Positions 1 to 64,000 of a stretch of 64,000 nucleotides of DNA are shown here, in pieces. The notes under the pieces are model-generated. The model was not told the DNA's origin, made no database searches, and saw only the letters and a program-made list of their open reading frames with translations. Made by a program: the position numbers and the translations under genes. The first letter of the stretch is position 1; every line of letters begins with the position of its first letter. This DNA comes from Leptolyngbya ohadii IS1 (GTDB lineage: Bacteria; Cyanobacteriota; Cyanobacteriia; Elainellales; Elainellaceae), in the NCBI RefSeq assembly GCF_002215035.1, contig NZ_NKFP01000006.1:756530-820529 (forward strand), written 5' to 3'.

Positions 1-1
1 A

Positions 2-1855
2 GGTCGCAGCCATGTTGCTTTTGTAGATAGTACGCTTCCAGACTACAAAGCACTTGTTGCTGGACTGAAACCGGGAACCGAGGTGCATATTCTGGCTCCT
101 GACGAAAACGAAATTACCCAGATCAGTCAAGTTCTTGCAGATCGGACAGGCATCAAGAGTCTGGCAATCATCACTCATGGGAGTGAGGCAAGCTTGGAGT
201 TAGGGAGTACCAGGCTCAATTCAGCGACCCTTAGTGAGTATGAGGAGGATTTGCAGGGCTGGGCAAAGTCATTGTCAGAAGGGGGAGACCTTTTGTTCTA
301 TGGCTGTAATGTCGCGGCAGGGGAGGCGGGTAAAGCATTTGTACAGCAACTGCATCAGGTTACAGGAGCAGATGTTGCTGCCTCGGATGACTTGACTGGC
401 AGTACCCTTGCTGGGGGGAACTGGGAACTGGAATATCAGGTTGGCAAGGTTGAATCCGTAGGGCAATTGCAGCCAGAGCAAGACTATAACCATGTTTTAG
501 CAACGTCGAAACAGGACAATGCGGCTTTAAGCCGATTAGTTTTGAAAGCCGTTCGTCAAGCTAAATTTGACCAGGTGATTGACTTCGGACCCGTAGAAGA
601 TGTGTTTGGACCCAGCCCTGCCTCCCGGATAGCGCATACGCCAAATGTCGATGTCGCCGTAATTGAACTCGATCGCAACGGCAAAGCAAAAGCAGTGGCG
701 GATGTTCTCCTGTCGCGTGACTACTCCAAGGGGTTAAGCGTTCCCATCAATCAAAATAGCGGCACGGATGCAGTTCGCTGGCGTAAGTGGGATATCGATC
801 GCTGGAACGGCGGGACTTTCGACGACAGCGGGACTCAGCTCACGACGAAGGGATGGGATACAAATCCACCTTTTACAGCCGCAGACGATATCGTGTCGGG
901 ACGTAGGAATGCCCCCTATCAATTTATGTCTCCATATCCTGCCTCTTTGTTTAAGCTGCTGGTGGCTTACTATGTCATGGATCTGGTGGATGAAGGCAAG
1001 CTCTCGCTGAACCAGCGTTATACCTACTCGGTCACGGGAGAGACGCGATCGATTCGCCGCTGGATGAATCCAATGATTACCTATTCGGATAATCCCTCAA
1101 CCCGTGCATTGGTTAAACTCCTGCACGATCGCAATGAAATTAGGGGCATGAATGCAGAGTTCCGTCGTCTGGGGTTAGGCACGCTACAGGTAAATGGCAC
1201 TGACCCGACCACAGGCGGCAATTGGCAACCGGGGCAGATTCACATGACGGCACTGGATACAGCCCGATTGCTATGGCTGATTAATGGAACAAGCAACGAT
1301 GAGCAAGTGCTGTGGGACAAGCCGAATGGAAAACCAGTCACTTCGGCTGAATTAAGCGATGGTTCGCGCAACTTTCTCAAGCGGCTTCTGGCAAATCAGG
1401 GCTTTAACGAAGTCCTGTCTACGTCCAACTTCGGCACGTTTCGCAAGAACGGAAAACTATTTGGTGCGCCCAACACCCGTCCTGGCATTCCGGCAGTGGT
1501 TCCAAAACAATGGATCGACTCCAAAGATGGAACCGTAACGGTTGACGGGATTCCCTACGGTCAGGATGTTCGTCCGTTCAACAAAGAAGCGGCTGAAGTG
1601 AAGTTTTTACACAAGACCGGGCTAACGTTCAATTATGGCTCCGACGCTGGAATTGTCCAATCCCTACCCGGAAAGCCTGAGCGCCAATACATCATCGCTT
1701 TTCTGGCGAATTTAGGATACCGATACGCTGATCCTGTCTTTGCCGATCGCACCAGCTACCCCTATCTCGATCCGGTTGGCGGAATTGCCTACACCCAGAA
1801 GATTCCAGCATTAGGCAAGCAAATAGACGGTGGAATTAAGGCACAAAATCGCTGA
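2..1855 (+). CDS. DUF4347 domain / class A beta-lactamase-like serine hydrolase fusion, 5' partial
   Basis: The reading frame is open to the left edge. Translation from base 2 gives typical DUF4347 beginnings (HVAFVDSTLPDYKALV), so the GTG at 83 is internal and the true start lies outside the window. Bases 2-500 encode DUF4347, a domain usually found at the N-terminus of large exported cyanobacterial adhesins. The rest is a penicillin-binding/beta-lactamase class A-like fold with its three motifs in order: SLFK (944-955), SDN (1085-1093) and KTG (1613-1621). The nucleophile would be the Ser of SLFK. Activity could be DD-peptidase, beta-lactamase or another serine hydrolase; the sequence does not decide. 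The DUF4347 part suggests export or a surface role, but this is inference. The gene stands alone, 331 bp before rpsL. Confidence 0.8.
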   Translation, partial: GRSHVAFVDSTLPDYKALVAGLKPGTEVHILAPDENEITQISQVLADRTGIKSLAIITHGSEASLELGSTRLNSATLSEYEEDLQGWAKSLSEGGDLLFYGCNVAAGEAGKAFVQQLHQVTGADVAASDDLTGSTLAGGNWELEYQVGKVESVGQLQPEQDYNHVLATSKQDNAALSRLVLKAVRQAKFDQVIDFGPVEDVFGPSPASRIAHTPNVDVAVIELDRNGKAKAVADVLLSRDYSKGLSVPINQNSGTDAVRWRKWDIDRWNGGTFDDSGTQLTTKGWDTNPPFTAADDIVSGRRNAPYQFMSPYPASLFKLLVAYYVMDLVDEGKLSLNQRYTYSVTGETRSIRRWMNPMITYSDNPSTRALVKLLHDRNEIRGMNAEFRRLGLGTLQVNGTDPTTGGNWQPGQIHMTALDTARLLWLINGTSNDEQVLWDKPNGKPVTSAELSDGSRNFLKRLLANQGFNEVLSTSNFGTFRKNGKLFGAPNTRPGIPAVVPKQWIDSKDGTVTVDGIPYGQDVRPFNKEAAEVKFLHKTGLTFNYGSDAGIVQSLPGKPERQYIIAFLANLGYRYADPVFADRTSYPYLDPVGGIAYTQKIPALGKQIDGGIKAQNR

Positions 1856-1899
1856 AGGGTTCAGTCCATAAATCCTCAGTTGGGTAGTGCAACTCCTAA

Positions 1900-2044
1900 C
1901 GCCCCCTAAATCCCCCAAGCTTGGGGAACTTCTGATCCTTGGTACTTTAAGCGGTTGAGCAAGATGACGAGCAAAAGTTCATACCATTGAATCGTTGAGA
2001 TGTGGAGATTTCAAAGTCCCCCAGAATTGGGGGATCTGGGGGGT
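1900..2044. repeat. Imperfect inverted repeat pair, MITE-like
   Basis: A C-rich arm at 1901-1930 (core CCCCCTAAATCCCCCAA) and a G-rich arm at 2013-2044 (core TTGGGGGATCTGGGGGG) are near reverse complements over about 30 nt, with some 80 bp between them. The arms lie in the spacer between the DUF4347 gene and rpsL. Such C/G-run palindromes are scattered in many cyanobacterial genomes. No ORF lies inside, so it would be a non-autonomous repeat or folded RNA element. Confidence 0.6.
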
Positions 2045-2101
2045 GTGCAGGGTCTCAGACTAACCCGATCGCCTTACCGCTGTTTAATCCAATCCCACGA
2101 A

Positions 2102-2131
2102 TTGACAGATTTCTAATAAAATCGATATATT
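2102..2131 (+). promoter_or_regulatory. Sigma-70-type promoter of the rpsL cluster
   Basis: A consensus -35 box TTGACA (2102-2107) and a -10 box TATATT (2126-2131) are separated by 18 nt, 55 nt before the rpsL start. It is the only close match to a SigA-type promoter in the spacer, and it fits transcription of the ribosomal-protein/elongation-factor cluster. Confidence 0.65.
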
Positions 2132-2186
2132 AGTAGACTGTGAAAACTTTAGGAAACTACTCAAGCGGCAAGTCCTGCTCTAACTC

Positions 2187-2570
2187 ATGCCAACGATTCA
2201 GCAGCTAATCCACACCGAACGCCAAAAAATCACCAAGAAAACCAAATCTCCCGCTCTCAAGAGCTGCCCTCAGCGTCGCGGCGTTTGCACGAGGGTTTAT
2301 ACCACTACGCCCAAGAAGCCGAACTCAGCCCTGCGTAAAGTTGCGCGGGTTCGCCTCACCTCCGGCTTTGAAGTTACCGCTTACATTCCCGGAATTGGTC
2401 ACAACCTCCAGGAACACTCTGTTGTGATGATTCGCGGCGGACGGGTAAAAGATCTTCCCGGCGTTCGCTATCACATCATCCGTGGAACGCTGGATACTGC
2501 TGGCGTGAAAGACCGGAAGCAGGGACGATCGAAGTACGGTGCGAAGCGTCCGAAGGCAGCAGCCAAGTAA
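2187..2570 (+). CDS. rpsL: 30S ribosomal protein S12
   Basis: This 127-residue protein is ribosomal protein S12, part of the decoding site of the small subunit. It begins MPTIQQLI and contains the conserved [18 protein letters not shown] segment and the later [12 protein letters not shown] loop, the two regions that carry streptomycin-resistance positions in bacteria. Length is normal for the family and the lysine-rich C-terminus is intact. It is the first gene of a str-type cluster (rpsL-rpsG-fusA-tuf-rpsJ), behind a consensus promoter. An unusually long 402-bp spacer separates it from rpsG. Confidence 0.98.
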
Positions 2571-2972
2571 TTCCTGAAAGCAATTTTTGAAATGCTGCTG
2601 GGGGTCTGTGCTGAGCGATTCTGGTGCTACGGCTCCAGGTTTGTCCTTCGCTCAGCCTCTCGTTTGAATGTTTGATGGTTTAGATTCTGAGAATTCAGAT
2701 TCTTTTGTTTGACTGGTTTTGATTATTTTGCGGTTCTTGGCTTTGTCGCTTGTTGCAGGTTAGAGCCGCATTCTCTGGAGTGCAGGGTCGTTATTTCCCC
2801 TTAATGCTGGTGGGGTCAACGAGTCGGTAATAAACCAAAAGACAAACCAGGAGTTTTGAGTAGACAGGCTAAAGAGTTGCTCCTGCTGCCCAACCTCTTG
2901 AGGGTTCCCCACTCCCTACACAGGCTTTTGTTAACGATCGCTACTCTATAAAGTTCAAAAGGTTCACAGCTT
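2571..2972 (+). promoter_or_regulatory. 402-bp rpsL-rpsG spacer with a long-range hairpin
   Basis: No gene is visible here. GCTGAGCGA (2610-2618) pairs perfectly with TCGCTCAGC (2648-2656), and between them CTGG/CCAG and GC/GC pairs extend the fold around a TACG loop. No T-run follows, so it is not a simple terminator. In E. coli the S12-S7 intercistronic RNA is the binding site for autoregulation by S7. A similar role here is inference from position only. Confidence 0.4.
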
Positions 2973-3443
2973 ATGTCCCGTCGTACCTCTGCTCAAAAAC
3001 GTCCTACGCCAGCCGATCCGGTTTACAACAGCAAACTGGTGAACATGATTGTGGTTCGCCTCATGCGAAGCGGCAAAAAGTCGATCTCCTACCGGATTGT
3101 TTACGATGCGTTCAAAATCATCCAGGAGCGCACAGGCAACGAACCGCTAGAAGTGTTTGAGCGGGCAATCAAAAACGCCACTCCCCTGGTTGAAGTGAAG
3201 GCGCGTCGGGTCGGCGGTGCAACCTATCAGGTGCCGATGGAAGTCCGCTCCGATCGCGGTACGGCACTGGCACTGCGCTGGCTGACCACCTATTCCCGTC
3301 AGCGTCCCGGCAAATCGATGGCAAGCCGTCTGGCAAACGAACTGATGGATGCCGCCAACGAAACAGGAAGCACCATCAAGAAGCGGGAAGAAACCCACCG
3401 GATGGCAGAAGCCAACAAAGCCTTCGCCCACTATCGTTACTAA
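2973..3443 (+). CDS. rpsG: 30S ribosomal protein S7
   Basis: This 156-residue protein is ribosomal protein S7, which organises the head of the 30S subunit. It starts [10 protein letters not shown] and contains the family segments [16 protein letters not shown] and [15 protein letters not shown]. The end [18 protein letters not shown] is typical of the bacterial and plastid protein. It follows rpsL and precedes fusA. A hairpin repeat lies in the 239-bp spacer after it, so fusA may have its own transcript. Confidence 0.98.
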
Positions 3444-3484
3444 GTTTGCCTCTGCTAGTAGTTGCTTGATGAGCCTCTAGTTCT

Positions 3485-3521
3485 TGTGGGGTGGGCATCT
3501 TGCCCGCCCTTCAGAATGGGA
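3485..3521 (+). repeat. Dispersed hairpin repeat, copy 1
   Basis: GGGTGGGC (3489-3496), loop ATCTT and GCCCGCCC (3502-3509) form an 8-bp stem with one G-T pair. A near-identical element sits at 37235-37270 behind an unrelated gene. The shared core TGGGGTGGGCATCTTG shows that this is a repeated intergenic element. Both copies lie just 3' of a coding region, so they could act as weak terminators or 3'-end stabilisers. Confidence 0.6.
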
Positions 3522-3682
3522 ATCAAACCGATCGACCTTAAGAAGTGAGGAGATCTCCCTCAAAAGGCAGTAGATCCTCGACTCCAAAGAGTTCGCAGAA
3601 ACTACACAGAGCGAGGGACGAAAGTATAGAATCTTAACAGTGCTTATCGGCACTGGATGCAGCAGAGACGAAGGAGGTAGCT

Positions 3683-5803
3683 GTGGCACGGACTGTCCCG
3701 CTAGAACGGGTGAGAAACATTGGCATCGCCGCGCACATTGACGCGGGTAAAACAACGACAACTGAACGAATTCTGTTTTACTCCGGTGTGGTTCACAAGA
3801 TGGGAGAGGTTCACGAAGGAACCGCCGTCACCGACTGGATGGAACAGGAGCGGGAACGGGGAATCACGATCACGGCTGCTGCCATCAGTACGCAGTGGAC
3901 TCGTCGCGATCCAGAAAATCCCACCCAGCCGAAGCCCGGTGAACCCGAATATCGCATCAATATTATTGATACTCCCGGTCACGTAGACTTCACGATCGAA
4001 GTAGAACGCTCGATGCGGGTACTGGACGGTGTAATTACCGTGCTTTGCTCCGTGGGTGGCGTTCAACCCCAAACCGAAACCGTTTGGCGGCAAGCCGATC
4101 GCTATAAGGTTCCGCGTTTCATCTTCGTCAACAAGATGGATCGCACCGGAGCGAATTTCTATAAGGTTTACAATCAGGTTGTGGATCGCCTGCGGACGAA
4201 TGCAGTGCCGATCCAGCTGCCGATCGGGGCGGAAGATCAGCTTCGCGGCATTGTTGACCTGGTGCGGATGAAGGCATACCGTTACACCAACGACCTTGGC
4301 ACGGATATTCAGGTAACGGACATTCCTGAGGATATGCAGGAATTGGTGCAGGAATACCGCACGAAGCTGGTGGAATCCGTTGCCGAAACCGACGACGAGC
4401 TGATTGAGAAATACCTGGGCGGCGAAGAACTCACTGAAGACGAAATTCGGATGGGTTTGCGGAAAGGAACCATCGCCGGAACGATCGTCCCCATGCTGTG
4501 CGGCTCTGCCTTTAAGAATAAGGGTGTGCAGCTGATGCTGGATGCGGTGATCGACTATCTGCCTGCCCCGTCTGAAGTGCCTCCGATTCAGGGTATTCTG
4601 CCCGATGGAGAAGTGGCGGTACGTCATGCCGACGACAAAGAGCCGCTGGCAGCCCTGGCGTTTAAGATCATGGCTGATCCCTACGGTCGCCTCACCTTTG
4701 TCCGCGTGTATTCCGGTGTCCTAACGAAGGGCAGCTACGTCTACAACGCAACGAAGGGCAAGAAAGAGCGGATTTCTCGCCTGATTGTCTTAAAGGCTGA
4801 CGATCGCCAGGAGGTAGATGAGCTTCGGGCAGGGGATCTGGGTGCAGCACTTGGACTCAAGGACACCTTCACCGGAGACACCATCTGCGAAGAGGCTTCC
4901 CCGATCATTCTGGAGTCGCTGTTTGTCCCTGAGCCTGTGATTTCGGTCGCGGTTGAGCCGAAGACCAAGCAGGACATGGACAAGCTTTCAAAAGCACTCC
5001 AGGCACTGTCGGAGGAAGATCCAACCTTCCGCGTCAGCGTAGACCCCGAAACCAACCAGACTGTGATTGCCGGAATGGGTGAACTTCACCTGGATATTCT
5101 GGTCGATCGCATGAAGCGCGAGTACAAGGTTGAAGCGAACGTGGGTGCGCCCCAGGTAGCATACCGGGAAACGATCCGGAAACCGATTCGCACGGAGGGC
5201 AAGTTCGTCCGGCAGAGCGGCGGTAAGGGTCAGTACGGTCACGTGGTGATCGAGGTGCAGCCGGGTGAACCGGGATCGGGCTTTGAGTTTGTCTCGAAGA
5301 TCGTGGGTGGCGCAATTCCGAAGGAATATGTTGCCCCAGCGGAACAAGGGATGAAGGAAGCCTGCGAGTCCGGCATTATTGCTGGGTATCCAGTGATCGA
5401 CTTGAAGGTAACATTAATAGATGGGTCGTTCCACGAGGTTGACTCGTCCGAAATGGCTTTCAAGATCGCTGGTTCGATGGCGATCAAGGATGCTGTGCAG
5501 AAAGCATCGCCTGTTCTGTTAGAGCCTATGATGAAGGTAGAGGTCGAAGTTCCCGAAGACTTCATCGGAAACGTCATTGGTGATCTCAACTCTCGCCGAG
5601 GGCAGATCGAAGGACAGGACACCGAGCAGGGAATTGCAAAGGTAACTTCCAAAGTCCCTCTCGCGGAGATGTTTGGATATGCTACCGATATCCGGTCGAA
5701 GACCCAGGGTCGTGGCATATTCACGATGGAATTCAGCAACTATGAGGAAGTTCCTCGCAACGTGGCTGAAACCATCATCGCAAAGAGCAAAGGGAACGCA
5801 TAG
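3683..5803 (+). CDS. fusA: Translation elongation factor G
   Basis: This 706-residue GTPase drives ribosomal translocation. The GTP-binding motifs are intact: AHIDAGKT (residues 17-24), DTPGH (96-100) and NKMD (150-153). The later domains II-V follow at full length. The GTG start is supported by a strong Shine-Dalgarno AAGGAGGT at 3671-3678. It is followed by tuf after only 25 nt, so the two are almost certainly co-transcribed. Confidence 0.98.
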
Positions 5804-5828
5804 TCAGTAAAGAGGAACGGATAGATAC

Positions 5829-7058
5829 ATGGCACGCGCAAAGTTTGAACGGACTAAACCCCACGTCAACATTGGTACGATCGGTCACGTTGACCACGGC
5901 AAAACCACGCTGACGGCTGCGATCACAATGACCCTGGCTGCTCTGGGACAGGCGCAAGCTCGTAAATATGACGAAATTGACGCGGCTCCTGAAGAAAAAG
6001 CACGGGGTATTACGATCAACACCGCTCACGTAGAGTACGAAACAGAAAATCGTCACTACGCCCATGTGGACTGTCCGGGACACGCTGACTACGTGAAGAA
6101 CATGATCACGGGTGCAGCACAGATGGACGGTGCAATCCTGGTGGTGGCAGCAACCGACGGTGCAATGCCCCAAACCAAGGAGCACATTCTGCTGGCGAAG
6201 CAGGTGGGTGTACCTAGTATCGTGGTCTTCCTGAACAAGGTAGACATGGTGGACGACGAAGAACTGCTGGAACTGGTTGAACTCGAACTGCGTGAACTGC
6301 TGAGCGAGTATGAGTTCCCCGGTGACGATCTGCCGATCGTCCGTGGTTCGGGTCTGAAGGCTCTGGAAGCCATGATCGCTAACCCCAAGACGGGTCGCGG
6401 CGACAACGAGTGGGTTGACAGGATCTATGAGCTGATGGATGCCGTTGACTCCTCGATTCCTACTCCTGAGCGGGATGTGGACAAGCCCTTCCTGATGGCG
6501 GTTGAGGACGTATTCACGATCACGGGTCGGGGTACGGTTGCCACCGGACGGATTGAGCGTGGAAAGGTGAAGCTGAACGACACCGTTGAACTGGTGGGTA
6601 TCCGCGACACCCGCACCACGACCGTTACTGGAATCGAGATGTTCAAGAAGAGCCTCGACGAAGGGATGGCTGGAGACAACGCCGGTCTGCTGCTTCGCGG
6701 TCTGAAGAAAGAAGACATCGAGCGCGGTATGGTGCTGGCAAAGCCCGGTTCGATCACGCCCCACACCGAATTCGAGGGTGAAGTGTACGTGCTGACCGAG
6801 AAAGAGGGTGGTCGCAAAACCCCCTTCTTCGCAGGCTACAAGCCCCAGTTCTACGTTCGTACAACTGACGTGACGGGTTCGATCGAATCCTTCACCGCAG
6901 ACGATGGCAGCAACGCCGAAATGGTGATGCCCGGCGATCGTATCAAGATGAACGTGAAGCTGATCAACCCGATCGCAATTGAACAGGGAATGCGCTTCGC
7001 AATCCGTGAAGGTGGTCGGACAATCGGTGCAGGCGTGGTTTCTAAGATCGTCAAGTAA
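5829..7058 (+). CDS. tuf: Translation elongation factor Tu
   Basis: This 409-residue GTPase delivers aminoacyl-tRNA to the ribosome. Motifs GHVDHGKT (19-26), DCPGH (81-85) and NKVD (136-139) are intact. Length and the small insertion in the G domain around residues 180-195 match cyanobacterial/plastid EF-Tu. It lies 25 nt after fusA, and two terminator-like hairpins follow it. Strong codon bias here opens long meaningless frames on the opposite strand. Confidence 0.98.
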
Positions 7059-7165
7059 TTCAAGTGATTGAATGAAGCTTGAGTCTTGGGACGATCGCGC
7101 AGCGCTGCGGCTGAAGCGTACCGGCAAAGCCGATCGTCTCTAAGCGTCTGTAAGTGACATAAGGG

Positions 7166-7199
7166 CAGCAGTTGGTCTTCGGGCTGGCTGCTGTTCTTT
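7166..7199 (+). terminator. UUCG-capped hairpin after tuf
   Basis: A 12-bp stem (7166-7177 with 7182-7193, four G-T pairs) closes on the tetraloop TTCG with a C-G closing pair and is followed by TTCTTT. UUCG loops are exceptionally stable in RNA. This may terminate or protect the 3' end of the fusA-tuf transcript. Confidence 0.5.
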
Positions 7200-7201
7200 G
7201 C

Positions 7202-7225
7202 GGGGCTGAAATAAAGCCCTTTTTT
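7202..7225 (+). terminator. Rho-independent terminator after tuf
   Basis: GGGGCT (7202-7207) pairs with AGCCCT (7215-7220) around a 7-nt loop and runs directly into TTTTT. With the hairpin just upstream it forms a tandem pair, so rpsJ probably needs its own promoter or depends on readthrough. Confidence 0.65.
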
Positions 7226-7346
7226 CGGAATAGATTCTGCGTCAAAGTTGGCGTAAAGGCATTACACTAGATCAGGCGATACGCTGCGAAGCCGCCGCAT
7301 TAATTAATAAGACTGACTGAACCTAGACAATTCAACGGGAACGCTC

Positions 7347-7664
7347 ATGGCAACGATTCAACAGCAAAAAATTCGGATTCGACTGAAGGCGTTCGATCGC
7401 CGCTTACTGGACACCTCCTGCGAAAAGATTGTAGATACGGCAAACCGGACAAACGCTACAGCCATTGGTCCGATTCCTCTGCCGACGAAGCGACGGATCT
7501 ATTGCGTACTGCGTTCTCCCCACGTCGATAAGGACTCGCGGGAACACTTTGAGACCCGGACGCACCGCCGTATTATTGACATTTATCAGCCCTCCTCGAA
7601 GACGATCGATGCGCTAATGAAGCTCGATTTACCCGCAGGTGTGGATATTGAAGTCAAGCTGTAG
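7347..7664 (+). CDS. rpsJ: 30S ribosomal protein S10
   Basis: This 105-residue protein is ribosomal protein S10, which also serves as NusE in antitermination in bacteria. It begins [17 protein letters not shown] and contains the conserved [26 protein letters not shown] region (given here only as position, residues 42-67). The position after tuf is the classic str-to-S10 junction. A terminator follows, so the ribosomal cluster ends here. Confidence 0.98.
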
Positions 7665-7768
7665 TCAAGCTATAGCAAAGCTTTAACCAGATCCTAAGCA
7701 AACTATAAGAGAATCCATAAATCGCTAGTTTTTCCCCTTGGGAAGGCTGAGTGAATACGATAGACTGT

Positions 7769-7806
7769 GAAGAGTAGCTTAACTTTCTAGGGTGGCTACT
7801 CTTTTT
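7769..7806 (+). terminator. Rho-independent terminator after rpsJ
   Basis: AAGAGTAGC (7770-7778) pairs perfectly with GCTACTCTT (7795-7803) around a 16-nt loop, with T-residues through 7806. It closes the ribosomal cluster. It also shows that an upstream GTG at 7792 cannot be the start of the next gene. Confidence 0.65.
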
Positions 7807-7890
7807 GTGTTAGCTGTATTAATTTTTTGCCCTGTAATTACCCATTCGGGTCTAAACCTCATTTGTTTGCCGTTAGGGATAGAGACTGCA

Positions 7891-8532
7891 ATGACTTTTT
7901 CCTCATCGATCGCCGTTCGTGAACTGCCCCTCTTTCCCTTGCCCGAAGTCGTCCTGTTTCCCGGTCGCCGTCTGCCGCTGCATATCTTTGAGTTCCGCTA
8001 CCGGATTATGATGCATACCATTCTTCAGAGCGATCGCCGCTTTGGAGTGCTGATGGTTGATCCGACGGAGGGGAAGGTCTCTGGAGTGGGTTGCTGTGCG
8101 GAAATTGTGCAGCATAAGCGCACCTCGGACGATCGGATGTATGTGGAGACGATCGGGCAACAGCGGTTTCGAGTGCTGGAATATGTGCGAGAGCGTCCCT
8201 ACTACGTGGGATTGGTGGAGTGGGTTGAAGACCATCCGCCGGAACAGGATTTGCGCGGTTTAGCAGGCGATGTGAATCAGCTTCTAGAGGATGTGGTGAA
8301 GCTGTCCACGAAGCTAACGGGACAGGAAATTGAACTGCCGGACGATATTCCCGAATCGCCGATCGATCTTTCCTACTGGGTGGCATCCAATTTGCAGGGC
8401 GTGCCGCAGGAGCAGCAGTCGCTTCTAGAATTGCAGGATACCGCTGCCCGGCTGGAGCGGGAAGCAGAGATTTTAACTTCAACGCGAAACCATCTTGCCG
8501 CTCGGACTGCTCTGAAGGACGTGTTTCAGTGA
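7891..8532 (+). CDS. LON peptidase substrate-binding (LAN) domain protein
   Basis: This 213-residue protein consists of the N-terminal substrate-recognition domain of Lon protease without ATPase or protease parts. It opens with VRELPLFPLPEVVLFPG and LPLHIFEFRYRIMM, the hallmarks of the domain. A helical C-terminal part follows. The ATG at 7891 is chosen because a longer frame from 7792 would start inside the rpsJ terminator and add a non-conserved hydrophobic stretch. Stand-alone LAN-domain proteins are common in cyanobacteria; their job is not established. It converges on pheA, with 1 bp between the two stop codons. Confidence 0.85.
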   Translation: MTFSSSIAVRELPLFPLPEVVLFPGRRLPLHIFEFRYRIMMHTILQSDRRFGVLMVDPTEGKVSGVGCCAEIVQHKRTSDDRMYVETIGQQRFRVLEYVRERPYYVGLVEWVEDHPPEQDLRGLAGDVNQLLEDVVKLSTKLTGQEIELPDDIPESPIDLSYWVASNLQGVPQEQQSLLELQDTAARLEREAEILTSTRNHLAARTALKDVFQ

Positions 8533-8533
8533 A

Positions 8534-9412
8534 TTATTCTGGTTTAAGCTGTCCGTCAATTACGGTCTGGATATTATAGCTGCCGAGGATCTTGAGAGTT
8601 TCTGTGCAGCTTTTGAGTTCAGGTAGGGCGGATTGAACTGCCTCGGACTGCAAATCGGCTTCCAGGTCAACAAAGAACAGGTAGTCGCCTACGGCACGCT
8701 TCGTGGGGCGAGATTCAACGCGGCTAAGGTTGATGTTGCGCTTTGCCAGGACTTCCAGCGTTTTGACCAGGGAGCCGGGAACGTTGGCGGGTAGGCTAAA
8801 GGCAAGTGAGGTGTGCTTTCCGGTAATCGCAGGTTCTAGGCTGATCACCCAGAAGCGCGTACAGTTATCCGGCAGATCGTTAATGGGATGGGCAACGATC
8901 GGCAAATTATAAAGCTGCGCCGCCCGCTGAGAGGAAACTGCCCCGATCGTAGGATTGTCGTCAACGTGCTGAAGTGCCTCTGTGGTGGAGTTGGTAGGAA
9001 TCAGAGGTACACCGGGCAGAAAGGTTTCAAGCCAGCCCTGACACTGCGCTAATGCCTGGGGATGGGAGTAGACGGTTTCGATCGCCTCCAGACTGGATGC
9101 ACGGGAAAGGAGCGCATGGGAGATGGGCAATACGAGCGCCTGCTGAATCTGAAGCGCCTCTAGCTGCCAGACGGTATCGAGCGTGGTGCGAACGCTGCCT
9201 TCCGTGGAATTTTCGACGGGAACGACGGCAAACTGCGCCTCCTGCTTTGCTACTGCTCGAATTGCCTGGGCAATACTGGGATAGGGAAGGATGGGGAGGG
9301 TTCTGCCCCTTGTCTGGGAGAGCCACTGAGCGCAGGCAAGAGCAGCACTTTCTGTATAGGTTCCGGTCGGTCCCAGATAGGCAATTGATTCTGAACTGAT
9401 TAATTCGGACAT
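8534..9412 (-). CDS. pheA: Prephenate dehydratase
   Basis: This 292-residue enzyme converts prephenate to phenylpyruvate in phenylalanine synthesis. The N-terminal catalytic domain shows AYLGPTGTYTESAA, VPVENSTEGSV and, near the end, the TRF motif (NCTRFWVIS). A C-terminal ACT domain (from about residue 200) contains PGSLVKTLEVLA and ESRPTK, the phenylalanine-sensing motif, so feedback inhibition by Phe is expected. There is no chorismate mutase part, as in most cyanobacterial enzymes. It lies 97 nt downstream of mnmE on the same strand. Confidence 0.95.
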   Translation of the reverse strand: MSELISSESIAYLGPTGTYTESAALACAQWLSQTRGRTLPILPYPSIAQAIRAVAKQEAQFAVVPVENSTEGSVRTTLDTVWQLEALQIQQALVLPISHALLSRASSLEAIETVYSHPQALAQCQGWLETFLPGVPLIPTNSTTEALQHVDDNPTIGAVSSQRAAQLYNLPIVAHPINDLPDNCTRFWVISLEPAITGKHTSLAFSLPANVPGSLVKTLEVLAKRNINLSRVESRPTKRAVGDYLFFVDLEADLQSEAVQSALPELKSCTETLKILGSYNIQTVIDGQLKPE

Positions 9413-9509
9413 AGGAGACTATGAGGAGATTCCAGGCGTTCAGCGAGAGAGATTCGGCGAAAGGTAAAGCGCACTAAAGCTATGCAATAGCATACCGCTT
9501 TTGCGTAAA

Positions 9510-10913
9510 TTACTTGCCAATGCAAAACTTGCTGAAGATTTGATCCAGCACGGATTCTGTCACCTCTTCTCCAGTGATTTCGCCCAGGGATTGAATGGCT
9601 GCGCGGAGGTCGATCGTCCAAAAGTCGAGGGGCAGTTGGGCGGCGATCGTTTCCTGCACTTGAGCCAAAGCAGTTTGGGCGCGGGTGAGAGCGGCTGCCT
9701 GTCGCTGGTTAATGGCAACGTCGAGGTTTGCAGCCTGAAGCTGATCTGCCTGAATCAGAGTCACGATCGCTTCCTCCAAATCCTCAATGCCCTGCTGCTG
9801 GGCGGCGGCGGTTTGAACGATCGGATGTCCGACGGGAAGATTGGGCAAGGTATCGCTTAAATCAACCTTATTCAGAACAAGCAGCAGCGGACGGTGCTTG
9901 ACCTGCTGGTAAATCTCCTCGTCTTCGAGCGTCCAGCCTGCGACAGCATCGATCGTTAGCAGCACCAGATCGGCGGTTTGGGCAACCTGCTGCGATCGCT
10001 TCACGCCAATTTGCTCGACCCGGTCGGAGGCTTCTCGGATGCCTGCCGTATCCAATACCTGAACGGGGATACCCTGAACGACGAGGTAGGATTCCACCAC
10101 ATCGCGAGTCGTTCCTGGCAGATCGGTGACAATGGCGCGATCGGTGCGGCTCCAGGCATTCAGCAAACTGGATTTACCCACATTCGGGCGACCCACGATC
10201 GCTACCTTAATTCCCGATCGCAAAAGCTCTCCCCGATCGGCAGTGGTAAGAATTTGCTGAACCGATCGCAGCACATCGCTTAACTGGGCACGAATCCAGT
10301 CTTCGTCTAATGGCGGCAGATCATCCTCAAAGTCAATTCGGGCTTCTACTTCTGCCAGAATTTCCAGGCAGGTCGATCTCAAATGACGAATCGGCTGTGC
10401 CAGCTTTCCCTGGAGTCCTGCCAGAGCGGATTGGGCAGCTTGGGCAGACTGTGCGCCTACTAAATCGGAAATGCTTTCTGCCTGGGTGAGATCGATTCTG
10501 CCGTTGAGAAACGCCCGTAGCGTAAATTCCCCCGGCTGTGCCAGTTTTGCCCCCTGTTCCAGACAAAGCTGAAGCACCTGCTGCACTGCCATCATGCCGC
10601 CGTGACAGTGGAACTCCACTACATCTTCGCGGGTATAGGAACGGGGAGACAGCATCAGCATTAGCAACGCTTCATCGATCGCTTGCCAAGTTTGGGGATG
10701 GCGGATTTGCCCGTAGAGAATCCGATGACTTTCCCACGGCTGGTTTCCCGGCGCATCAAACAGCAATCGCGCAATTGAAACCGCCTCCCGACCGGAAAGC
10801 CGCACAATACTAACGCTGCCCTGCTGCGGCACCACGGCTGTAGCAATCGCGGCGATCGTCTCACCCTGATAGATTTTGCCCTGATTCTCCTGTGCCGATG
10901 TGAAATTGACCAT
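9510..10913 (-). CDS. mnmE: tRNA uridine-34 modification GTPase MnmE
   Basis: This 467-residue protein works with MnmG to modify the wobble uridine of certain tRNAs. An N-terminal folate-binding domain (about 1-125), helical segments and an inserted G domain with GRPNVGKS (241-248), GTTRD, DTAGIRE and NKVD are all present. The C-terminus ends in CIGK with the essential cysteine. Length is normal. It is divergent from the coiled-coil gene that begins at 11114. Confidence 0.97.
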
Positions 10914-11113
10914 GCGGTTTGCTCTGCGGTAAGACCTTGCAGGAAGGCAACGATGTCTCTTTTATCCTACTTTCTCATCCTAGCTTCAGCGAAGAGCATC
11001 ACGGTTTCAGCTTGGAGCAATGCTCAGAGATCCCACGAAACGACGTAGGACATAATGGGAGTACACGTGACTACAAATCAAAGCAGCAGGAAAAGTGGGA
11101 CACGATCGCCGAT

Positions 11114-11413
11114 ATGACCAGCAGAGATCCCATTCACTCTCAGATGGAAGCCTTTAGCCTCAGAATTGATCGCTTAGATGAGCGACTGACTCAGCGGCTC
11201 GATCGCATTGCTGAAAACATTGAGGCGATGACCGTTCAGATTGGCTCGTTTAGTGAAGGTCTGGCACGATTAGAACATCAAGTCGATCGGATTGCCACAG
11301 CAACAGAGCAACAGGCAGAAATCGCCAAGACCCAGGCGGAGAACATCCGGCAACAGACCGACACGGTCAATCGGCTGACCCGGCTTGTAGAGCAACTAAT
11401 CGCAACGCCGTAG
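11114..11413 (+). CDS. Short coiled-coil protein of unknown function
   Basis: This 99-residue protein is almost entirely predicted coiled coil: heptad-like runs of Ile/Leu/Val with Arg, Glu and Gln cover residues 10-96 (for example RIDRLDERLTQRLDRIAENI). It has no signal peptide or membrane segment. The ATG at 11114 is preferred; the frame stays open upstream to 10919 but that part looks non-coding. No family function is recognised; similar short coiled-coil proteins exist in cyanobacteria. Confidence 0.6.
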   Translation: MTSRDPIHSQMEAFSLRIDRLDERLTQRLDRIAENIEAMTVQIGSFSEGLARLEHQVDRIATATEQQAEIAKTQAENIRQQTDTVNRLTRLVEQLIATP

Positions 11414-11550
11414 GACGATCGCCCTAACAGATTTGGCAGCGAAGCAAGTTTTTACGGCAGGGGCGAGAAAAAAGGCATAGGGAGAATTGCCCCCGCTCAA
11501 TCATTGAACTAGCCGAATCAATAAATCGACGAATTAATCGGGAAATCAAT

Positions 11551-11578
11551 AAAAAAGAGATACAGACTAGCTGTACCT
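11551..11578 (-). terminator. Rho-independent terminator of the charged-protein gene
   Basis: Read on the minus strand, AGGTACAG and CTGTATCT form an 8-bp stem (one G-T pair) around a 5-nt loop, followed by CTTTTTT. It lies 109 bp beyond the stop of the charged repeat protein and probably ends its transcript. Confidence 0.65.
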
Positions 11579-11686
11579 CCTGGGAATTTGATTTTGAATT
11601 GAACAGCCTGAAGCGAAAGTTTGAACGATGGAAGATGATCGCTTAACAGTCAAGAAAACTGCGATATGCGATCGTTACCCTTGTCT

Positions 11687-12358
11687 CTACGCTTCTTCGT
11701 CTTCCTCATCGAGATCTTCGTCGCCAGAATCGATCGAATCTTCGATGGAGCTTGCGGTGTGCTGGAGGGCTTTTGCTAGGTTGTGCAGTTTGCCCTTGTA
11801 TCCACGCTGTGCCTCGTTTGCCAGTTCGTCAGTTTGGTCGCCTAGTTCATCGAGCAGTTCGATGACTTCTTCGCTCTGGTCTTTCTTGCCGGACAGCAGT
11901 TTTTTGAGCTGTTTCAGGTTGGCAGCAACTTCTTTGTAGGACTCTTCTTTGGACTTGTGAAGAATGTCGTACCACTCGTCGATCATGCCGATCGCAACTT
12001 CCATATCGATCTCTGCAATGTCGTGCCCATTGAAGATTTCGAGCAGCCCGTCTAGCTCCTGTGCTTCATCAATTTCGATGTCATCGCTGGACTTTCCTGC
12101 TTTCACAGAATCGTTCTTGCTGACTTTCGCGTGATCATCCTTCTTGCTCTTTGACTCTGTACGGGATGTAGTCGAATTCTCTTTGGCTTTTTGGTTGTGC
12201 TTTTCTTTGTGATCGTCCTTCTCTACATCCTTCGCTTCGCTATCGTTTTTTCCTTTTGCTTTTGCACGAGATTCAGCGGCGTTTTCTTTCGCTTTTTGAT
12301 TATGCTTTTCGTGCTGTTCTTCAGCAGAAGGCTTGCTCTTTTCGTCTTTAGCTGCCAT
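11687..12358 (-). CDS. Highly charged protein with internal duplication, unknown function
   Basis: This 223-residue protein is not recognised. The start at 12358 is chosen for its AAAGGA Shine-Dalgarno 7 nt upstream; the frame extends 38 codons further without support. Residues 1-100 are very rich in Lys, Glu, Asp, Ala and Ser and contain EKHNQKAKEN twice, about 36 residues apart, each followed by a Ser/Arg/Lys tail. Residues 105-205 are an acidic helical domain rich in LL and ELxD patterns. The protein ends in an Asp/Glu run (DSGDEDLDEEDEEA). Such composition suggests an intrinsically disordered protein that might bind nucleic acid or protein, but this is inference. It is monocistronic, with its own terminator. 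Confidence 0.75.
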   Translation of the reverse strand: MAAKDEKSKPSAEEQHEKHNQKAKENAAESRAKAKGKNDSEAKDVEKDDHKEKHNQKAKENSTTSRTESKSKKDDHAKVSKNDSVKAGKSSDDIEIDEAQELDGLLEIFNGHDIAEIDMEVAIGMIDEWYDILHKSKEESYKEVAANLKQLKKLLSGKKDQSEEVIELLDELGDQTDELANEAQRGYKGKLHNLAKALQHTASSIEDSIDSGDEDLDEEDEEA

Positions 12359-12705
12359 GTGATAATCCTTTGTCAGAATATTTGTCAGAACAACTGTACG
12401 AAAATCAGCATAAAAAGCCTGATTTGCCTCAACCCTCTTTCCAAAGGTCGAATGTAAACCATCCTCCGTCAAAGGGAATGTTTTTGAGAGGATAGGGGAA
12501 GTGAGGAGTGGAGAGTAGGAAGTAGGGGAATGGGAATAGGGAGAATTTTTGAGTGTATTTTTTCTTGCAGGAAGATTGATTATATTGGAACTCCTCTGTT
12601 GCGGTTAGTAGCAGATTCGTGAGAGAGAGGGCATTACCTGCTTTGCTGGTGAAGTGGGTCTGTGTAGAGTTCAGTCCGCGAAGGCACGATGAGGAGTAGA
12701 CGGGC
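12359..12705. other. 347-bp divergent spacer with purine-rich low-complexity tract
   Basis: No gene is seen. Bases 12485-12546 are a G/A-rich run built from GAGTGGAGAGTAGG-like units, similar in composition to the tracts at 18241-18310 and 19085-19148 (which are C/T-rich on this strand). The promoters of the charged-protein gene and the histidine kinase must lie here, but no clear consensus boxes were found. Confidence 0.5.
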
Positions 12706-14781
12706 GTGGTGAAGGAATACCAGTCAGCGCAAGGTGGGGCATTCGGTCTATTTTGGGAGGAGACAGAGGATGCAGTCCTGATTCTTGATCGCCGGAATTG
12801 CTGTATTGCGGTAAGCCAGGCAGTCTGCAAGTTGCTGGGAGTGTCTGAGGGAGAGCTACTCGATCGATCGATCGCCCCCTATATTTCGCTGGAGTGCGGG
12901 CAGTTTCGGCACTTGAAACAGCGTTTAATCCGATTTCAGATTGTTCGTCCTGACCAGCAAGTGCGATCGATCGAAGCCACGATTATTCCGAACCGACGGC
13001 TTCAGCAGGAACTCTGGCTGCTTCACGACGTGACGGTTGACTGGGATTGGGAGAAGGCGATCGAGCGGGCACTGTCTCAGCAGAACATTCCAGAGATTTT
13101 TGCCGAAAATGCCCCCGTGGGGATGCTGGTGCTGGACTGCCAGTCCCGCGTCATGTGGCTCAATCCAACAATGGCAAGAATTACGGGAATGCCGATCGAA
13201 GAACTTTTGGGGCAAGCCGGATGGGATTTTGTACCGGGGGTTGCCCAGCAGCAAATTGCAATCTACGAGCAGGTTCTTGCGACGGGAAAGCCCGTTCTCA
13301 ACGTTGATATCTCTGGCACCCTGCTTCGCCAGCCTGAAATTAAGCGAACCTGGCTAGTTTCCTATTTCCCAATTCAGTCCCCGAGTTCGACGAGCTGCAC
13401 TTGCCCTGCTGAAATCGGGGGCATCGGGGTGATTGTGCGAGACATCACTGAAGTTCAGGAGGTACAGTCTCAGCTTCAGCAGGTGAATGCCGAGCTAGAA
13501 ATCCAAGTGCAGCATCAAACCGCTGAACTTCAGCAGTCTCTCCAATTTGAGGCGATGCTCAAGCGAATTACAGATAAGGTTCGCGATTCCCTTGACGAAA
13601 CCCAGATCTTGCAAACGGCAGTGGAGGAATTGCAGCAGGCACTTGAACCCCTGAGCTGCGATATGGGGCTATATGACCTGGAAAGAAAAATATCTGCGAT
13701 CGCCTACGAATCTATTCAGACAGATGTGCCCGTTGCTAAGGGAACGATCGTTTCCATGAATCTTTACCCGGAGGTGTACGATCGGCTGTTGTCGGGAGAG
13801 CATCTTCACTTTTGCTGGATCTCAAATCGGGATACTCCAGCGGTTCGCCTCTCCCATCAGCAGTTAACGATGCTGGCGGTGCCGATGATGGATGGACAGG
13901 AGGCGATCGGGGATATGTGGCTGTATCGCCCAAATGAGCGACCCTTTGAAGCGGCAGAAATTCGGCTGGTGCAACAGTTCGCCAATCAGTGTGCGATCGC
14001 TTTGCGACAGTCACGGCTTTATCAGGCATCGCAAAAGCAGGTGCATGAGCTGGAGCGGTTGAATCGCCTGAAGGACGATTTTCTCAGCACTGTATCCCAT
14101 GAGCTTCGTACTCCAATGGCGAATCTCAAAATGGCAGTGCAAATGCTGGAACTCCACCTGACTCCCCTGGGGCTCCTAACCGATGCTTCGATTCCGATCG
14201 CCAGCTACTACAAGATCCTGAGTGAAGAGTGCGATCGGGAAATGCTGTTAATTAATGATCTGCTGGATATGGCTCGGTTAGATGCGGAAACGGAGCTGTT
14301 TCAGGTTGCGCCGATCGATTTAACGGTGTGGCTGCCTCACGTCGCGGAGGTATTCCATGCCCGGATGGCACACAAGCAGCAGCAGTTGATGCTGGCGATC
14401 GATCCTGATTTGCCCAGTCTGGCGACCGATTTGTTTTATTTGGAACGGATGGTGGTTGAGCTGTTAACCAACGCCTGCAAATACACGCCAACCGACGAGA
14501 CGATTCAGCTTGCCGCCCAACCTACTTCAGACTGGATTCAGGTTCAGGTGAGGAACACTGGCGTTGAAATCCCCCCCGCAGAGTGCGATCGTATCTTTGA
14601 TAAGTTCTACCGCATTCCCAACAGCGATCCCTGGAAGCACGGCGGCACCGGGCTGGGACTGGCACTGGTGCAGAAAATGGCGTATCGGTTGGGTGGAGCT
14701 ATCCGGGTGGAGAGCGGTTCCGATCGCGGCAAGGGCTACACTTGCTTTACACTGACGCTGCCATATCGTTTGCAGGAATAG
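12706..14781 (+). CDS. PAS-PAS-GAF sensor histidine kinase
   Basis: This 691-residue protein has a PAS-like domain at about 15-115, a second PAS at 125-250 (ENAPVGMLVLDC, ITGMPIEELLG), a coiled coil near 255-285, a GAF domain at about 290-440, HisKA with the phosphoacceptor in SHELRTP (His465) and a HATPase_c domain with N, G1 (IFDKFYR) and G2 (HGGTGLGLALV) boxes to the end. There is no transmembrane segment, so it should be cytosolic. The GTG start has a GAGGAG Shine-Dalgarno at 12690-12695. No response regulator gene lies next to it, making it an orphan kinase. The signal is unknown; no chromophore Cys is obvious in the GAF domain. Confidence 0.92.
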   Translation: MVKEYQSAQGGAFGLFWEETEDAVLILDRRNCCIAVSQAVCKLLGVSEGELLDRSIAPYISLECGQFRHLKQRLIRFQIVRPDQQVRSIEATIIPNRRLQQELWLLHDVTVDWDWEKAIERALSQQNIPEIFAENAPVGMLVLDCQSRVMWLNPTMARITGMPIEELLGQAGWDFVPGVAQQQIAIYEQVLATGKPVLNVDISGTLLRQPEIKRTWLVSYFPIQSPSSTSCTCPAEIGGIGVIVRDITEVQEVQSQLQQVNAELEIQVQHQTAELQQSLQFEAMLKRITDKVRDSLDETQILQTAVEELQQALEPLSCDMGLYDLERKISAIAYESIQTDVPVAKGTIVSMNLYPEVYDRLLSGEHLHFCWISNRDTPAVRLSHQQLTMLAVPMMDGQEAIGDMWLYRPNERPFEAAEIRLVQQFANQCAIALRQSRLYQASQKQVHELERLNRLKDDFLSTVSHELRTPMANLKMAVQMLELHLTPLGLLTDASIPIASYYKILSEECDREMLLINDLLDMARLDAETELFQVAPIDLTVWLPHVAEVFHARMAHKQQQLMLAIDPDLPSLATDLFYLERMVVELLTNACKYTPTDETIQLAAQPTSDWIQVQVRNTGVEIPPAECDRIFDKFYRIPNSDPWKHGGTGLGLALVQKMAYRLGGAIRVESGSDRGKGYTCFTLTLPYRLQE

Positions 14782-14888
14782 CGTGATTTGCAGAAATCGT
14801 TTTTAGAAGTTGTTTTCAGGAATCAAGTAATCTTCAGGAATTCAGTAATTTTCGGGAATTCAGTAATTTTCAGGAATCAAGTGAATGG
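14773..14888. repeat. 18-bp tandem repeats before the methyltransferase gene
   Basis: Four 18-bp units run from 14817 to 14888, for example CAGGAATTCAGTAATTTT, differing at a few positions. Two more degenerate units (14773-14808) reach back over the stop codon of the histidine kinase. The last unit contains the ATG of the methyltransferase and so includes its ribosome-binding region. Confidence 0.8.
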
Positions 14889-15532
14889 ATGCTCGCCAGT
14901 ATGCCCCCGCAACCCAGCGCAATCGTGAACCCATTCTGGACATACTGCGTCAGGTGTTGCCGCCAGCCTGCTCAGTGTTAGAAATTTCGAGTGGAACGGG
15001 AGAACACGCTGTCTTTTTCGCGCCCCGGCTTGCCCCGCGTCTCTGGCTTCCCTCCGATCCTAACCCTCAGGCGCTTGCCAGTATTGCCGCATGGCGGCAG
15101 GAATGTCCGGCACCCAACCTCTATCCGCCGATCGCCCTGGATGCCCGTGATGCAGTGTGGGCAGTAGAGCAAACGCCTTTACCAGAAGTATTGCGCGGGC
15201 TAGATGTAACCCAAACTCCGATTCGGGCGATCGTGAATATCAATATGATCCATATCTCCCCCTGGTCTGCCACTCTGGGACTGATGGCAGGGGCAGATCG
15301 TCTGTTGCCCAGCGGCGGTGTTTTGTATCTCTACGGTCCCTATCGGCGGGAGGGAAGGCATACTGCTCCCAGTAATGCTGCCTTTGACCAGAGCTTGCAA
15401 ATGCAAAATCCCGAATGGGGTGTGCGTGACCTGGAGGCGGTTATGAAAGCGGCGGAGGCAGCAGGTCTAGCCTTTACTAGAATTTGGGAAATGCCTGCGA
15501 ACAATCTGTCAGTGGTGTTCCAGAAGCCCTGA
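14885..15532 (+). CDS. DUF938 SAM-dependent methyltransferase
   Basis: This 215-residue protein matches the DUF938 family of predicted class I methyltransferases. The family start RQYAPATQRNREPIL is present, followed by the SAM-binding glycine motif LEISSGTGEHA and a conserved ININMIHISPW segment. The family substrate is unknown. The gene starts within the last unit of an 18-bp tandem repeat and its stop codon overlaps the first unit of another repeat, so repeats frame it exactly. Confidence 0.85.
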   Translation: MDARQYAPATQRNREPILDILRQVLPPACSVLEISSGTGEHAVFFAPRLAPRLWLPSDPNPQALASIAAWRQECPAPNLYPPIALDARDAVWAVEQTPLPEVLRGLDVTQTPIRAIVNINMIHISPWSATLGLMAGADRLLPSGGVLYLYGPYRREGRHTAPSNAAFDQSLQMQNPEWGVRDLEAVMKAAEAAGLAFTRIWEMPANNLSVVFQKP

Positions 15533-15622
15533 GAAATTAATCTGGAGAAATTAGTCTGGAAATTAATCTGGAGAAATCAGGCTGAGAAATTAGGCTGAGA
15601 AATCAGGCTGAGAAATTAGTTT
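15531..15622. repeat. Seven-unit 12-14-bp tandem repeat after the methyltransferase gene
   Basis: Units such as GAGAAATTAATCTG and GAGAAATCAGGCT are repeated seven times head to tail, beginning in the stop codon of the methyltransferase. The early units are 14 nt and the later ones 13 nt, which indicates separate duplication rounds. Confidence 0.85.
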
Positions 15623-15655
15623 GAGAACTCCTTGGAGCAAACATAATTAAAGGAG

Positions 15656-15680
15656 GGTCTGGACGGGACGGGTTCAGACC
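15656..15680 (+). promoter_or_regulatory. Hairpin just before the 48-residue membrane protein
   Basis: GGTCTGGA (15656-15663) pairs with TTCAGACC (15673-15680) over 8 bp with one G-T pair. The stem ends 8 nt before the Shine-Dalgarno AAGGAGG (15689-15695), so it could influence translation or mRNA stability. Confidence 0.4.
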
Positions 15681-15700
15681 AAACTTCAAGGAGGAATCGC

Positions 15701-15847
15701 ATGGCTGATCCGAATAAGCTGCCGAGTCGTAAGCTGGAGCAAAACATCGACAAAAACACAATCAAAATTGACCCGGTGACGGTGGTAATGGTCATTTTTG
15801 CGCTGCTGCTGCTGCCGCTGTTGTTTTCAGGCTTTCTGTTTCAGTAG
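15701..15847 (+). CDS. 48-residue single-pass membrane microprotein
   Basis: The frame MADPNKLPSRKLEQNIDK... ends in FQ and a TAG stop. A consensus Shine-Dalgarno AAGGAGG lies 5 nt before the ATG. The first 28 residues are polar; residues 29-46 (VVMVIFALLLLPLLFSGF) form one transmembrane helix with almost no tail. The strong ribosome-binding site makes it a believable gene despite its length. I do not recognise it as a known photosystem subunit. It lies 88 bp before the ABC transporter gene and could be co-transcribed with it. Confidence 0.65.
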   Translation: MADPNKLPSRKLEQNIDKNTIKIDPVTVVMVIFALLLLPLLFSGFLFQ

Positions 15848-15935
15848 CTTAATTAAGCCGTTGAATTGAGTTACTGAATTGAGTTATTCCATCCGGCAAG
15901 TGAGTTTCGCAATCTAGCATTTTGAGGCGTTCGCT

Positions 15936-17702
15936 TTGACTTCTCCTCCTCACCCCCAATCCTCTGTCAATTCGCTGCTGCGTGTACTGGGCAGCCTCAG
16001 ACACTATCGCTGGCTGGCGATCGGCGCATTGCTCAGTTCTTTACTGCTAACGGGGGCATATGCAGTCACCCCTCAGCTCTTTCGATGGGGCATCGATCAG
16101 GGGATTGCGGCGCAAAACTCCAGGGTGGTGATGCTCTGTGCGGGGGCGATGGTGCTGGCGGCGATCGGGCGAGGGCTGTTCAACTTTGGACAAAGCTTCT
16201 GGGCAGAGGCGGCTTCCCAGGGCGTTGCCTACGACCTACGAAATCGGATTTTTAGCAAAATTCAGAACCTGAGCTTTAGCTATCACGATCGCTCCCAAAC
16301 CTCCCAGCTGCTCACCCGCGTCACCAACGATATTGATCAGATTCGATCGTTCCTCAGCACTAGCCTGATCCAGGTGATTAGCGGCTTAGTCACCCTGGTA
16401 ACGATCGCCACAATCTTGATTTTGATGAACTGGGAACTTGCCCTGATTACCCTTATGGTGGTTCCCCTCTCCGCCTGGCTGATGGCGCGATTTCTCACCC
16501 GCAATGCCGATCTGTTTCGCCGAGTCCAGGAACAGTTAGGCGATCTGAATGCCGTGCTGCAAGAAAACCTCTTTGGGGTGCGGGTGGTGAAAGCCTATGT
16601 GCGTGAAGGGGCAGAAACCGATCGCTATACGCGGATGAACAAACGCCTGATCGACACCAACATGCAGACGATCCGGGCAATCCGCAATACTTTTCCCTAT
16701 ATCTTCCTGCTCAGCAACCTGGTAACGGTGGTCGTGGTGGGATACGGTGGTGCGGCGGTGATCAACGGCAGATTTTCGATCGGTGAACTGGTCGCGTTCA
16801 ATTCCTACCTGCTGCTGATTTTGCAGCCCATTTTGCTGATTGGATTCGCGGCTCCGGCGATCGCCCAGGCGGCAGCTTCGGCAGAAAGAATTTATGAAGT
16901 GGTGGATGCGGCAGTCGAAATTCGCGATCGTCTCAATGCCGTCCCGTTTGAAACCTGCGGCGGCAGAATTACCTTTGAGAATGTCTGGTTTCGCTATCCT
17001 GGCTCCAGCACCGAGGCTCTGAAGGGCATCTCCTTTGAAACGAAGCCAAAGGAATTGATCGCGATTCTAGGCATGACCGGATCGGGCAAAAGCACGATCA
17101 TGAACCTGATTCCGCGATTCTACGACGTTACCCAGGGGGCAATCCGGATCGACGGACGGGATGTGCGCGATTTTCAGCTTCACAGCCTGCGATCGCATAT
17201 TGGCATCGTCTTCCAGGAAACGACCCTCTTTTCCGGCACGATTCGCGAAAATATTGCCTACGCCAAACCCAATGCCACCCTGGAAGAAGTGATCGAAGTT
17301 GCCAAAACTGCCCAAATCCACGACTTTATCACCAGCCTGCCGGACGGCTACAGCACGATCGTCGGGGAACGGGGCATTGGCTTATCCGGTGGACAAAAAC
17401 AGCGCATCGCGATCGCCCGCACTCTGCTGACCGACTACAGCATTCTCATCCTTGATGACAGCACTTCCGCCGTCGATGCCCGTACTGCAAACGAGATCCA
17501 GACTGCCCTGGATGACTTGATGCGCCGTAAAACCTGCACCTCCTTCGTGATCGCCCAACGAATCAGCACCGTCCGCAACGCCGATCGGATTCTGCTGATG
17601 GACAAAGGCAGGCTCGTCGCCCAGGGCACCCATGAGGAGCTAATGCGAACCAGTCCGCTGTATGGGGTCATTCTGGAATCACAGGTAAAGAAAGGGGGGT
17701 GA
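15936..17702 (+). CDS. ABC transporter, fused permease and ATPase, TM287-like with altered catalytic residues
   Basis: This 588-residue type IV exporter half has a six-helix membrane domain (about 1-310) and an ATPase domain (about 335-585). Walker A GMTGSGKST and the signature LSGGQ are intact. The residue after Walker B is Asp508 (LDDSTSAVD) instead of the catalytic Glu, and the switch His is Gln541 (IAQRIS). This pair of changes is known from the degenerate subunit of heterodimeric exporters such as Thermotoga TM287/TM288. A partner with canonical residues is therefore expected, but none lies in the window. The TTG start at 15936 is the most upstream in-frame start near a GAGG. Substrate unknown. 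Confidence 0.9.
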   Translation: MTSPPHPQSSVNSLLRVLGSLRHYRWLAIGALLSSLLLTGAYAVTPQLFRWGIDQGIAAQNSRVVMLCAGAMVLAAIGRGLFNFGQSFWAEAASQGVAYDLRNRIFSKIQNLSFSYHDRSQTSQLLTRVTNDIDQIRSFLSTSLIQVISGLVTLVTIATILILMNWELALITLMVVPLSAWLMARFLTRNADLFRRVQEQLGDLNAVLQENLFGVRVVKAYVREGAETDRYTRMNKRLIDTNMQTIRAIRNTFPYIFLLSNLVTVVVVGYGGAAVINGRFSIGELVAFNSYLLLILQPILLIGFAAPAIAQAAASAERIYEVVDAAVEIRDRLNAVPFETCGGRITFENVWFRYPGSSTEALKGISFETKPKELIAILGMTGSGKSTIMNLIPRFYDVTQGAIRIDGRDVRDFQLHSLRSHIGIVFQETTLFSGTIRENIAYAKPNATLEEVIEVAKTAQIHDFITSLPDGYSTIVGERGIGLSGGQKQRIAIARTLLTDYSILILDDSTSAVDARTANEIQTALDDLMRRKTCTSFVIAQRISTVRNADRILLMDKGRLVAQGTHEELMRTSPLYGVILESQVKKGG

Positions 17703-17731
17703 GTTTATCCATTCATTAACTCAGCATTTAT

Positions 17732-18064
17732 CTACTCATCTCCCTGCCCTGGCTGCACATCACAAACCACCTCATAAAAGTTAACCTCTGGTGGTTTGGC
17801 AAACAGGGGCTTCATTTTTTTCAAAATTGCTTCATGGTCTTCCGATCGATTGGCTTCCATGTCAGCGGGGCTATCCCAAAAAATAATGGAGATGCCGCGA
17901 TCGGTTCCTGGTTCTTGCAGTAAAAAAGTCCCTTCAAAGCCTTGTCCGTAGGTTGAAACGGCTTCTTCGTAAAGGCTACAGGCTTCGTCAAATTTGCCGG
18001 GCTTGAATTCACCGATCGCAACGTAGGCAAATCTGCGCTTTAAGAAATCTTGAAATTCCGACAT
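17732..18064 (-). CDS. Small ABM-like (dimeric alpha/beta barrel) protein
   Basis: This 110-residue protein has the pattern of antibiotic-biosynthesis-monooxygenase-like proteins: an early strand (YVAIGEFKPGKFDEA), a helix, a central strand pair (GTFLLQEPGTDRGISIIFWDS) and a further helix with an H-E-A-I-L-K segment. Many such proteins bind haem or act as small monooxygenases; others have no known activity. No signal peptide. It converges on the ABC transporter gene with 29 bp between them. Confidence 0.7.
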   Translation of the reverse strand: MSEFQDFLKRRFAYVAIGEFKPGKFDEACSLYEEAVSTYGQGFEGTFLLQEPGTDRGISIIFWDSPADMEANRSEDHEAILKKMKPLFAKPPEVNFYEVVCDVQPGQGDE

Positions 18065-18240
18065 AAATCTACTCAGTTTTTATTACGCTAAACCTGATAA
18101 AGCTCTGCTATTTCCTATACAGAAATGAGATGGTTTCCGGAAATTCTAGGCTTCCTCAAGTCCCCTGTAGCTTAGCGTACTTTTTTGAGGCGATCGGGCA
18201 TTCTTTACCCTTTGTTTCTAATCAGAAAAACAAAAAATTC

Positions 18241-18310
18241 CTTCTCTCCCACCTCCTCATCCCTTCATCCCTTCATCTCCTCACTCCTCCACTCCTCCAC
18301 TCCTCAACAA
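18241..18310. repeat. Pyrimidine-rich low-complexity tract
   Basis: Runs of CCTCATCCCTTCATCCC and CACTCCTCCACTCCTC overlap the last codons of the phosphoribosyltransferase gene, which ends at 18281. The tract therefore encodes its C-terminal SGGVEE. It is the complement type of the purine tract at 12485-12546. Confidence 0.7.
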
Positions 18311-18931
18311 TCCCTGCACCTCCTCATCCGAGGTCTGTCCAAAATCTTCATACCACTGTCCGATCGCATGAAGTGGCTCCGGCATCAGCAGGCAGACCAC
18401 CCGATCGACCATTGCCTGTAAGTCCTTCACTGTCTCGGAGGCAGCAATCGGTACTGCCACAATAATTGCCCGTGGCTCAGCCGCCCGAACTGTAGCAATA
18501 GCGGCTCGGATGGTAGACCCTGTCGCAATGCCGTCGTCCACTAGAATAACGGTGCGATTTCTCAATTCAGGAAAGGGTCGATCGCCTCGATATGCACGAT
18601 CGCGACGGTTCAGCTCCTGCTGTTCCTTTAAAGCAACCGAATCCAAAGCGTCCTTCGAGATCTGTAGCGATCGAATCACGTCCCGATTCAGAACGATGAC
18701 ATTTCCCGGAGCGATTGCCCCCATTGCCAGTTCTTCCTGTCCAGGAACGCCCAGCTTCCGTACCAGGCAAATATCTAGCGGCAAATGGAGCGCCGTTGCA
18801 ATCTCATAGGCGATCGGCACCCCCCCTCTCGGTAAACCCAACACGATCGCATCTGGACGATCGGCATACTCAATCAGCTGACGAGCAAGCTGCTGTCCGG
18901 CATCTCTGCGATCCTGAAATGGTTGCCTCAT
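18281..18931 (-). CDS. Phosphoribosyltransferase domain protein
   Basis: This 216-residue protein carries the PRPP-binding motif VILVDDGIATGST (about residues 128-140) and the N-terminal signature VLGLPRGGVPIAYEIA. It belongs to the group of putative phosphoribosyltransferases common in bacteria and often found with dienelactone-hydrolase-like or erythromycin-esterase-like domains; here it stands alone. The substrate base is unknown. The last residues are encoded by a low-complexity tract, so the C-terminus is probably variable between strains. Confidence 0.85.
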   Translation of the reverse strand: MRQPFQDRRDAGQQLARQLIEYADRPDAIVLGLPRGGVPIAYEIATALHLPLDICLVRKLGVPGQEELAMGAIAPGNVIVLNRDVIRSLQISKDALDSVALKEQQELNRRDRAYRGDRPFPELRNRTVILVDDGIATGSTIRAAIATVRAAEPRAIIVAVPIAASETVKDLQAMVDRVVCLLMPEPLHAIGQWYEDFGQTSDEEVQGLLRSGGVEE

Positions 18932-19084
18932 CGAACCATCCTCCCATCGCGAACGATGTACCGATCTCTAGGTATTCCCTACCTTTAAAAGCTAGCTTGC
19001 CGCCTTTAGATACAGCCGCCTAATTCGCGATTCTTTTCATTCTCCTATTCAAACTCTTACTCAAAACACAATCGAGACGCTCAA

Positions 19085-19148
19085 ATATCTCTCCCACTTC
19101 CCTGCTTCCCTGCTTCCCTGCTCCCCTGCTCCCCACTCCTCACCCTCC
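19085..19148. repeat. Low-complexity TTCCCTGC repeat at the ubiA 3' end
   Basis: The units CTTCCCTG and CTCCCCTG are repeated about five times just downstream of ubiA (stop at 19140), overlapping its last codons. On the minus strand it reads as GGGAAGCAGGGAAGCAGGG, a type of run seen widely in cyanobacterial spacers. Confidence 0.7.
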
Positions 19149-20021
19149 CAAAACCCCTAACTCCATACCCGCCAGCAGCACAAACCCCAGCCAAACATTC
19201 TGCCGAAAAATCTGACTATAGATGCCCGGATCGCTCGGCGGCAGACGCAACTGCCAGGACTGCCAGAACCACCCCACACAGCCAATCGCTAGCGTGGTCC
19301 AGAACCAAACATTCAAATTCAGCAGAATTCCCAGAGCCGTAAGACAAACTGCCGTCCCCGCAAAAAATAGCCCGATCGCCAACGGTGCGTACTTGCCAAA
19401 AAATCGGGCGCTGGAATTCACGCCAATTCGCTCATCGTCTTCCCGATCGGCAAGGGCATAAACGGTGTCAAATCCTAGTGTCCACAGAACCGTTGCCCCC
19501 CAAAGTAGCCAGGTGGAAGGCTCCAGGCTTGCCGTTACTGCACTCCAGCTAATCAGCACTGCAAATCCCCAGGCGATCGACAGCACCAGCTGCGGGATCG
19601 GAAACACGCGCTTTGCGAGCGGGTAAAACACAATCACCGGAATTGCCGCCACACAGAGCCAGAAACTAAAGCGATTCAGGTAGGCTGCCGCTCCCCAGGC
19701 ACAGGCAAAAGAGACGATCGCCACCACAATTCCGGTATTGACAGATAGCGCACGGGAGGCAAGCGGACGATTGCGGGTTCGGTTTACCTGTGGGTCAATG
19801 TCCCGATCCCAGAGGTCGTTCACCACACAGCCTGCTGCGCTCGTTGCCAGACTGCCGACTACAATCACCGCCAGCAGCAGTAAGGGCGGCTTCCCCTGAG
19901 CAGCAAGCACCACTGCCCACAGGGCAGGAATCATCAGAATCAGGCGTCCAGTGGGTTTGTCCCAGCGCAGGAGGCGGGCGATCGTGAGCCAGGTGGGTTC
20001 GGAGGTGGGTTGGGTGAGCAT
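19140..20021 (-). CDS. ubiA: 4-hydroxybenzoate polyprenyltransferase (UbiA family)
   Basis: This 293-residue integral membrane enzyme has about eight hydrophobic segments and both Asp-rich prenyl-diphosphate motifs: NDLWDRDID (near residue 68) followed by NRTRNRP, and YALADREDD (near 190). In cyanobacteria the family transfers a solanesyl chain to 4-hydroxybenzoate in plastoquinone synthesis, so that role is expected. Length is normal. It is monocistronic on the minus strand; the last codons lie in a low-complexity tract. Confidence 0.92.
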   Translation of the reverse strand: MLTQPTSEPTWLTIARLLRWDKPTGRLILMIPALWAVVLAAQGKPPLLLLAVIVVGSLATSAAGCVVNDLWDRDIDPQVNRTRNRPLASRALSVNTGIVVAIVSFACAWGAAAYLNRFSFWLCVAAIPVIVFYPLAKRVFPIPQLVLSIAWGFAVLISWSAVTASLEPSTWLLWGATVLWTLGFDTVYALADREDDERIGVNSSARFFGKYAPLAIGLFFAGTAVCLTALGILLNLNVWFWTTLAIGCVGWFWQSWQLRLPPSDPGIYSQIFRQNVWLGFVLLAGMELGVLGG

Positions 20022-20547
20022 GAGGGGGATGGAGGATGAGGGGCAGGGAGCTTCAGGAGTTGCGGCACTCCAGCAGAATTCGTGGGTACACTGTGACCTC
20101 CTGAAAGAGGGATTGCGCGTGGAGGCTTACTTAATGAATCTCAACAATAGGGCTGTAATTATCAGTTTGTCATAACTTCGTGAATTTCCAGCAAGGTCTG
20201 ATCCCGGTCGTAAATCCCGATGACAACTCAAGGACATCTGTGCCACGTAATGACAAGAATTCAATAAAAGCCATTGAGATGCCAGCGTTTTGTTTGAGAA
20301 TGTGAAATACTGAATTAAAATATTGTTCGCACGTCCAGTGGTGTTCTACTGAGAGCGTTCAAAGCGAGCATTCGCTATCAAGCGTTTGAACTCATCTGAT
20401 TTCAAATGTCTTGAACTCCGTTTTGAATTCACTGTATTCCACCGTTTAACCTCCGACCGTTCAATGATTATTTAGCGAATTGTCGCCGATCGTCTCTGGA
20501 AGTTAAAGCTCAAAGCCCAGAGAGGGTTTTTATAAGTAGGCACACGG
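20022..20547. other. 526-bp spacer before cphB
   Basis: No gene is seen. Bases 20340-20450 contain related AT-rich segments with repeated TTGAACTC or TTGAATTC cores, suggesting old duplications. AAAGCCC/GGGTTTT at about 20511-20532 can form a 7-bp stem just before the cphB ribosome-binding region. No convincing NtcA site (GTA-N8-TAC) was found. Confidence 0.4.
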
Positions 20548-21474
20548 ATGAATCAGCTCAGCATCTCGTTTGGTCACCTACTGGAGCGATTGATCTACTG
20601 GCTGTCCAGAAGCGATAAGATGCTGCAACTAAACCCTCAACTCCTGCGACCACGGATGCCTCAGTCGAAGAACACAACCGCCGTGATGGTGATTGGCGGA
20701 GCAGAAGACAAAATTCACGGACGACAAATCCTGCAAACGTTTTTTCAGCGATCCGGCGGCGAAGACGCCAAGATTGCGATCATTCCTTCTGCTTCCCGTG
20801 AACCTGCGGCAATCGGTAGCCGCTACCACGAAATTTTTGAGGAGATGGGTGCAAAAGCGATCGAGGTGATTGATATCCGCGATCGAGATCACGCCTCCGA
20901 TCCCATCTGGCAGGCATATATCGAAGACTGCACGGGGGTCTTCATGACGGGTGGCGATCAGCTGCGGCTCTGCGGACTGCTGGCAGATACGCCCATTATG
21001 GAGCGGGTGCGGATGCGGGCACAGCTCGGCGAAATTACCCTTGCGGGGACGAGTGCTGGGGCAGCGGTGATGGGACAGCAGATGATTGCGGGCGGCGGCA
21101 GCGGCGAATCTCCCAACCGCTCTCTGGTAGACATGACGATCGGGTTAGGCATTATTCCAGAAGTCGTGGTGGATCAGCACTTCCACAATCGCAACCGCAT
21201 GGGACGGCTGTTGAGCGCGATCGCCTCCCAAACCGATAAGCTAGGAATTGGGATTGATGAAGATACCTGCGCTATGTTCGAGCAGGACGGCATTTTTCAG
21301 GTGATTGGCAAGGGGACGGTTACGGTGCTTGATCCGGCTCAGGTTTCCCATACAAACTATGCCCATGTCGTCGATACGGAGCCAATCAGTATTCATAATC
21401 TGCGGCTGCATATCCTCAGCCACGGCGATCGATTCGATATCTACAAGCGGCAGGTTGTATCCTCAGGTCGTTAG
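20548..21474 (+). CDS. cphB: Cyanophycinase
   Basis: This 308-residue serine peptidase of the S51 type cleaves cyanophycin to beta-Asp-Arg dipeptides. Family features are VMVIGGAEDK near the start, MTGGDQ, the nucleophile elbow GTSAGA, and a conserved DQHFHNRNRMGRL segment. The first ATG (20548) is annotated. The ATG at 20620 gives MLQLNPQLLRPRMPQ, which resembles the usual beginning of the family, so the protein may really be 284 residues. It is followed by cphA after 320 bp, the standard mobilisation/synthesis pair for this nitrogen reserve. Confidence 0.95.
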   Translation: MNQLSISFGHLLERLIYWLSRSDKMLQLNPQLLRPRMPQSKNTTAVMVIGGAEDKIHGRQILQTFFQRSGGEDAKIAIIPSASREPAAIGSRYHEIFEEMGAKAIEVIDIRDRDHASDPIWQAYIEDCTGVFMTGGDQLRLCGLLADTPIMERVRMRAQLGEITLAGTSAGAAVMGQQMIAGGGSGESPNRSLVDMTIGLGIIPEVVVDQHFHNRNRMGRLLSAIASQTDKLGIGIDEDTCAMFEQDGIFQVIGKGTVTVLDPAQVSHTNYAHVVDTEPISIHNLRLHILSHGDRFDIYKRQVVSSGR

Positions 21475-21794
21475 GATTTTTGGCGGCAAATAGCTGAATG
21501 GCTGGAACAGGTTAGATCCTATTTCTAAATCTTTGTTGCTAAACTCAACGCTAACTTTGAGAAGCCTAAAAAAGATTAAAATGCAACTCCCGGACGAGTA
21601 ATCTAAAAGTTAATTCGAGGTAGTTTGAAAAACATCTCGTATTACAGGTAACAATCGTCCTTTACCTTGCTGAATTCGCCCTTCTCTTAATGGATAAATT
21701 CTCTAAAAAATGTTCGTTGTGAACAGTTTACCGCTTTTCCAGGCACAAGACTAGATCTGCATCTTACGCCCCACATCATTGATCTGAGCCAGAT
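21475..21794. other. 320-bp cphB-cphA spacer
   Basis: The spacer is AT-rich and has no ORF of note. Its length suggests that cphA has its own promoter in addition to readthrough from cphB. I could not identify a confident promoter or NtcA site. Confidence 0.4.
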
Positions 21795-24524
21795 ATGAAA
21801 ATCCTCAAAACCCAAACCTTACGCGGTCCTAATTACTGGAGTATTCGATATAAGAAGCTCATTGTTGTCCGGCTTGACCTTGAGGATTTAGCAGAAACGC
21901 CCAGCAATCAAATTCCTGGTTTTTATGACGGAGTGGTTGCCGCTCTGCCCAGCCTAGTGGAACATTTTTGTTCTCCCGGTTGCCGTGGCGGTTTTTTGAG
22001 CCGGGTGCAGGAAGGAACGATGATGGGGCACATCATTGAGCATATTGCGCTGGAGCTGCAAACCCTGGCAGGAATGCCCGTTGGCTTTGGACGAACGCGG
22101 GAAACGGCAACGCCGGGTGTGTACCAGGTGGTGTTCGAGTATGTGGATGAGCAGGCGGGTCGCTATGCAGCACGGGCAGCGCTTCGAATGTGCCAGAGCA
22201 TTATCAGTAGCGGACATTATCCCCAGGATGAGCTAGAGCAGGATTTAGCGGATCTGCGGGATTTTGCGTCTCAGGCTTCCCTGGGTCCCAGTACGGAAAA
22301 CATTGTGCGGGAAGCGGAGGCACGGGGCATTCCCTGGATGCCGCTCAATACCAGAGCCATGATTCAATTTGGCTATGGCGCTTACCAAAAGCGAATTCAG
22401 GCGACTCTCAGCAGTCAGACCGGAATTCTGGGCGTGGAGCTAGCGTCCGATAAGGAAGGCACGAAGGGAATTTTGCGGGAGGCAGGCGTACCCGTTCCGC
22501 GCGGAACCGTGATCTACTATCTGGATGAGCTAGAGCAGGCGATCGAGGATGTGGGCGGCTATCCGATCGTGATCAAACCCCTGGACGGCAACCACGGACG
22601 CGGGATCACGATTAACATCACCGACTGGCAGCTGGCGGAAGAGGCATACGATGCGGCGAAAGCGGTTTCCAAAGGCGTGATTGTCGAGCGGTACTACCAG
22701 GGACGGGATCACCGGGTGCTGGTGGTCAACGGGAAAGTGGTGGCAGTCGCAGAACGGGTTCCGGCTCATGTGGCGGGGAACGGTCAGTCTACGATCGCCG
22801 AATTAATCGAAGAAACTAACAGCGATCCGCGTCGGGGCGTAGGACACGACAACATCCTCACCCGGATTGAACTTGATCGCACCTCCTGGGAACTGCTGGA
22901 GCGGCAAGGCTATGACCTGGATACGGTTCTACCGGAGGGTCAGATTTGCTATTTGCGGGCAACGGCGAATTTGAGTACGGGCGGGATTGCGATCGATCGG
23001 ACGGACGAAATTCACCCAGAGAACATCTGGATTGCCCAGCGAGTCGCCAAAATCATCGGACTGGATATTGCCGGAATCGATGTGGTCACGTCGGATATTG
23101 CCCGTCCTTTGCGCGAGACAGATGGCGTGATTGTGGAAGTAAACGCTGCCCCCGGTTTCCGGATGCACTTCTGCCCCAGTGAGGGAATTCCGCGCAACGT
23201 GGCAGAACCCGTAATGGATATGCTGTTTCCGGCAGGAACCCCTTCTCGGATTCCAATTCTGGCGGTAACGGGAACCAACGGCAAAACCACGACGACGCGC
23301 TTGCTGGCACATATCGTGCGGCAGACCGGACAGATCGTGGGCTATACAACTACGGACGGGATTTACATCGGTGAATATTTGGTCGAGCAGGGCGACACCA
23401 CGGGACCCCAAAGCGCCCAGGTGATTCTGCAAGATCCTACTGTTGAAGTGGCAGTCCTGGAAACGGCGCGGGGCGGAATGCTGCGATCGGGTCTGGGCTT
23501 TAGCGAGTGTGATATCGCATTGGTGCTGAACGTGGCGGCAGATCACCTGGGCATCGGCGATATTGAAACCGTGGGAGATCTGGCACACCTGAAGAGTGTC
23601 CTGCCGGAAACTGCGCGTCCCAACGGCTATGCGATTCTGAATGCGGACGATCCGCTGGTGGCAGAAATGGCTTCGCGGGTGAAGGCACAGGTGGCGTACT
23701 TCTCGATGAATCCGGATAATGAGCTAATCCAGACCCATACCCAGCAGGGCGGACTGGCGGCGGTGTATGAGAACGGCTATCTGTCGATTCTGAAGGGCGA
23801 CTGGACGCTGCGAATTGAGCAGGCGGTAAACGTACCCCTGACGATGGGCGGACGTGCCCCGTTTATGATCGCCAATGCGCTGGCGGCGAGTTTAGCGGCA
23901 TTTGCCCACGGCATTCGGATCGAGCATCTGCGGGCGGCATTGCTGAGCTTCAAGGCATCGGCAAGTCAAACCCCCGGACGGATGAATCTGTTTAACCTGG
24001 GCAAGTTTCACGCGATGGTGGACTATGCCCACAATCCCCACAGCTACGAGGCGCTAGGCGGCTTTGTCCGCAACTGGACGGGCGAAAAAATTGGCGTGGT
24101 CGGCGCACCGGGCGATCGTCGTAACGAGGATTTCGTGCTGCTGGGCAAACTCTCGGCGGGAATGTTCGATCGCATTATCGTTAAAGAAGATGACGATCGG
24201 CGGGGACGATCGGAAGGGGAAGTCGCTGCTTTGATCATTCAGGGAATTCAGTCTGGCGGACGATCGGTTCCCTACGAAGTGATCCTGAAGGAAACGGAGG
24301 CACTGCAAACTGCCCTTTCCCAGGCAAGTGACGGTGCGCTGGTCGTCATCCTGCCGGAAAGCGTCAATCGGGCAATTAGCACCATCCAGAGCCGCTATCC
24401 CCAGTCCGAAATGATGGTGCCGAAGTCTTCTCCCCAGGCAGCGCCGAATTCGACTAACGCTAATTCAATCGTTTCTACGCCCAGTTCGGTAAACTACGTC
24501 CAGTCTGCGGTGAACAAGCCTTGA
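21795..24524 (+). CDS. cphA: Cyanophycin synthetase
   Basis: This 909-residue enzyme builds multi-L-arginyl-poly-L-aspartate. An N-terminal domain (about 1-160) is followed by an ATP-grasp domain (about 210-480: EGTKGILREAGVPVPRG, GRGITINI, EVNAAPGFRMH) that adds Asp, and a Mur-ligase-like domain (from about 490, P-loop GTNGKTTTT) that adds Arg. The Ser/Asn-rich tail after about residue 870 is variable in the family. It pairs with cphB upstream. A cluster of repeat hairpins follows. Confidence 0.97.
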   Translation: MKILKTQTLRGPNYWSIRYKKLIVVRLDLEDLAETPSNQIPGFYDGVVAALPSLVEHFCSPGCRGGFLSRVQEGTMMGHIIEHIALELQTLAGMPVGFGRTRETATPGVYQVVFEYVDEQAGRYAARAALRMCQSIISSGHYPQDELEQDLADLRDFASQASLGPSTENIVREAEARGIPWMPLNTRAMIQFGYGAYQKRIQATLSSQTGILGVELASDKEGTKGILREAGVPVPRGTVIYYLDELEQAIEDVGGYPIVIKPLDGNHGRGITINITDWQLAEEAYDAAKAVSKGVIVERYYQGRDHRVLVVNGKVVAVAERVPAHVAGNGQSTIAELIEETNSDPRRGVGHDNILTRIELDRTSWELLERQGYDLDTVLPEGQICYLRATANLSTGGIAIDRTDEIHPENIWIAQRVAKIIGLDIAGIDVVTSDIARPLRETDGVIVEVNAAPGFRMHFCPSEGIPRNVAEPVMDMLFPAGTPSRIPILAVTGTNGKTTTTRLLAHIVRQTGQIVGYTTTDGIYIGEYLVEQGDTTGPQSAQVILQDPTVEVAVLETARGGMLRSGLGFSECDIALVLNVAADHLGIGDIETVGDLAHLKSVLPETARPNGYAILNADDPLVAEMASRVKAQVAYFSMNPDNELIQTHTQQGGLAAVYENGYLSILKGDWTLRIEQAVNVPLTMGGRAPFMIANALAASLAAFAHGIRIEHLRAALLSFKASASQTPGRMNLFNLGKFHAMVDYAHNPHSYEALGGFVRNWTGEKIGVVGAPGDRRNEDFVLLGKLSAGMFDRIIVKEDDDRRGRSEGEVAALIIQGIQSGGRSVPYEVILKETEALQTALSQASDGALVVILPESVNRAISTIQSRYPQSEMMVPKSSPQAAPNSTNANSIVSTPSSVNYVQSAVNKP

Positions 24525-24569
24525 AGGGGGAACTGAGTCGATCGGGTAAATCTGGTTCTAATGAATTTG

Positions 24570-24745
24570 GTGTCCAGGCTCAGCCTGGATGCTGTCTAGA
24601 TGCGGCTCTGCCGCCAGAAATGGGTAAGGTTCAGCAGCTTTTATTCGAGGTTCAGATTCTGCTTAGATAGGAACCCGGTGTGGTTCTGCCGCTAAGGATA
24701 GGGGGAGGCAGAGCCTCCCATATAGCATCCCAACGCAGAGCATTG
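24570..24745. repeat. Cluster of perfect hairpins, dispersed intergenic element
   Basis: Several palindromes follow one another: TCCAGGCT/AGCCTGGA (24573-24589), GCGGC/GCCGC (24602-24614), GGGAGGC/GCCTCCC (24703-24719) and an imperfect CCAACGC/GCATTGG (about 24729-24745). This hairpin-rich architecture is typical of repetitive extragenic elements in cyanobacteria. It lies between the convergent cphA and tatA and could also terminate both transcripts. Confidence 0.6.
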
Positions 24746-24804
24746 GAACAAGGATAAACGAACGAGGAAAAACGAGGAAAACCTGCTGCAAATCGTTTGT
24801 TTAA

Positions 24805-24990
24805 TTACTCTGCGTCGAGATCCTGAATTTCTTGAATCTCGGAATCCTCTGAAGGTTTTTTAATTTCATCTTTAAAGCCCCGCAGTGTTTTACCTAATGC
24901 ACTGCCGAGTTCAGGAATCTTTTTTGGACCGAAAATCAAAACGGCGGCGATCGCAATAATGCCCACTTCGGGCCAACCTAAACCGAACAT
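24805..24990 (-). CDS. tatA: Twin-arginine translocase subunit TatA/E
   Basis: This 61-residue protein has the TatA layout: a short exported N-terminus (MFGLGWPEV), one transmembrane helix (GIIAIAAVLIF), the hinge GPKKIPELG, an amphipathic helix (SALGKTLRGFKDEI) and an acidic tail. It forms the pore-like component of Tat export of folded proteins. The ATG at 24990 is chosen because it gives the canonical start and has a GAGGTAAC ribosome-binding site; an 11-codon extension exists. It stands alone, without tatC. Confidence 0.92.
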   Translation of the reverse strand: MFGLGWPEVGIIAIAAVLIFGPKKIPELGSALGKTLRGFKDEIKKPSEDSEIQEIQDLDAE

Positions 24991-25180
24991 GGAAGTTACC
25001 TCGTCACAAGTCCTTTTCACCACTATAGGGCGAGATGCCCTGCTTGGATTGGCTGAGGTAATTTAGTTGATCCGGTAAACTCCCAATCTTGTCAATTCAT
25101 TTCGATTCCTGGAAGGCGATCGCTTCTGCGATATGCTGAAAAACTGGCGTAATCGCTAATAATATCGCTCTATCAGATCT

Positions 25181-25915
25181 ATGTCCTCTTCGACTGTTTC
25201 AATCCGGACTCAGCAGCATTCCCTGATTCGTCAATTAGCGGATGCGATCGAAGCTACCTGGCAGCGTTACCTGGATTTGTCGCCCTATCATTTGCCGGAA
25301 GATCTGGGCTATGTGGAGGGAAAGCTGGAGGGTGAAAAGCTGACGATCGAGAATCGCTGCTATCAAACGCCGCAGTTCCGCAAGCTCCACATGGAACTGG
25401 CAAAGATTGGCAATTCCCTCGACATTCTGCACTGTGTCATGTTTCCGCGCCCGGAATATGCCCTGCCGATGTTTGGCTGCGACCTTGTAGGCGGACGGGG
25501 ACAAATTAGCATGGCGATCGCAGACCTTTCCCCGGTGGAATCCGATCGATCGCTGCCGCAAAACTATCAGACGAACCTTGCCGATCTACCAGCCCTGGAA
25601 TTTTCCCAGTCGCGGGGTCTGCCGGAGTGGGGCACGATTTTTTCAGAGTTCTGTCTGCTGATTCGTCCCGCTAACGAAACTGAAGAGGCGCAGTTTTTGG
25701 AACGGGTCACAGATTTCCTTAAAATCCACTGTCAGCAGGCGGTTGCAACCCAGCCCACGCCCGATCGCCGCAGCGAAATCCTGGTAGGACAACGCCATTA
25801 CTGCACCCAGCAGCAGCAAAACGACAAAACCCGTCGCGTCCTGGAAAAAGCCTTTGGGGAAGCCTGGGCAGAGCGGTATATGACAACCGTCCTGTTTGAT
25901 ATGCCGACGGAATGA
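25181..25915 (+). CDS. pcyA: Phycocyanobilin:ferredoxin oxidoreductase
   Basis: This 244-residue enzyme reduces biliverdin IX-alpha to phycocyanobilin with electrons from ferredoxin, making the phycobilisome and phytochrome chromophore. The functional residues known from Synechocystis PcyA (His74, Glu76, His88, Asp105) are all present with a shift of four: His70 and Glu72 in KLHMEL, His84 in ILHCVM and Asp101 in FGCDLVGG. Length is normal. The stop codon overlaps the start of cobL (ATGA at 25912-25915), so the two are translationally coupled. Confidence 0.97.
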
Positions 25916-27204
25916 TTCACGTTATCGGTATTGGTCTGGAAGGGGTATCTGGACTATCAGAATCGGTGCGTCAGCTCATCGATCGCGCCACGCTGCTAAT
26001 CGGCAGTGCCCGCCACCTGGAATACTTTCCGAATCACCCAGCTAACTGCCTCAATCTAGGGGATTTTCGAGCAGTCATTCAAACGTTACGCGATCGCTTA
26101 AACCTCCTAGACCAGACCAATGAATCCTGTATCGTCGTTCTAACCTCTGGCGATCCGCTCTTTTTTGGGCTGGGTCGGCTTTTATTGGCAGAGTTACCGT
26201 CCGATCGCCTCACTTTTCATCCCCACCTCAGTTCTGTTCAGCTTGCCTTCAGTCGGGTCAAATTGCCCTGGCAGGAAGCAGCTCTAATCAGTGCCCACGG
26301 CCGATCGCTGGAGGAATTAACCCGATCGCTTCAGCAGGGAACCGAGACGATTGCCGTTCTGACTGACCCCACGAATACGCCTGCTGCCATTGCCCATTTG
26401 CTGCGGGGACTGGATTTGCCGACGACCTACAAAATTTGGGTCTGCGAAAATCTGGGCGGGGTGGATGAACAGGTTAACTGCTTTGCACCGGAGGAATTAG
26501 ACGATCGATCGTTTGCGCCGCTGAATGTGGTGATCCTGCATCGATCGACGGAGGCAAATCCGCTCAATTTAGACAGTCTGCCTGCTTTTGGACTATCGGA
26601 TCATCTATTTCTGAGCTTCCACGATCGTCCGGGGCTGATGACCAAACGGGAGGTGAGAATCCTGGTACTGGCAGAACTGGGGCTGCACTCGGCAAAACCG
26701 CAAGTGATCTGGGATATTGGCGCAGGGACGGGTTCGGTGTCCGTGGAGATGGCTCGCCTCTGTGGGCAAAGCAAGGTGTATGCGATCGAGCAAACCGCCG
26801 CCGGAATTAGCCTGATTGAGCAAAACGCAGTCCGGTTTGGCGTTGAAAAAATCATTCCCGTTCATGCCAAAGCCCCCGATCGCCTGGAGGAACTGCCTGA
26901 TCCGGATCGCGTCTTCATTGGCGGCAGTAGCGGTCAGCTCAACGAAATTCTAGACCAGTGCAGCAAACGGCTTGCCCCCGCTGGGACGATCGTATTGGCA
27001 ATGGCAACGCTGGAAAATCTGATGATGGCGATGTCCTGGCTCCAAGCGCAAACGGGCTGGAATCATCGGCTGCTGCAAATCAACCTATCCCGATCGACTC
27101 CCATTGCAGGCTTAACTCGCTTTACGCCGCTCAATCCCGTGACGCTGCTCACCCTAGAACGCGATCCCAAAAATTCCGCTAATAACCCCGCCCGTTACCA
27201 GTAG
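25912..27204 (+). CDS. cobL: Precorrin-6Y C5,15-methyltransferase (CbiE-CbiT fusion)
   Basis: This 430-residue fusion acts late in corrin ring synthesis (cobalamin pathway). The N-terminal CbiE-type tetrapyrrole methylase domain (1 to about 205) shows [22 protein letters not shown] and the helical middle part. The C-terminal CbiT-type domain (about 235-420) carries the SAM motif [13 protein letters not shown]. It starts within the pcyA stop, linking two tetrapyrrole pathways. Its last 51 bp overlap the 3' end of the CPBP protease gene on the other strand. Confidence 0.93.
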
Positions 27205-28104
27205 AAACAGCAGTCCCATCATTCCTGCCAGCGGCTTGCTATCCAGACCCGTCACCCACGGACTGATGCGATCCCGGTAGTGAATGACGCCCAGCGTATC
27301 TAAACTCGCCATTACCCAGATCCAGCCCGCGTGAAGCCCCCATGCGAGTCCCAGGTTGCCCTGATCTGCCCATCGCGCCAGCACCAGCACCATTCCCATG
27401 AGAAACAGTCCCGGAAGCTGGGGAATATTTTCTTTACCCTCCCAGACCAGATGCAGCACCGCAAAAATGAGGCTGGCGATCGTCGCCGCAATCCAGGGCA
27501 AAAAATCTTGTTCGAGCGTGTTTAGCAGGAATCCGCGAAAGATCAGTTCTTCTGTCAGAGCGATCCAGGTGCCAATCAGCAGCGTTGTGAACAGGGTCGG
27601 CAAAATCTGTGCCCTGGACTGAGCAGTGATTTCCGTTTCTATTCCGATCGGTTCTGTCGTATTTGCTGTCCTATGAGGAGCATCCGGAAATTTCCAGGCG
27701 ATCCAGCCCAATCCCCATTCCAGCAAAAATAGGCTCACCAACCCTAAACTTCCCAAACCCAAACCGATGACAAACGATCGCAAAATGCTTCCGTTCCAGG
27801 GCAATCCGTAGTCTGCAAAACTCGCTCCTTCCAGGGCAACCATCCCCCACAAGACAAGCGGAGCCAGCGCATAGAGAGAGGCAAGCAGCGGCAATTTCTG
27901 AGGCGGGGAAACGGGCTGGGGAAACTGCCATTTCACCGCTTTAGCAATGGGAAAGGCGATCGGTAGCCAGCAAACTAGCCAGACAACAAAAAAAGCCAAT
28001 GCCCTGAGAATGGCTGGAGCATTGAGCCAGATCGATTGGGAGGAAATGGGTTGGCTATTCACCAATTGGTTCAGTAATCCGTTCAGCAATAAGGTCAGGG
28101 GCAT
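27154..28104 (-). CDS. CPBP-family intramembrane glutamic metalloprotease
   Basis: This 316-residue membrane protein has about eight hydrophobic segments and the CPBP (CAAX protease and bacteriocin-processing) motifs: EELIFRG (motif 1, near residue 197), a conserved His in FAVLHLVWEG (motif 2) and HAGWIW (motif 3). Members cleave prenylated proteins or peptides in the membrane, or act in bacteriocin immunity; the substrate here is unknown. Its 3' end overlaps the cobL 3' end by 51 bp on the opposite strand. Confidence 0.85.
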   Translation of the reverse strand: MPLTLLLNGLLNQLVNSQPISSQSIWLNAPAILRALAFFVVWLVCWLPIAFPIAKAVKWQFPQPVSPPQKLPLLASLYALAPLVLWGMVALEGASFADYGLPWNGSILRSFVIGLGLGSLGLVSLFLLEWGLGWIAWKFPDAPHRTANTTEPIGIETEITAQSRAQILPTLFTTLLIGTWIALTEELIFRGFLLNTLEQDFLPWIAATIASLIFAVLHLVWEGKENIPQLPGLFLMGMVLVLARWADQGNLGLAWGLHAGWIWVMASLDTLGVIHYRDRISPWVTGLDSKPLAGMMGLLFLLVTGGVISGIFGIAF

Positions 28105-28176
28105 TCAGGTCGGGATGGTAGCACAACCTGGCTTTCTCCTGAAGTGATTCGGGGCGATCGAAGGATTTGTCTAATC

Positions 28177-28572
28177 CTATTCTTCGTCCTCGGAATCGCC
28201 GTCGGCGCTGCTAATCTGGATCAGGTGAATGTGCTTGTAGCCCAGCTTAATCTCAAATTCATCCCCAGGCTTCAAACCCATTTTTTCCGTATAGGTGGAG
28301 CCGATGACAATCTGCCCATTCTTATGAACGCTAACGCGGTACGTGGGTTCTCGACCTCTACCATCTTTTGCACCTTCTGCGTCCAGGGTGGTGCCTTTTG
28401 CTTCTAGCAGTGCCTCAAAGAAATCAGCCAGATTGACGCGCGTTTGGCTGTTCTTGCCGACGGTGTAATAGCCGCACCGTTTTGCTTTTTCCCGACGGGG
28501 CAAGTGGGAGAGTTCTTTTACTTTTTGAAGTAGGGCTTTTCCTGTCAGGGGGGTCGGTGAAATGTCGTTCAT
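28177..28572 (-). CDS. cyAbrB-family transcriptional regulator
   Basis: This 131-residue protein is a cyanobacterial AbrB-like regulator. The N-terminal segment PLTGKALLQKVKELSHLPRR and the CGYYTV stretch are family marks. The C-terminal AbrB DNA-binding fold is seen in the segment YRVSVHKNGQIVIGSTYTEK and the following LKPGDEFEIKLG. Such proteins regulate carbon and nitrogen metabolism genes broadly. The ATG at 28572 is chosen over one 27 codons upstream because the family begins there. The very acidic tail (DGDSEDEE) is notable. Which of the two cyAbrB clades it belongs to cannot be decided by eye. Confidence 0.9.
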   Translation of the reverse strand: MNDISPTPLTGKALLQKVKELSHLPRREKAKRCGYYTVGKNSQTRVNLADFFEALLEAKGTTLDAEGAKDGRGREPTYRVSVHKNGQIVIGSTYTEKMGLKPGDEFEIKLGYKHIHLIQISSADGDSEDEE

Positions 28573-29231
28573 TGCTTTTCCCAAACTTCCTTGCAATCTC
28601 CAGGGTGATTTGTCTGATCGAGGTGCGATCTGAGTGCTATCTGAAAAGGTCATTTGCCTTTATCTATAACGAATATAACGCTAAAAATCCTCCATCGGAT
28701 CACCAATTCCTGTGAAGTGAACATGAACTGGAAGGAATTTGTATTGCCGATTGAATGCCGAGGATTGACTTAGGCTTTGTTACTCTAAGTGCCTTCTAAG
28801 TTTGGTCTAAATCCCAGTTGAAGCGAATCGATGGAATGGTTTACTTGGGGGATACAAGTGCAATCAATAAAGTGAATCAGTACTACCTAAAACGACTCCT
28901 GCAACCGCCAAAAATCGAGTTCTCATCCTGATCAGTTCAAACCCCTGGGTAGAAAGTCCTGCTCAGAAAGTTCTGCCTAAAAATTTCAAAAATCTTTGCC
29001 CTTCTCAATCAAAGCTTACTTGTGCTTTGCTCTATTCGTCATAGCTTGAATCGCGGCGAGGGCACCCACTAAAATCCTGTAGCCACAAGAATGAGTCGAT
29101 CGATAAAAAACCGCCACCTAAAACCTCGAATTGATCAATCCCAAGCCGATTAAATCCCGTAACAGTGCCCATCAACTCCCGGAAAAACCGCTTAGACTGG
29201 AGAGGTGGATGGCGAATTCGATCGATATTCT
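28573..29231. other. 659-bp spacer between cyAbrB and sdhB
   Basis: No convincing gene is present. A 14-nt direct tandem repeat, AGAAAGTCCTGCTC then AGAAAGTTCTGCCT, lies at 28951-28978. Divergent promoters for cyAbrB and sdhB are expected here, but I did not find boxes good enough to annotate. Confidence 0.45.
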
Positions 29232-30269
29232 ATGCAGGTTATTTTTAAAGTCGTTCGGCAAACCGCTGATAGTGCCCCTCATATCCAAACCTATGAGTTG
29301 GACGTCGAGCCAGGAAACACAATTTTAGACTGTTTAAACCGGATCAAATGGGAGCAGGACGGGACGCTGGCATATCGCAAGAACTGCCGCAACACCATCT
29401 GTGGTAGCTGTTCCATGCGAATTAACGGACGCTCTGCCCTTGCCTGTAAGGAAAATGTGGGCAGCGAAGCGGCACGGCTCCAGGCAATTGCGGCAAACCA
29501 TGCCGAATCTAGTTCTGAACTAGCCAACGACTCCTCTTCCGATATTCCGGTCTTTACGATCGCCCCAATGGGCAATATGCCGGTGATCAAAGACCTGGTG
29601 GTGGATATGCAGAGCTTCTGGGATAACCTGCAAGCGGTCGATCCCTATGTCAGCACTGAGGCAAGGGCGGTTCCAGAGCGGGAATTTTTGCAGACTCCCG
29701 AAGAACGCGATCGCCTGAATCAGGTGGGCAACTGTATTCTCTGCGGAGCCTGCTATTCGGAATGCAATGCCCGTGAGGTCAACCCTGAGTTTGTCGGTCC
29801 TCACGCATTAGCAAAGGCATACCGGATGCTGGCGGACAATCGCGATAGCCGCACCGAGGAGCGGATCGAGGAATACGCCGAAGGCACAAAGGGCGCGTGG
29901 GGCTGTACCCGCTGCTATTACTGTAATTCGGTCTGCCCGATGGAAGTGGCTCCGATGGATCAAATCGGCAAAATCAAGCAGGAAATTCTCGATCGCCAGG
30001 ATGATCAGGTCGGTCGTCCGGTACGCCATCGCAAGGTATTGGTGGAACTGGTCAAAGAGGGCGGCTGGATCGACGAGCGCAAATTTGGCTTGCGAGTGGT
30101 CGGCAACTCCTTCCGCGACTGGCGTGGGATTCTCAGCCTGGGACCACTTGGCTTACGAATGCTAGCAAAGGGTAAATTCCCGCTGGGATTTGAACCTTCG
30201 GCAGGGACGACGGAAATTCGGGCTTTGATTGAGGCAGTTCAGGCGATCGAAGAATCGGAGCCACTGTAA
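29232..30269 (+). CDS. sdhB: Succinate dehydrogenase/fumarate reductase iron-sulfur subunit
   Basis: This 345-residue protein transfers electrons from the flavoprotein subunit to quinone. The plant-type [2Fe-2S] cluster has Cys52, 57, 60 and 72 (C-x4-C-x2-C-x11-C). Two further Cys groups, CILCGACYSEC and CTRCYYCNSVCP, form the second and third clusters. It is longer than the E. coli subunit, with an extended C-terminus as in other cyanobacteria. ATG 29232 is preferred over a GTG at 29205, since the family begins MQVIFKV. No sdhA lies nearby, which is usual in cyanobacteria, where sdh genes are scattered. Confidence 0.92.
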   Translation: MQVIFKVVRQTADSAPHIQTYELDVEPGNTILDCLNRIKWEQDGTLAYRKNCRNTICGSCSMRINGRSALACKENVGSEAARLQAIAANHAESSSELANDSSSDIPVFTIAPMGNMPVIKDLVVDMQSFWDNLQAVDPYVSTEARAVPEREFLQTPEERDRLNQVGNCILCGACYSECNAREVNPEFVGPHALAKAYRMLADNRDSRTEERIEEYAEGTKGAWGCTRCYYCNSVCPMEVAPMDQIGKIKQEILDRQDDQVGRPVRHRKVLVELVKEGGWIDERKFGLRVVGNSFRDWRGILSLGPLGLRMLAKGKFPLGFEPSAGTTEIRALIEAVQAIEESEPL

Positions 30270-30393
30270 GTCGGAAAGCGACAGGAAAGGCAAAGGTAAG
30301 GTTAGAAGCAAATTCCCTGAATCTGTTGCATCCCGAAGGGCTGCGGGAACGCTAGGCGAAGTCTAATCCTGATCAGCCGGGAATCTTTCGCTT

Positions 30394-31353
30394 ATGGGCA
30401 GATCCATCGTTGGGATGCTGTCGTCCTACGGCAACATTACACAAAGCGACTGGCTCTGGAATCAAACTCCGGAGCCATTTGGCGTTTGGCGGAACATTCA
30501 AATCCTCAAGGATGCACCCCGCCCTGATTTTCTGTTGCTTTATAACTTTCACGACTTCTATACCCGTCCTCCTCGTAATCGATTATTGCGTCGGTTGCAG
30601 CCGTCCCGTCCCTTCAAGCCGGAAGAACTGGAGACCCGCTGGCGAGGCGTGACCCAGGCAAGAATGATCTCGCTGGTGCGCGAACCCCCCTTTGAGGAAA
30701 AACTAAAGCAGCGATCTGCCGACTATGAGCAGGCACAGCGTTACTGTGGCTATGTGTCGGGTCCCGATGACCTCGCACCCGTTCCGGACTATATGCCTGC
30801 GATTTGGTACGTGGGGCGATCGTTTGCCGAACTGAATTCTAGTGCTGTTCCCACAAAAATCCGTTCCTGTTCCTGGGTGACTTCTGGAATTAGCCGCACC
30901 GCTAACCATCGCAAACGCCTGAATTTTATCCGCCAGCTACAGGATCATCCAGTGCAGTTTGATTTGTACGGACGCGATCTGCCGGATTGGGCAAAGAGCC
31001 AGGGGACGATCGCAGACAAATGGCACGCCCTTGCGCCCTACTACTACAACCTGGCGATCGAAAACTATGCCGAGAATGATTGGTACGTGAGCGAAAAACT
31101 CTGGGATGCTTTGTTGTCCTGGTGTCTGCCGATCTACTACGGCGGCACAGCGGCGGATAAACTGCTCCCGCCCGGTAGCTTTGTGCGTCTGCCCAGTCTG
31201 GATGAAAAAGGACTGGCATTGATTCAGGAAATCACGGCTTCCCCCGATGCCTGGTATGCCGCTAAGGATGCGATCGCGGAGGCGCGTCAAATCATTCTGC
31301 ACAAGCTCAATCTGGTCAACTGGCTTTCCGAATTTGTCGATCGACACGCATAA
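30394..31353 (+). CDS. GT10-like (fucosyltransferase-type) glycosyltransferase
   Basis: This 319-residue protein ends in a glycosyltransferase family 10 C-terminal domain: the donor-site signature YYNLAIENYAENDWYVSEKLW is followed by PIYYGG (about residues 215-250). The family uses GDP-fucose or related donors to build alpha-1,3-linked residues on glycans. The acceptor is unknown. It is the first of three adjacent glycosyltransferase genes on the same strand (gaps of 44 and 24 bp), an operon likely to decorate a surface or exported glycan. Confidence 0.85.
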   Translation: MGRSIVGMLSSYGNITQSDWLWNQTPEPFGVWRNIQILKDAPRPDFLLLYNFHDFYTRPPRNRLLRRLQPSRPFKPEELETRWRGVTQARMISLVREPPFEEKLKQRSADYEQAQRYCGYVSGPDDLAPVPDYMPAIWYVGRSFAELNSSAVPTKIRSCSWVTSGISRTANHRKRLNFIRQLQDHPVQFDLYGRDLPDWAKSQGTIADKWHALAPYYYNLAIENYAENDWYVSEKLWDALLSWCLPIYYGGTAADKLLPPGSFVRLPSLDEKGLALIQEITASPDAWYAAKDAIAEARQIILHKLNLVNWLSEFVDRHA

Positions 31354-31360
31354 GCCAATG

Positions 31361-31394
31361 TCACGTATGAGGCAGTTTCACGCATGAGGCAATT
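31361..31394 (+). repeat. 17-nt direct tandem repeat in the glycosyltransferase operon
   Basis: TCACGTATGAGGCAGTT and TCACGCATGAGGCAATT lie head to tail just before the ATG at 31398. The second copy supplies the GAGG ribosome-binding core of the next gene. Confidence 0.6.
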
Positions 31395-31397
31395 ATC

Positions 31398-32402
31398 ATG
31401 ACCGATGGGATTTATACCCTGGCAAACGACCAGGTTTATGATCAGCTTGTGGCGCTGCTCAACAGCATTGAGGCAAATGTGGGTGTCGAGATGCCCGTTT
31501 GTGTCATTGCCTATGACGATCGTCTCGATCGCGTCCGTGCAGAAATTGCCCAACGTCCCAATGTCACCCTGTTTGAAGATCCGGCTGTTTTTGCCCGCTG
31601 GGAGGACTTCTCGCGGCAGGTCTGGCAGACCCATCCGTTTGCTCTGGAACGCTGGCGAGATCAGGGAATTGACGGCGTTTATCGGCTAGCCTGCAACCGT
31701 CGCTACGCTGCCTTTGATGAAGCCGCCCCCTTCGATCGCTTTATTTACTTTGATGCGGATGTGCTGGTGTTGGATTCAGTCGATCGCATTTTTCAGGCAT
31801 TAGACCAGGCGGATTTTGCCGTGTACGACTTTCAGTACACCGATCCTGGACATATTTTTAATCTTGATTCGCCCCGGCTTTACGAAATCTTCCCGCCAGA
31901 ACGGGTTCATTCTGAAATCTTTTGTTCGGGCTGTTTTGCCTCCAAGCGGGGTGTGTTTCCCCCGGAGCAGCGCGAATGGTTGGTTGCTCAGTTGGCATCT
32001 GGAGAGGCAGAAGTTCTATATCTGGGGGCACCAAATCAGTCTGTTCTCAACTACATGAGGATGCGATCGAACGTCTCGATCTGTAATCTGGCACTCTCCC
32101 TGCCGGAGGAACAGCGAACTGGAAATTCGGTGACGTCTGCCCATTTCGAGCGGCGCGATCATCGGCTGTATGACCACAACAAGCCCCTGACCTACCTGCA
32201 CTACATTGGGCTACCCAGCAGGCTATTTCGCCAGGTTTGTGAGGGGGAGAATGTGACATTTCCCTATCGGGATCTCTTTCTGCACTACCGATACCGCCAT
32301 CAGCCGCAGGAGCGTCCTCTTTTGGAAGGCAAGCCCCGACCCTACAATCAGCCGCCGGGCTTCATGCAGCGAGTCTTAAACAAATTGCAGCTTACTCGTT
32401 AA
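31398..32402 (+). CDS. Npun_R2821/Npun_R2823-family glycosyltransferase-like protein, paralogue 1
   Basis: This 334-residue protein begins GIYTLANDQVYDQLVALLNSI and has a nucleotide-sugar/metal motif DADVLVLD (preceded by RFIYF), as in GT8-type glycosyltransferases. It matches a cyanobacterial family known only by Nostoc punctiforme locus names; no function has been shown that I know of. It shares its order of motifs and the N-terminal pattern with the next gene, so the two are tandem paralogues. The ATG has a GAGG ribosome-binding core 10 nt upstream. Confidence 0.8.
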   Translation: MTDGIYTLANDQVYDQLVALLNSIEANVGVEMPVCVIAYDDRLDRVRAEIAQRPNVTLFEDPAVFARWEDFSRQVWQTHPFALERWRDQGIDGVYRLACNRRYAAFDEAAPFDRFIYFDADVLVLDSVDRIFQALDQADFAVYDFQYTDPGHIFNLDSPRLYEIFPPERVHSEIFCSGCFASKRGVFPPEQREWLVAQLASGEAEVLYLGAPNQSVLNYMRMRSNVSICNLALSLPEEQRTGNSVTSAHFERRDHRLYDHNKPLTYLHYIGLPSRLFRQVCEGENVTFPYRDLFLHYRYRHQPQERPLLEGKPRPYNQPPGFMQRVLNKLQLTR

Positions 32403-32426
32403 ATCACACCTTTGAGGATTCTTGCG

Positions 32427-33404
32427 ATGAACCGTGGCATTTATATCGTGGCAAACGATCGCGTCCTCGATCAGTCGATCGCCCTGCTGAACAGTATTCG
32501 CCTGCGCGATCCCGAAACCCCGATCGTCCTCATTCCCTACGATGAGCAATACGATCGCGTCGCATCGGTTTTGGCAGAACGCCATCAGGTACAGCTTTTT
32601 CCGGATTTAGATCTGATCGAATCCCTGTCGCAAAAACTCCATCAGATCTTTGGCGATCGCTTTTTCGATAAACCCAACAAACTGCGAAAGCAAGCCTGCT
32701 GGCTCGGACCTTTCGATGAATTTCTCTACATCGATACCGATATCATCGTCTTTGAGAAAATCATTGAGGTACTGAATTACTTCGATCGCTGCGATTTTCT
32801 CTGCGCCGACTACCAGCATCGATCGGGGATTCAAAATATCTTTTCGCCGATCGTCCAGCAACAGCAAATATTCACCCCTGCCGAACTTCAGGATGTGTTT
32901 AACAGCGGCTTCTGGGCAGCCAAAAAGTCTCTCCTTTCTGAATCGGACTTATATGCTCTCTGCGCCGAATGCGCCGCCCATCCTGAATACTTTGACTTCT
33001 CCGGCAAAGTCTCCGATCAGCCCATCCTCAACTATCTGGTGCTAAAGCAAATTCCGCGCCGCCTCAACCTCGCCCGCCAAGCCAATCCCGTTCCCGGCAA
33101 CTGGGCAGGCAGCCCTCATTTTGTTTGCCAGGAGGATATCAACCAAAACGATCGACTGTTTGACCCTCAGACCGGACGATCGCTTCAGTTTCTTCACTGG
33201 GCAGGGATTCGCATCGAGCCGGGTTGCCCCTACTGGGAGATCTGGAAGCATTACCGCTGCCTGAACGAAACTCCAGCCGATCCCTTTGCGTTCCAGGACG
33301 ATTCAACGCCCTTCGGTCGATCCTCAACGCCCTTCGGTCGATCGCCCCAGGTCAAACCCCATCAGCAAATTCTGCAAAAACTGCTTCAACGGCTAAAACC
33401 CTAA
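32427..33404 (+). CDS. Npun_R2821/Npun_R2823-family glycosyltransferase-like protein, paralogue 2
   Basis: This 325-residue paralogue of the preceding gene begins MNRGIYIVANDRVLDQSIAL and has the corresponding metal motif in FLYIDTDIIVFEK. ATG 32427 is preferred over a TTG at 32412 because it aligns with the start of its neighbour and has GAGG upstream. Near the C-terminus an in-frame 21-bp duplication (33303-33344) gives the residues STPFGRS twice. The last 4 bp overlap yggT on the opposite strand. Substrate unknown. Confidence 0.8.
   Translation: MNRGIYIVANDRVLDQSIALLNSIRLRDPETPIVLIPYDEQYDRVASVLAERHQVQLFPDLDLIESLSQKLHQIFGDRFFDKPNKLRKQACWLGPFDEFLYIDTDIIVFEKIIEVLNYFDRCDFLCADYQHRSGIQNIFSPIVQQQQIFTPAELQDVFNSGFWAAKKSLLSESDLYALCAECAAHPEYFDFSGKVSDQPILNYLVLKQIPRRLNLARQANPVPGNWAGSPHFVCQEDINQNDRLFDPQTGRSLQFLHWAGIRIEPGCPYWEIWKHYRCLNETPADPFAFQDDSTPFGRSSTPFGRSPQVKPHQQILQKLLQRLKP
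33303..33344 (+). repeat. 21-bp in-frame tandem duplication in the third glycosyltransferase
   Basis: The unit TCAACGCCCTTCGGTCGAT plus two bases occurs twice without mismatch except the last base, adding seven residues to a linker near the C-terminus. The near-perfect identity indicates a recent event. Confidence 0.85.
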
Positions 33405-33694
33405 ACACCCCGACCCATCATGGTCAAAATACCCTGCTGACCCAGCAGCAACTCCCGCAGCAGACTAAAAATTCCCACCCATAGGATCGGGGTAATATCT
33501 ACTCCCCCCAGCGGCGGAATCAGCTTGCGAAGCGGAATTAGCAGCGGCTCCGTAATCAGCGTGACAATGCTGAAGGGAAACTTGGTCAGGTCAACCTGCG
33601 GATACCAGGTCAGCACAATGCGGAAAATAAACAGCAGGATCAGCAGACCCAGCAGCGGCGAAAGAATCCAGGCGGCGATCGTGGTAGAAGTCAT
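33401..33694 (-). CDS. YggT-family membrane protein
   Basis: This 97-residue protein has two hydrophobic helices (AAWILSPLLGLLILLFIFRIVLTWY given by position, residues 6-30, and about 70-88) and the family signature TEPLLIPLRKLIPPLGGVDITP. The plastid counterpart is Ycf19. Homologues are implicated in chloroplast nucleoid distribution and cell-division-linked processes; the biochemical role is uncertain. ATG 33694 is chosen; a 23-codon extension is not family-like. It converges on the glycosyltransferase gene with a 4-bp overlap. Confidence 0.85.
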   Translation of the reverse strand: MTSTTIAAWILSPLLGLLILLFIFRIVLTWYPQVDLTKFPFSIVTLITEPLLIPLRKLIPPLGGVDITPILWVGIFSLLRELLLGQQGILTMMGRGV

Positions 33695-33925
33695 GGGCAG
33701 TTCAGTGATGGGCAATTCCCATTCAGAGCATCTGTTTTTTAAGCTTCGTAACTTTCTACTCATATTTTAATCATCCGCAGGCATGAATTTTGCGCTTCTT
33801 TCCACCCTTCTGACCGTCATCCTGTGTCAATTCGCGAGCGTCCTACTCTTCTCAAACGGTAAACAGCCCGATAAGATATTTAACTTAGTAGCCTTGTTCT
33901 TAATGTTCTTAACGGATAAACCCCT

Positions 33926-34045
33926 ATGACACCCTCTCTCGCAAACTTCCTTTACAGCCTGCTGGCTGGCGTAGTCATTGTTGTGATTCCGGTCGTTGTC
34001 GGACTCGTTTTCATCAGCCAGAACGATAAAATTCAGCGTCAGTAA
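33926..34045 (+). CDS. psbX: Photosystem II protein X
   Basis: This 39-residue protein begins MTPSLANFLYSLLAG and has one transmembrane helix (VVIVVIPVVVGLVFI) followed by a short polar end (SQNDKIQRQ), matching PsbX of cyanobacterial photosystem II, which sits near cytochrome b559 and influences quinone turnover. It is followed by the ycf66 gene, a frequent neighbour in cyanobacteria. Confidence 0.93.
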   Translation: MTPSLANFLYSLLAGVVIVVIPVVVGLVFISQNDKIQRQ

Positions 34046-34401
34046 TTGTCCTGTGGGGAATGGGTAACGGCTGGACTAGGATAGTCCTATCCGTCAGGTA
34101 ATTTTCCTAATGGATTGCCTCACGCATCGCCCCTAATTTTTGAAATCCCTAATTCACTATTAGGAGATAGAGCCTCGGAGATGGCGTTAGCGGCAGCGAT
34201 CGTTTGTCCGTAATGCTAGTCCGGGGCTTTATTTTGGTTTTAGGTTTATATGCTGGGGCTGTGTCCAATGTCCGATCGCTTGATAGTCGGTTCGATCATG
34301 GGATTGCCGGACGGAATGGGAAAATCTGCACTTGTGCCAAAGGTCAGTGCTGCGTAGGTATCACAGTCGCTAAGATAGGGACATAACATCGGAGAACTGA
34401 A
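34046..34401. other. 356-bp psbX-ycf66 spacer
   Basis: Nothing firm is seen. A frame from 34204 to 34386 could encode 60 residues from a TTG, but composition and lack of a ribosome-binding site argue against it. The spacer suggests separate transcription of the two genes. Confidence 0.4.
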
Positions 34402-35295
34402 ATGGTAAACGTCGGATTCGGCTTACCCAGCGTCCTCGGCATTGCGCTTATTTTGGCAGGAGCGGGGTTATACTTCCTGCGAACCATGCGACCTGCCCTA
34501 GCGCGGGATCAGGATATCTTCTTTGCAGCCATTGCGCTTCTCTGCGGCGGCATCCTTTTCTTCCAGGGCTGGCGACTCGACCCAATTTTGCAGTTTGCCC
34601 AGTTCCTCTCCACCGGAGCAGCCGCCTGGTTTGCGATCGAAGCGGTTCGTTTGCGCGGCATTGCCACCGAGCAGGCAAAGCGAGCCACTCCCGTAGTAGA
34701 CGAAGAACGTCCTGTAAGTACCCGCTACCGGGCAGAACTCGATGACCTGCCGCCGATCGACGAACGGAGACGAGTTAGCCCCGCCCGCCGCATTCAGGGA
34801 AGCCGCGATTCCCGCAGCAGCTACGACAGCGGCTATGACGACTATGCAGACGATCGTCGTCGCAGTCGGGATGATCGCTACGGGTCAGACGGTTCCCGTC
34901 GCCGTGCTGCCCGTCCCCTGCCGCCCGATCGCTCTCAGGCAAGCCGGGATTGGGACGATGATTACGATCGCCCTTCCAGCCGTAACCGGGATGTAGACTC
35001 GCGTAGCGGTGATGCCTCCAGCTATGACAGCAGCTATGACGGTGGCTATGATTCTGGCTCCTACAATTCCAGCACCTATAGCTCTGGTAGTTCTGGCGGC
35101 AGCTACGATTCTGGTTCCTACAGCACCAGCGATACGACCTATAGCACCAGCGATACCGATGCCTCCTCGCGCTCCCGTCGTCCTCGATCGTCTGATGCTT
35201 CGCCCCGTCGTCGCGGTGGTTCGAGTCGGGCAGGCTCCGATACTACCTCAGACTATGTAGACTATCAGCCGATCGACTATCCCGAAGAGCCATAA
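34402..35295 (+). CDS. Ycf66-family protein with long Ser/Tyr/Asp-rich tail
   Basis: This 297-residue protein starts with the Ycf66 domain: three hydrophobic segments in residues 1-85 (LPSVLGIALILAGAGLYFL; FFAAIALLCGGILFF; FAQFLSTGAAAWFAIEAVRL). The remaining 210 residues are low-complexity, first Arg/Asp-rich, then a long Ser-Tyr-Gly-Asp part with repeated YDSG, SSYDS and YSTSDT units. Ycf66 occurs in cyanobacteria and some plastids; function unknown. The tail is expected to be disordered and cytosolic or stromal. GGAGAA upstream of the ATG supports the start. Confidence 0.87.
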   Translation: MVNVGFGLPSVLGIALILAGAGLYFLRTMRPALARDQDIFFAAIALLCGGILFFQGWRLDPILQFAQFLSTGAAAWFAIEAVRLRGIATEQAKRATPVVDEERPVSTRYRAELDDLPPIDERRRVSPARRIQGSRDSRSSYDSGYDDYADDRRRSRDDRYGSDGSRRRAARPLPPDRSQASRDWDDDYDRPSSRNRDVDSRSGDASSYDSSYDGGYDSGSYNSSTYSSGSSGGSYDSGSYSTSDTTYSTSDTDASSRSRRPRSSDASPRRRGGSSRAGSDTTSDYVDYQPIDYPEEP

Positions 35296-35620
35296 ACTCT
35301 GGAATTCCTGTCATTGACACGTTTCAGTTCATACAAAGCCGAATACCTTAAGCGGGGGTGGATATCTGAAGCAATTCAGTTTCTGTCCCCATTTCTGTCC
35401 ACGGCATACTGCCAATTTTTGGTAGCTGATCTATTCTGAATAATCAGGATAGCCAGCTGGGTACTTTGACTGTAAAGCAAGGTGAAATCAGTTTGACCGG
35501 ATTGCATCGCTGAAACCGTGAATGACTTAGAACGGCGATTATTCCATCTCAACTTGATTTCTCTCTCGGCTCGATCGCTTCCCTTCGTCTCCTCAATCTC
35601 ATCAATCGCGTGGTGACAGC
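35296..35620. other. 325-bp spacer before the PPC protease
   Basis: No gene, terminator or clear promoter was found. The sequence is of mixed composition without repeats. Confidence 0.4.
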
Positions 35621-37183
35621 ATGAATCGTAAATTTATTCGCTCCGCAACTTCTGGTTTTGCAGTGCTGGGAGCCGCACTTAGCCTTAATGTGCTGAATGC
35701 GGTTAGTCCGGTAGAGCTGCTAAATCTGGCGAGATTGGGGCAAACTGATACCTCCTCTGCCCAGGCTCAGACGCTTGATCAGGAAGAGGTAATTAATGTC
35801 CGAGTCTATCAGCAGGCAAGCCCAGCCGTAGTGTCGATCGAATCAAATGATGGAACGGGCAGCGGTATCATCATCTCCCAGGATGGCTTAGTCATTACCA
35901 ATGCCCATGTTGTCAGCGGTTCTGAAAAAGTGAAGGTGACATTAGCGGACGGACGCGAGTTTGAAGCCGATGTGGTTGCGTTTGGAGAGAATGGGCTGGA
36001 TCTGGCGGCAGTAAAGATTAGCGGGCAAAATAACCTGCCGATTGTGCAAATTGCCTCTTCCGATTCGCTCACGGTGGGTCAACGGGCTTTTGCGATCGGT
36101 AATCCCTTTGGTCAGTTCCAGGGCACGTTCACAACGGGTATTGTCAGCCGAGTGGATGCCAATCGCGGCTTAATTCAAACCGATACAGCAATTAACCCCG
36201 GTAACTCCGGGGGTCCTTTGCTCAACAGCCAGGGACAGCTTATTGGGGTCAATAGCGCGATCTTCTCCCCCGGAAGCAACGGCGCGAACAATACGGGAAT
36301 CGGCTTTGCTATCTCGACCGATCGAGTTCAGCCCTTCCTGACCGCAGTGAGAAATGGTACGGCTCCCCGAATCGCGCAACAGTCGCCACTGCTGGGCGGA
36401 GGATATGTCGCCAAACGAATTGCGATGAACACCCCGGTCACGGGTCGGCTTGATGATAACAGTAATATTTTGCCAACCGATCGCAGCTTTTTTGATGCCT
36501 ATACCTTTGAGGGACGAGAGGGCGATCGAATTACGATCGAAATGAGCAGCACCCAGGTCGATCCGTTTATTATTCTGCTGGCTCCCGATGGTCAAAACGT
36601 GGCGCAGGATGACGATAGCGGCGGTGGCTCGAATGCACGTCTGACGGCTGCCCTGCCCACAGATGGTATTTACACGGTGCTGGCAAACACCTATCAGGCA
36701 GGCGAAACGGGAGAATACAGCATCCGGTTAGCTCCGGGCAGTGCCGCTACCCCCCAGCGCCAGGCACAGAATCAGCCGGGGCAGAATAATCAACCGGGGC
36801 AGAATAATCAGCCGGAACAGAATAACCAGCCAGAACAGAATAATCAGCAGCGCCAGGCGGCAGGACAGACAATTCTGCGCGAGGAAGGAACTCTAGGTCC
36901 AGGCTCTCAGGTATTGCCGGACGATGGCAGTCTTTACCAGGAATATAGCTTTGAGGGTCGGCAGGGTCAGGCAATCACGGCTTCAATGGAAAGTCCTGAC
37001 TTCGATACCTATCTGATTGTGATTGGTCCTGGCGATCGTGTCATTGCCCAGAACGATGATGCTGCTCCCCAAAATACAAATTCTACGGTGACGGTCACGC
37101 TGCCCGAAGATGGTACTTATCGTGTAATTGCTAATGCTTACGATCGTACGGGACGCGGTCGCTACACATTAGAAGTTCGCTAA
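35621..37183 (+). CDS. Exported trypsin-like serine protease with two PPC domains, no PDZ
   Basis: This 520-residue protein has an N-terminal signal sequence, a Deg/HtrA-like protease domain with catalytic His96 (TNAHVV), Asp127 (GLDLAAVK) and Ser196 (GNSGGP), then two pre-peptidase C-terminal (PPC) domains at about 262-375 and 420-520. They are joined by a linker of four or more QPGQNN/QPEQNN hexapeptides. PDZ domains, usual in HtrA proteases, are absent. PPC domains are normally found in secreted proteases and may bind carbohydrate or protein. It should act in the periplasm or outside the cell. The PPC units share DDD(S/A) and DGxYxVxAN motifs. Confidence 0.88.
   Translation: MNRKFIRSATSGFAVLGAALSLNVLNAVSPVELLNLARLGQTDTSSAQAQTLDQEEVINVRVYQQASPAVVSIESNDGTGSGIIISQDGLVITNAHVVSGSEKVKVTLADGREFEADVVAFGENGLDLAAVKISGQNNLPIVQIASSDSLTVGQRAFAIGNPFGQFQGTFTTGIVSRVDANRGLIQTDTAINPGNSGGPLLNSQGQLIGVNSAIFSPGSNGANNTGIGFAISTDRVQPFLTAVRNGTAPRIAQQSPLLGGGYVAKRIAMNTPVTGRLDDNSNILPTDRSFFDAYTFEGREGDRITIEMSSTQVDPFIILLAPDGQNVAQDDDSGGGSNARLTAALPTDGIYTVLANTYQAGETGEYSIRLAPGSAATPQRQAQNQPGQNNQPGQNNQPEQNNQPEQNNQQRQAAGQTILREEGTLGPGSQVLPDDGSLYQEYSFEGRQGQAITASMESPDFDTYLIVIGPGDRVIAQNDDAAPQNTNSTVTVTLPEDGTYRVIANAYDRTGRGRYTLEVR
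36766..36855 (+). repeat. 18-bp coding tandem repeat (QPGQNN linker)
   Basis: Four consecutive 18-bp units encode Gln-Pro-Gly/Glu-Gln-Asn-Asn. Base differences such as AATCAGCC and AATCAACC show they are not brand new. The repeat separates the two PPC domains of the protease. Confidence 0.85.
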
Positions 37184-37234
37184 ATAGTGCGTTCAATGCA
37201 GGGGTGAATTACGTCTAGCTTTGCTGTAATTCTA

Positions 37235-37270
37235 GTGGGGTGGGCATCTTGCTCGCCCTTCTGTATTGGT
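37235..37270 (+). repeat. Dispersed hairpin repeat, copy 2
   Basis: GGGTGGGC (37238-37245), ATCTT and GCTCGCCC (37251-37258) repeat the element found at 3485-3521. It lies 51 bp after the protease stop codon and before the convergent kinase gene. Confidence 0.6.
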
Positions 37271-37358
37271 ATTGATTGATGGCGGTGACGGATAGAGGGT
37301 GATTGGTGGGGGTGAACGTGTATCGATCGGGTGTTCAGGGCATCTCTCCCCAGAATCC

Positions 37359-39380
37359 TTAATCCTTTGCCTCTGGTGCCTCTGGTTGGGCGGGTTCGAC
37401 TGGCGCAGAAGTCACATTATCGATCGCCAGGTTCAACTGGTAATCGATCGCTGTCTCCGATTTGGCAACAATCACAATCTCGTAATAGCCGGACTGGGGT
37501 AGATTGCCAGCCCAGGTCACTTCAGACGAATCCTCCAGTAGAACAGGTAATTCGCGGGTCGGGCGCGGCAAATAGAGGGAAAGCCATGTGCTTTGGGCGG
37601 GAGCCTGGACATTCAGGCGCATAATCTGTCCTTCCGAGAGATTGGCGATAAACACCTTGCCTGAGCCGGGAGCCAGACGACCACTGATTTGACGGCTAAA
37701 GGTTCCGGGTGCAAATTGAATCCTTTCCAGTGCCGTATTGTTTTTAAGCGCGGTAATTTGATCGGCGGCAATGCCCTGCCATATCTGACCGATCGGCTGC
37801 TCGATAAAACTCTGCCCCTGCTGTTCTGGGAAGAGGGCAAAGAAGCGGGCATCAGTGAGATCAAACAGCGATCGGCTTCCGACATAAAGCTGATTCACCT
37901 GCTGTTTCCAGCCGTCGCGATCGGCTTTGGTGTAGCTGCCAAGTTTCTGGCGAGCGGTGCTGCTAAGATTCGCTTCCAGCAAATTTAGCCATTCATTGGC
38001 AATACTGTCCCAAGTCTTGCGGAGTTCCTGCTCCTGGGGATTATCGCTGAGGGTGCGCCCCTGCTGCTCTGGATAGCGGGTGTAAAACGTTTGATTGGCA
38101 AGCTGCACCAGAAAGGAAAAACTCACGCCAAGAGTCTCGCTCCGCTGCTGAAGCCCGATTTCACGGTTTTCTTCCTGGGGTGCAAACGGATTAATGCTTG
38201 AGAAGAAAGGCAACCAGCGATCGCGCAAAATCCAGCCACTCCCCGAAACAGCCAGGATTAAGCCGCCCACAATTGCCCATTTGCTCCAGTGCGATCGAGG
38301 TTTCGGTAAGGGAGGGGACTTGGATAGGACAGCGTGAGCCGTGGCAGTTGGGTGCGTAGCCGGAGGTTCGACGGTAATAGACTGCGGATCAGCCAATTCA
38401 GGCTGTTGCTCAAGCCAGGGATTGATTGCTGGGATCAGGTTCGCTTGCTGAAGATCCGCTGAAACTTCGTTGGCAGATCGATAACGATCGTCTGGTTGAG
38501 TCGTCAGCATTCGCTGCAAAATCCTTCTTAGAGCGGAACTCATCGCGATCGATCGCTGCCACTGCGGACTCGTCCCTTTCATTTCCAGCAGGCGGGTGGG
38601 TTCCTGCCCGGACAGCAGTACCAGAACGGTAACGGCAAGAGCATAGAAGTCGCTCTGAGGCGAAACGATTCCCTGCTGCATTTGTTCCACAGGAGCATAG
38701 CCAATTTTGCCTAATCGCGTAGCGGCAGGTGTCATCTGGTCAGACGGTAGAAACTGGGATTCAGCAGCGGCAGAAACCTGCTTGACGCCCCCAAAGTCGA
38801 TCAGGACGGGTAAACGGTCATTCGATCGCAGAATCAGGTTATCAGGCGAAATATCCCGGTGAATGACTCCAGACTGATGCAGGTAGGAGAGGACGGGCAA
38901 AACCTGGGTGAGCAGATAGCACACTTCCGGTTCAGTAAAAATTTCCCCTCGCTGCTGCCGCTCCTGAAGCAGTTGCCCATAGGTTTCGCCAGAAATGTAG
39001 TCCTGCACCAGAAACAAATGGCTGCGATCGCCCAGCACTGCCCGAAACAGTTCTCGAAAGCGTGGAATCTGCGGGTGCTGCAAGCCGTAAAGAATGCCCG
39101 CCTCCCGCTCAAACAGTTCCTCTGCTTTTTGAAGGGAGGAGGTTCCCTGAATTTGTGGCGCGAATTCCTTGAGTACACAAGCTTCTCGAAAGCGGTTAAG
39201 ATCCTCAGCCAGATAGGTTCGTCCAAAGCCGCCATGCCCAATCTCCCGCACCACCCGATACCGATCGCCCAGGATTAAGTCTTGCTGCATTGCCGGACTG
39301 CTCAGCTTCTCGCCGCAGAGATAGCAAAATCGGTTCTCGCCGGGATTCGGATGTCCTCGACTACAAAAAACGGCGCTCAT
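37359..39380 (-). CDS. Zinc-ribbon Ser/Thr protein kinase with extracytoplasmic domain
   Basis: This 673-residue protein starts with a short zinc-ribbon-like motif (Cys6, His10, Cys19, Cys22), followed by a kinase domain (about 38-310) with GHGGFG (48-53), Lys71, HRDISPDN (174-181) and DFG (195-197). A transmembrane segment near residue 380 separates it from an about 280-residue outer part whose end resembles a PPC fold (GKVFIANLSEGQIMRL, GYYEIVIVAKS). The catalytic loop has Ser where HRDxK kinases have Lys, a variant seen in cyanobacterial relatives. ATG 39380 is preferred since the zinc ribbon begins there. It is a membrane-bound sensor-like kinase; the signal is unknown. Confidence 0.9.
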   Translation of the reverse strand: MSAVFCSRGHPNPGENRFCYLCGEKLSSPAMQQDLILGDRYRVVREIGHGGFGRTYLAEDLNRFREACVLKEFAPQIQGTSSLQKAEELFEREAGILYGLQHPQIPRFRELFRAVLGDRSHLFLVQDYISGETYGQLLQERQQRGEIFTEPEVCYLLTQVLPVLSYLHQSGVIHRDISPDNLILRSNDRLPVLIDFGGVKQVSAAAESQFLPSDQMTPAATRLGKIGYAPVEQMQQGIVSPQSDFYALAVTVLVLLSGQEPTRLLEMKGTSPQWQRSIAMSSALRRILQRMLTTQPDDRYRSANEVSADLQQANLIPAINPWLEQQPELADPQSITVEPPATHPTATAHAVLSKSPPLPKPRSHWSKWAIVGGLILAVSGSGWILRDRWLPFFSSINPFAPQEENREIGLQQRSETLGVSFSFLVQLANQTFYTRYPEQQGRTLSDNPQEQELRKTWDSIANEWLNLLEANLSSTARQKLGSYTKADRDGWKQQVNQLYVGSRSLFDLTDARFFALFPEQQGQSFIEQPIGQIWQGIAADQITALKNNTALERIQFAPGTFSRQISGRLAPGSGKVFIANLSEGQIMRLNVQAPAQSTWLSLYLPRPTRELPVLLEDSSEVTWAGNLPQSGYYEIVIVAKSETAIDYQLNLAIDNVTSAPVEPAQPEAPEAKD

Positions 39381-39636
39381 GGGCGTTGAGATCGGAAGGG
39401 AAACGGTGGATTGCTTCACCCCTAGCTTAATTGAACTCCACCGCAGTGGGGGGAAACGCAAAGGTGACTTCTGCCATATCCATAGAGAAAATTTACAGAA
39501 CCGGAAATTCCATCGCGGGAACTTGAGGGACGATCGCCTCGTCTCCTAGAAAGGAATTCTCGCCCCTCAACCCTGCTTCTATTTCTGTTACTGAGCTTTT
39601 ACGTATTTCTCTATCGATTTAAGGCATCACGGAACT

Positions 39637-40272
39637 ATGAAGACCTTTGTGCTCGCTGCTGTTTCTTCGCTCACCCTGACTACGAGCTTTGCTGTGCTTC
39701 CGGTTCGTGCCTCCGTCTGGATCAGTAGTTCGGGGTTCAGTCCTTCTAGCCAGGACACGCCATTTCAACTGGCACAGCGACGAGGATTAGGGGACGCTCA
39801 GGAAGTTTGTGTAGAAGCGGCTGAAGATCGGGGGTTGCGGGTGCGCGAAGTTCTGTCAATCGAGCCTGTGGCGGGCGGCGCGGAAGTGCAAATGCAGGTG
39901 AGTCAGCGGCAGAGTAGCTCCTTTGTGGTTGGCTGCGACTATTCCAGCGGCACAGGCAATGTGGAACTCTATCGCCTAGAGGGCGTGGAGCGTAATGATC
40001 CTGATTCAAATAGCGATAGCTCGGACTGGCGCAGAAGCTACTCAGACGGCAGCAGCGTTCGTAACCAGAATGAAGCAGAGGAAATTGCGCGGGCAGTCGT
40101 GGGTCAGCAGCTTGGCATTCGCGACCCCTACTCAGATGTAGTGCGGATCGATGATGTCGATCGCACGGATAGCAATCGTGCCTGGGAAGTCAAAGGACGA
40201 GTGAACGGCGCACCGTTTGTAGTCCGAATTCGCTCTAGCGATGCCTACGTGCTGGGATTTGATTTGTTCTAG
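39637..40272 (+). CDS. Exported protein of unknown function
   Basis: This 211-residue protein has a clear signal peptide (KTFVLAAVSSLTLTTSFAVLP) and a mature part with two globular segments joined by an Asp/Ser-rich linker (DPDSNSDSSDWRRSYSDGSS). The second segment contains VVRIDDVDRTDSNRAWEVKGRV, reminiscent of a PepSY-like strand pattern but too weak to assign. It is divergent from the kinase gene and 104 bp before the lipoprotein gene. No function is recognised. Confidence 0.7.
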   Translation: MKTFVLAAVSSLTLTTSFAVLPVRASVWISSSGFSPSSQDTPFQLAQRRGLGDAQEVCVEAAEDRGLRVREVLSIEPVAGGAEVQMQVSQRQSSSFVVGCDYSSGTGNVELYRLEGVERNDPDSNSDSSDWRRSYSDGSSVRNQNEAEEIARAVVGQQLGIRDPYSDVVRIDDVDRTDSNRAWEVKGRVNGAPFVVRIRSSDAYVLGFDLF

Positions 40273-40376
40273 ATCATGCTCGTGGAGTGAATGCCAGCGA
40301 GACCAGTCCAACGAGACCCGTCCTATAGAATTGAGCGCCAGTCGGGTCATTGGGTTCAGTGTTCTAATTCAGATTC

Positions 40377-41126
40377 ATGAAGCTAAAAGTTCTTTGTTCT
40401 GTGATACTGAGCGGGACGATCGCCTGCTTAGCAGGCTGTTCTGCACCTGGGAATTTTGCGCCTGGAAGTCCTGTGCCTCGAAATTCTGATTCTGTCCCGA
40501 CTGCCCCATCCAGTTCCTCGTCCGCTTCACCCATTAGCAGCCCAGTCATTGCTGCACCGATTCAGGAGGCGACTGCCCCCGCAGCCGAATTTTTGATTGT
40601 TCCTGGAGAGCGAGTTGGGCAAATCACGGCGACAACTAGCTTTGAGGATTTGGTTAGACTTTATGGCGCAGAGCGACTGACCAATCAGCAGTTCTCGGTG
40701 GGTGAAGGAGAAATGCGTCCTGCTACGCGGATTGATCTGGGTGAAACTCGATCGCTTACCGTGATCTGGAAGGACGAGAACCGCACCCAGGCAGAAGCGG
40801 TTAGCCAACTCGGAACGGATTGGAAAACGGCGGAAGGCATTGGTATGGACTCCACCCTGGCGGATTTGCAGGCGGTGCTGGGTTCCTTTCAGCTTTACGG
40901 ATTTGGCTGGGACTACTCTGGAACAGTAGTGCTAACCGGAACCAAGCTGGCACAGTATAACAACTTACTTATTCTGCGGCTGGCTCCTCAGCCCGGCACA
41001 ATTGAAGCGCGATCGGCGGATTTTGAGGCGGTGATGGGCGATCAGCTTTTTAACTCCGATAATCCCCATCTGCAAGCTCTCTATCCCTCCGTGAATCGAA
41101 TTATCGTCCGCCTGAGCCGTAATTAA
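40377..41126 (+). CDS. Lipoprotein of unknown function
   Basis: This 249-residue protein begins with a lipoprotein signal ending in LAGC (Cys at about residue 21), followed by a Ser/Pro/Ala linker (residues 25-65) and a globular domain. Motifs such as TTSFEDLVRLYGAERLTNQQFSVG (by position, residues 84-107) suggest a ligand-binding or BLIP-like repeat fold, but no family is recognised. It converges on sigA with a shared terminator between them. Confidence 0.7.
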   Translation: MKLKVLCSVILSGTIACLAGCSAPGNFAPGSPVPRNSDSVPTAPSSSSSASPISSPVIAAPIQEATAPAAEFLIVPGERVGQITATTSFEDLVRLYGAERLTNQQFSVGEGEMRPATRIDLGETRSLTVIWKDENRTQAEAVSQLGTDWKTAEGIGMDSTLADLQAVLGSFQLYGFGWDYSGTVVLTGTKLAQYNNLLILRLAPQPGTIEARSADFEAVMGDQLFNSDNPHLQALYPSVNRIIVRLSRN

Positions 41127-41264
41127 ACGGCTGTTTGTAATCGATCGCTATTGACCAATCTGCCTAAGTTCAGGTTTTGCCAGTAGATAGCAGAGCAAAT
41201 GTAGAGCATACAGCCGAACCAGCTGCCCCCATCCCACTCGTCACCCGTAATCTACGTTCTAACA

Positions 41265-41298
41265 GCAAAAAGCCTATTCCGCATTGGGAGTAGGCTTT
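41265..41298 (-). terminator. Rho-independent terminator of sigA (bidirectional shape)
   Basis: AAAGCCTATTCC (41269-41280) pairs with GGAGTAGGCTTT (41287-41298) over 12 bp with one G-T pair. On the minus strand the stem runs into TTTTT, ending the sigA transcript. The structure may also stop transcription of the lipoprotein gene from the other side. Confidence 0.75.
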
Positions 41299-41394
41299 GC
41301 ATAGTTTGTATCTAGGTTTGTCTCTAGATCAGGCTTGGCAGAATTCTGATCGGCAACTTAGAACTTTAAAGATCCTATGCCGATCGACTTTTAA

Positions 41395-42540
41395 TTAGCG
41401 GATGTACTCTTTCAGAACGCTGTTACGGTTCGGGTGACGCAGCTTCCGCAGAGCCTTTGCTTCAATCTGGCGAATTCGCTCACGGGTGACGTTGAAGATT
41501 TGCCCGATTTCTTCCAGGGTCTTCATCCGTCCATCGTCCAGACCATAGCGCAGGCGCAGGACATCTCGCTCGCGGGCGCTCAGCGTACCCAACACATTCT
41601 CCAGGTCTTCCCGCAGCAGGTTTTTGGATACCTGATCTTCGGGGGTTTCACCGTCAGACTCGATGAAGTCACCCAGGCGGGAGTCCTCTTCTTTACCGAT
41701 CGGAGTTTCCAGCGAAATGGGCAGTTGAGCCGACTTTGCGATAAACCGCAGCTTCTCGATCGTCATTTCCATCCGGGTTGCAATTTCTTCCTCGGTGGGC
41801 TTCCGTCCCATTTCCTGAGACAGCAGCTTCGTGGTCTTCTTGATCCGGGAGATGGTTTCGTAGAGGTGAACAGGAAGACGGATGGTGCGAGACTGGTCAG
41901 CAATAGCGCGGGTGATTGCCTGACGAATCCACCAGGTTGCGTAGGTCGAGAACTTGTAGCCTTTCTCGTGGTCAAATTTCTCGGCGGCGCGAATCAGACC
42001 CAGACTGCCTTCCTGAATCAAATCCTGGAAAGACAGACCCCGGTTCATGTACTTCTTGGCGATCGACACCACCAGTCTCAGGTTCGACTGCACCATCTTT
42101 TCCTTGGCGCGGCGTCCCTCATACAGGCGTCTGCGAAACTTAGGCAGCGGTTGATTCACCTCGTTTGCCCAGACTTCCAGGTTGTGTTCCAGATCCTGCG
42201 GCGTCCGATCAAGCTTTTCGCACAGACGATCGCGAATGCGCTCTAGCTCCAGCAGGTCTGCAATCTTTCGGGCAAGTTCGATTTCTTCATCTGCCCGCAG
42301 CAGTCGGATGCGACCAATCTCTTGCAGGTACAGCCGAATCGAATCCTCGGTGTACAGCTTTTTCTTTGCTTGCGCCCGACGACGGGTTGCACCTTTGGGG
42401 GCTTTGCCGTCTTCCTCCTCATCAGGCTGAGTGTCGAACAATTCCTCTTCGTCGTCTCGATCCTCTCCTTCAATCAAGAGTTCGTCCAGGTCACTCTCGG
42501 CGGGGTCCATGGTTTCGAGTACGTCGTTAGCCTGGGTCAT
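41395..42540 (-). CDS. sigA: Principal RNA polymerase sigma factor SigA (RpoD)
   Basis: This 381-residue group 1 sigma factor has an acidic N-terminal part, region 1.2 ([16 protein letters not shown]), region 2 ([46 protein letters not shown]), region 3 ([19 protein letters not shown]) and region 4 with the -35-binding helix-turn-helix ([20 protein letters not shown]). Length and region 1 type fit the primary factor. ATG 42540 has a GAGGAGC ribosome-binding site; a 16-codon extension is less likely. A terminator follows the gene. A leader of several hundred bases upstream lacks genes. Confidence 0.95.
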
Positions 42541-43279
42541 GCCGCGCTCCTCATGCTCCTTAATGTCAGTGATGTAAAGTAAGGTCAATTAAGACCAGGA
42601 AATATTTGCGACTGGTGTTGAGTCAGCAACCTGCTGCGAGTAAATCTGAACTGATTAAGGATAACTTATCCATTCTGATTTACCGCTTGCAGCAAACTCA
42701 ATTTCTGGCTAGCTGCCCACAGCTTTAAGTAGAAGCACTGCGGGTAGAAGCACCAAAATAAATTGCCACCCCTCAATTCTGCCAAGACCTCTCCGATTGT
42801 AACTTTTCTCACAGAAATTGCATCCTTTTTCATTTCATTCGTCATGAAAATGTGATAGGGAATTTGCAAAGCACAATCAATCAAAAGTCTCTCGGCAATG
42901 GTGTTCTTCAATCTACGTTAGCAAGAGAACCCCTTGCTGTAATCCTAGATTAGTTTCACTAACCAGTCTGGAAGCTCAGCCAAGTCGCTGAACTGCTCAA
43001 CCCTTTGTAATGAATTAGCATAACCGAACAATTGCGGAACTGGGGGATTCTTAATCGGAGATGACACCTGCTGATGGGAACCGAATCCAGATTGGACAAG
43101 CATTCTACGATTTGTCGCAAAATGTAAAATAGATAAAGTTTCGATTTAGATAGCTTTTTCTTTCATAACTGAAGTTTTGAATCTCCACGTCTCTGCATAT
43201 TTAGAGACTTTGAAAGAAGCTTTAATTGCAGCGCACCTGAACTTGTTTAACCCGATCGATTCAACGAGTTTGACAATCC
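42541..43279. other. 739-bp spacer upstream of sigA
   Basis: No convincing gene is present; small frames on both strands lack ribosome-binding sites and conserved features. The length is typical for the multi-promoter region of a principal sigma factor gene, but I could not locate promoter boxes with confidence. Confidence 0.4.
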
Positions 43280-43525
43280 ATGGCAAAGAAGCAAAAATTC
43301 CCCTATCTTGTTGGCTCGAAATGGACAGCGCAGCAATCTACCTGGGGCTGGCGGCATTTTCAGGTTGTGAATCGAAAAAATGAAGGACGCTGGGTGTTTG
43401 CGGAGATGGTGGCTTCCTGTGATCCATCCGTCCGTTTCTGGTTAAATGCTCAGCAGCTCAAGGATCGATCGCTCTGGCAGTCAGGGTGGCAATCGTTGCA
43501 GGAACAAAAAGCGTTGCAGGAGTAA
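43280..43525 (+). CDS. TIGR02450-family Trp-rich small protein
   Basis: This 81-residue protein matches a small Trp-rich family: KFPYLVGSKWTAQQSTWGWRH by position (residues 6-26), then FQVVNRKNEGRWVFAEMVASCD and FWLNAQQLKDRSLWQSGW. It contains seven Trp. The family occurs in cyanobacteria and marine bacteria; function unknown. It is a soluble basic protein without a signal peptide. Confidence 0.85.
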   Translation: MAKKQKFPYLVGSKWTAQQSTWGWRHFQVVNRKNEGRWVFAEMVASCDPSVRFWLNAQQLKDRSLWQSGWQSLQEQKALQE

Positions 43526-43632
43526 AAGTTAAAGGGCTGGTCACTCCAGAAACGACTCGCTAAAATGCAGAACAGCATCACTGTTAAGAGATTGTCCGAG
43601 ATAAATTGCTCTGTTCTTCGCTGTTGTTCGCT

Positions 43633-45441
43633 ATGAGGACTTGCCCTGTGACTTCCTTCCCCCGGAATGCCTCAGTCCGTCCGTTCTGGTATGCCCTTTT
43701 GCAGCCAGAGATTCGGACAAAAAATTCCTGGACGAGGATGCTCCTGCTAGCCGTTTGTTTGCTCATGGGGGCAGGTCAACCGGGACGCGCCCAAACGGTT
43801 CCCCTCAATCCCCTGCTGGATGTCGGTGTGGTGCAGCGATTTGGCTCTAATGCTACAGATGAGATTACGTTGAAGCCTGATGCGGGCGATCGTTTGACGC
43901 TCAAACTTAAAGACGGACAGCAGGATCGGGTGCTGACGACCAGCGGCGAAGTAAAAGTGAATGTGGTGATGCAGCCTTTGCCTCAGCCAGTCGTGGACGA
44001 ACGAATTGTCCTCAGTACCCATCGCAGTTTTGAAAGTGCAGAGGACAGTGCGAACCGCTGGAAAGCAGAAGGCATTAAGGTCGAAATTGGTCAGCCGCGC
44101 CAGTGGCAGGTTTGGGCAGACCGGAACACCTATCGCACGCCGCTGTTGAGAAGACTGCTGCTGCAAAACCTTCAGGCACAGGGCGCAAGAACTGCCTTTG
44201 TGGATACCCAGGTTAAACCCCAGCTTCCCAAAGCCGCTTTGACGGTAGAAGGCTATCGCTACCAGCAGGATCAGGTTGAAATTGACACGGCAAACGATCG
44301 CATTCAGGTGTCGTTTAACCGCAGCGACCACGGGACACGCCTTTACGCCGGAACCCTGCGCCTCCAGCCTAACGCTTACGGCACCTATACGCTTGTGAAC
44401 CAGGTGCCGATCGAAACCTATCTGCGTGGCGTGGTTCCCCATGAAATTGGAGTGGGTGCGCCGCCAACAACGATTGAGGCACAGGCAATTCTGGCACGAA
44501 CCTATGCGCTGCGAAATCTGCGCCGTTTTGCAATTGATAACTACCAGCTTTGTGCTGATACCCAGTGCCAGGTTTATCGTGGGCTAACCGGAGCTGTCCC
44601 AGAAACCGATCGAGCGATCGCCGCTACGCGAGGCTTAGTGCTGACCTACAACAACGAACTGGTGGATGCGCTCTATTCCTCAACTACGGGTGGTGTGACG
44701 GCTCCCTTTACCGATGTCTGGGCGGGGGTCGATCGTCCCTACCTGCGGGCGGTTGTGGATTCGGTGCAGAACGCCTGGAATTTATCGCAGCGCAGTCTGG
44801 CAGATGAGAGTAACTTCCGGGCATTCATTGCCCAACGCAGTGGCTTTAATGAGGTCGGCTGGGATATGTTCCGCTGGCGGGTGGAAAGCCCAATCAGCCA
44901 AATTACTGCGGATTTGCGGCAAGTGCTGGCAACGAAAAAGCATCCCCTGGCAAACTTCAGACAGATTCGTGATTTGAAGGTGACGGAGCGATCGCCTGCC
45001 GGGCGGGTGCTAAAGATGGCAGTCACGACAGATATTGGCGTTATTCAACTTGAGAAAGACGAAATTATCCGTGCCCTCTCTGCCCCAAACAGTACACTGT
45101 TCTACCTTGATCCAGTTTACGAAACGGCTCAGGCACAGAAAGCGACTCAGGCTGCCAGTAAACCTGTAACAAAAACGCTAGATCAAAACGTCGCGCAGCC
45201 TAAACAAACTGCCGCACCCCCTGCCAGAATAGTAAAGGGCTATGTGTTTGTGGGAGGTGGTTTGGGACATGGAGTGGGTATGAGTCAAACGGGAGCCTAC
45301 AATCTGGGCGACCTAGGCTGGTCCAATAGCCGAATTCTCAGCTTTTACTATCCGGGTACACAGCTCCAACTGCTCACTTCGGCGATCGTGCTGTGGCAAG
45401 ATCCGCCCGCCTCCCAGGTATCCCAAAGCGGAGTGCAGTAG
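43633..45441 (+). CDS. SpoIID/LytB-domain protein, exported
   Basis: This 602-residue protein has a signal-anchor region (MLLLAVCLLMGAG near residues 36-48) and a SpoIID-like domain covering about residues 235-590. Typical segments are LRGVVPHEIG, EAQAILARTYAL, DTQCQVYRG, ALYSSTTGG and HGVGMSQTGAYN. Bacillus SpoIID is a lytic transglycosylase that removes denuded peptidoglycan, so a cell-wall role is likely. Cyanobacterial versions have unknown roles. The ATG at 43633 is annotated; a TTG at 43606 would add nine residues, and the ATG at 43738 is also possible. Confidence 0.88.
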   Translation: MRTCPVTSFPRNASVRPFWYALLQPEIRTKNSWTRMLLLAVCLLMGAGQPGRAQTVPLNPLLDVGVVQRFGSNATDEITLKPDAGDRLTLKLKDGQQDRVLTTSGEVKVNVVMQPLPQPVVDERIVLSTHRSFESAEDSANRWKAEGIKVEIGQPRQWQVWADRNTYRTPLLRRLLLQNLQAQGARTAFVDTQVKPQLPKAALTVEGYRYQQDQVEIDTANDRIQVSFNRSDHGTRLYAGTLRLQPNAYGTYTLVNQVPIETYLRGVVPHEIGVGAPPTTIEAQAILARTYALRNLRRFAIDNYQLCADTQCQVYRGLTGAVPETDRAIAATRGLVLTYNNELVDALYSSTTGGVTAPFTDVWAGVDRPYLRAVVDSVQNAWNLSQRSLADESNFRAFIAQRSGFNEVGWDMFRWRVESPISQITADLRQVLATKKHPLANFRQIRDLKVTERSPAGRVLKMAVTTDIGVIQLEKDEIIRALSAPNSTLFYLDPVYETAQAQKATQAASKPVTKTLDQNVAQPKQTAAPPARIVKGYVFVGGGLGHGVGMSQTGAYNLGDLGWSNSRILSFYYPGTQLQLLTSAIVLWQDPPASQVSQSGVQ

Positions 45442-45493
45442 AACTGCAAAAAATAAATTCAAAAATGAATTTAATGACTTAGATATAACAAAA

Positions 45494-45515
45494 CAGGGGC
45501 GCGGTGGCGCTCCTG
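45494..45515 (-). terminator. Rho-independent terminator of petF
   Basis: CAGGGGCGC (45494-45502) and GCGCTCCTG (45507-45515) form a 9-bp GC-rich stem with one G-T pair around GGTG. On the minus strand it is followed by TTTTGTTAT, fitting the end of the petF transcript. Confidence 0.65.
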
Positions 45516-45602
45516 CCTGTAAATCATTCTGAGCTTAATGCACAGCCCTTAGGCTCAATAAGAATGAATTAGAAATTTCCTTGAATCCGGAGGAATCAAA
45601 AC

Positions 45603-45902
45603 TTAGTACAGTTCTTCTTCCTGGTGGGTCAGGATAGTGCAGTCCGAGGTGGGGTAAGCCACACAGGTCAGCACGAAACCAGCTTCGATCTGATCGTCAT
45701 CCAGGAAGGACTGGTCAGACTGGTCAACGGTGCCTGCGGTAATCTTTCCAGCACAGGTGGAGCAAGCACCAGCACGGCAGGAGTAGGGCAGATCCAGACC
45801 TGCTTCTTCCGCAGCATCCAGAATGTAAACGTCATCCGAGACGTCGATGGTGGTATTCAGCCCCTCAGCTTCATTGATCAGCGTGACTTTGTAGGTTGCC
45901 AT
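45603..45902 (-). CDS. petF: Plant-type [2Fe-2S] ferredoxin
   Basis: This 99-residue protein is photosynthetic ferredoxin, which carries electrons from photosystem I to FNR, PcyA and other partners. The cluster ligands are Cys42, Cys47, Cys50 and Cys80 (C-x4-C-x2-C-x29-C) in [13 protein letters not shown] and VLTCVAYP. The C-terminus EEELY is standard. It is monocistronic with its own terminator, and short tandem repeats lie in its upstream region. Confidence 0.97.
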
Positions 45903-46443
45903 GTCGTAATCCTCTCAATGTTCAAACGGCAGAAACAATGTACCCAGACAGTGTACTCAGACACTGTACTCAAAACAGCGTACCTAAAGCACTGCACCGA
46001 AAGCACAGACGGCGATGCATTTTACTCCAGGCGCTGCTTCAGGCAAACTCTATTTCTGATACTACGGGAAAACAAGATCCCTGTGACCTGAGAATAACTG
46101 CTGGGATGAATGGGATTCGTAATGAAAAACCGCTGCCAATCCTGAATTACTTATATGTGGTTCAGGTATCAGAAGATATGGGATGATCACGTGCCCGATC
46201 GCTTACTAGGACTGGCGTAGACAGATAATTAAAACGATATAGTGAAGCACATTAAAGATTAAATTCAATAATCTTTTGAGTGAAAACACAGCCCCTCATC
46301 GATTAAAAGTTGCCTGTAAGAACAGTTAGCCTCGGTAGAAGTTTATTGTGAACTCAATCCAGCAAGGATTCTTCAGCTACCTGGCTTTTTAGTCGCTCAG
46401 CTTGATTACTCAGTTTGATTCATTGCTCAGTTTTCTGACTGCT
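45903..46443. other. 541-bp spacer between petF and the nuclease gene
   Basis: Apart from the tandem repeat at 45937-46004, the spacer holds an AT-rich 8-bp hairpin (AAAGATTA/TAATCTTT, 46254-46276). Degenerate CTCAG-T-TTGATT units occur at about 46390-46445. No gene is seen. The petF promoter must lie here. Confidence 0.45.
45937..46004. repeat. Five-unit 13-14-nt tandem repeat upstream of petF
   Basis: The units are AATGTACCCAGAC, AGTGTACTCAGAC, ACTGTACTCAAAAC, AGCGTACCTAAAGC and ACTGCACCGAAAGC. Divergence increases away from petF. The repeat begins 35 bp from the start codon, so it lies in the leader or promoter. Confidence 0.75.
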
Positions 46444-47277
46444 TCAGGGTGGGAGGGCTTCACAAACGCGCCGATCGCCATCTCGGTCAAGCCGAAACCG
46501 ATCGTCTGGAAACGCTTCAAAAATACGCTGGGCTTCCGCCTGAGTCTGAAAGTCCTTGCAGTCGCAGTCTGAATTCACGCAGTTCGGTAATCCTTGAGCC
46601 ATTGGAGAAGGTTGGGAGGTGGATTCAGTCGGGGCAGGTGTGGAATGCTGCTGATTTGCCTGCCGCCATTCCCAAGGCATTTCGGGATTTGCCTGCTGCC
46701 AGAAGCCTAACCGCTGCTGTTTTGCCTGCTGTTCCGCCTGAAGATACTGTCTGCGATCGCTGGCACAGCCATCCAGGTAGTCTGGATAGACAACGACCAT
46801 CCCCTCTGCCACAAGCTGCAAATTGACCGATCGACTGTCCCGGAAAACCTCAGCAACCGTTCTGCCGTAGCGATCCCTTCCCGTTGCCGCTACAGATGAG
46901 TCGGTGTCCACAGGGCGCAGTTGAACCATCGTGCCAGGAGGCAGTATTTCCTTGAGGCGTCGTGTTGCCGCGGCACCACCAACTTGATCTCGTTCTGGGG
47001 CGTCTACACACGCTAGGCGAACGGTTTTTGTGGGGTTGCTGCCTGTCTGAACCCGAAGTATGTCGCCATCCCCTACAGAAACGACTATGGTGCTGGAAGC
47101 AGTTTGGACAGGTGCTGAAGGGAGGGGTGTCGGCGTCCCTTGACCTGGAGCGATGAGTTGTTTGCCCGGCAAATTCCTAGATGAATGGATCGAAGGGGAA
47201 TTGGAACTGTCGGGCGGAGTCGTTGCGGTACAGCCTGTCAGCAGCAAAACGGCTAGGGGGGCAATGGCGTGACGCAT
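46444..47277 (-). CDS. Thermonuclease-like lipoprotein with excalibur domain
   Basis: This 277-residue protein has a lipoprotein signal (LLLTGC), a Ser/Pro-rich linker, an SNase-like domain (about 63-205) and a C-terminal excalibur calcium-binding motif (DCDCKDF ... DGDRRVCEALP). The nuclease residues are plausible: Arg in RLACVDAPERD and Glu/Arg in GRDRYGRTVAEVF. It should sit on the outer face of a membrane and degrade nucleic acid, perhaps for nutrient recovery. The combination of SNase and excalibur domains is known in other bacteria. Confidence 0.88.
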   Translation of the reverse strand: MRHAIAPLAVLLLTGCTATTPPDSSNSPSIHSSRNLPGKQLIAPGQGTPTPLPSAPVQTASSTIVVSVGDGDILRVQTGSNPTKTVRLACVDAPERDQVGGAAATRRLKEILPPGTMVQLRPVDTDSSVAATGRDRYGRTVAEVFRDSRSVNLQLVAEGMVVVYPDYLDGCASDRRQYLQAEQQAKQQRLGFWQQANPEMPWEWRQANQQHSTPAPTESTSQPSPMAQGLPNCVNSDCDCKDFQTQAEAQRIFEAFPDDRFRLDRDGDRRVCEALPP

Positions 47278-47969
47278 GGGATTTTAATCTCCTGAAATCT
47301 CAAATCTGCTGAGACTGAACAGATTAAAGTAGGCAAGCGCTCTCGCAGGCACACCTGAAACAATTTAGCGAAACGCTTAGCAAAATTCTGAATCTAGAGT
47401 GATTGTGTAACAAAAGATTCAAAAGCCTGAGAGGTACTGCTCTTGCTCAGTGAGTGAGTCCGGCTGGCTGTGATCTGTTCCCCAAAGGACGATCGCCTGA
47501 TAAAAGCTTCACATAGCGCAATTTCTCCTGTAGACAGATAGAAATTTGTCACCCTCTTGTAATCTTTCTTTACAAATGGGGTATGCTATTGAGGTAGGTA
47601 AAACTACCTTGCGTTACGAGTCCGAGATAGCTAGAAAGACTGACTTAGCAACAGACTGGTCTGTTGAGTGCAATTTCTGGGAGCGGTGTAAGGTCACAGC
47701 CTTTTAGTCCCTCTGATTAATCGGTTTAGCCAATCGCGCTTTGCTCGCACCATTGTTAACCTGTGTTAACCCTAAAGTACGAGAGTGCCCAAGCATCTAG
47801 CCTCCCCTTCATGTTCTGTTAGATGCCCGATAGATGCCCGACTTTGCAGACTGAGCCACGGTTGCTCAACTAAGCCAGCCAATTCAGCAGATGGTTTGCA
47901 CCTCTGTTTGTATTCCTGTCTGCACGCTACGACTGCACTTCATCGAACACTGAATTTGGGTAAGCTCTC
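47278..47969. other. 692-bp spacer before ndhD
   Basis: No gene is seen. AGGTAG/CTACCT (about 47592-47608) forms a small hairpin in an AT-rich part. The reading frame of ndhD is closed upstream of 47970. No ndhF gene precedes ndhD here, unlike in several cyanobacterial ndh loci. Confidence 0.4.
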
Positions 47970-49580
47970 ATGCCGATGCAACTCCCCTGGTTAACTCTTC
48001 TGATTGTGTTTCCGCTGCTGGCGGCACTTCCGATCCCCTTCATTCCCGACAAATACGGCAAAAATGTCCGTTCCTACACGCTCGGCGCGAGCTTGATTGA
48101 GTTTTCGCTGATTATTTACGCTTTCTGGAAGGATTACAGCCTCAGCAGTCCCGGCTTCCAGATGGTTGAGCAATACTCGTGGCTGCCTCAGCTTGGGCTG
48201 AATTGGTCGGTTGCGGTGGATGGACTGTCGATGCCGCTGATTGTCCTGACTGGACTGGTGACGACTCTTGCCGTCTTTGCTGCCTGGAAGATCGATCGCA
48301 AGCCGCGCCTGTTTTACTTCCTGATGCTGGTGATGTACAGCGCCCAGATTGGCGTATTTGCGGCACAGGATTTTCTCCTGTTCTTCGTGATGTGGGAATT
48401 GGAACTGGTTCCGGTCTACCTGCTGATCTCGATCTGGGGTGGGCAACGTCGGCTCTATGCCTCCACAAAATTCATTCTCTACACGGCGGCGGGTTCGATC
48501 TTCATTCTGGTCGCTGCCTTGGCAATGGCATTTTACGGCGATACGGTCACGTTTAACCTGCAAGAGCTGGGGTTGAAAAACTACTCGATCGGTTTCGAGC
48601 TGGTGATGTATGCGGCGCTATTGATTGCATTCGGAGTAAAGCTGCCCATTTTCCCGCTGCACACCTGGCTACCCGATGCCCACAGTGAGGCTCCTGCTCC
48701 CGTCTCGATGATTCTGGCGGGCGTGCTGTTAAAGATGGCAGGCTATGCCCTGATTCGCTTTAATATCGAAATTCTGTCGAACGCTCACGTTTACTTTGCG
48801 CCCGTTCTTGCTGTGCTGGGTGTGGTTAGCATTGTCTATGCGTCCCTGACTGCCTTTGCCCAGACCAACCTAAAGCGCCGTTTGGCATATTCCTCGATTG
48901 CCCACATGGGATTTGTGCTGTTGGGCATTGCTTCCTTTAACGAACTGGGCATGAGTGGCGCAATGCTGCAAATGGTTTCCCACGGTTTGATCGCGGCAAC
49001 GCTGTTTTTCCTGGCGGGTGTGGCCTACGAGCGGACTCATACGCTGGATATGCGCGAGATGGGCGGCTTGGCGAAAACGATGCCCCGCACCTTTGCCTTC
49101 TTTACCGCAGGCGCGATGGCTTCCCTGGCACTTCCCGGCATGAGCGGATTTGTGGGAGAAATTGCGGTCTTCTTGGGATTTGCTTCCAGCGATGCCTACA
49201 CTTCTTCCTTCAAAGTTGTAATTATCTGTCTAGCCGCAGTTGGAGTTATCCTCTCGCCGATCTACCTGCTGTCGATGCTGCGAACGGTGTTTTACGGCGC
49301 AGAAAACCAAGACCTGATGGCGGAGATTACTGTCTCTGATGCCAAGCCACGTGAGGCATTTATCGCCCTCTGTTTGATTGTGCCGATTATTGCGATCGGG
49401 GTTTATCCGAAGCTGGCAACCCAAACCTATGATGTGAAGACGACTCAGGTGACAGCTCAAGCGCGTCAGGTACTCCCCGTGATTGCAGAGCATCCGGTGC
49501 AGATTAACCTGCCGTTTGTTGCCCCGACTGTTTTTGGGACAGAAACCAAGGAGCTGGTACAGGCGGTTCAGTTTGACTAG
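47970..49580 (+). CDS. ndhD: NAD(P)H-quinone oxidoreductase chain 4 (NdhD)
   Basis: This 536-residue membrane protein is a proton-pumping antiporter-like subunit of the cyanobacterial NDH-1 complex. About 14 hydrophobic helices are visible. Conserved parts include [20 protein letters not shown] (residues about 131-150), the Lys in [23 protein letters not shown] by position (about 215-237), and the [17 protein letters not shown] segment. The ATG 47970 has GGGTAAG as a ribosome-binding site. Which NdhD clade (respiratory/cyclic D1-D2 or CO2-uptake D3-D4) cannot be fixed without alignment; the absence of a neighbouring ndhF or cupA argues against a complete CO2-uptake operon. Confidence 0.95.
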
Positions 49581-49648
49581 GAATCTTGGGGAGGAATATT
49601 CTCAGCAACCTAAGTTCGATTTCTGATTCATCTCAATGAATTCAGTAG

Positions 49649-49680
49649 AAGGGTGAATAATTTGTTCGCCCTTTTTCTTT
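49649..49680 (+). terminator. Rho-independent terminator after ndhD
   Basis: AAGGGTGAA (49649-49657) pairs with TTCGCCCTT (49665-49673), 9 bp with one G-T pair, followed by TTTCTTTTTT. It ends the ndhD transcript. Confidence 0.75.
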
Positions 49681-49946
49681 TTTATAAAATTTCTTCTGAA
49701 CAACGATCGACTCCCTAACAGGGAGCAGTTTATGCAGGGAACAATTTCAGGAAATGATTGCCCTGCTTTGAATCTTTAATCAATCTAAAATACGAAAACC
49801 GAATACAAAAAATAAGCCTAATTTACCTTTTTGAGATTATTAAAGCTGGATGAAATTTATGTACCTTCTGTGCCATTACGGATGTCAGATTCTATTAAGA
49901 TAGGCGACAGTACACAAAGCAAATCTAAGATTCCTTGCATCCATCT

Positions 49947-50204
49947 ATGGGTAGAAAATTGAAGCCCCTCAAGCAAAATCGCCTCTACTTCTACGTGTTC
50001 TGCTGTAGTCTGATGGGCGTTGTTCTGGGGGCAACTGCAAGTCAAGCAGAAATTAACGAATGTATGACTGGAAGTGCTGTAGACAATTCCTGTCTTACCA
50101 AAAGTCCGGTGGTCAGAAAACTGGAAGGGATGGGTATGGGTTTGTTTGCAGGGGCAGGAGCGGCGGTTGCTTCTACCTGGCAGCTTTGGCTCAAGGAAGA
50201 ATAG
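49947..50204 (+). CDS. Small exported protein with a C-terminal helix, unknown function
   Basis: This 85-residue protein has a likely signal peptide (LYFYVFCCSLMGVVLGATASQA), then a short segment with two Cys (ECMTGSAVDNSCLTKS) and a Gly/Ala-rich hydrophobic helix (MGLFAGAGAAVASTWQLW). The ATG at 49947 is used; a TTG at 49935 is possible. No family is recognised and the ribosome-binding site is weak, so it is a moderate-confidence gene. It lies between ndhD and the convergent amidase. Confidence 0.5.
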   Translation: MGRKLKPLKQNRLYFYVFCCSLMGVVLGATASQAEINECMTGSAVDNSCLTKSPVVRKLEGMGMGLFAGAGAAVASTWQLWLKEE

Positions 50205-50247
50205 TCCTGAATAAAAAATAATTTAGCCCTGAATCATGATCCTGTTG

Positions 50248-51648
50248 CTAGGCAGGAGTGATGATCGGTGCGGCGGTAATTCCTTTTGCCTCCAGAACGG
50301 CTGCTGCTCTTAAAATCAGAGATTCCCGGTAGGGAGCCGCAATAATTTGAACGCCTACTGGAAGCTGACCGGAACGCTGGATCGGCACCGAGAGAATCGG
50401 CAAGCCAATAAACGAAAGTGGCTGGGTATAGAGTCCCAGATTCGGACGCACCAGCATCTCTACGCCGTCTAGCATCATTTTCTCCTGACCAATCAGCGGC
50501 GCAGGACAGGGAGTAGCCGGGGCAAGAATCAAATCAACGTTTTGAAAGATTTCCAGAACGCGATCGCGGTACCAGCGACGGAACCGCTGTGCCTGGAGGT
50601 ACCAGGTATTGGGAATCATTGTTCCTGCTAGAAATCGATCGCGAGTTGCCGGATCAAAATCCTGAGGACAGGCTTTCAGTCGCGGCAGGTGCAGATTGCT
50701 CCCCTCGGAAGCCGTGATTACATAAGCTGCTGCCCTCGCTCGATGTGCCTCTGGAATGGTCACTTGTTGGGTTGCTCCCAAAGCCTCTGCAACCTGCGCC
50801 ACGGCAGAAAATATCTCCGCTTCACCACCCTTTGCAAAATAGTCGTCTGCGATCGCAATTCGTAGATTCTCGATACCGCGATCGAGCTGAGGCAAACAGG
50901 CTTCTGGAGGGCGGGACGTACAAACCGGATCGGCAGGATCGGCACCCTGCATCAAATCAAAAGCTGCCGCGACATCGCGAACCGATCGCCCAAAGGGTCC
51001 AATATGGTCGAGACTGCTAACGAACAGGAAAACGCCAGCGCGAGACAGTCTGCCGTAGGTGGGCTTTAGTCCATAAATGCCGCAGAAAGAAGCCGGGACG
51101 CGAATCGAGCCATTGGTGTCCGAACCGAGCGTCAGGGGAACGAGTCCACCTGCGACTGCCGCCGCCGAACCACCTGAAGACCCTCCTGCCACCCGGCTCA
51201 GATCGTGGGGATTGTGCGTCGCGCCATAGTGACTATTTTCGGTAACAAACCCATAGGCGTACTCGTCCATGTTGAGCGTGCCGACGAGAATTGCGCCTGC
51301 CCGTTTCAATGCCGCCACAGCGGTCGCATCCTGACTTGCAGCCGATCGATTCTGATTAATCTTCGACCCCGACAGCGTCGGTAAGCCTGCCACATCAAAC
51401 AGATTCTTCACCGCAAAGGGCACACCTGCCAGAAGTCCCGGATCTTCCCCATTGGCGACGGCATGATCGACCCGATCCGCATCAGCGAATGCCTGTTCGG
51501 TTAGAACCGCTGTAAAGCTATTGAGTTTACTGTCGTGGGCGGCAATCTGAGCGAGGGCAGCTTCTGTGACGGTTCGGGCAGAAACTGTTTTCGATCGCAC
51601 CGCATCAGCGATCGTCAGCGCATCGGTTTGCAGAAACTCAAAAGTCAT
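50248..51648 (-). CDS. AtzE-family amidase (1-carboxybiuret hydrolase-like)
   Basis: This 466-residue amidase-signature enzyme has the catalytic triad Lys81 (FAVKNLF), cis-Ser157 (GGSSGG) and Ser181 (DTNGSIRVPA). The DTNGS form, with Asn where GatA and most amidases have Gly, is a mark I associate with the AtzE group. In Pseudomonas AtzE removes the carboxy group of 1-carboxybiuret in cyanuric acid breakdown and needs the small subunit AtzG. The gene immediately upstream encodes a DUF4089 protein of the AtzG type, overlapping by 4 bp (ATGA), which strongly supports an AtzG-AtzE unit. The physiological substrate in a cyanobacterium is not known. Confidence 0.85.
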   Translation of the reverse strand: MTFEFLQTDALTIADAVRSKTVSARTVTEAALAQIAAHDSKLNSFTAVLTEQAFADADRVDHAVANGEDPGLLAGVPFAVKNLFDVAGLPTLSGSKINQNRSAASQDATAVAALKRAGAILVGTLNMDEYAYGFVTENSHYGATHNPHDLSRVAGGSSGGSAAAVAGGLVPLTLGSDTNGSIRVPASFCGIYGLKPTYGRLSRAGVFLFVSSLDHIGPFGRSVRDVAAAFDLMQGADPADPVCTSRPPEACLPQLDRGIENLRIAIADDYFAKGGEAEIFSAVAQVAEALGATQQVTIPEAHRARAAAYVITASEGSNLHLPRLKACPQDFDPATRDRFLAGTMIPNTWYLQAQRFRRWYRDRVLEIFQNVDLILAPATPCPAPLIGQEKMMLDGVEMLVRPNLGLYTQPLSFIGLPILSVPIQRSGQLPVGVQIIAAPYRESLILRAAAVLEAKGITAAPIITPA

Positions 51649-51848
51649 GGTTCAGGCGTAAAGATGGGGGCAACTTCAATCTCGTCGGGAATGGAAAATT
51701 CCATCACCAGTTGGGCAATTTGCTGGGTGCGTTCCAGATTGGCAATCACACCGGGACGAAATTCGGGGGCGATCGGCAAGTCGAGGAACTGAGACATCAG
51801 GCTAACCAGCTTGTCCAGATCCAGAGAGTCAGGGGTGGGGTCGGGCAT
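51645..51848 (-). CDS. AtzG-like small subunit (DUF4089)
   Basis: This 67-residue helical protein has the pattern of AtzG/DUF4089 proteins: LDLPIAPEFRPGVIANLERTQQIAQLV by position (residues 22-48), an LxxP turn, then a short acidic Pro-rich end. AtzG resembles GatC and wraps around its amidase partner as a chaperone-like subunit. It overlaps the amidase start by 4 bp, so translation is coupled. Downstream there is no urea-carboxylase or allophanate-hydrolase gene in the window. Confidence 0.8.
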   Translation of the reverse strand: MPDPTPDSLDLDKLVSLMSQFLDLPIAPEFRPGVIANLERTQQIAQLVMEFSIPDEIEVAPIFTPEP

Positions 51849-52036
51849 GGGAGGGGGACGATCGGTTGAGCTGAACTGGGGCAGGATGGATTTGAACGAA
51901 CAGCATAGGGTAGCGGGTGTAGCGGCGCAAACTGCTGAATGATTCGATTCATCTTGCCTGAAAGGAAAATATCCCGAAACGAGGAGCAGGTCAAGGGGAA
52001 GCCAAACAGGACAGGGTGATGCTGAAACCCATGAAT

Positions 52037-52504
52037 CTACTGATTCGGCTGCCGTTCAACAATCGCCTCCATTGTACTGTCAAGCTGATGTCCTGCCATG
52101 ATGCTGCTGGAGAGACAATAGCGATCGGGGGTGAGCTGGTGCAGGGTTTCAAAGCCTGTGCGTCGTCGTTTGTCGCCCAATGCCCAATAACGCTGGATGA
52201 TGGATTCTGGAGCAATCCAGCCCTCCCCTTCCACCCGTCCCAGCAGGCTGTGCTGAAGCACAAAGGTATACTGGCGATCGCCCGTATTGAGTCGCCCGCG
52301 ATACTGAAATGAAATTTCGTCCCGATCGGTTCCGGGAAACAGGAGTTTTGTCACCATCGTAAACCAATCATCCCGGCTCCAGGCGACCAGAATCTTTCCC
52401 TTCACGGGCGTTGGCATTGCATCGCGGTCGAGCCAGTTTCCCTGCAATAACCAGCGTCCAGACTCCAGCAAAAACGTATGAGTCACAAGATTCGTTCCTA
52501 TCAT
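52037..52504 (-). CDS. Conserved cyanobacterial protein of unknown function
   Basis: This 155-residue protein has no signal peptide or membrane segment. It reads as a beta-rich domain: THTFLLESGRWLLQGNWLD, KGKILVAWSRDDWFTMVTKL and EISFQYRGRL are alternating strand patterns resembling a lipocalin-like or DUF3598-type barrel, but the assignment is weak. A 532-bp stretch including it lies between the AtzG-like gene and anmK, on the same strand. I cannot name a function. Confidence 0.65.
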   Translation of the reverse strand: MIGTNLVTHTFLLESGRWLLQGNWLDRDAMPTPVKGKILVAWSRDDWFTMVTKLLFPGTDRDEISFQYRGRLNTGDRQYTFVLQHSLLGRVEGEGWIAPESIIQRYWALGDKRRRTGFETLHQLTPDRYCLSSSIMAGHQLDSTMEAIVERQPNQ

Positions 52505-52591
52505 CCTGCTCTGCGTCGATGGGGTCGGTTGCTTTGGGTGTCCCCGAAAGCATGATCGAGGATGCAGACCGCAAGCTGTAACGACGTGATC

Positions 52592-53740
52592 TTAACGACG
52601 CGATGGGGCAACTGCCATGTGGATTTCCCCTAGGGGAACTGCCTGCCGTGCTCCTGTGACTTCCGGAAGATTACCAGGAATACTTTGTAGCCTCCAGTAA
52701 GCCAGCACGGCAAACGCGATCGCCTCCTTGTAGTCTGCATTCAGGTTGAGCTGATCGGTTGTACCAACGGAGACTAACTCCAGATTAGCCTGTAATCTTT
52801 CCCTCAGGTAAGCATTGCGACTGCCGCCGCCGCACAAAATGACTTCATCCGGCAGGTGAGGCAGGAATTGATTGTAGCTGAGGGCGATCGATGCGGCTGT
52901 GAGTTCGGTCAGTGTTGCCAGAATATCGGCTTGGGAGAGGGAGAAGTCTGCTGCGTCCTGCAAGCACTGCTGAAGGTATTCCCTGCCAAAGAGTTCTCTA
53001 CCTGTCGATTTAGGCGGCGGCGTCTGGAAAAAGTCCTGCTGAAGCCATTTCGCCACCAGGGAATGACAGGGTTTGCCCTGCGCTGCCCAGGCACCATCGG
53101 CATCATAGTGTTGCTGCCCTTCAGTAAACTGCTGCACTGCTAAATCGATCAATACATTACCCGGACCCGTATCCCAGCCTAGAGCGGAAGCGGTGCCGTG
53201 ATTGATTGCAGGCAGATAGGCAACGTTCCCAATGCCGCCGATATTCTGAATGCAGCGATTGCGGGTTGGATGGCGCAGCAATACCCGATCGATTGCAGGA
53301 ACAAGGGGTGCGCCCTGCCCTCCTGCCGCGATATCCGCAGCCCGAAAATTGCTGACTGTTGGAATTCCGGTCAGTTCTGCAATCACAGCACCCCGTCCAA
53401 GCTGGAGGCTGTAACCGAGGGACTGAGAAGTTGGAGGGCGATGAAAAACGGTTTGTCCGTGGGAGCCAATGAGCTCGGCTGGGGCATAGCCCTGTTGAAT
53501 TTCGATGGCGGCTTGAGCAAACTGGGCGGCGATCGCGTCATCTAGCTCTGCGAGATCGGCAACGGAAAGGGATTCCCCAGCACAGACCGCTAGAATTTTC
53601 TGGCGCAGGGCATCCGGGTAGGCGTAGGTTGCTCCAGCGAGAAAACAAACCTGGAGGTCAAGCGATGTACCAGAAAGGTCGATGAGCGCAGCATCAATGC
53701 CATCAACGGAGGTACCGCTTATTAATCCGATTACTCTCAT
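52592..53740 (-). CDS. anmK: Anhydro-N-acetylmuramic acid kinase
   Basis: This 382-residue enzyme phosphorylates and opens 1,6-anhydro-MurNAc released during peptidoglycan turnover. The family motifs [14 protein letters not shown] (near 5-18), [31 protein letters not shown] by position (about 128-147), GWDTGPGN and CGGGSRN are intact. Length is normal. It lies near a disrupted peptidoglycan-binding gene on the same strand, so this locus has a cell-wall theme. Confidence 0.95.
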
Positions 53741-54047
53741 GTCTTTCCAATGCGCAGCGATAACAGCGGTCTGCGATTGGTTTCCATCTTAGGAGGTTTT
53801 TTGCAGGTTGCTGCGTAGCGCTGCCCAAGTTACAGCGTTCACGATGCCGTCTGCTGTCAGGCTGTATTTCGACTGGAAGTGAATCACTGCCTGATGGGTG
53901 ACAGGGCCGAAATAGCCATCCACTTCAACATCCAGATAGCGGTGTCTCTGGAGCAACCATTGAAGCTGCATGACCGCAAGCGGCTTACGAACCCCTTTGC
54001 ATAGTTCTGAATCCTCTGTTGCAGAGTAAATTAGCGTTTCTTTGAGT

Positions 54048-54057
54048 GCTTTCCAGG
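54048..54057. repeat. 10-bp target site duplication, left copy
   Basis: GCTTTCCAGG lies immediately outside the left IS end and is repeated exactly at 55240-55249. The length fits the 8-10-bp duplications of the ISAs1 family. Confidence 0.95.
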
Positions 54058-54075
54058 CAGGGCTATTTCATTCTA
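54058..54075. repeat. IS terminal inverted repeat, left
   Basis: This 18-bp end matches the complement of 55222-55239 without mismatch. It contains the transposase stop codon (54063-54065). Confidence 0.95.
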
Positions 54076-55167
54076 AAAATAGCCTTCAATTGTTTGAGGC
54101 TAAACCCACAACGACGCTGTGCTTGAGCCATGTTGTTGAACCCTAAGTCTCGATAGAGGTTGAGTGCCAGGTTGCGGGCAATCGCCCAGAGTTGCGGTAG
54201 CGGGATGACCCGGATTCTGGAAGCATCTTCGCCCTGGGTCACGTCACGCACGTAATGCACTTTGTTTTCCACGCCCCAGTAGGCGCGAATCCGGTCGGCA
54301 AATTGCTGTGCGGTTTCGCTCAAGGATGAAATGTAGTAGCGCGTTTCTGGCTTGCCGACAATCTCATAGTTGCCTTTGAGCAAGGTGCGTGTGGCAGTGA
54401 CCCGAATCAGAGTGCACAGTCCTGCCCAGGGACGAATACCCGCCAAGCTGCGACAAATACTCACCGTTCGCTGCTCAAGTCGTCCATGTCCTTTGCTCGA
54501 TTCGCTGTAAGTTTCTTCCGGTTGGAACTGAGTCACGATGTCGTTGAGTAAGCCTGCATGATTGCCTTTGAGCGCACCTAAATAGTGATTGCCGCTCTCA
54601 ACAATTGAGGCGCAACTTTTTTTGGGTATTAATCGCATCAAAGCCAAACACCACGCCATACTGAGCAAATTGTTTCACCAATTCGGGCAAGACCTTAATT
54701 TCATTACTCTTGCGCTCTACCTCGAACGGTTCGAGGATTAAGCCGCGCTCGACCAGGTACACACTCACCAATTGAATAGCAGGATGAGGTTCAGTTGTAC
54801 AATGCTCGCTGGCGATTTGATAAGAACCGCGTAAGTGCTTGCCATCGACTGCTATCATCTCGCCAGCACGAGGCTGAATCTGAAAGAACCGAGCGAGACA
54901 GACGGAGTACTGCTCATAATCCACGTTCAGTAGCACTCGCCGAATGGTGCTGTAGGAGGGCAAGCGTCTTTTAGGGGGCGCGAATAGTTCGACTAACTCG
55001 TCATGGTAAGCCGTCAACCAGTCGCCAATGGCTAAAAAGCCGCGACATCCTGCTGCAACTGCCAGCGTAAACAAGGCTAAACATAAGGCTTGGCTGTGTC
55101 TTTGTCCCGCTCCCCGTCGAGGGTCAGGCAAGTGAGCAAAGGCTTCCACAATTGCGAGCGTCGTCAT
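54063..55167 (-). pseudogene. ISAs1-family DDE transposase, frameshifted at an A7 run
   Basis: The first frame (55167-54598) holds the N-terminal associated domain (AFAHLPDPRRGAGQRHSQAL) and the first two catalytic acids (Asp in VDGKHLRG, Asp in FDAINTQKK). It stops soon after. The second frame (54668-54063) continues with SCASIVESGNHYLGALKGN and the catalytic Glu in YWGVENKVHYVRDV. The change of frame falls at seven consecutive A residues (54617-54623 on this strand). Deleting one A would give a 367-residue protein, normal for the family. Transcriptional slippage on A7 might still yield some full-length product; otherwise the gene is dead. A sequencing error is also possible. Confidence 0.88.
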
Positions 55168-55221
55168 GGCAGGGCAGGAAAGAGCGACACTGCAAGTTTA
55201 CGGCAAACAACCGTCTCTGCC

Positions 55222-55239
55222 TAGAATGAAATAGCCCTG
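55222..55239. repeat. IS terminal inverted repeat, right
   Basis: This is the exact reverse complement of the left terminal repeat at 54058-54075 and adjoins the right copy of the target duplication. Confidence 0.95.
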
Positions 55240-55249
55240 GCTTTCCAGG
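55240..55249. repeat. 10-bp target site duplication, right copy
   Basis: GCTTTCCAGG is identical to 54048-54057. It lies within the codons for TWKA of the interrupted peptidoglycan-binding gene. Confidence 0.95.
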
Positions 55250-55466
55250 TCTCTAAATCAACTGTGCCAGTGGGGTCTAGTTCGTACTGCTGCTGAAACT
55301 GAGCCACTGCCTGTTTGGTTGTTTCTCCAAACACCTCGTCGATCGTTACGTCGTTGAATCTATGCAGACGCAAAAGCCTTTGCAACTTTCCAATCAGAAA
55401 ACCTCGATCGCCTTCTGTTAACTGCATGTTTGTACTGTTCACCGCATTAATACTCCTACTCCCCAT

Positions 55467-56394
55467 ACCATTCCCAAACTTGAACAGACCTTTTCAAGTC
55501 ACGCTATGTAAAGTCATCAATAATTTGCGAAAAAGGGCTATCAGAAGATATGCTTCCATACCAAGCCAGGAGAATAACTGATGCTCTGTATCCCAGAGTC
55601 AGCCTGGAAAGAATCGCTGTATTTCGATTTTTATCGTTGATATAAAACTGAACCATTTTTCAATGCAATTTCTCTTCTGCGATCGCGGATTGGAAATGCT
55701 TGAGATTCAATTAAATTGGATGGAACTAAATGAGTTGATTCAATGTCGAGACGACCGACGCAACTCTAGCCTTTGCAACTCTAACCTTATCACCCTGTGC
55801 TGCTTGTAATTGCAGCAAAATCCTAATTACTTAAAGCTCTGCTTAAAGTTTTTTCACATGCTTGAAAGAAACTATAGGAGGGGAACACAACGACAAGACG
55901 GAAGAGGGTTAATTCGATAATCTGGTCAATCTTTTGCCCAAGAAAACCAGTTGGGAAAACCAGTCAGGAAAACACAAGACTATAAAAAACCCCCTAACTC
56001 TGCCAGTATGGATAATTGACCTAGCAACAACCAGCCTGTCAAAGCTGGGGGCAATCGGTGTCGTTCGCTCAGTTATGAGTTGTCTCAATCATAAAAAGTT
56101 TGTTTGCAAAACTCCTCGGAGGATTAGCCGAATTCCACTGCTCTATCCGAAGGTATATCTTTTAAAACTATTAGGCTTTCTGCCTGCAAAATACGCTGAA
56201 CAGCGCTTGACTTGAAATGAATTCTGTGCAACTAAGCCCTGTGTCCTCACAAATGCAGACCTGCTCCCCTCAGATTGGTTCAAATCTACTGGCTAGAAGA
56301 ACCGCACTCTAAAAAGAATCAGGAGCATCAAAACGATTGCTCCAATAACCACTAGAATGGATCGGATTTTAATGAAGACCCTGGCGCAACTGTT
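55467..56394. other. 928-bp spacer before carB
   Basis: No credible gene is found; a 93-codon frame at 55934-56215 has the composition of non-coding DNA. Two tandem repeats stand out: a 15-nt pair (GCAACTCTAGCCTTT and GCAACTCTAACCTTA, 55760-55789) and a 13-nt triplet (GAAAACCAGTTGG, GAAAACCAGTCAG, GAAAACACAAGAC, 55942-55980). Promoters for carB and for the peptidoglycan-binding gene are expected here. Confidence 0.5.
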
Positions 56395-59685
<3,291 letters not shown>

Positions 59686-59729
59686 CGCGCTAGAGCCTGA
59701 TTTCCTGCTCCAATTCCTGATTTAAACCG

Positions 59730-60902
59730 TTACCTGCTTAGAAACGCTTCCGAGTGATCGCTGGGCAGGTTTTCGTCTGTCATGGGTTCGGCGATCGTCG
59801 GCTGGTTCGTTGGGATGGAATTGTCAGAATTTTCAGCAATCTGATAAAGCACTGCCTCAAAGCGATCGGCGGCATCCTCCCATGTATAGTCCGCTACTTT
59901 TCCGTAAGCCGCCTGGGAGAGCGATCGCCACTCGGCATTCGACATCCGACAGACTTGAATAATTGCCTGTGCCATTGCCTGCGCGTCGTGATGGGGAACG
60001 AGCAATCCAGCTCCACCCGATAGGAGATCGGGAGCGGTTCCGGCGGGCGTGCCAATGACAGGGGTGCGGCAAGCCATCGCTTCGACGATCGGTAAACCAA
60101 ACCCCTCCGATCGACTGCCAAACAGCCAGGCATCACATCCGGCATAGTAGTGACGCAGCTCATGCTGAGGGGGGCGGTAGGTAAATGTGGAGTTGCTGGG
60201 AAGGGGCAGGGTGGCGATCGGTTTATAGCTGCCAAAGGCGGTCATTCTAAGCTGGGGGATTTGCTCAGCAGCAATCTGGAATGCTCTGATCATCAGATCG
60301 GTGCCTTTCCAGGGAGTGGTGGAATACATCATGCCCACCGTGGGAACGGGCTGCTTACTCCGCACAGGGGCATAAAACTGCTGAGAGTCCACGCTATTCG
60401 GAACGAGGGAAACGTTGCTGTCGTATTTGTCGCGCATGAGATCCTGGAGCCAGCGAGCCACAACAATTTTGTGCAGCGGCAGGCGATAGGTAGCAGCAAC
60501 CTGCTCCTGCGGCAGATAGTCAAAGACTTCGTGGTGCTGGACAAAATATGCCTTTGCCCCTTTAGAAGCGCGGAGGTTGGCGACCCAGTAAGCGGTTTCC
60601 CACCAGGTTGCGATCACCACATCAGCATCCGGTAAGTCTGCATCTACAATCGGACGACGGGTTTTCAGCAGCTTACAGGGGATGTTCAGATGATCGAAAT
60701 GGGAGGGCTGTTGTTTTGTTGGAATCCATCCGTCTCCCCGCAGTATCGATCGCAACTGCTGCTTCGGACTTGGCTTGCGTCCAGAGCGAGAAATGACGGC
60801 AACCTGGTGTCCCCGCTGCTGAAGTAGCCGTGCATAGGTTGCAATTACCCGACTTCCGCCAGAGAGAGAAAAGTCGCTCTCCATCACAAAGGTAATTCTC
60901 AT
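59730..60902 (-). CDS. GT4-family glycosyltransferase
   Basis: This 390-residue protein has the GT-B fold of family 4. The N-terminal domain begins RITFVMESDFSLSGGSRVIATY by position, and the C-terminal donor domain has TPWKGTDLMIRAF and the EGFGLPIVEAMACRTPVIGT region with both conserved Glu. ATG 60902 is preceded by GAGGAGGGGG, a strong ribosome-binding site; a 26-codon extension is less likely. Donor and acceptor are unknown. It lies on the same strand as a flippase and a ligase-like gene upstream, suggesting polysaccharide synthesis. Confidence 0.88.
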   Translation of the reverse strand: MRITFVMESDFSLSGGSRVIATYARLLQQRGHQVAVISRSGRKPSPKQQLRSILRGDGWIPTKQQPSHFDHLNIPCKLLKTRRPIVDADLPDADVVIATWWETAYWVANLRASKGAKAYFVQHHEVFDYLPQEQVAATYRLPLHKIVVARWLQDLMRDKYDSNVSLVPNSVDSQQFYAPVRSKQPVPTVGMMYSTTPWKGTDLMIRAFQIAAEQIPQLRMTAFGSYKPIATLPLPSNSTFTYRPPQHELRHYYAGCDAWLFGSRSEGFGLPIVEAMACRTPVIGTPAGTAPDLLSGGAGLLVPHHDAQAMAQAIIQVCRMSNAEWRSLSQAAYGKVADYTWEDAADRFEAVLYQIAENSDNSIPTNQPTIAEPMTDENLPSDHSEAFLSR

Positions 60903-61389
60903 CGTTTCCCCCTCCTCAGCATCAGTTTTTTGCTGCCTGCTGCACGCTTGAATTAAAACGGGATTCAGAAGCAATCCCACACGGGAAGTTTTCCCATGCC
61001 CTGCTCATCCCTACGGATGATTAATGTGCCAAATCAACTTGCGAATGCAGTGAAGCCTCCCCCATGCCCTATGGCTCTGGGTACACTGACTCAACCTGGA
61101 GCAGGTTGCCCGAACTCATATCACAAAATGGGAACATTTTCGATCGTTGTCTCAGGGAACGGATGATTTTCAGGGACTGAACGATCGCAGTGTCAGTGTA
61201 TTATCCAACGAAAAATTGCTTACCGAAAGTGCTTTGTTCCCCTTTGCTTGGTTGATGCCTGGTTGGTTTCTTCGATTGTTCTGGTTTGCCCCATGTCAGA
61301 AAGCGGCGGCAACCTTTTCAAACCAGCCTGAACCTGGCTTTTTCCAAATCCGGAAGACCGAGCGGCGTCTGTGACCCAATCAACTCAAC
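60903..61389. other. 487-bp spacer within the polysaccharide region
   Basis: No supported gene is seen. A 75-codon frame (61147-61374, plus strand) starts at TTG and has no family-like features. The GT4 gene therefore probably has its own promoter rather than reading through from the flippase. Confidence 0.4.
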
Positions 61390-62763
61390 CTACTGAGTAA
61401 AGTGGTTCACCATATTCTGCAAGTTAAAGGAAAACCGAGTTCCCAGCGTCAGAGCCAGAGCCGTTAGAAAAACAGCCGTCATCAGCATATCCTGACGAAA
61501 CACACTGGCTCGCTCGCGCTTGAGTCCCCAGGTGATGACAATCCAGGAGGGCAAATAGCTCATGGAAACCGCCACAATTGCGCCTAGCGGACCAGCGAGG
61601 GAAAAACCGAGGGGAATGCCGATCGCATAGCAGAGAAATCCAAAGAAATAGCCCAGGGTTCCGTATTGGGGCTTCCCCATCGCCATCAAAATAGAATCTA
61701 CCGTCTGGGTCAGGATAATGGGCCAGGTTCCCAGAGCTAGCAAGGGGAGCATCCAGCTAGCAGCGGTATAGCGCTCGTCATAGAGCAGATGAATGAGCAA
61801 ATCGCCAAATCCTATAAATACTGCCAGTCCTATCGCCAGCGGCAGCAGAATAGGCTTACGATTTCGCAGCACTTTTTCACGGAATTCGGGGCGCGGCAGA
61901 TCGATCATTCTGGCATAGCTAGGGTAGATAACCTTACTGCTCATTGCCAGCAACAGACTGCGCGGCATATCCGACAGGGTAAAGGCAATTCCGTAAACCC
62001 CCAGCAGCTCTAGACTGAATAGCTTTCCCAAAAAAAGGCGATCGGACTGGTTTGCCAGGAAGGTCAGGGCGGTGGAAAGGAAGATCCATTTGCCAAAATG
62101 CAGGAGTTCGTGGACGGCGGTGGCATCCCAGATCGGTCGATTCCGTTCACCTTTGTTTAACCTGTGGCTGACAATGAGCTGAAACACCGCAGACACCGTG
62201 CCCCCAATAACCAGTGCCCAGATCGAGGGGGAAATCCTCGCCCAGATCAGCATGACCGCCAGGGAAACGATCTGACTGGAAAGCTCAAACAGGGCAAGCT
62301 GTTTCACTGACAGATGGCGATTGAGCGTGAATAGCGACGTGGAGTTAAAACCGCTTAGAACCGCGTTAAAACCTACGATCGGCAGCAGGATTGCCAAACG
62401 AGGTTCACCATAGAATTGCGACACGGGGATTGCAATCACCAGGCAGATTCCCCACAGCAGCAGTCCGCGTAAAATTTGGAGCGACCAGGCGGTATTCAGG
62501 AAGGCTGGCTCATCACCCCGCTTGTTCTGTACCACGCTGGTATTCAGTCCCAGGTCGGAGAACAGATGTAAACCTACAATAAACACATAGACCAAGCTCA
62601 TCAGCCCGAAGAGGTCTGGCTCAAGCCAACGCGTTAGGACAATGTTGCTGGCAAAGCGGAGTACCAGACTGATGCCGTAGCCCGCCGTTGTCCAGATAGC
62701 CCCCCGAATGGCGAGTTTCTTAATAGAGCTGGTTGAATTTGGTTCTGTGCTGGTCGATGCCAT
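61390..62763 (-). CDS. Wzx-type polysaccharide flippase
   Basis: This 457-residue membrane protein belongs to the MOP superfamily (polysaccharide export). The N-terminus SIKKLAIRGAIWTTAGYG is followed by about 12-14 hydrophobic helices. The motifs LEPDLFGLMSLV and FSDLGLNTSVVQ are typical of the PST/WzxC branch, which also includes lipopolysaccharide export proteins. It should move lipid-linked sugar units across the inner membrane. It lies between a GT4 gene and an O-antigen-ligase-like gene on the same strand. Confidence 0.88.
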   Translation of the reverse strand: MASTSTEPNSTSSIKKLAIRGAIWTTAGYGISLVLRFASNIVLTRWLEPDLFGLMSLVYVFIVGLHLFSDLGLNTSVVQNKRGDEPAFLNTAWSLQILRGLLLWGICLVIAIPVSQFYGEPRLAILLPIVGFNAVLSGFNSTSLFTLNRHLSVKQLALFELSSQIVSLAVMLIWARISPSIWALVIGGTVSAVFQLIVSHRLNKGERNRPIWDATAVHELLHFGKWIFLSTALTFLANQSDRLFLGKLFSLELLGVYGIAFTLSDMPRSLLLAMSSKVIYPSYARMIDLPRPEFREKVLRNRKPILLPLAIGLAVFIGFGDLLIHLLYDERYTAASWMLPLLALGTWPIILTQTVDSILMAMGKPQYGTLGYFFGFLCYAIGIPLGFSLAGPLGAIVAVSMSYLPSWIVITWGLKRERASVFRQDMLMTAVFLTALALTLGTRFSFNLQNMVNHFTQ

Positions 62764-63007
62764 GATTATATTTCCGTAAGTCCGATCGAGCTGTGATTAA
62801 GCCGCTGGAGGAGCAGCGACAATCGCCAAAATAAAAAAGTAGAAGAATTGAGCGAATCTTTGCCTGCCATCATCCGACAAAGAGGAGGCATTGACCCTCT
62901 AGCCAAGGGTCTGATCAAAAACCTGATCAAAAACCCGACCTGAAACCGGACTGCAAAACTTCCCATTCCTACCAATGTCGATTGGTTCTCCACGATGGCG
63001 ATCGAAC

Positions 63008-64000
63008 TCATGTGAATCGCACAAGCTGAGCGACAGGTTTGGGAGGGCGAATTCTGTCCGGTTTGAGGACAAGTCCCGCCACGCCACCCACAATCAGGAC
63101 AAACACCGGATTGACCAGAGCGTTAACAAGACAGTCCATTTTATAGAGAATGACAACCACTGCTAAAACAGCCACAGGAGCGATTTGGGGATGGCTCCAG
63201 GTTCTAGCCGGATAGCGCATTGCGAACAACGCTGTTACGGGCAGCAGGAGTAACGCCGTCATACTTGCCAATCCCAAGGTGCCCTGGGTGCCAAAGACAA
63301 TAATCCAGAGACTATCCACGATTGTCTTAGGACCATTGGGGTTTGCCGGATCGACAGGGACAAGATTGCGTCCATAGCCGCCCCACCCGAACCATAGCCG
63401 CTCCCTCGCCTTGTCGGTCAGCAGTTCCTCATTGTTAAACCGGAATTCGAGCGATTGAATTCGATCGTCGGGTAAAAAGCGACCGAAGAATTCAATAATC
63501 TGATCGGTGAAGTAGGTTGAGGTTTCTGCACTGACGTAGAGATAGGCACAGATTAGCCCAATCAGGACAAAGACGGGCAGCGCTGTGCGAAAGTGCTTTC
63601 CGGCAAACAGTAGCCCCAGCCCCAGCAGCAGCAGAATGTAGGCTCCGGTCGATCGCAGCAGCAGAAAAGTGATGAACTGAGCGGCAACGAGCCAACTCAT
63701 AGGAATGCCCCAGAGCTGCTTAATCGTGCCCGATCGCCATAGCCAGATCCCAATCACGGTGGCAGCCATCATGAATGCTGCGACAGCTAACCCGTGCCGC
63801 ATAAACACCGTAGGGCGAAACCCCCCCAGACGAATTGACTGCCCAAAGTCGCCAAAGGCATGGGAACCGTAGACAATGCGATGCAGCTGGGGACTAAAGC
63901 GGGTTTCAAACAAACAGAGCGGAATGTAAATCAGCCCGCCAATAAAGATTCCAACTGCCATCTGCCGCATTGCCGATAGCTTATTCATGTAAATCCGCCC
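63008..64000 (-). CDS. O-antigen ligase/polymerase-like membrane protein, 5' partial
   Basis: The frame stays open to the right edge, so the gene is cut. An ATG at 63988 exists, but the visible 331 codons correspond to the second part of the Wzy/WaaL superfamily. Hydrophobic segments alternate with a large soluble loop (about residues 160-240 from that ATG: FFGRFLPDDRIQSLEFRFNNEELL, RERLWFGWGGYGRNL) containing the catalytic-type Arg and the WFGWG motif. Such proteins polymerise or ligate glycans. It is upstream of the flippase on the same strand (244-bp gap). Confidence 0.82.
   Translation of the reverse strand, partial: GRIYMNKLSAMRQMAVGIFIGGLIYIPLCLFETRFSPQLHRIVYGSHAFGDFGQSIRLGGFRPTVFMRHGLAVAAFMMAATVIGIWLWRSGTIKQLWGIPMSWLVAAQFITFLLLRSTGAYILLLLGLGLLFAGKHFRTALPVFVLIGLICAYLYVSAETSTYFTDQIIEFFGRFLPDDRIQSLEFRFNNEELLTDKARERLWFGWGGYGRNLVPVDPANPNGPKTIVDSLWIIVFGTQGTLGLASMTALLLLPVTALFAMRYPARTWSHPQIAPVAVLAVVVILYKMDCLVNALVNPVFVLIVGGVAGLVLKPDRIRPPKPVAQLVRFT

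Follow-up and report, generated by a model that had tools for sequence, protein, structure and literature searches.

A cyanobacterial fusion of DUF4347, a predicted caspase-type protease domain, with a penicillin-fold hydrolase-like domain

We have analyzed a gene of Leptolyngbya ohadii IS1 that joins a DUF4347 domain to a domain of the penicillin-recognizing type. The gene lies at the start of the window, by which we mean the whole stretch of 64,000 nucleotides of DNA under analysis. The reading that we prefer, with a probability of about 0.45, is that the product is a two-enzyme protein, in which DUF4347 would be a cysteine protease with a His70/Cys113 dyad acting on a penicillin-fold acyl-serine hydrolase, either by processing or by gating it; both activities are predicted. 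The gene is intact, and its product has the predicted fold and the dyad alignment in its first half and three penicillin-fold motifs in its second. From these we infer a protease activity, self-processing, a hydrolase activity, and the substrate and place of action of the latter.

The open frame within the window comprises 617 codons and is the major part of one gene. The initial annotation placed the 5′ end outside the window, and extension of the sequence leftward (genome stretch L020) bears this out. The gene is completed unbroken, with its ATG at L020:8499, 33 bases (11 codons) before window base 2, giving a single intact frame of 628 amino acids that runs from DUF4347 into the hydrolase part. 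It is flanked on one side by a gene for a calcineurin-like phosphoesterase and on the other by the str cluster (rpsL, rpsG, fusA and tuf, named by eye). Window positions 1864-2061, between the fusion gene and rpsL, are occupied by a dispersed repeat that contains runs of C and G, and 66 further short matches to it are listed in the genome, on both strands. The DNA 1.3-3.2 kb upstream of the window (L020:5358-7247, G000:C6 753357-755246) contains perfect inverted repeats. Their arms of 561 nt and 340 nt are 100% complementary, with one more of 194 nt at 92%, and a portion of a gene similar to that for tRNA (guanine-N7) methyltransferase (named by eye) is duplicated in them. They represent an inverted duplication of very recent origin or else a fault of assembly. 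The features of the fusion gene are collected in Table 1.

Table 1. Features of the fusion gene and locations of the stand-alone relatives of its hydrolase part (window coordinates unless a locus is named)
Feature	Position	Strand	Basis
Reading frame of the fusion protein, 628 aa	2..1855, stop 1853-1855; ATG outside window	+	ORF and upstream sequence
DUF4347 domain, residues 16-177, predicted caspase/CHAT-type fold	14..499	+	Pfam, AlphaFold model, fold matches
His70 of HG motif, putative dyad histidine	176..178	+	Invariant in 38/38; aligned with 9qpe_G position 77
Cys113 of YGCN motif, putative dyad cysteine	305..307	+	Invariant in 38/38; aligned with 9qpe_G position 131
Tyr173-Leu177, aromatic-x-x-x-Leu end of DUF4347; speculative processing point	485..499	+	36/38 match pattern
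N-terminal part of hydrolase, residues 180-322; stretch before SLFK helix varies in length among 5 members	506..934	+	Alignments A3, A5
Beta-lactamase2 (PF13354) match, residues 323-438	935..1282	+	Pfam
SLFK 326-329, putative nucleophile Ser326 and Lys329	944..955	+	Pfam, alignments; Lys absent in L055
SDN 373-375 (SxN motif)	1085..1093	+	Ser and Asn in 5/5 members, Asp in 3/5
Asp412 of T-D-x-x-T-G-G, class A Glu166 slot	1202..1204	+	5/5 members; alignments to 8eo7, 6v4w
Conserved insert, residues 439-547, between omega-loop region and HKTG	1283..1609	+	Family alignment
HKTG 548-551 (KTG 549-551)	1610..1621	+	5/5 members; profile alignment to canonical PF13354 HKTG
Stand-alone hydrolase relatives	L055:1474-2772, L056:1471-2733, L106:1417-2790

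Both halves of the 628-residue protein are recognized by Pfam. DUF4347 (PF14252) is matched with E 5.2e-58 and 195.9 bits against a cut-off of 24.6, covering the full profile (1-164), and Beta-lactamase2 (PF13354) with E 1.1e-13 and 51.4 bits against a cut-off of 22. A full-length orthologue of the same architecture is present in Elainella saxicola E1 (G030, LUGL01000023.1), with 70% identity over residues 2-626. The joining of DUF4347 to a domain of the penicillin-recognizing type, as initially annotated, is therefore a real and conserved fusion. It was also described as an unusual combination, and we found it in just two of the 98 genomes searched, i.e., that of the window and G030. The genes neighboring the fusion differ between these genomes, so that its presence does not depend on a particular locus. 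Between the two genomes dN is 0.35 for DUF4347 and 0.18 for the remainder, with dS above 2 and saturated, and by this comparison of sequences both halves are under constraint. The perfect inverted repeats upstream might be an assembly fault, and a fusion created by an error of assembly or frame may be imagined. Yet the same fusion occurs in a second genome within another neighborhood, and both of its halves are constrained, so that an artefact is hardly credible; on the unbroken frame, the orthologue and the constraint we have rejected it.

The window protein has matches in 71 of the 98 related genomes, nearly all via DUF4347, and the C-terminal part (E up to 1e-8) is found in the same two genomes as the whole fusion. 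Among 386 genomes sampled from the phylum the C-terminal part (E up to 1e-5) occurs in two, that of the window and G399. It is present in two of 25 genomes of the genus of G399 (G399 and G474), and long matches were obtained in three of 350 genomes of its family (G399, G474 and G738), where 18 more gave only short, weak ones. The scan of named genome contigs for the C-terminal part used two peptide patterns only, and is blind to distant relatives. The relatives in G399, G474 and G738 are stand-alone hydrolase genes of 420-457 amino acids in cyanobacteria with small genomes, and no DUF4347 was found in the stretches surrounding the three genes. No homologue of the C-terminal part was found on plasmids (tblastn, E up to 1e-5), nor did either of the two fused proteins give a PADLOC match to a defense system at E up to 1.

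The structure of DUF4347 was predicted with confidence, the AlphaFold model having a pLDDT of 90.3 and a pTM of 0.86. Prediction did not succeed for the C-terminal part, for which a model calculated from four sequences has a pLDDT of 41.7. The DUF4347 model looks like a caspase/CHAT-type (clan CD-like) cysteine-protease fold, with Tce1 its nearest relative, and it has the caspase-like alpha/beta arrangement of that clan. Comparison with the PDB using Foldseek gave as top match 9qpe_G (E 1.5e-6), which is Tce1 (PA0256) of Pseudomonas aeruginosa, a named DUF4347 protein in the PDB. Only two rows fall under E 0.001, the second being a dehydrogenase, and the lower rows are mostly legumain and caspases (E 1.3e-3 to 1.1e-2). 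Alignment of the model with VIA-align gave Z 13.2 for 9qpe_G (rmsd 3.0, 146 residues aligned) and Z 9.1 for SAVED-CHAT 8tl0_C (rmsd 3.4, 139 aligned). Caspases, TPR-CHAT, C11, legumain and the TcdB cysteine protease domain gave Z 6.4-7.4, where values below 8 may reflect a common arrangement alone. The initial annotation of DUF4347 as an adhesin-type leader is thus not what the predicted structure indicates.

At the level of sequence the connection is fainter. In a profile search of the PDB Tce1 came second (E 0.024), after an ECT2-like oncogene chain (11xu_A1, E 0.0083) for which the aligned piece lacks the dyad. Comparison of DUF4347 with CHAT (PF12770) by hhalign, using a profile of 22 of the 45 matches in the same genome, gave a probability of 6% and a score of 25.6 against 23.5 for the best of 60 shuffles; in this alignment His falls on His and Cys on Cys, in exact register of the dyad. 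The corresponding comparison with C14 (PF00656, profile from all 15 matches) gave a probability of 2.5% and a score of 22.5 against 19.6 for the best of 60 shuffles, and did not reproduce the dyad. We regard the link of DUF4347 to CHAT and C14 in sequence as only suggestive.

Are the putative catalytic residues conserved? In an alignment of 38 DUF4347 domains only nine columns are invariant, and these include His70, Gly71 and Cys113. Strands are predicted at residues 62-68 and 102-111, preceding His70 and Cys113, respectively, which by sequence and predicted secondary structure is the clan CD arrangement of a dyad after two strands. The two residues fall on chain positions 77 and 131 of 9qpe_G in a profile alignment counted by eye. 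In the available part of PMC13323088 a dyad of His186 and Cys240 is proposed for Tce1 by comparison with TcdB, and a protease-like part spanning residues 110-310 is described. Since the length of the 9qpe_G chain (201) fits this part, it would start at residue 110, and positions 77 and 131 then suggest the same His186 and Cys240.

We inspected the dyad positions in the window protein and in 13 of the 14 DUF4347 proteins that the genome has besides it. Both residues are held by 13 of these 14 domains, and the exception (L099) has lost both. We also examined 40 weak homologues from ten genomes, i.e., 40 of the lowest 47 of 98 rows, the omissions being four split G033 pieces, G045:C308 (which has an internal TAG), G084:C50 and G023:C6. 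Both dyad residues are present in 31 of these, neither in six (one of which, L125, has a gap in the Cys column) and one in three. This joint retention or loss gives Fisher p = 5e-5, or 2e-4 when the gap case is removed, values that are uncorrected for kinship and come from weak copies that are degenerate generally. Alignment A4 omits the window itself (L011) and L017, an equal-scoring copy of L016. Eight short frames of 167-211 amino acids (L125, L127, L128, L129, L131, L133, L134 and L135) carry a DUF4347-like domain that is degenerate and lacks at least one residue of the dyad, and possibly constitute a family of inactive stand-alone copies.

The end of DUF4347 is also conserved. An aromatic residue, two free positions, one of ten residues and then Leu are found in 36 of the 38 sequences; V, T or I precedes this Leu in 33, and the sequences diverge after it. 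Cysteine protease domains of the toxin type have leucine specificity, and the junction Leu recalls this by analogy. Pro stands right after the Leu in seven of the 38 proteins, and in the orthologue of the window protein the segment ends in Pro-Leu. Cleavage exactly at this point would be hindered by an adjacent Pro.

The C-terminal part is, judged by its motifs and profile matches, a small subfamily of penicillin-fold proteins. The five members align end to end, each having the insert before HKTG, and PF13354 matches all five at E up to 1, the best with 6.1e-16. The motifs SLFK, SDN and KTG lie in that order in the window protein, as initially annotated. SLFK is found in four of the five members (it is SLFA in L055), SDN in three with SSN in the other two, and KTG in all. 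SLFK and SDN are within the PF13354 match, and HKTG lies about 110 residues beyond its end, behind the insert. When the family was compared with 20 canonical cyanobacterial PF13354 proteins by hhalign, the half containing SxxK and SxN aligned with a probability of 96.9 and E 1.8e-10. HKTG was aligned to the HKTG of the 20 proteins with a score of 28.3 and E 0.0005, against 19.9 for the best of 50 column shuffles, the hhalign probability being only 32%.

Among solved structures the family profile matches 5zqa (E 3e-5), 8eo7 (5.8e-5), 6v4w (1.2e-4) and 8eo5 (LRA-5, 2.3e-4). The first is Lmo2812 of Listeria, which we take to be a D-Ala-D-Ala carboxypeptidase; the chains of 8eo7 and 6v4w are named as beta-lactamases, and their residue aligned with Asp412 is presumably Glu166. 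In these matches the SxxK-SxN half is aligned and the Glu166 slot is occupied by Asp412; KTG lies outside them. The initial description of this part as class A beta-lactamase/DD-peptidase-like is correct insofar as SxxK, SDN and KTG are present in a penicillin-recognizing fold (PF13354). It goes too far for class A itself, as the NCBIfam class A beta-lactamase model scores 20.8 bits against a cut-off of 200, and Asp replaces Glu166. Two other identities were tried and rejected, i.e., S11 D-Ala-D-Ala carboxypeptidase (PF00768, 11.8 bits against a cut-off of 27.6) and PF00144, which is below the Pfam cut-off.

Where might such a protein act? DUF4347 occurs in 15 places in the window genome, in frames of 660 to 8565 amino acids, the longest being an open frame headed by DUF4347 in L089 (G000:C1:49900-66000). 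Of the 14 proteins other than that of the window, 12 were scanned with Pfam, the 8565-residue frame and the C1:923600 copy being excluded. RTX repeats are present in nine of the 12, and the remaining three have lectin, Calx-beta or NPCBM domains and a match to the glucose/sorbosone dehydrogenase family. It is conceivable on this basis that DUF4347 is an idle leader for export to the surface, and the hydrolase a surface-exposed DD-peptidase or beta-lactamase-like enzyme, as the initial annotation had it. In 13 DUF4347 N-termini there is no strong hydrophobic stretch before the domain (the highest 15-residue mean being 1.43), which would fit type I export lacking a signal peptide. However, the window protein gives no match to the RTX family HemolysinCabind (Pfam, E up to 1), and its C-terminus is that of the hydrolase family, common to the stand-alone members. 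Surface targeting is therefore not supported for it; the partner domains of the other DUF4347 proteins argue for export, but its own sequence shows no route, neither RTX repeats nor an N-terminal hydrophobic stretch. The His/Cys dyad is moreover better kept than would be predicted for an idle leader, and we consider this explanation unlikely.

The location could instead be the cytosol, with a penicillin-fold serine hydrolase acting on a small amide or ester and DUF4347 having a regulatory role. Analysis of the first 45 residues by the Kyte-Doolittle method revealed no hydrophobic stretch in any of the five hydrolase members, including the window protein, whereas such a stretch precedes the domain by 75-94 residues in each of the ten canonical cyanobacterial PF13354 proteins tested, out of the 20 aligned. 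The stand-alone genes adjoin cysC, encoding APS kinase, in all three genomes, two of them 10-17 bases downstream of it and the third 0.4 kb before it, and for those three this leans towards a role within the cell. Set against this are the domains typical of extracellular proteins that all 12 of the other DUF4347 proteins scanned carry, and a wholly cytosolic protein seems to us rather unlikely. The replacement of SLFK by SLFA in L055, i.e., loss of the SxxK lysine, counts against hydrolase activity, and together with the variable aspartate of SDN raises the question of whether the C-terminal part, as a pseudoenzyme, binds a ligand such as a peptidoglycan fragment and so controls the DUF4347 protease. 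Nevertheless SxxK, SxN and KTG are all kept in four of the five members, that of the window among them, and we think a pseudoenzyme quite improbable.

In the two-enzyme protein that we prefer, DUF4347 would be a clan CD-like protease domain related to Tce1, with His70 and Cys113 as its dyad. Most likely it would act on the chain to which it belongs, close to or at the junction that follows Leu177, or else gate its partner, and the hydrolase would thereby be set free or switched on. Within the hydrolase Lys329 would activate Ser326, helped by Ser373 and Lys549, leading to an acyl-enzyme in whose deacylation Asp412 may serve.

Each part of the fusion belongs to a known kind, and the wider interest lies in the caspase-type reading of a domain that heads large cyanobacterial proteins. 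A bolder generalization is that DUF4347 is a self-acting caspase-type protease heading large cyanobacterial surface proteins, and that it detaches itself by cleavage, or brings its cargo to maturity, in the vicinity of the aromatic-x-x-x-Leu junction. On that view the window protein would be a case in which the cargo is a second enzyme, the penicillin-fold hydrolase, released or switched on by proteolysis. We judge that this broad form will probably not hold, but DUF4347 as a caspase-type protease is a testable proposal for the processing of the large DUF4347 proteins, and the first half of the fusion may reveal what heads many such proteins at the cyanobacterial surface. With 628 residues, two domains and a nameable active residue in each, the window protein offers a compact and uncomplicated test. 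In the literature consulted on DUF4347 we saw no stated function for the domain, and PMC8262886, in its available part, says that PA0256 contains an uncharacterized DUF4347. The fold and the proposed dyad are already in print for Tce1, and in the available parts of PMC13323088 and PMC8262886 we did not find them carried over to the DUF4347 family; the word DUF4347 is absent from PMC13323088. A search of titles and listings found no paper describing DUF4347 combined with a penicillin fold.

The relationship to known systems may be summarized for each half in turn. The hydrolase part shares with canonical PF13354 proteins (e.g., G000:C6:3129064-3129696) the order of SxxK, SDN and HKTG and similar flanks to HKTG, but in the canonical proteins HKTG follows the omega loop at a much shorter distance, and the hydrophobic stretch of the ten tested is probably a membrane anchor. 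Among solved structures the family profile matches Lmo2812, 8eo7, 6v4w and 8eo5 best in sequence, yet these matches comprise the half with SxxK and SxN and extend no further than the omega loop, and the window family has Asp412 and long inserts. DUF4347 resembles the clan CD proteins (CHAT, caspase, legumain, C11 and the TcdB type) in the arrangement of its strands and in the placing of HG and Cys, each behind one of two successive strands; it differs in that Z is only 6.4-7.4 for all besides SAVED-CHAT (9.1), and the hhalign probability of sequence similarity is not convincing. The closest likeness is to Tce1, which has the same DUF4347 fold and a proposed dyad whose His and Cys coincide with His70 and Cys113. 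As described in the available part of PMC13323088, Tce1 is a cargo loaded into the type VI secretion ring, its protease-like part follows an N-terminal extension, it showed no toxicity in yeast and its protease activity is putative. In the window protein, by contrast, DUF4347 comes first in the chain and the hydrolase follows.
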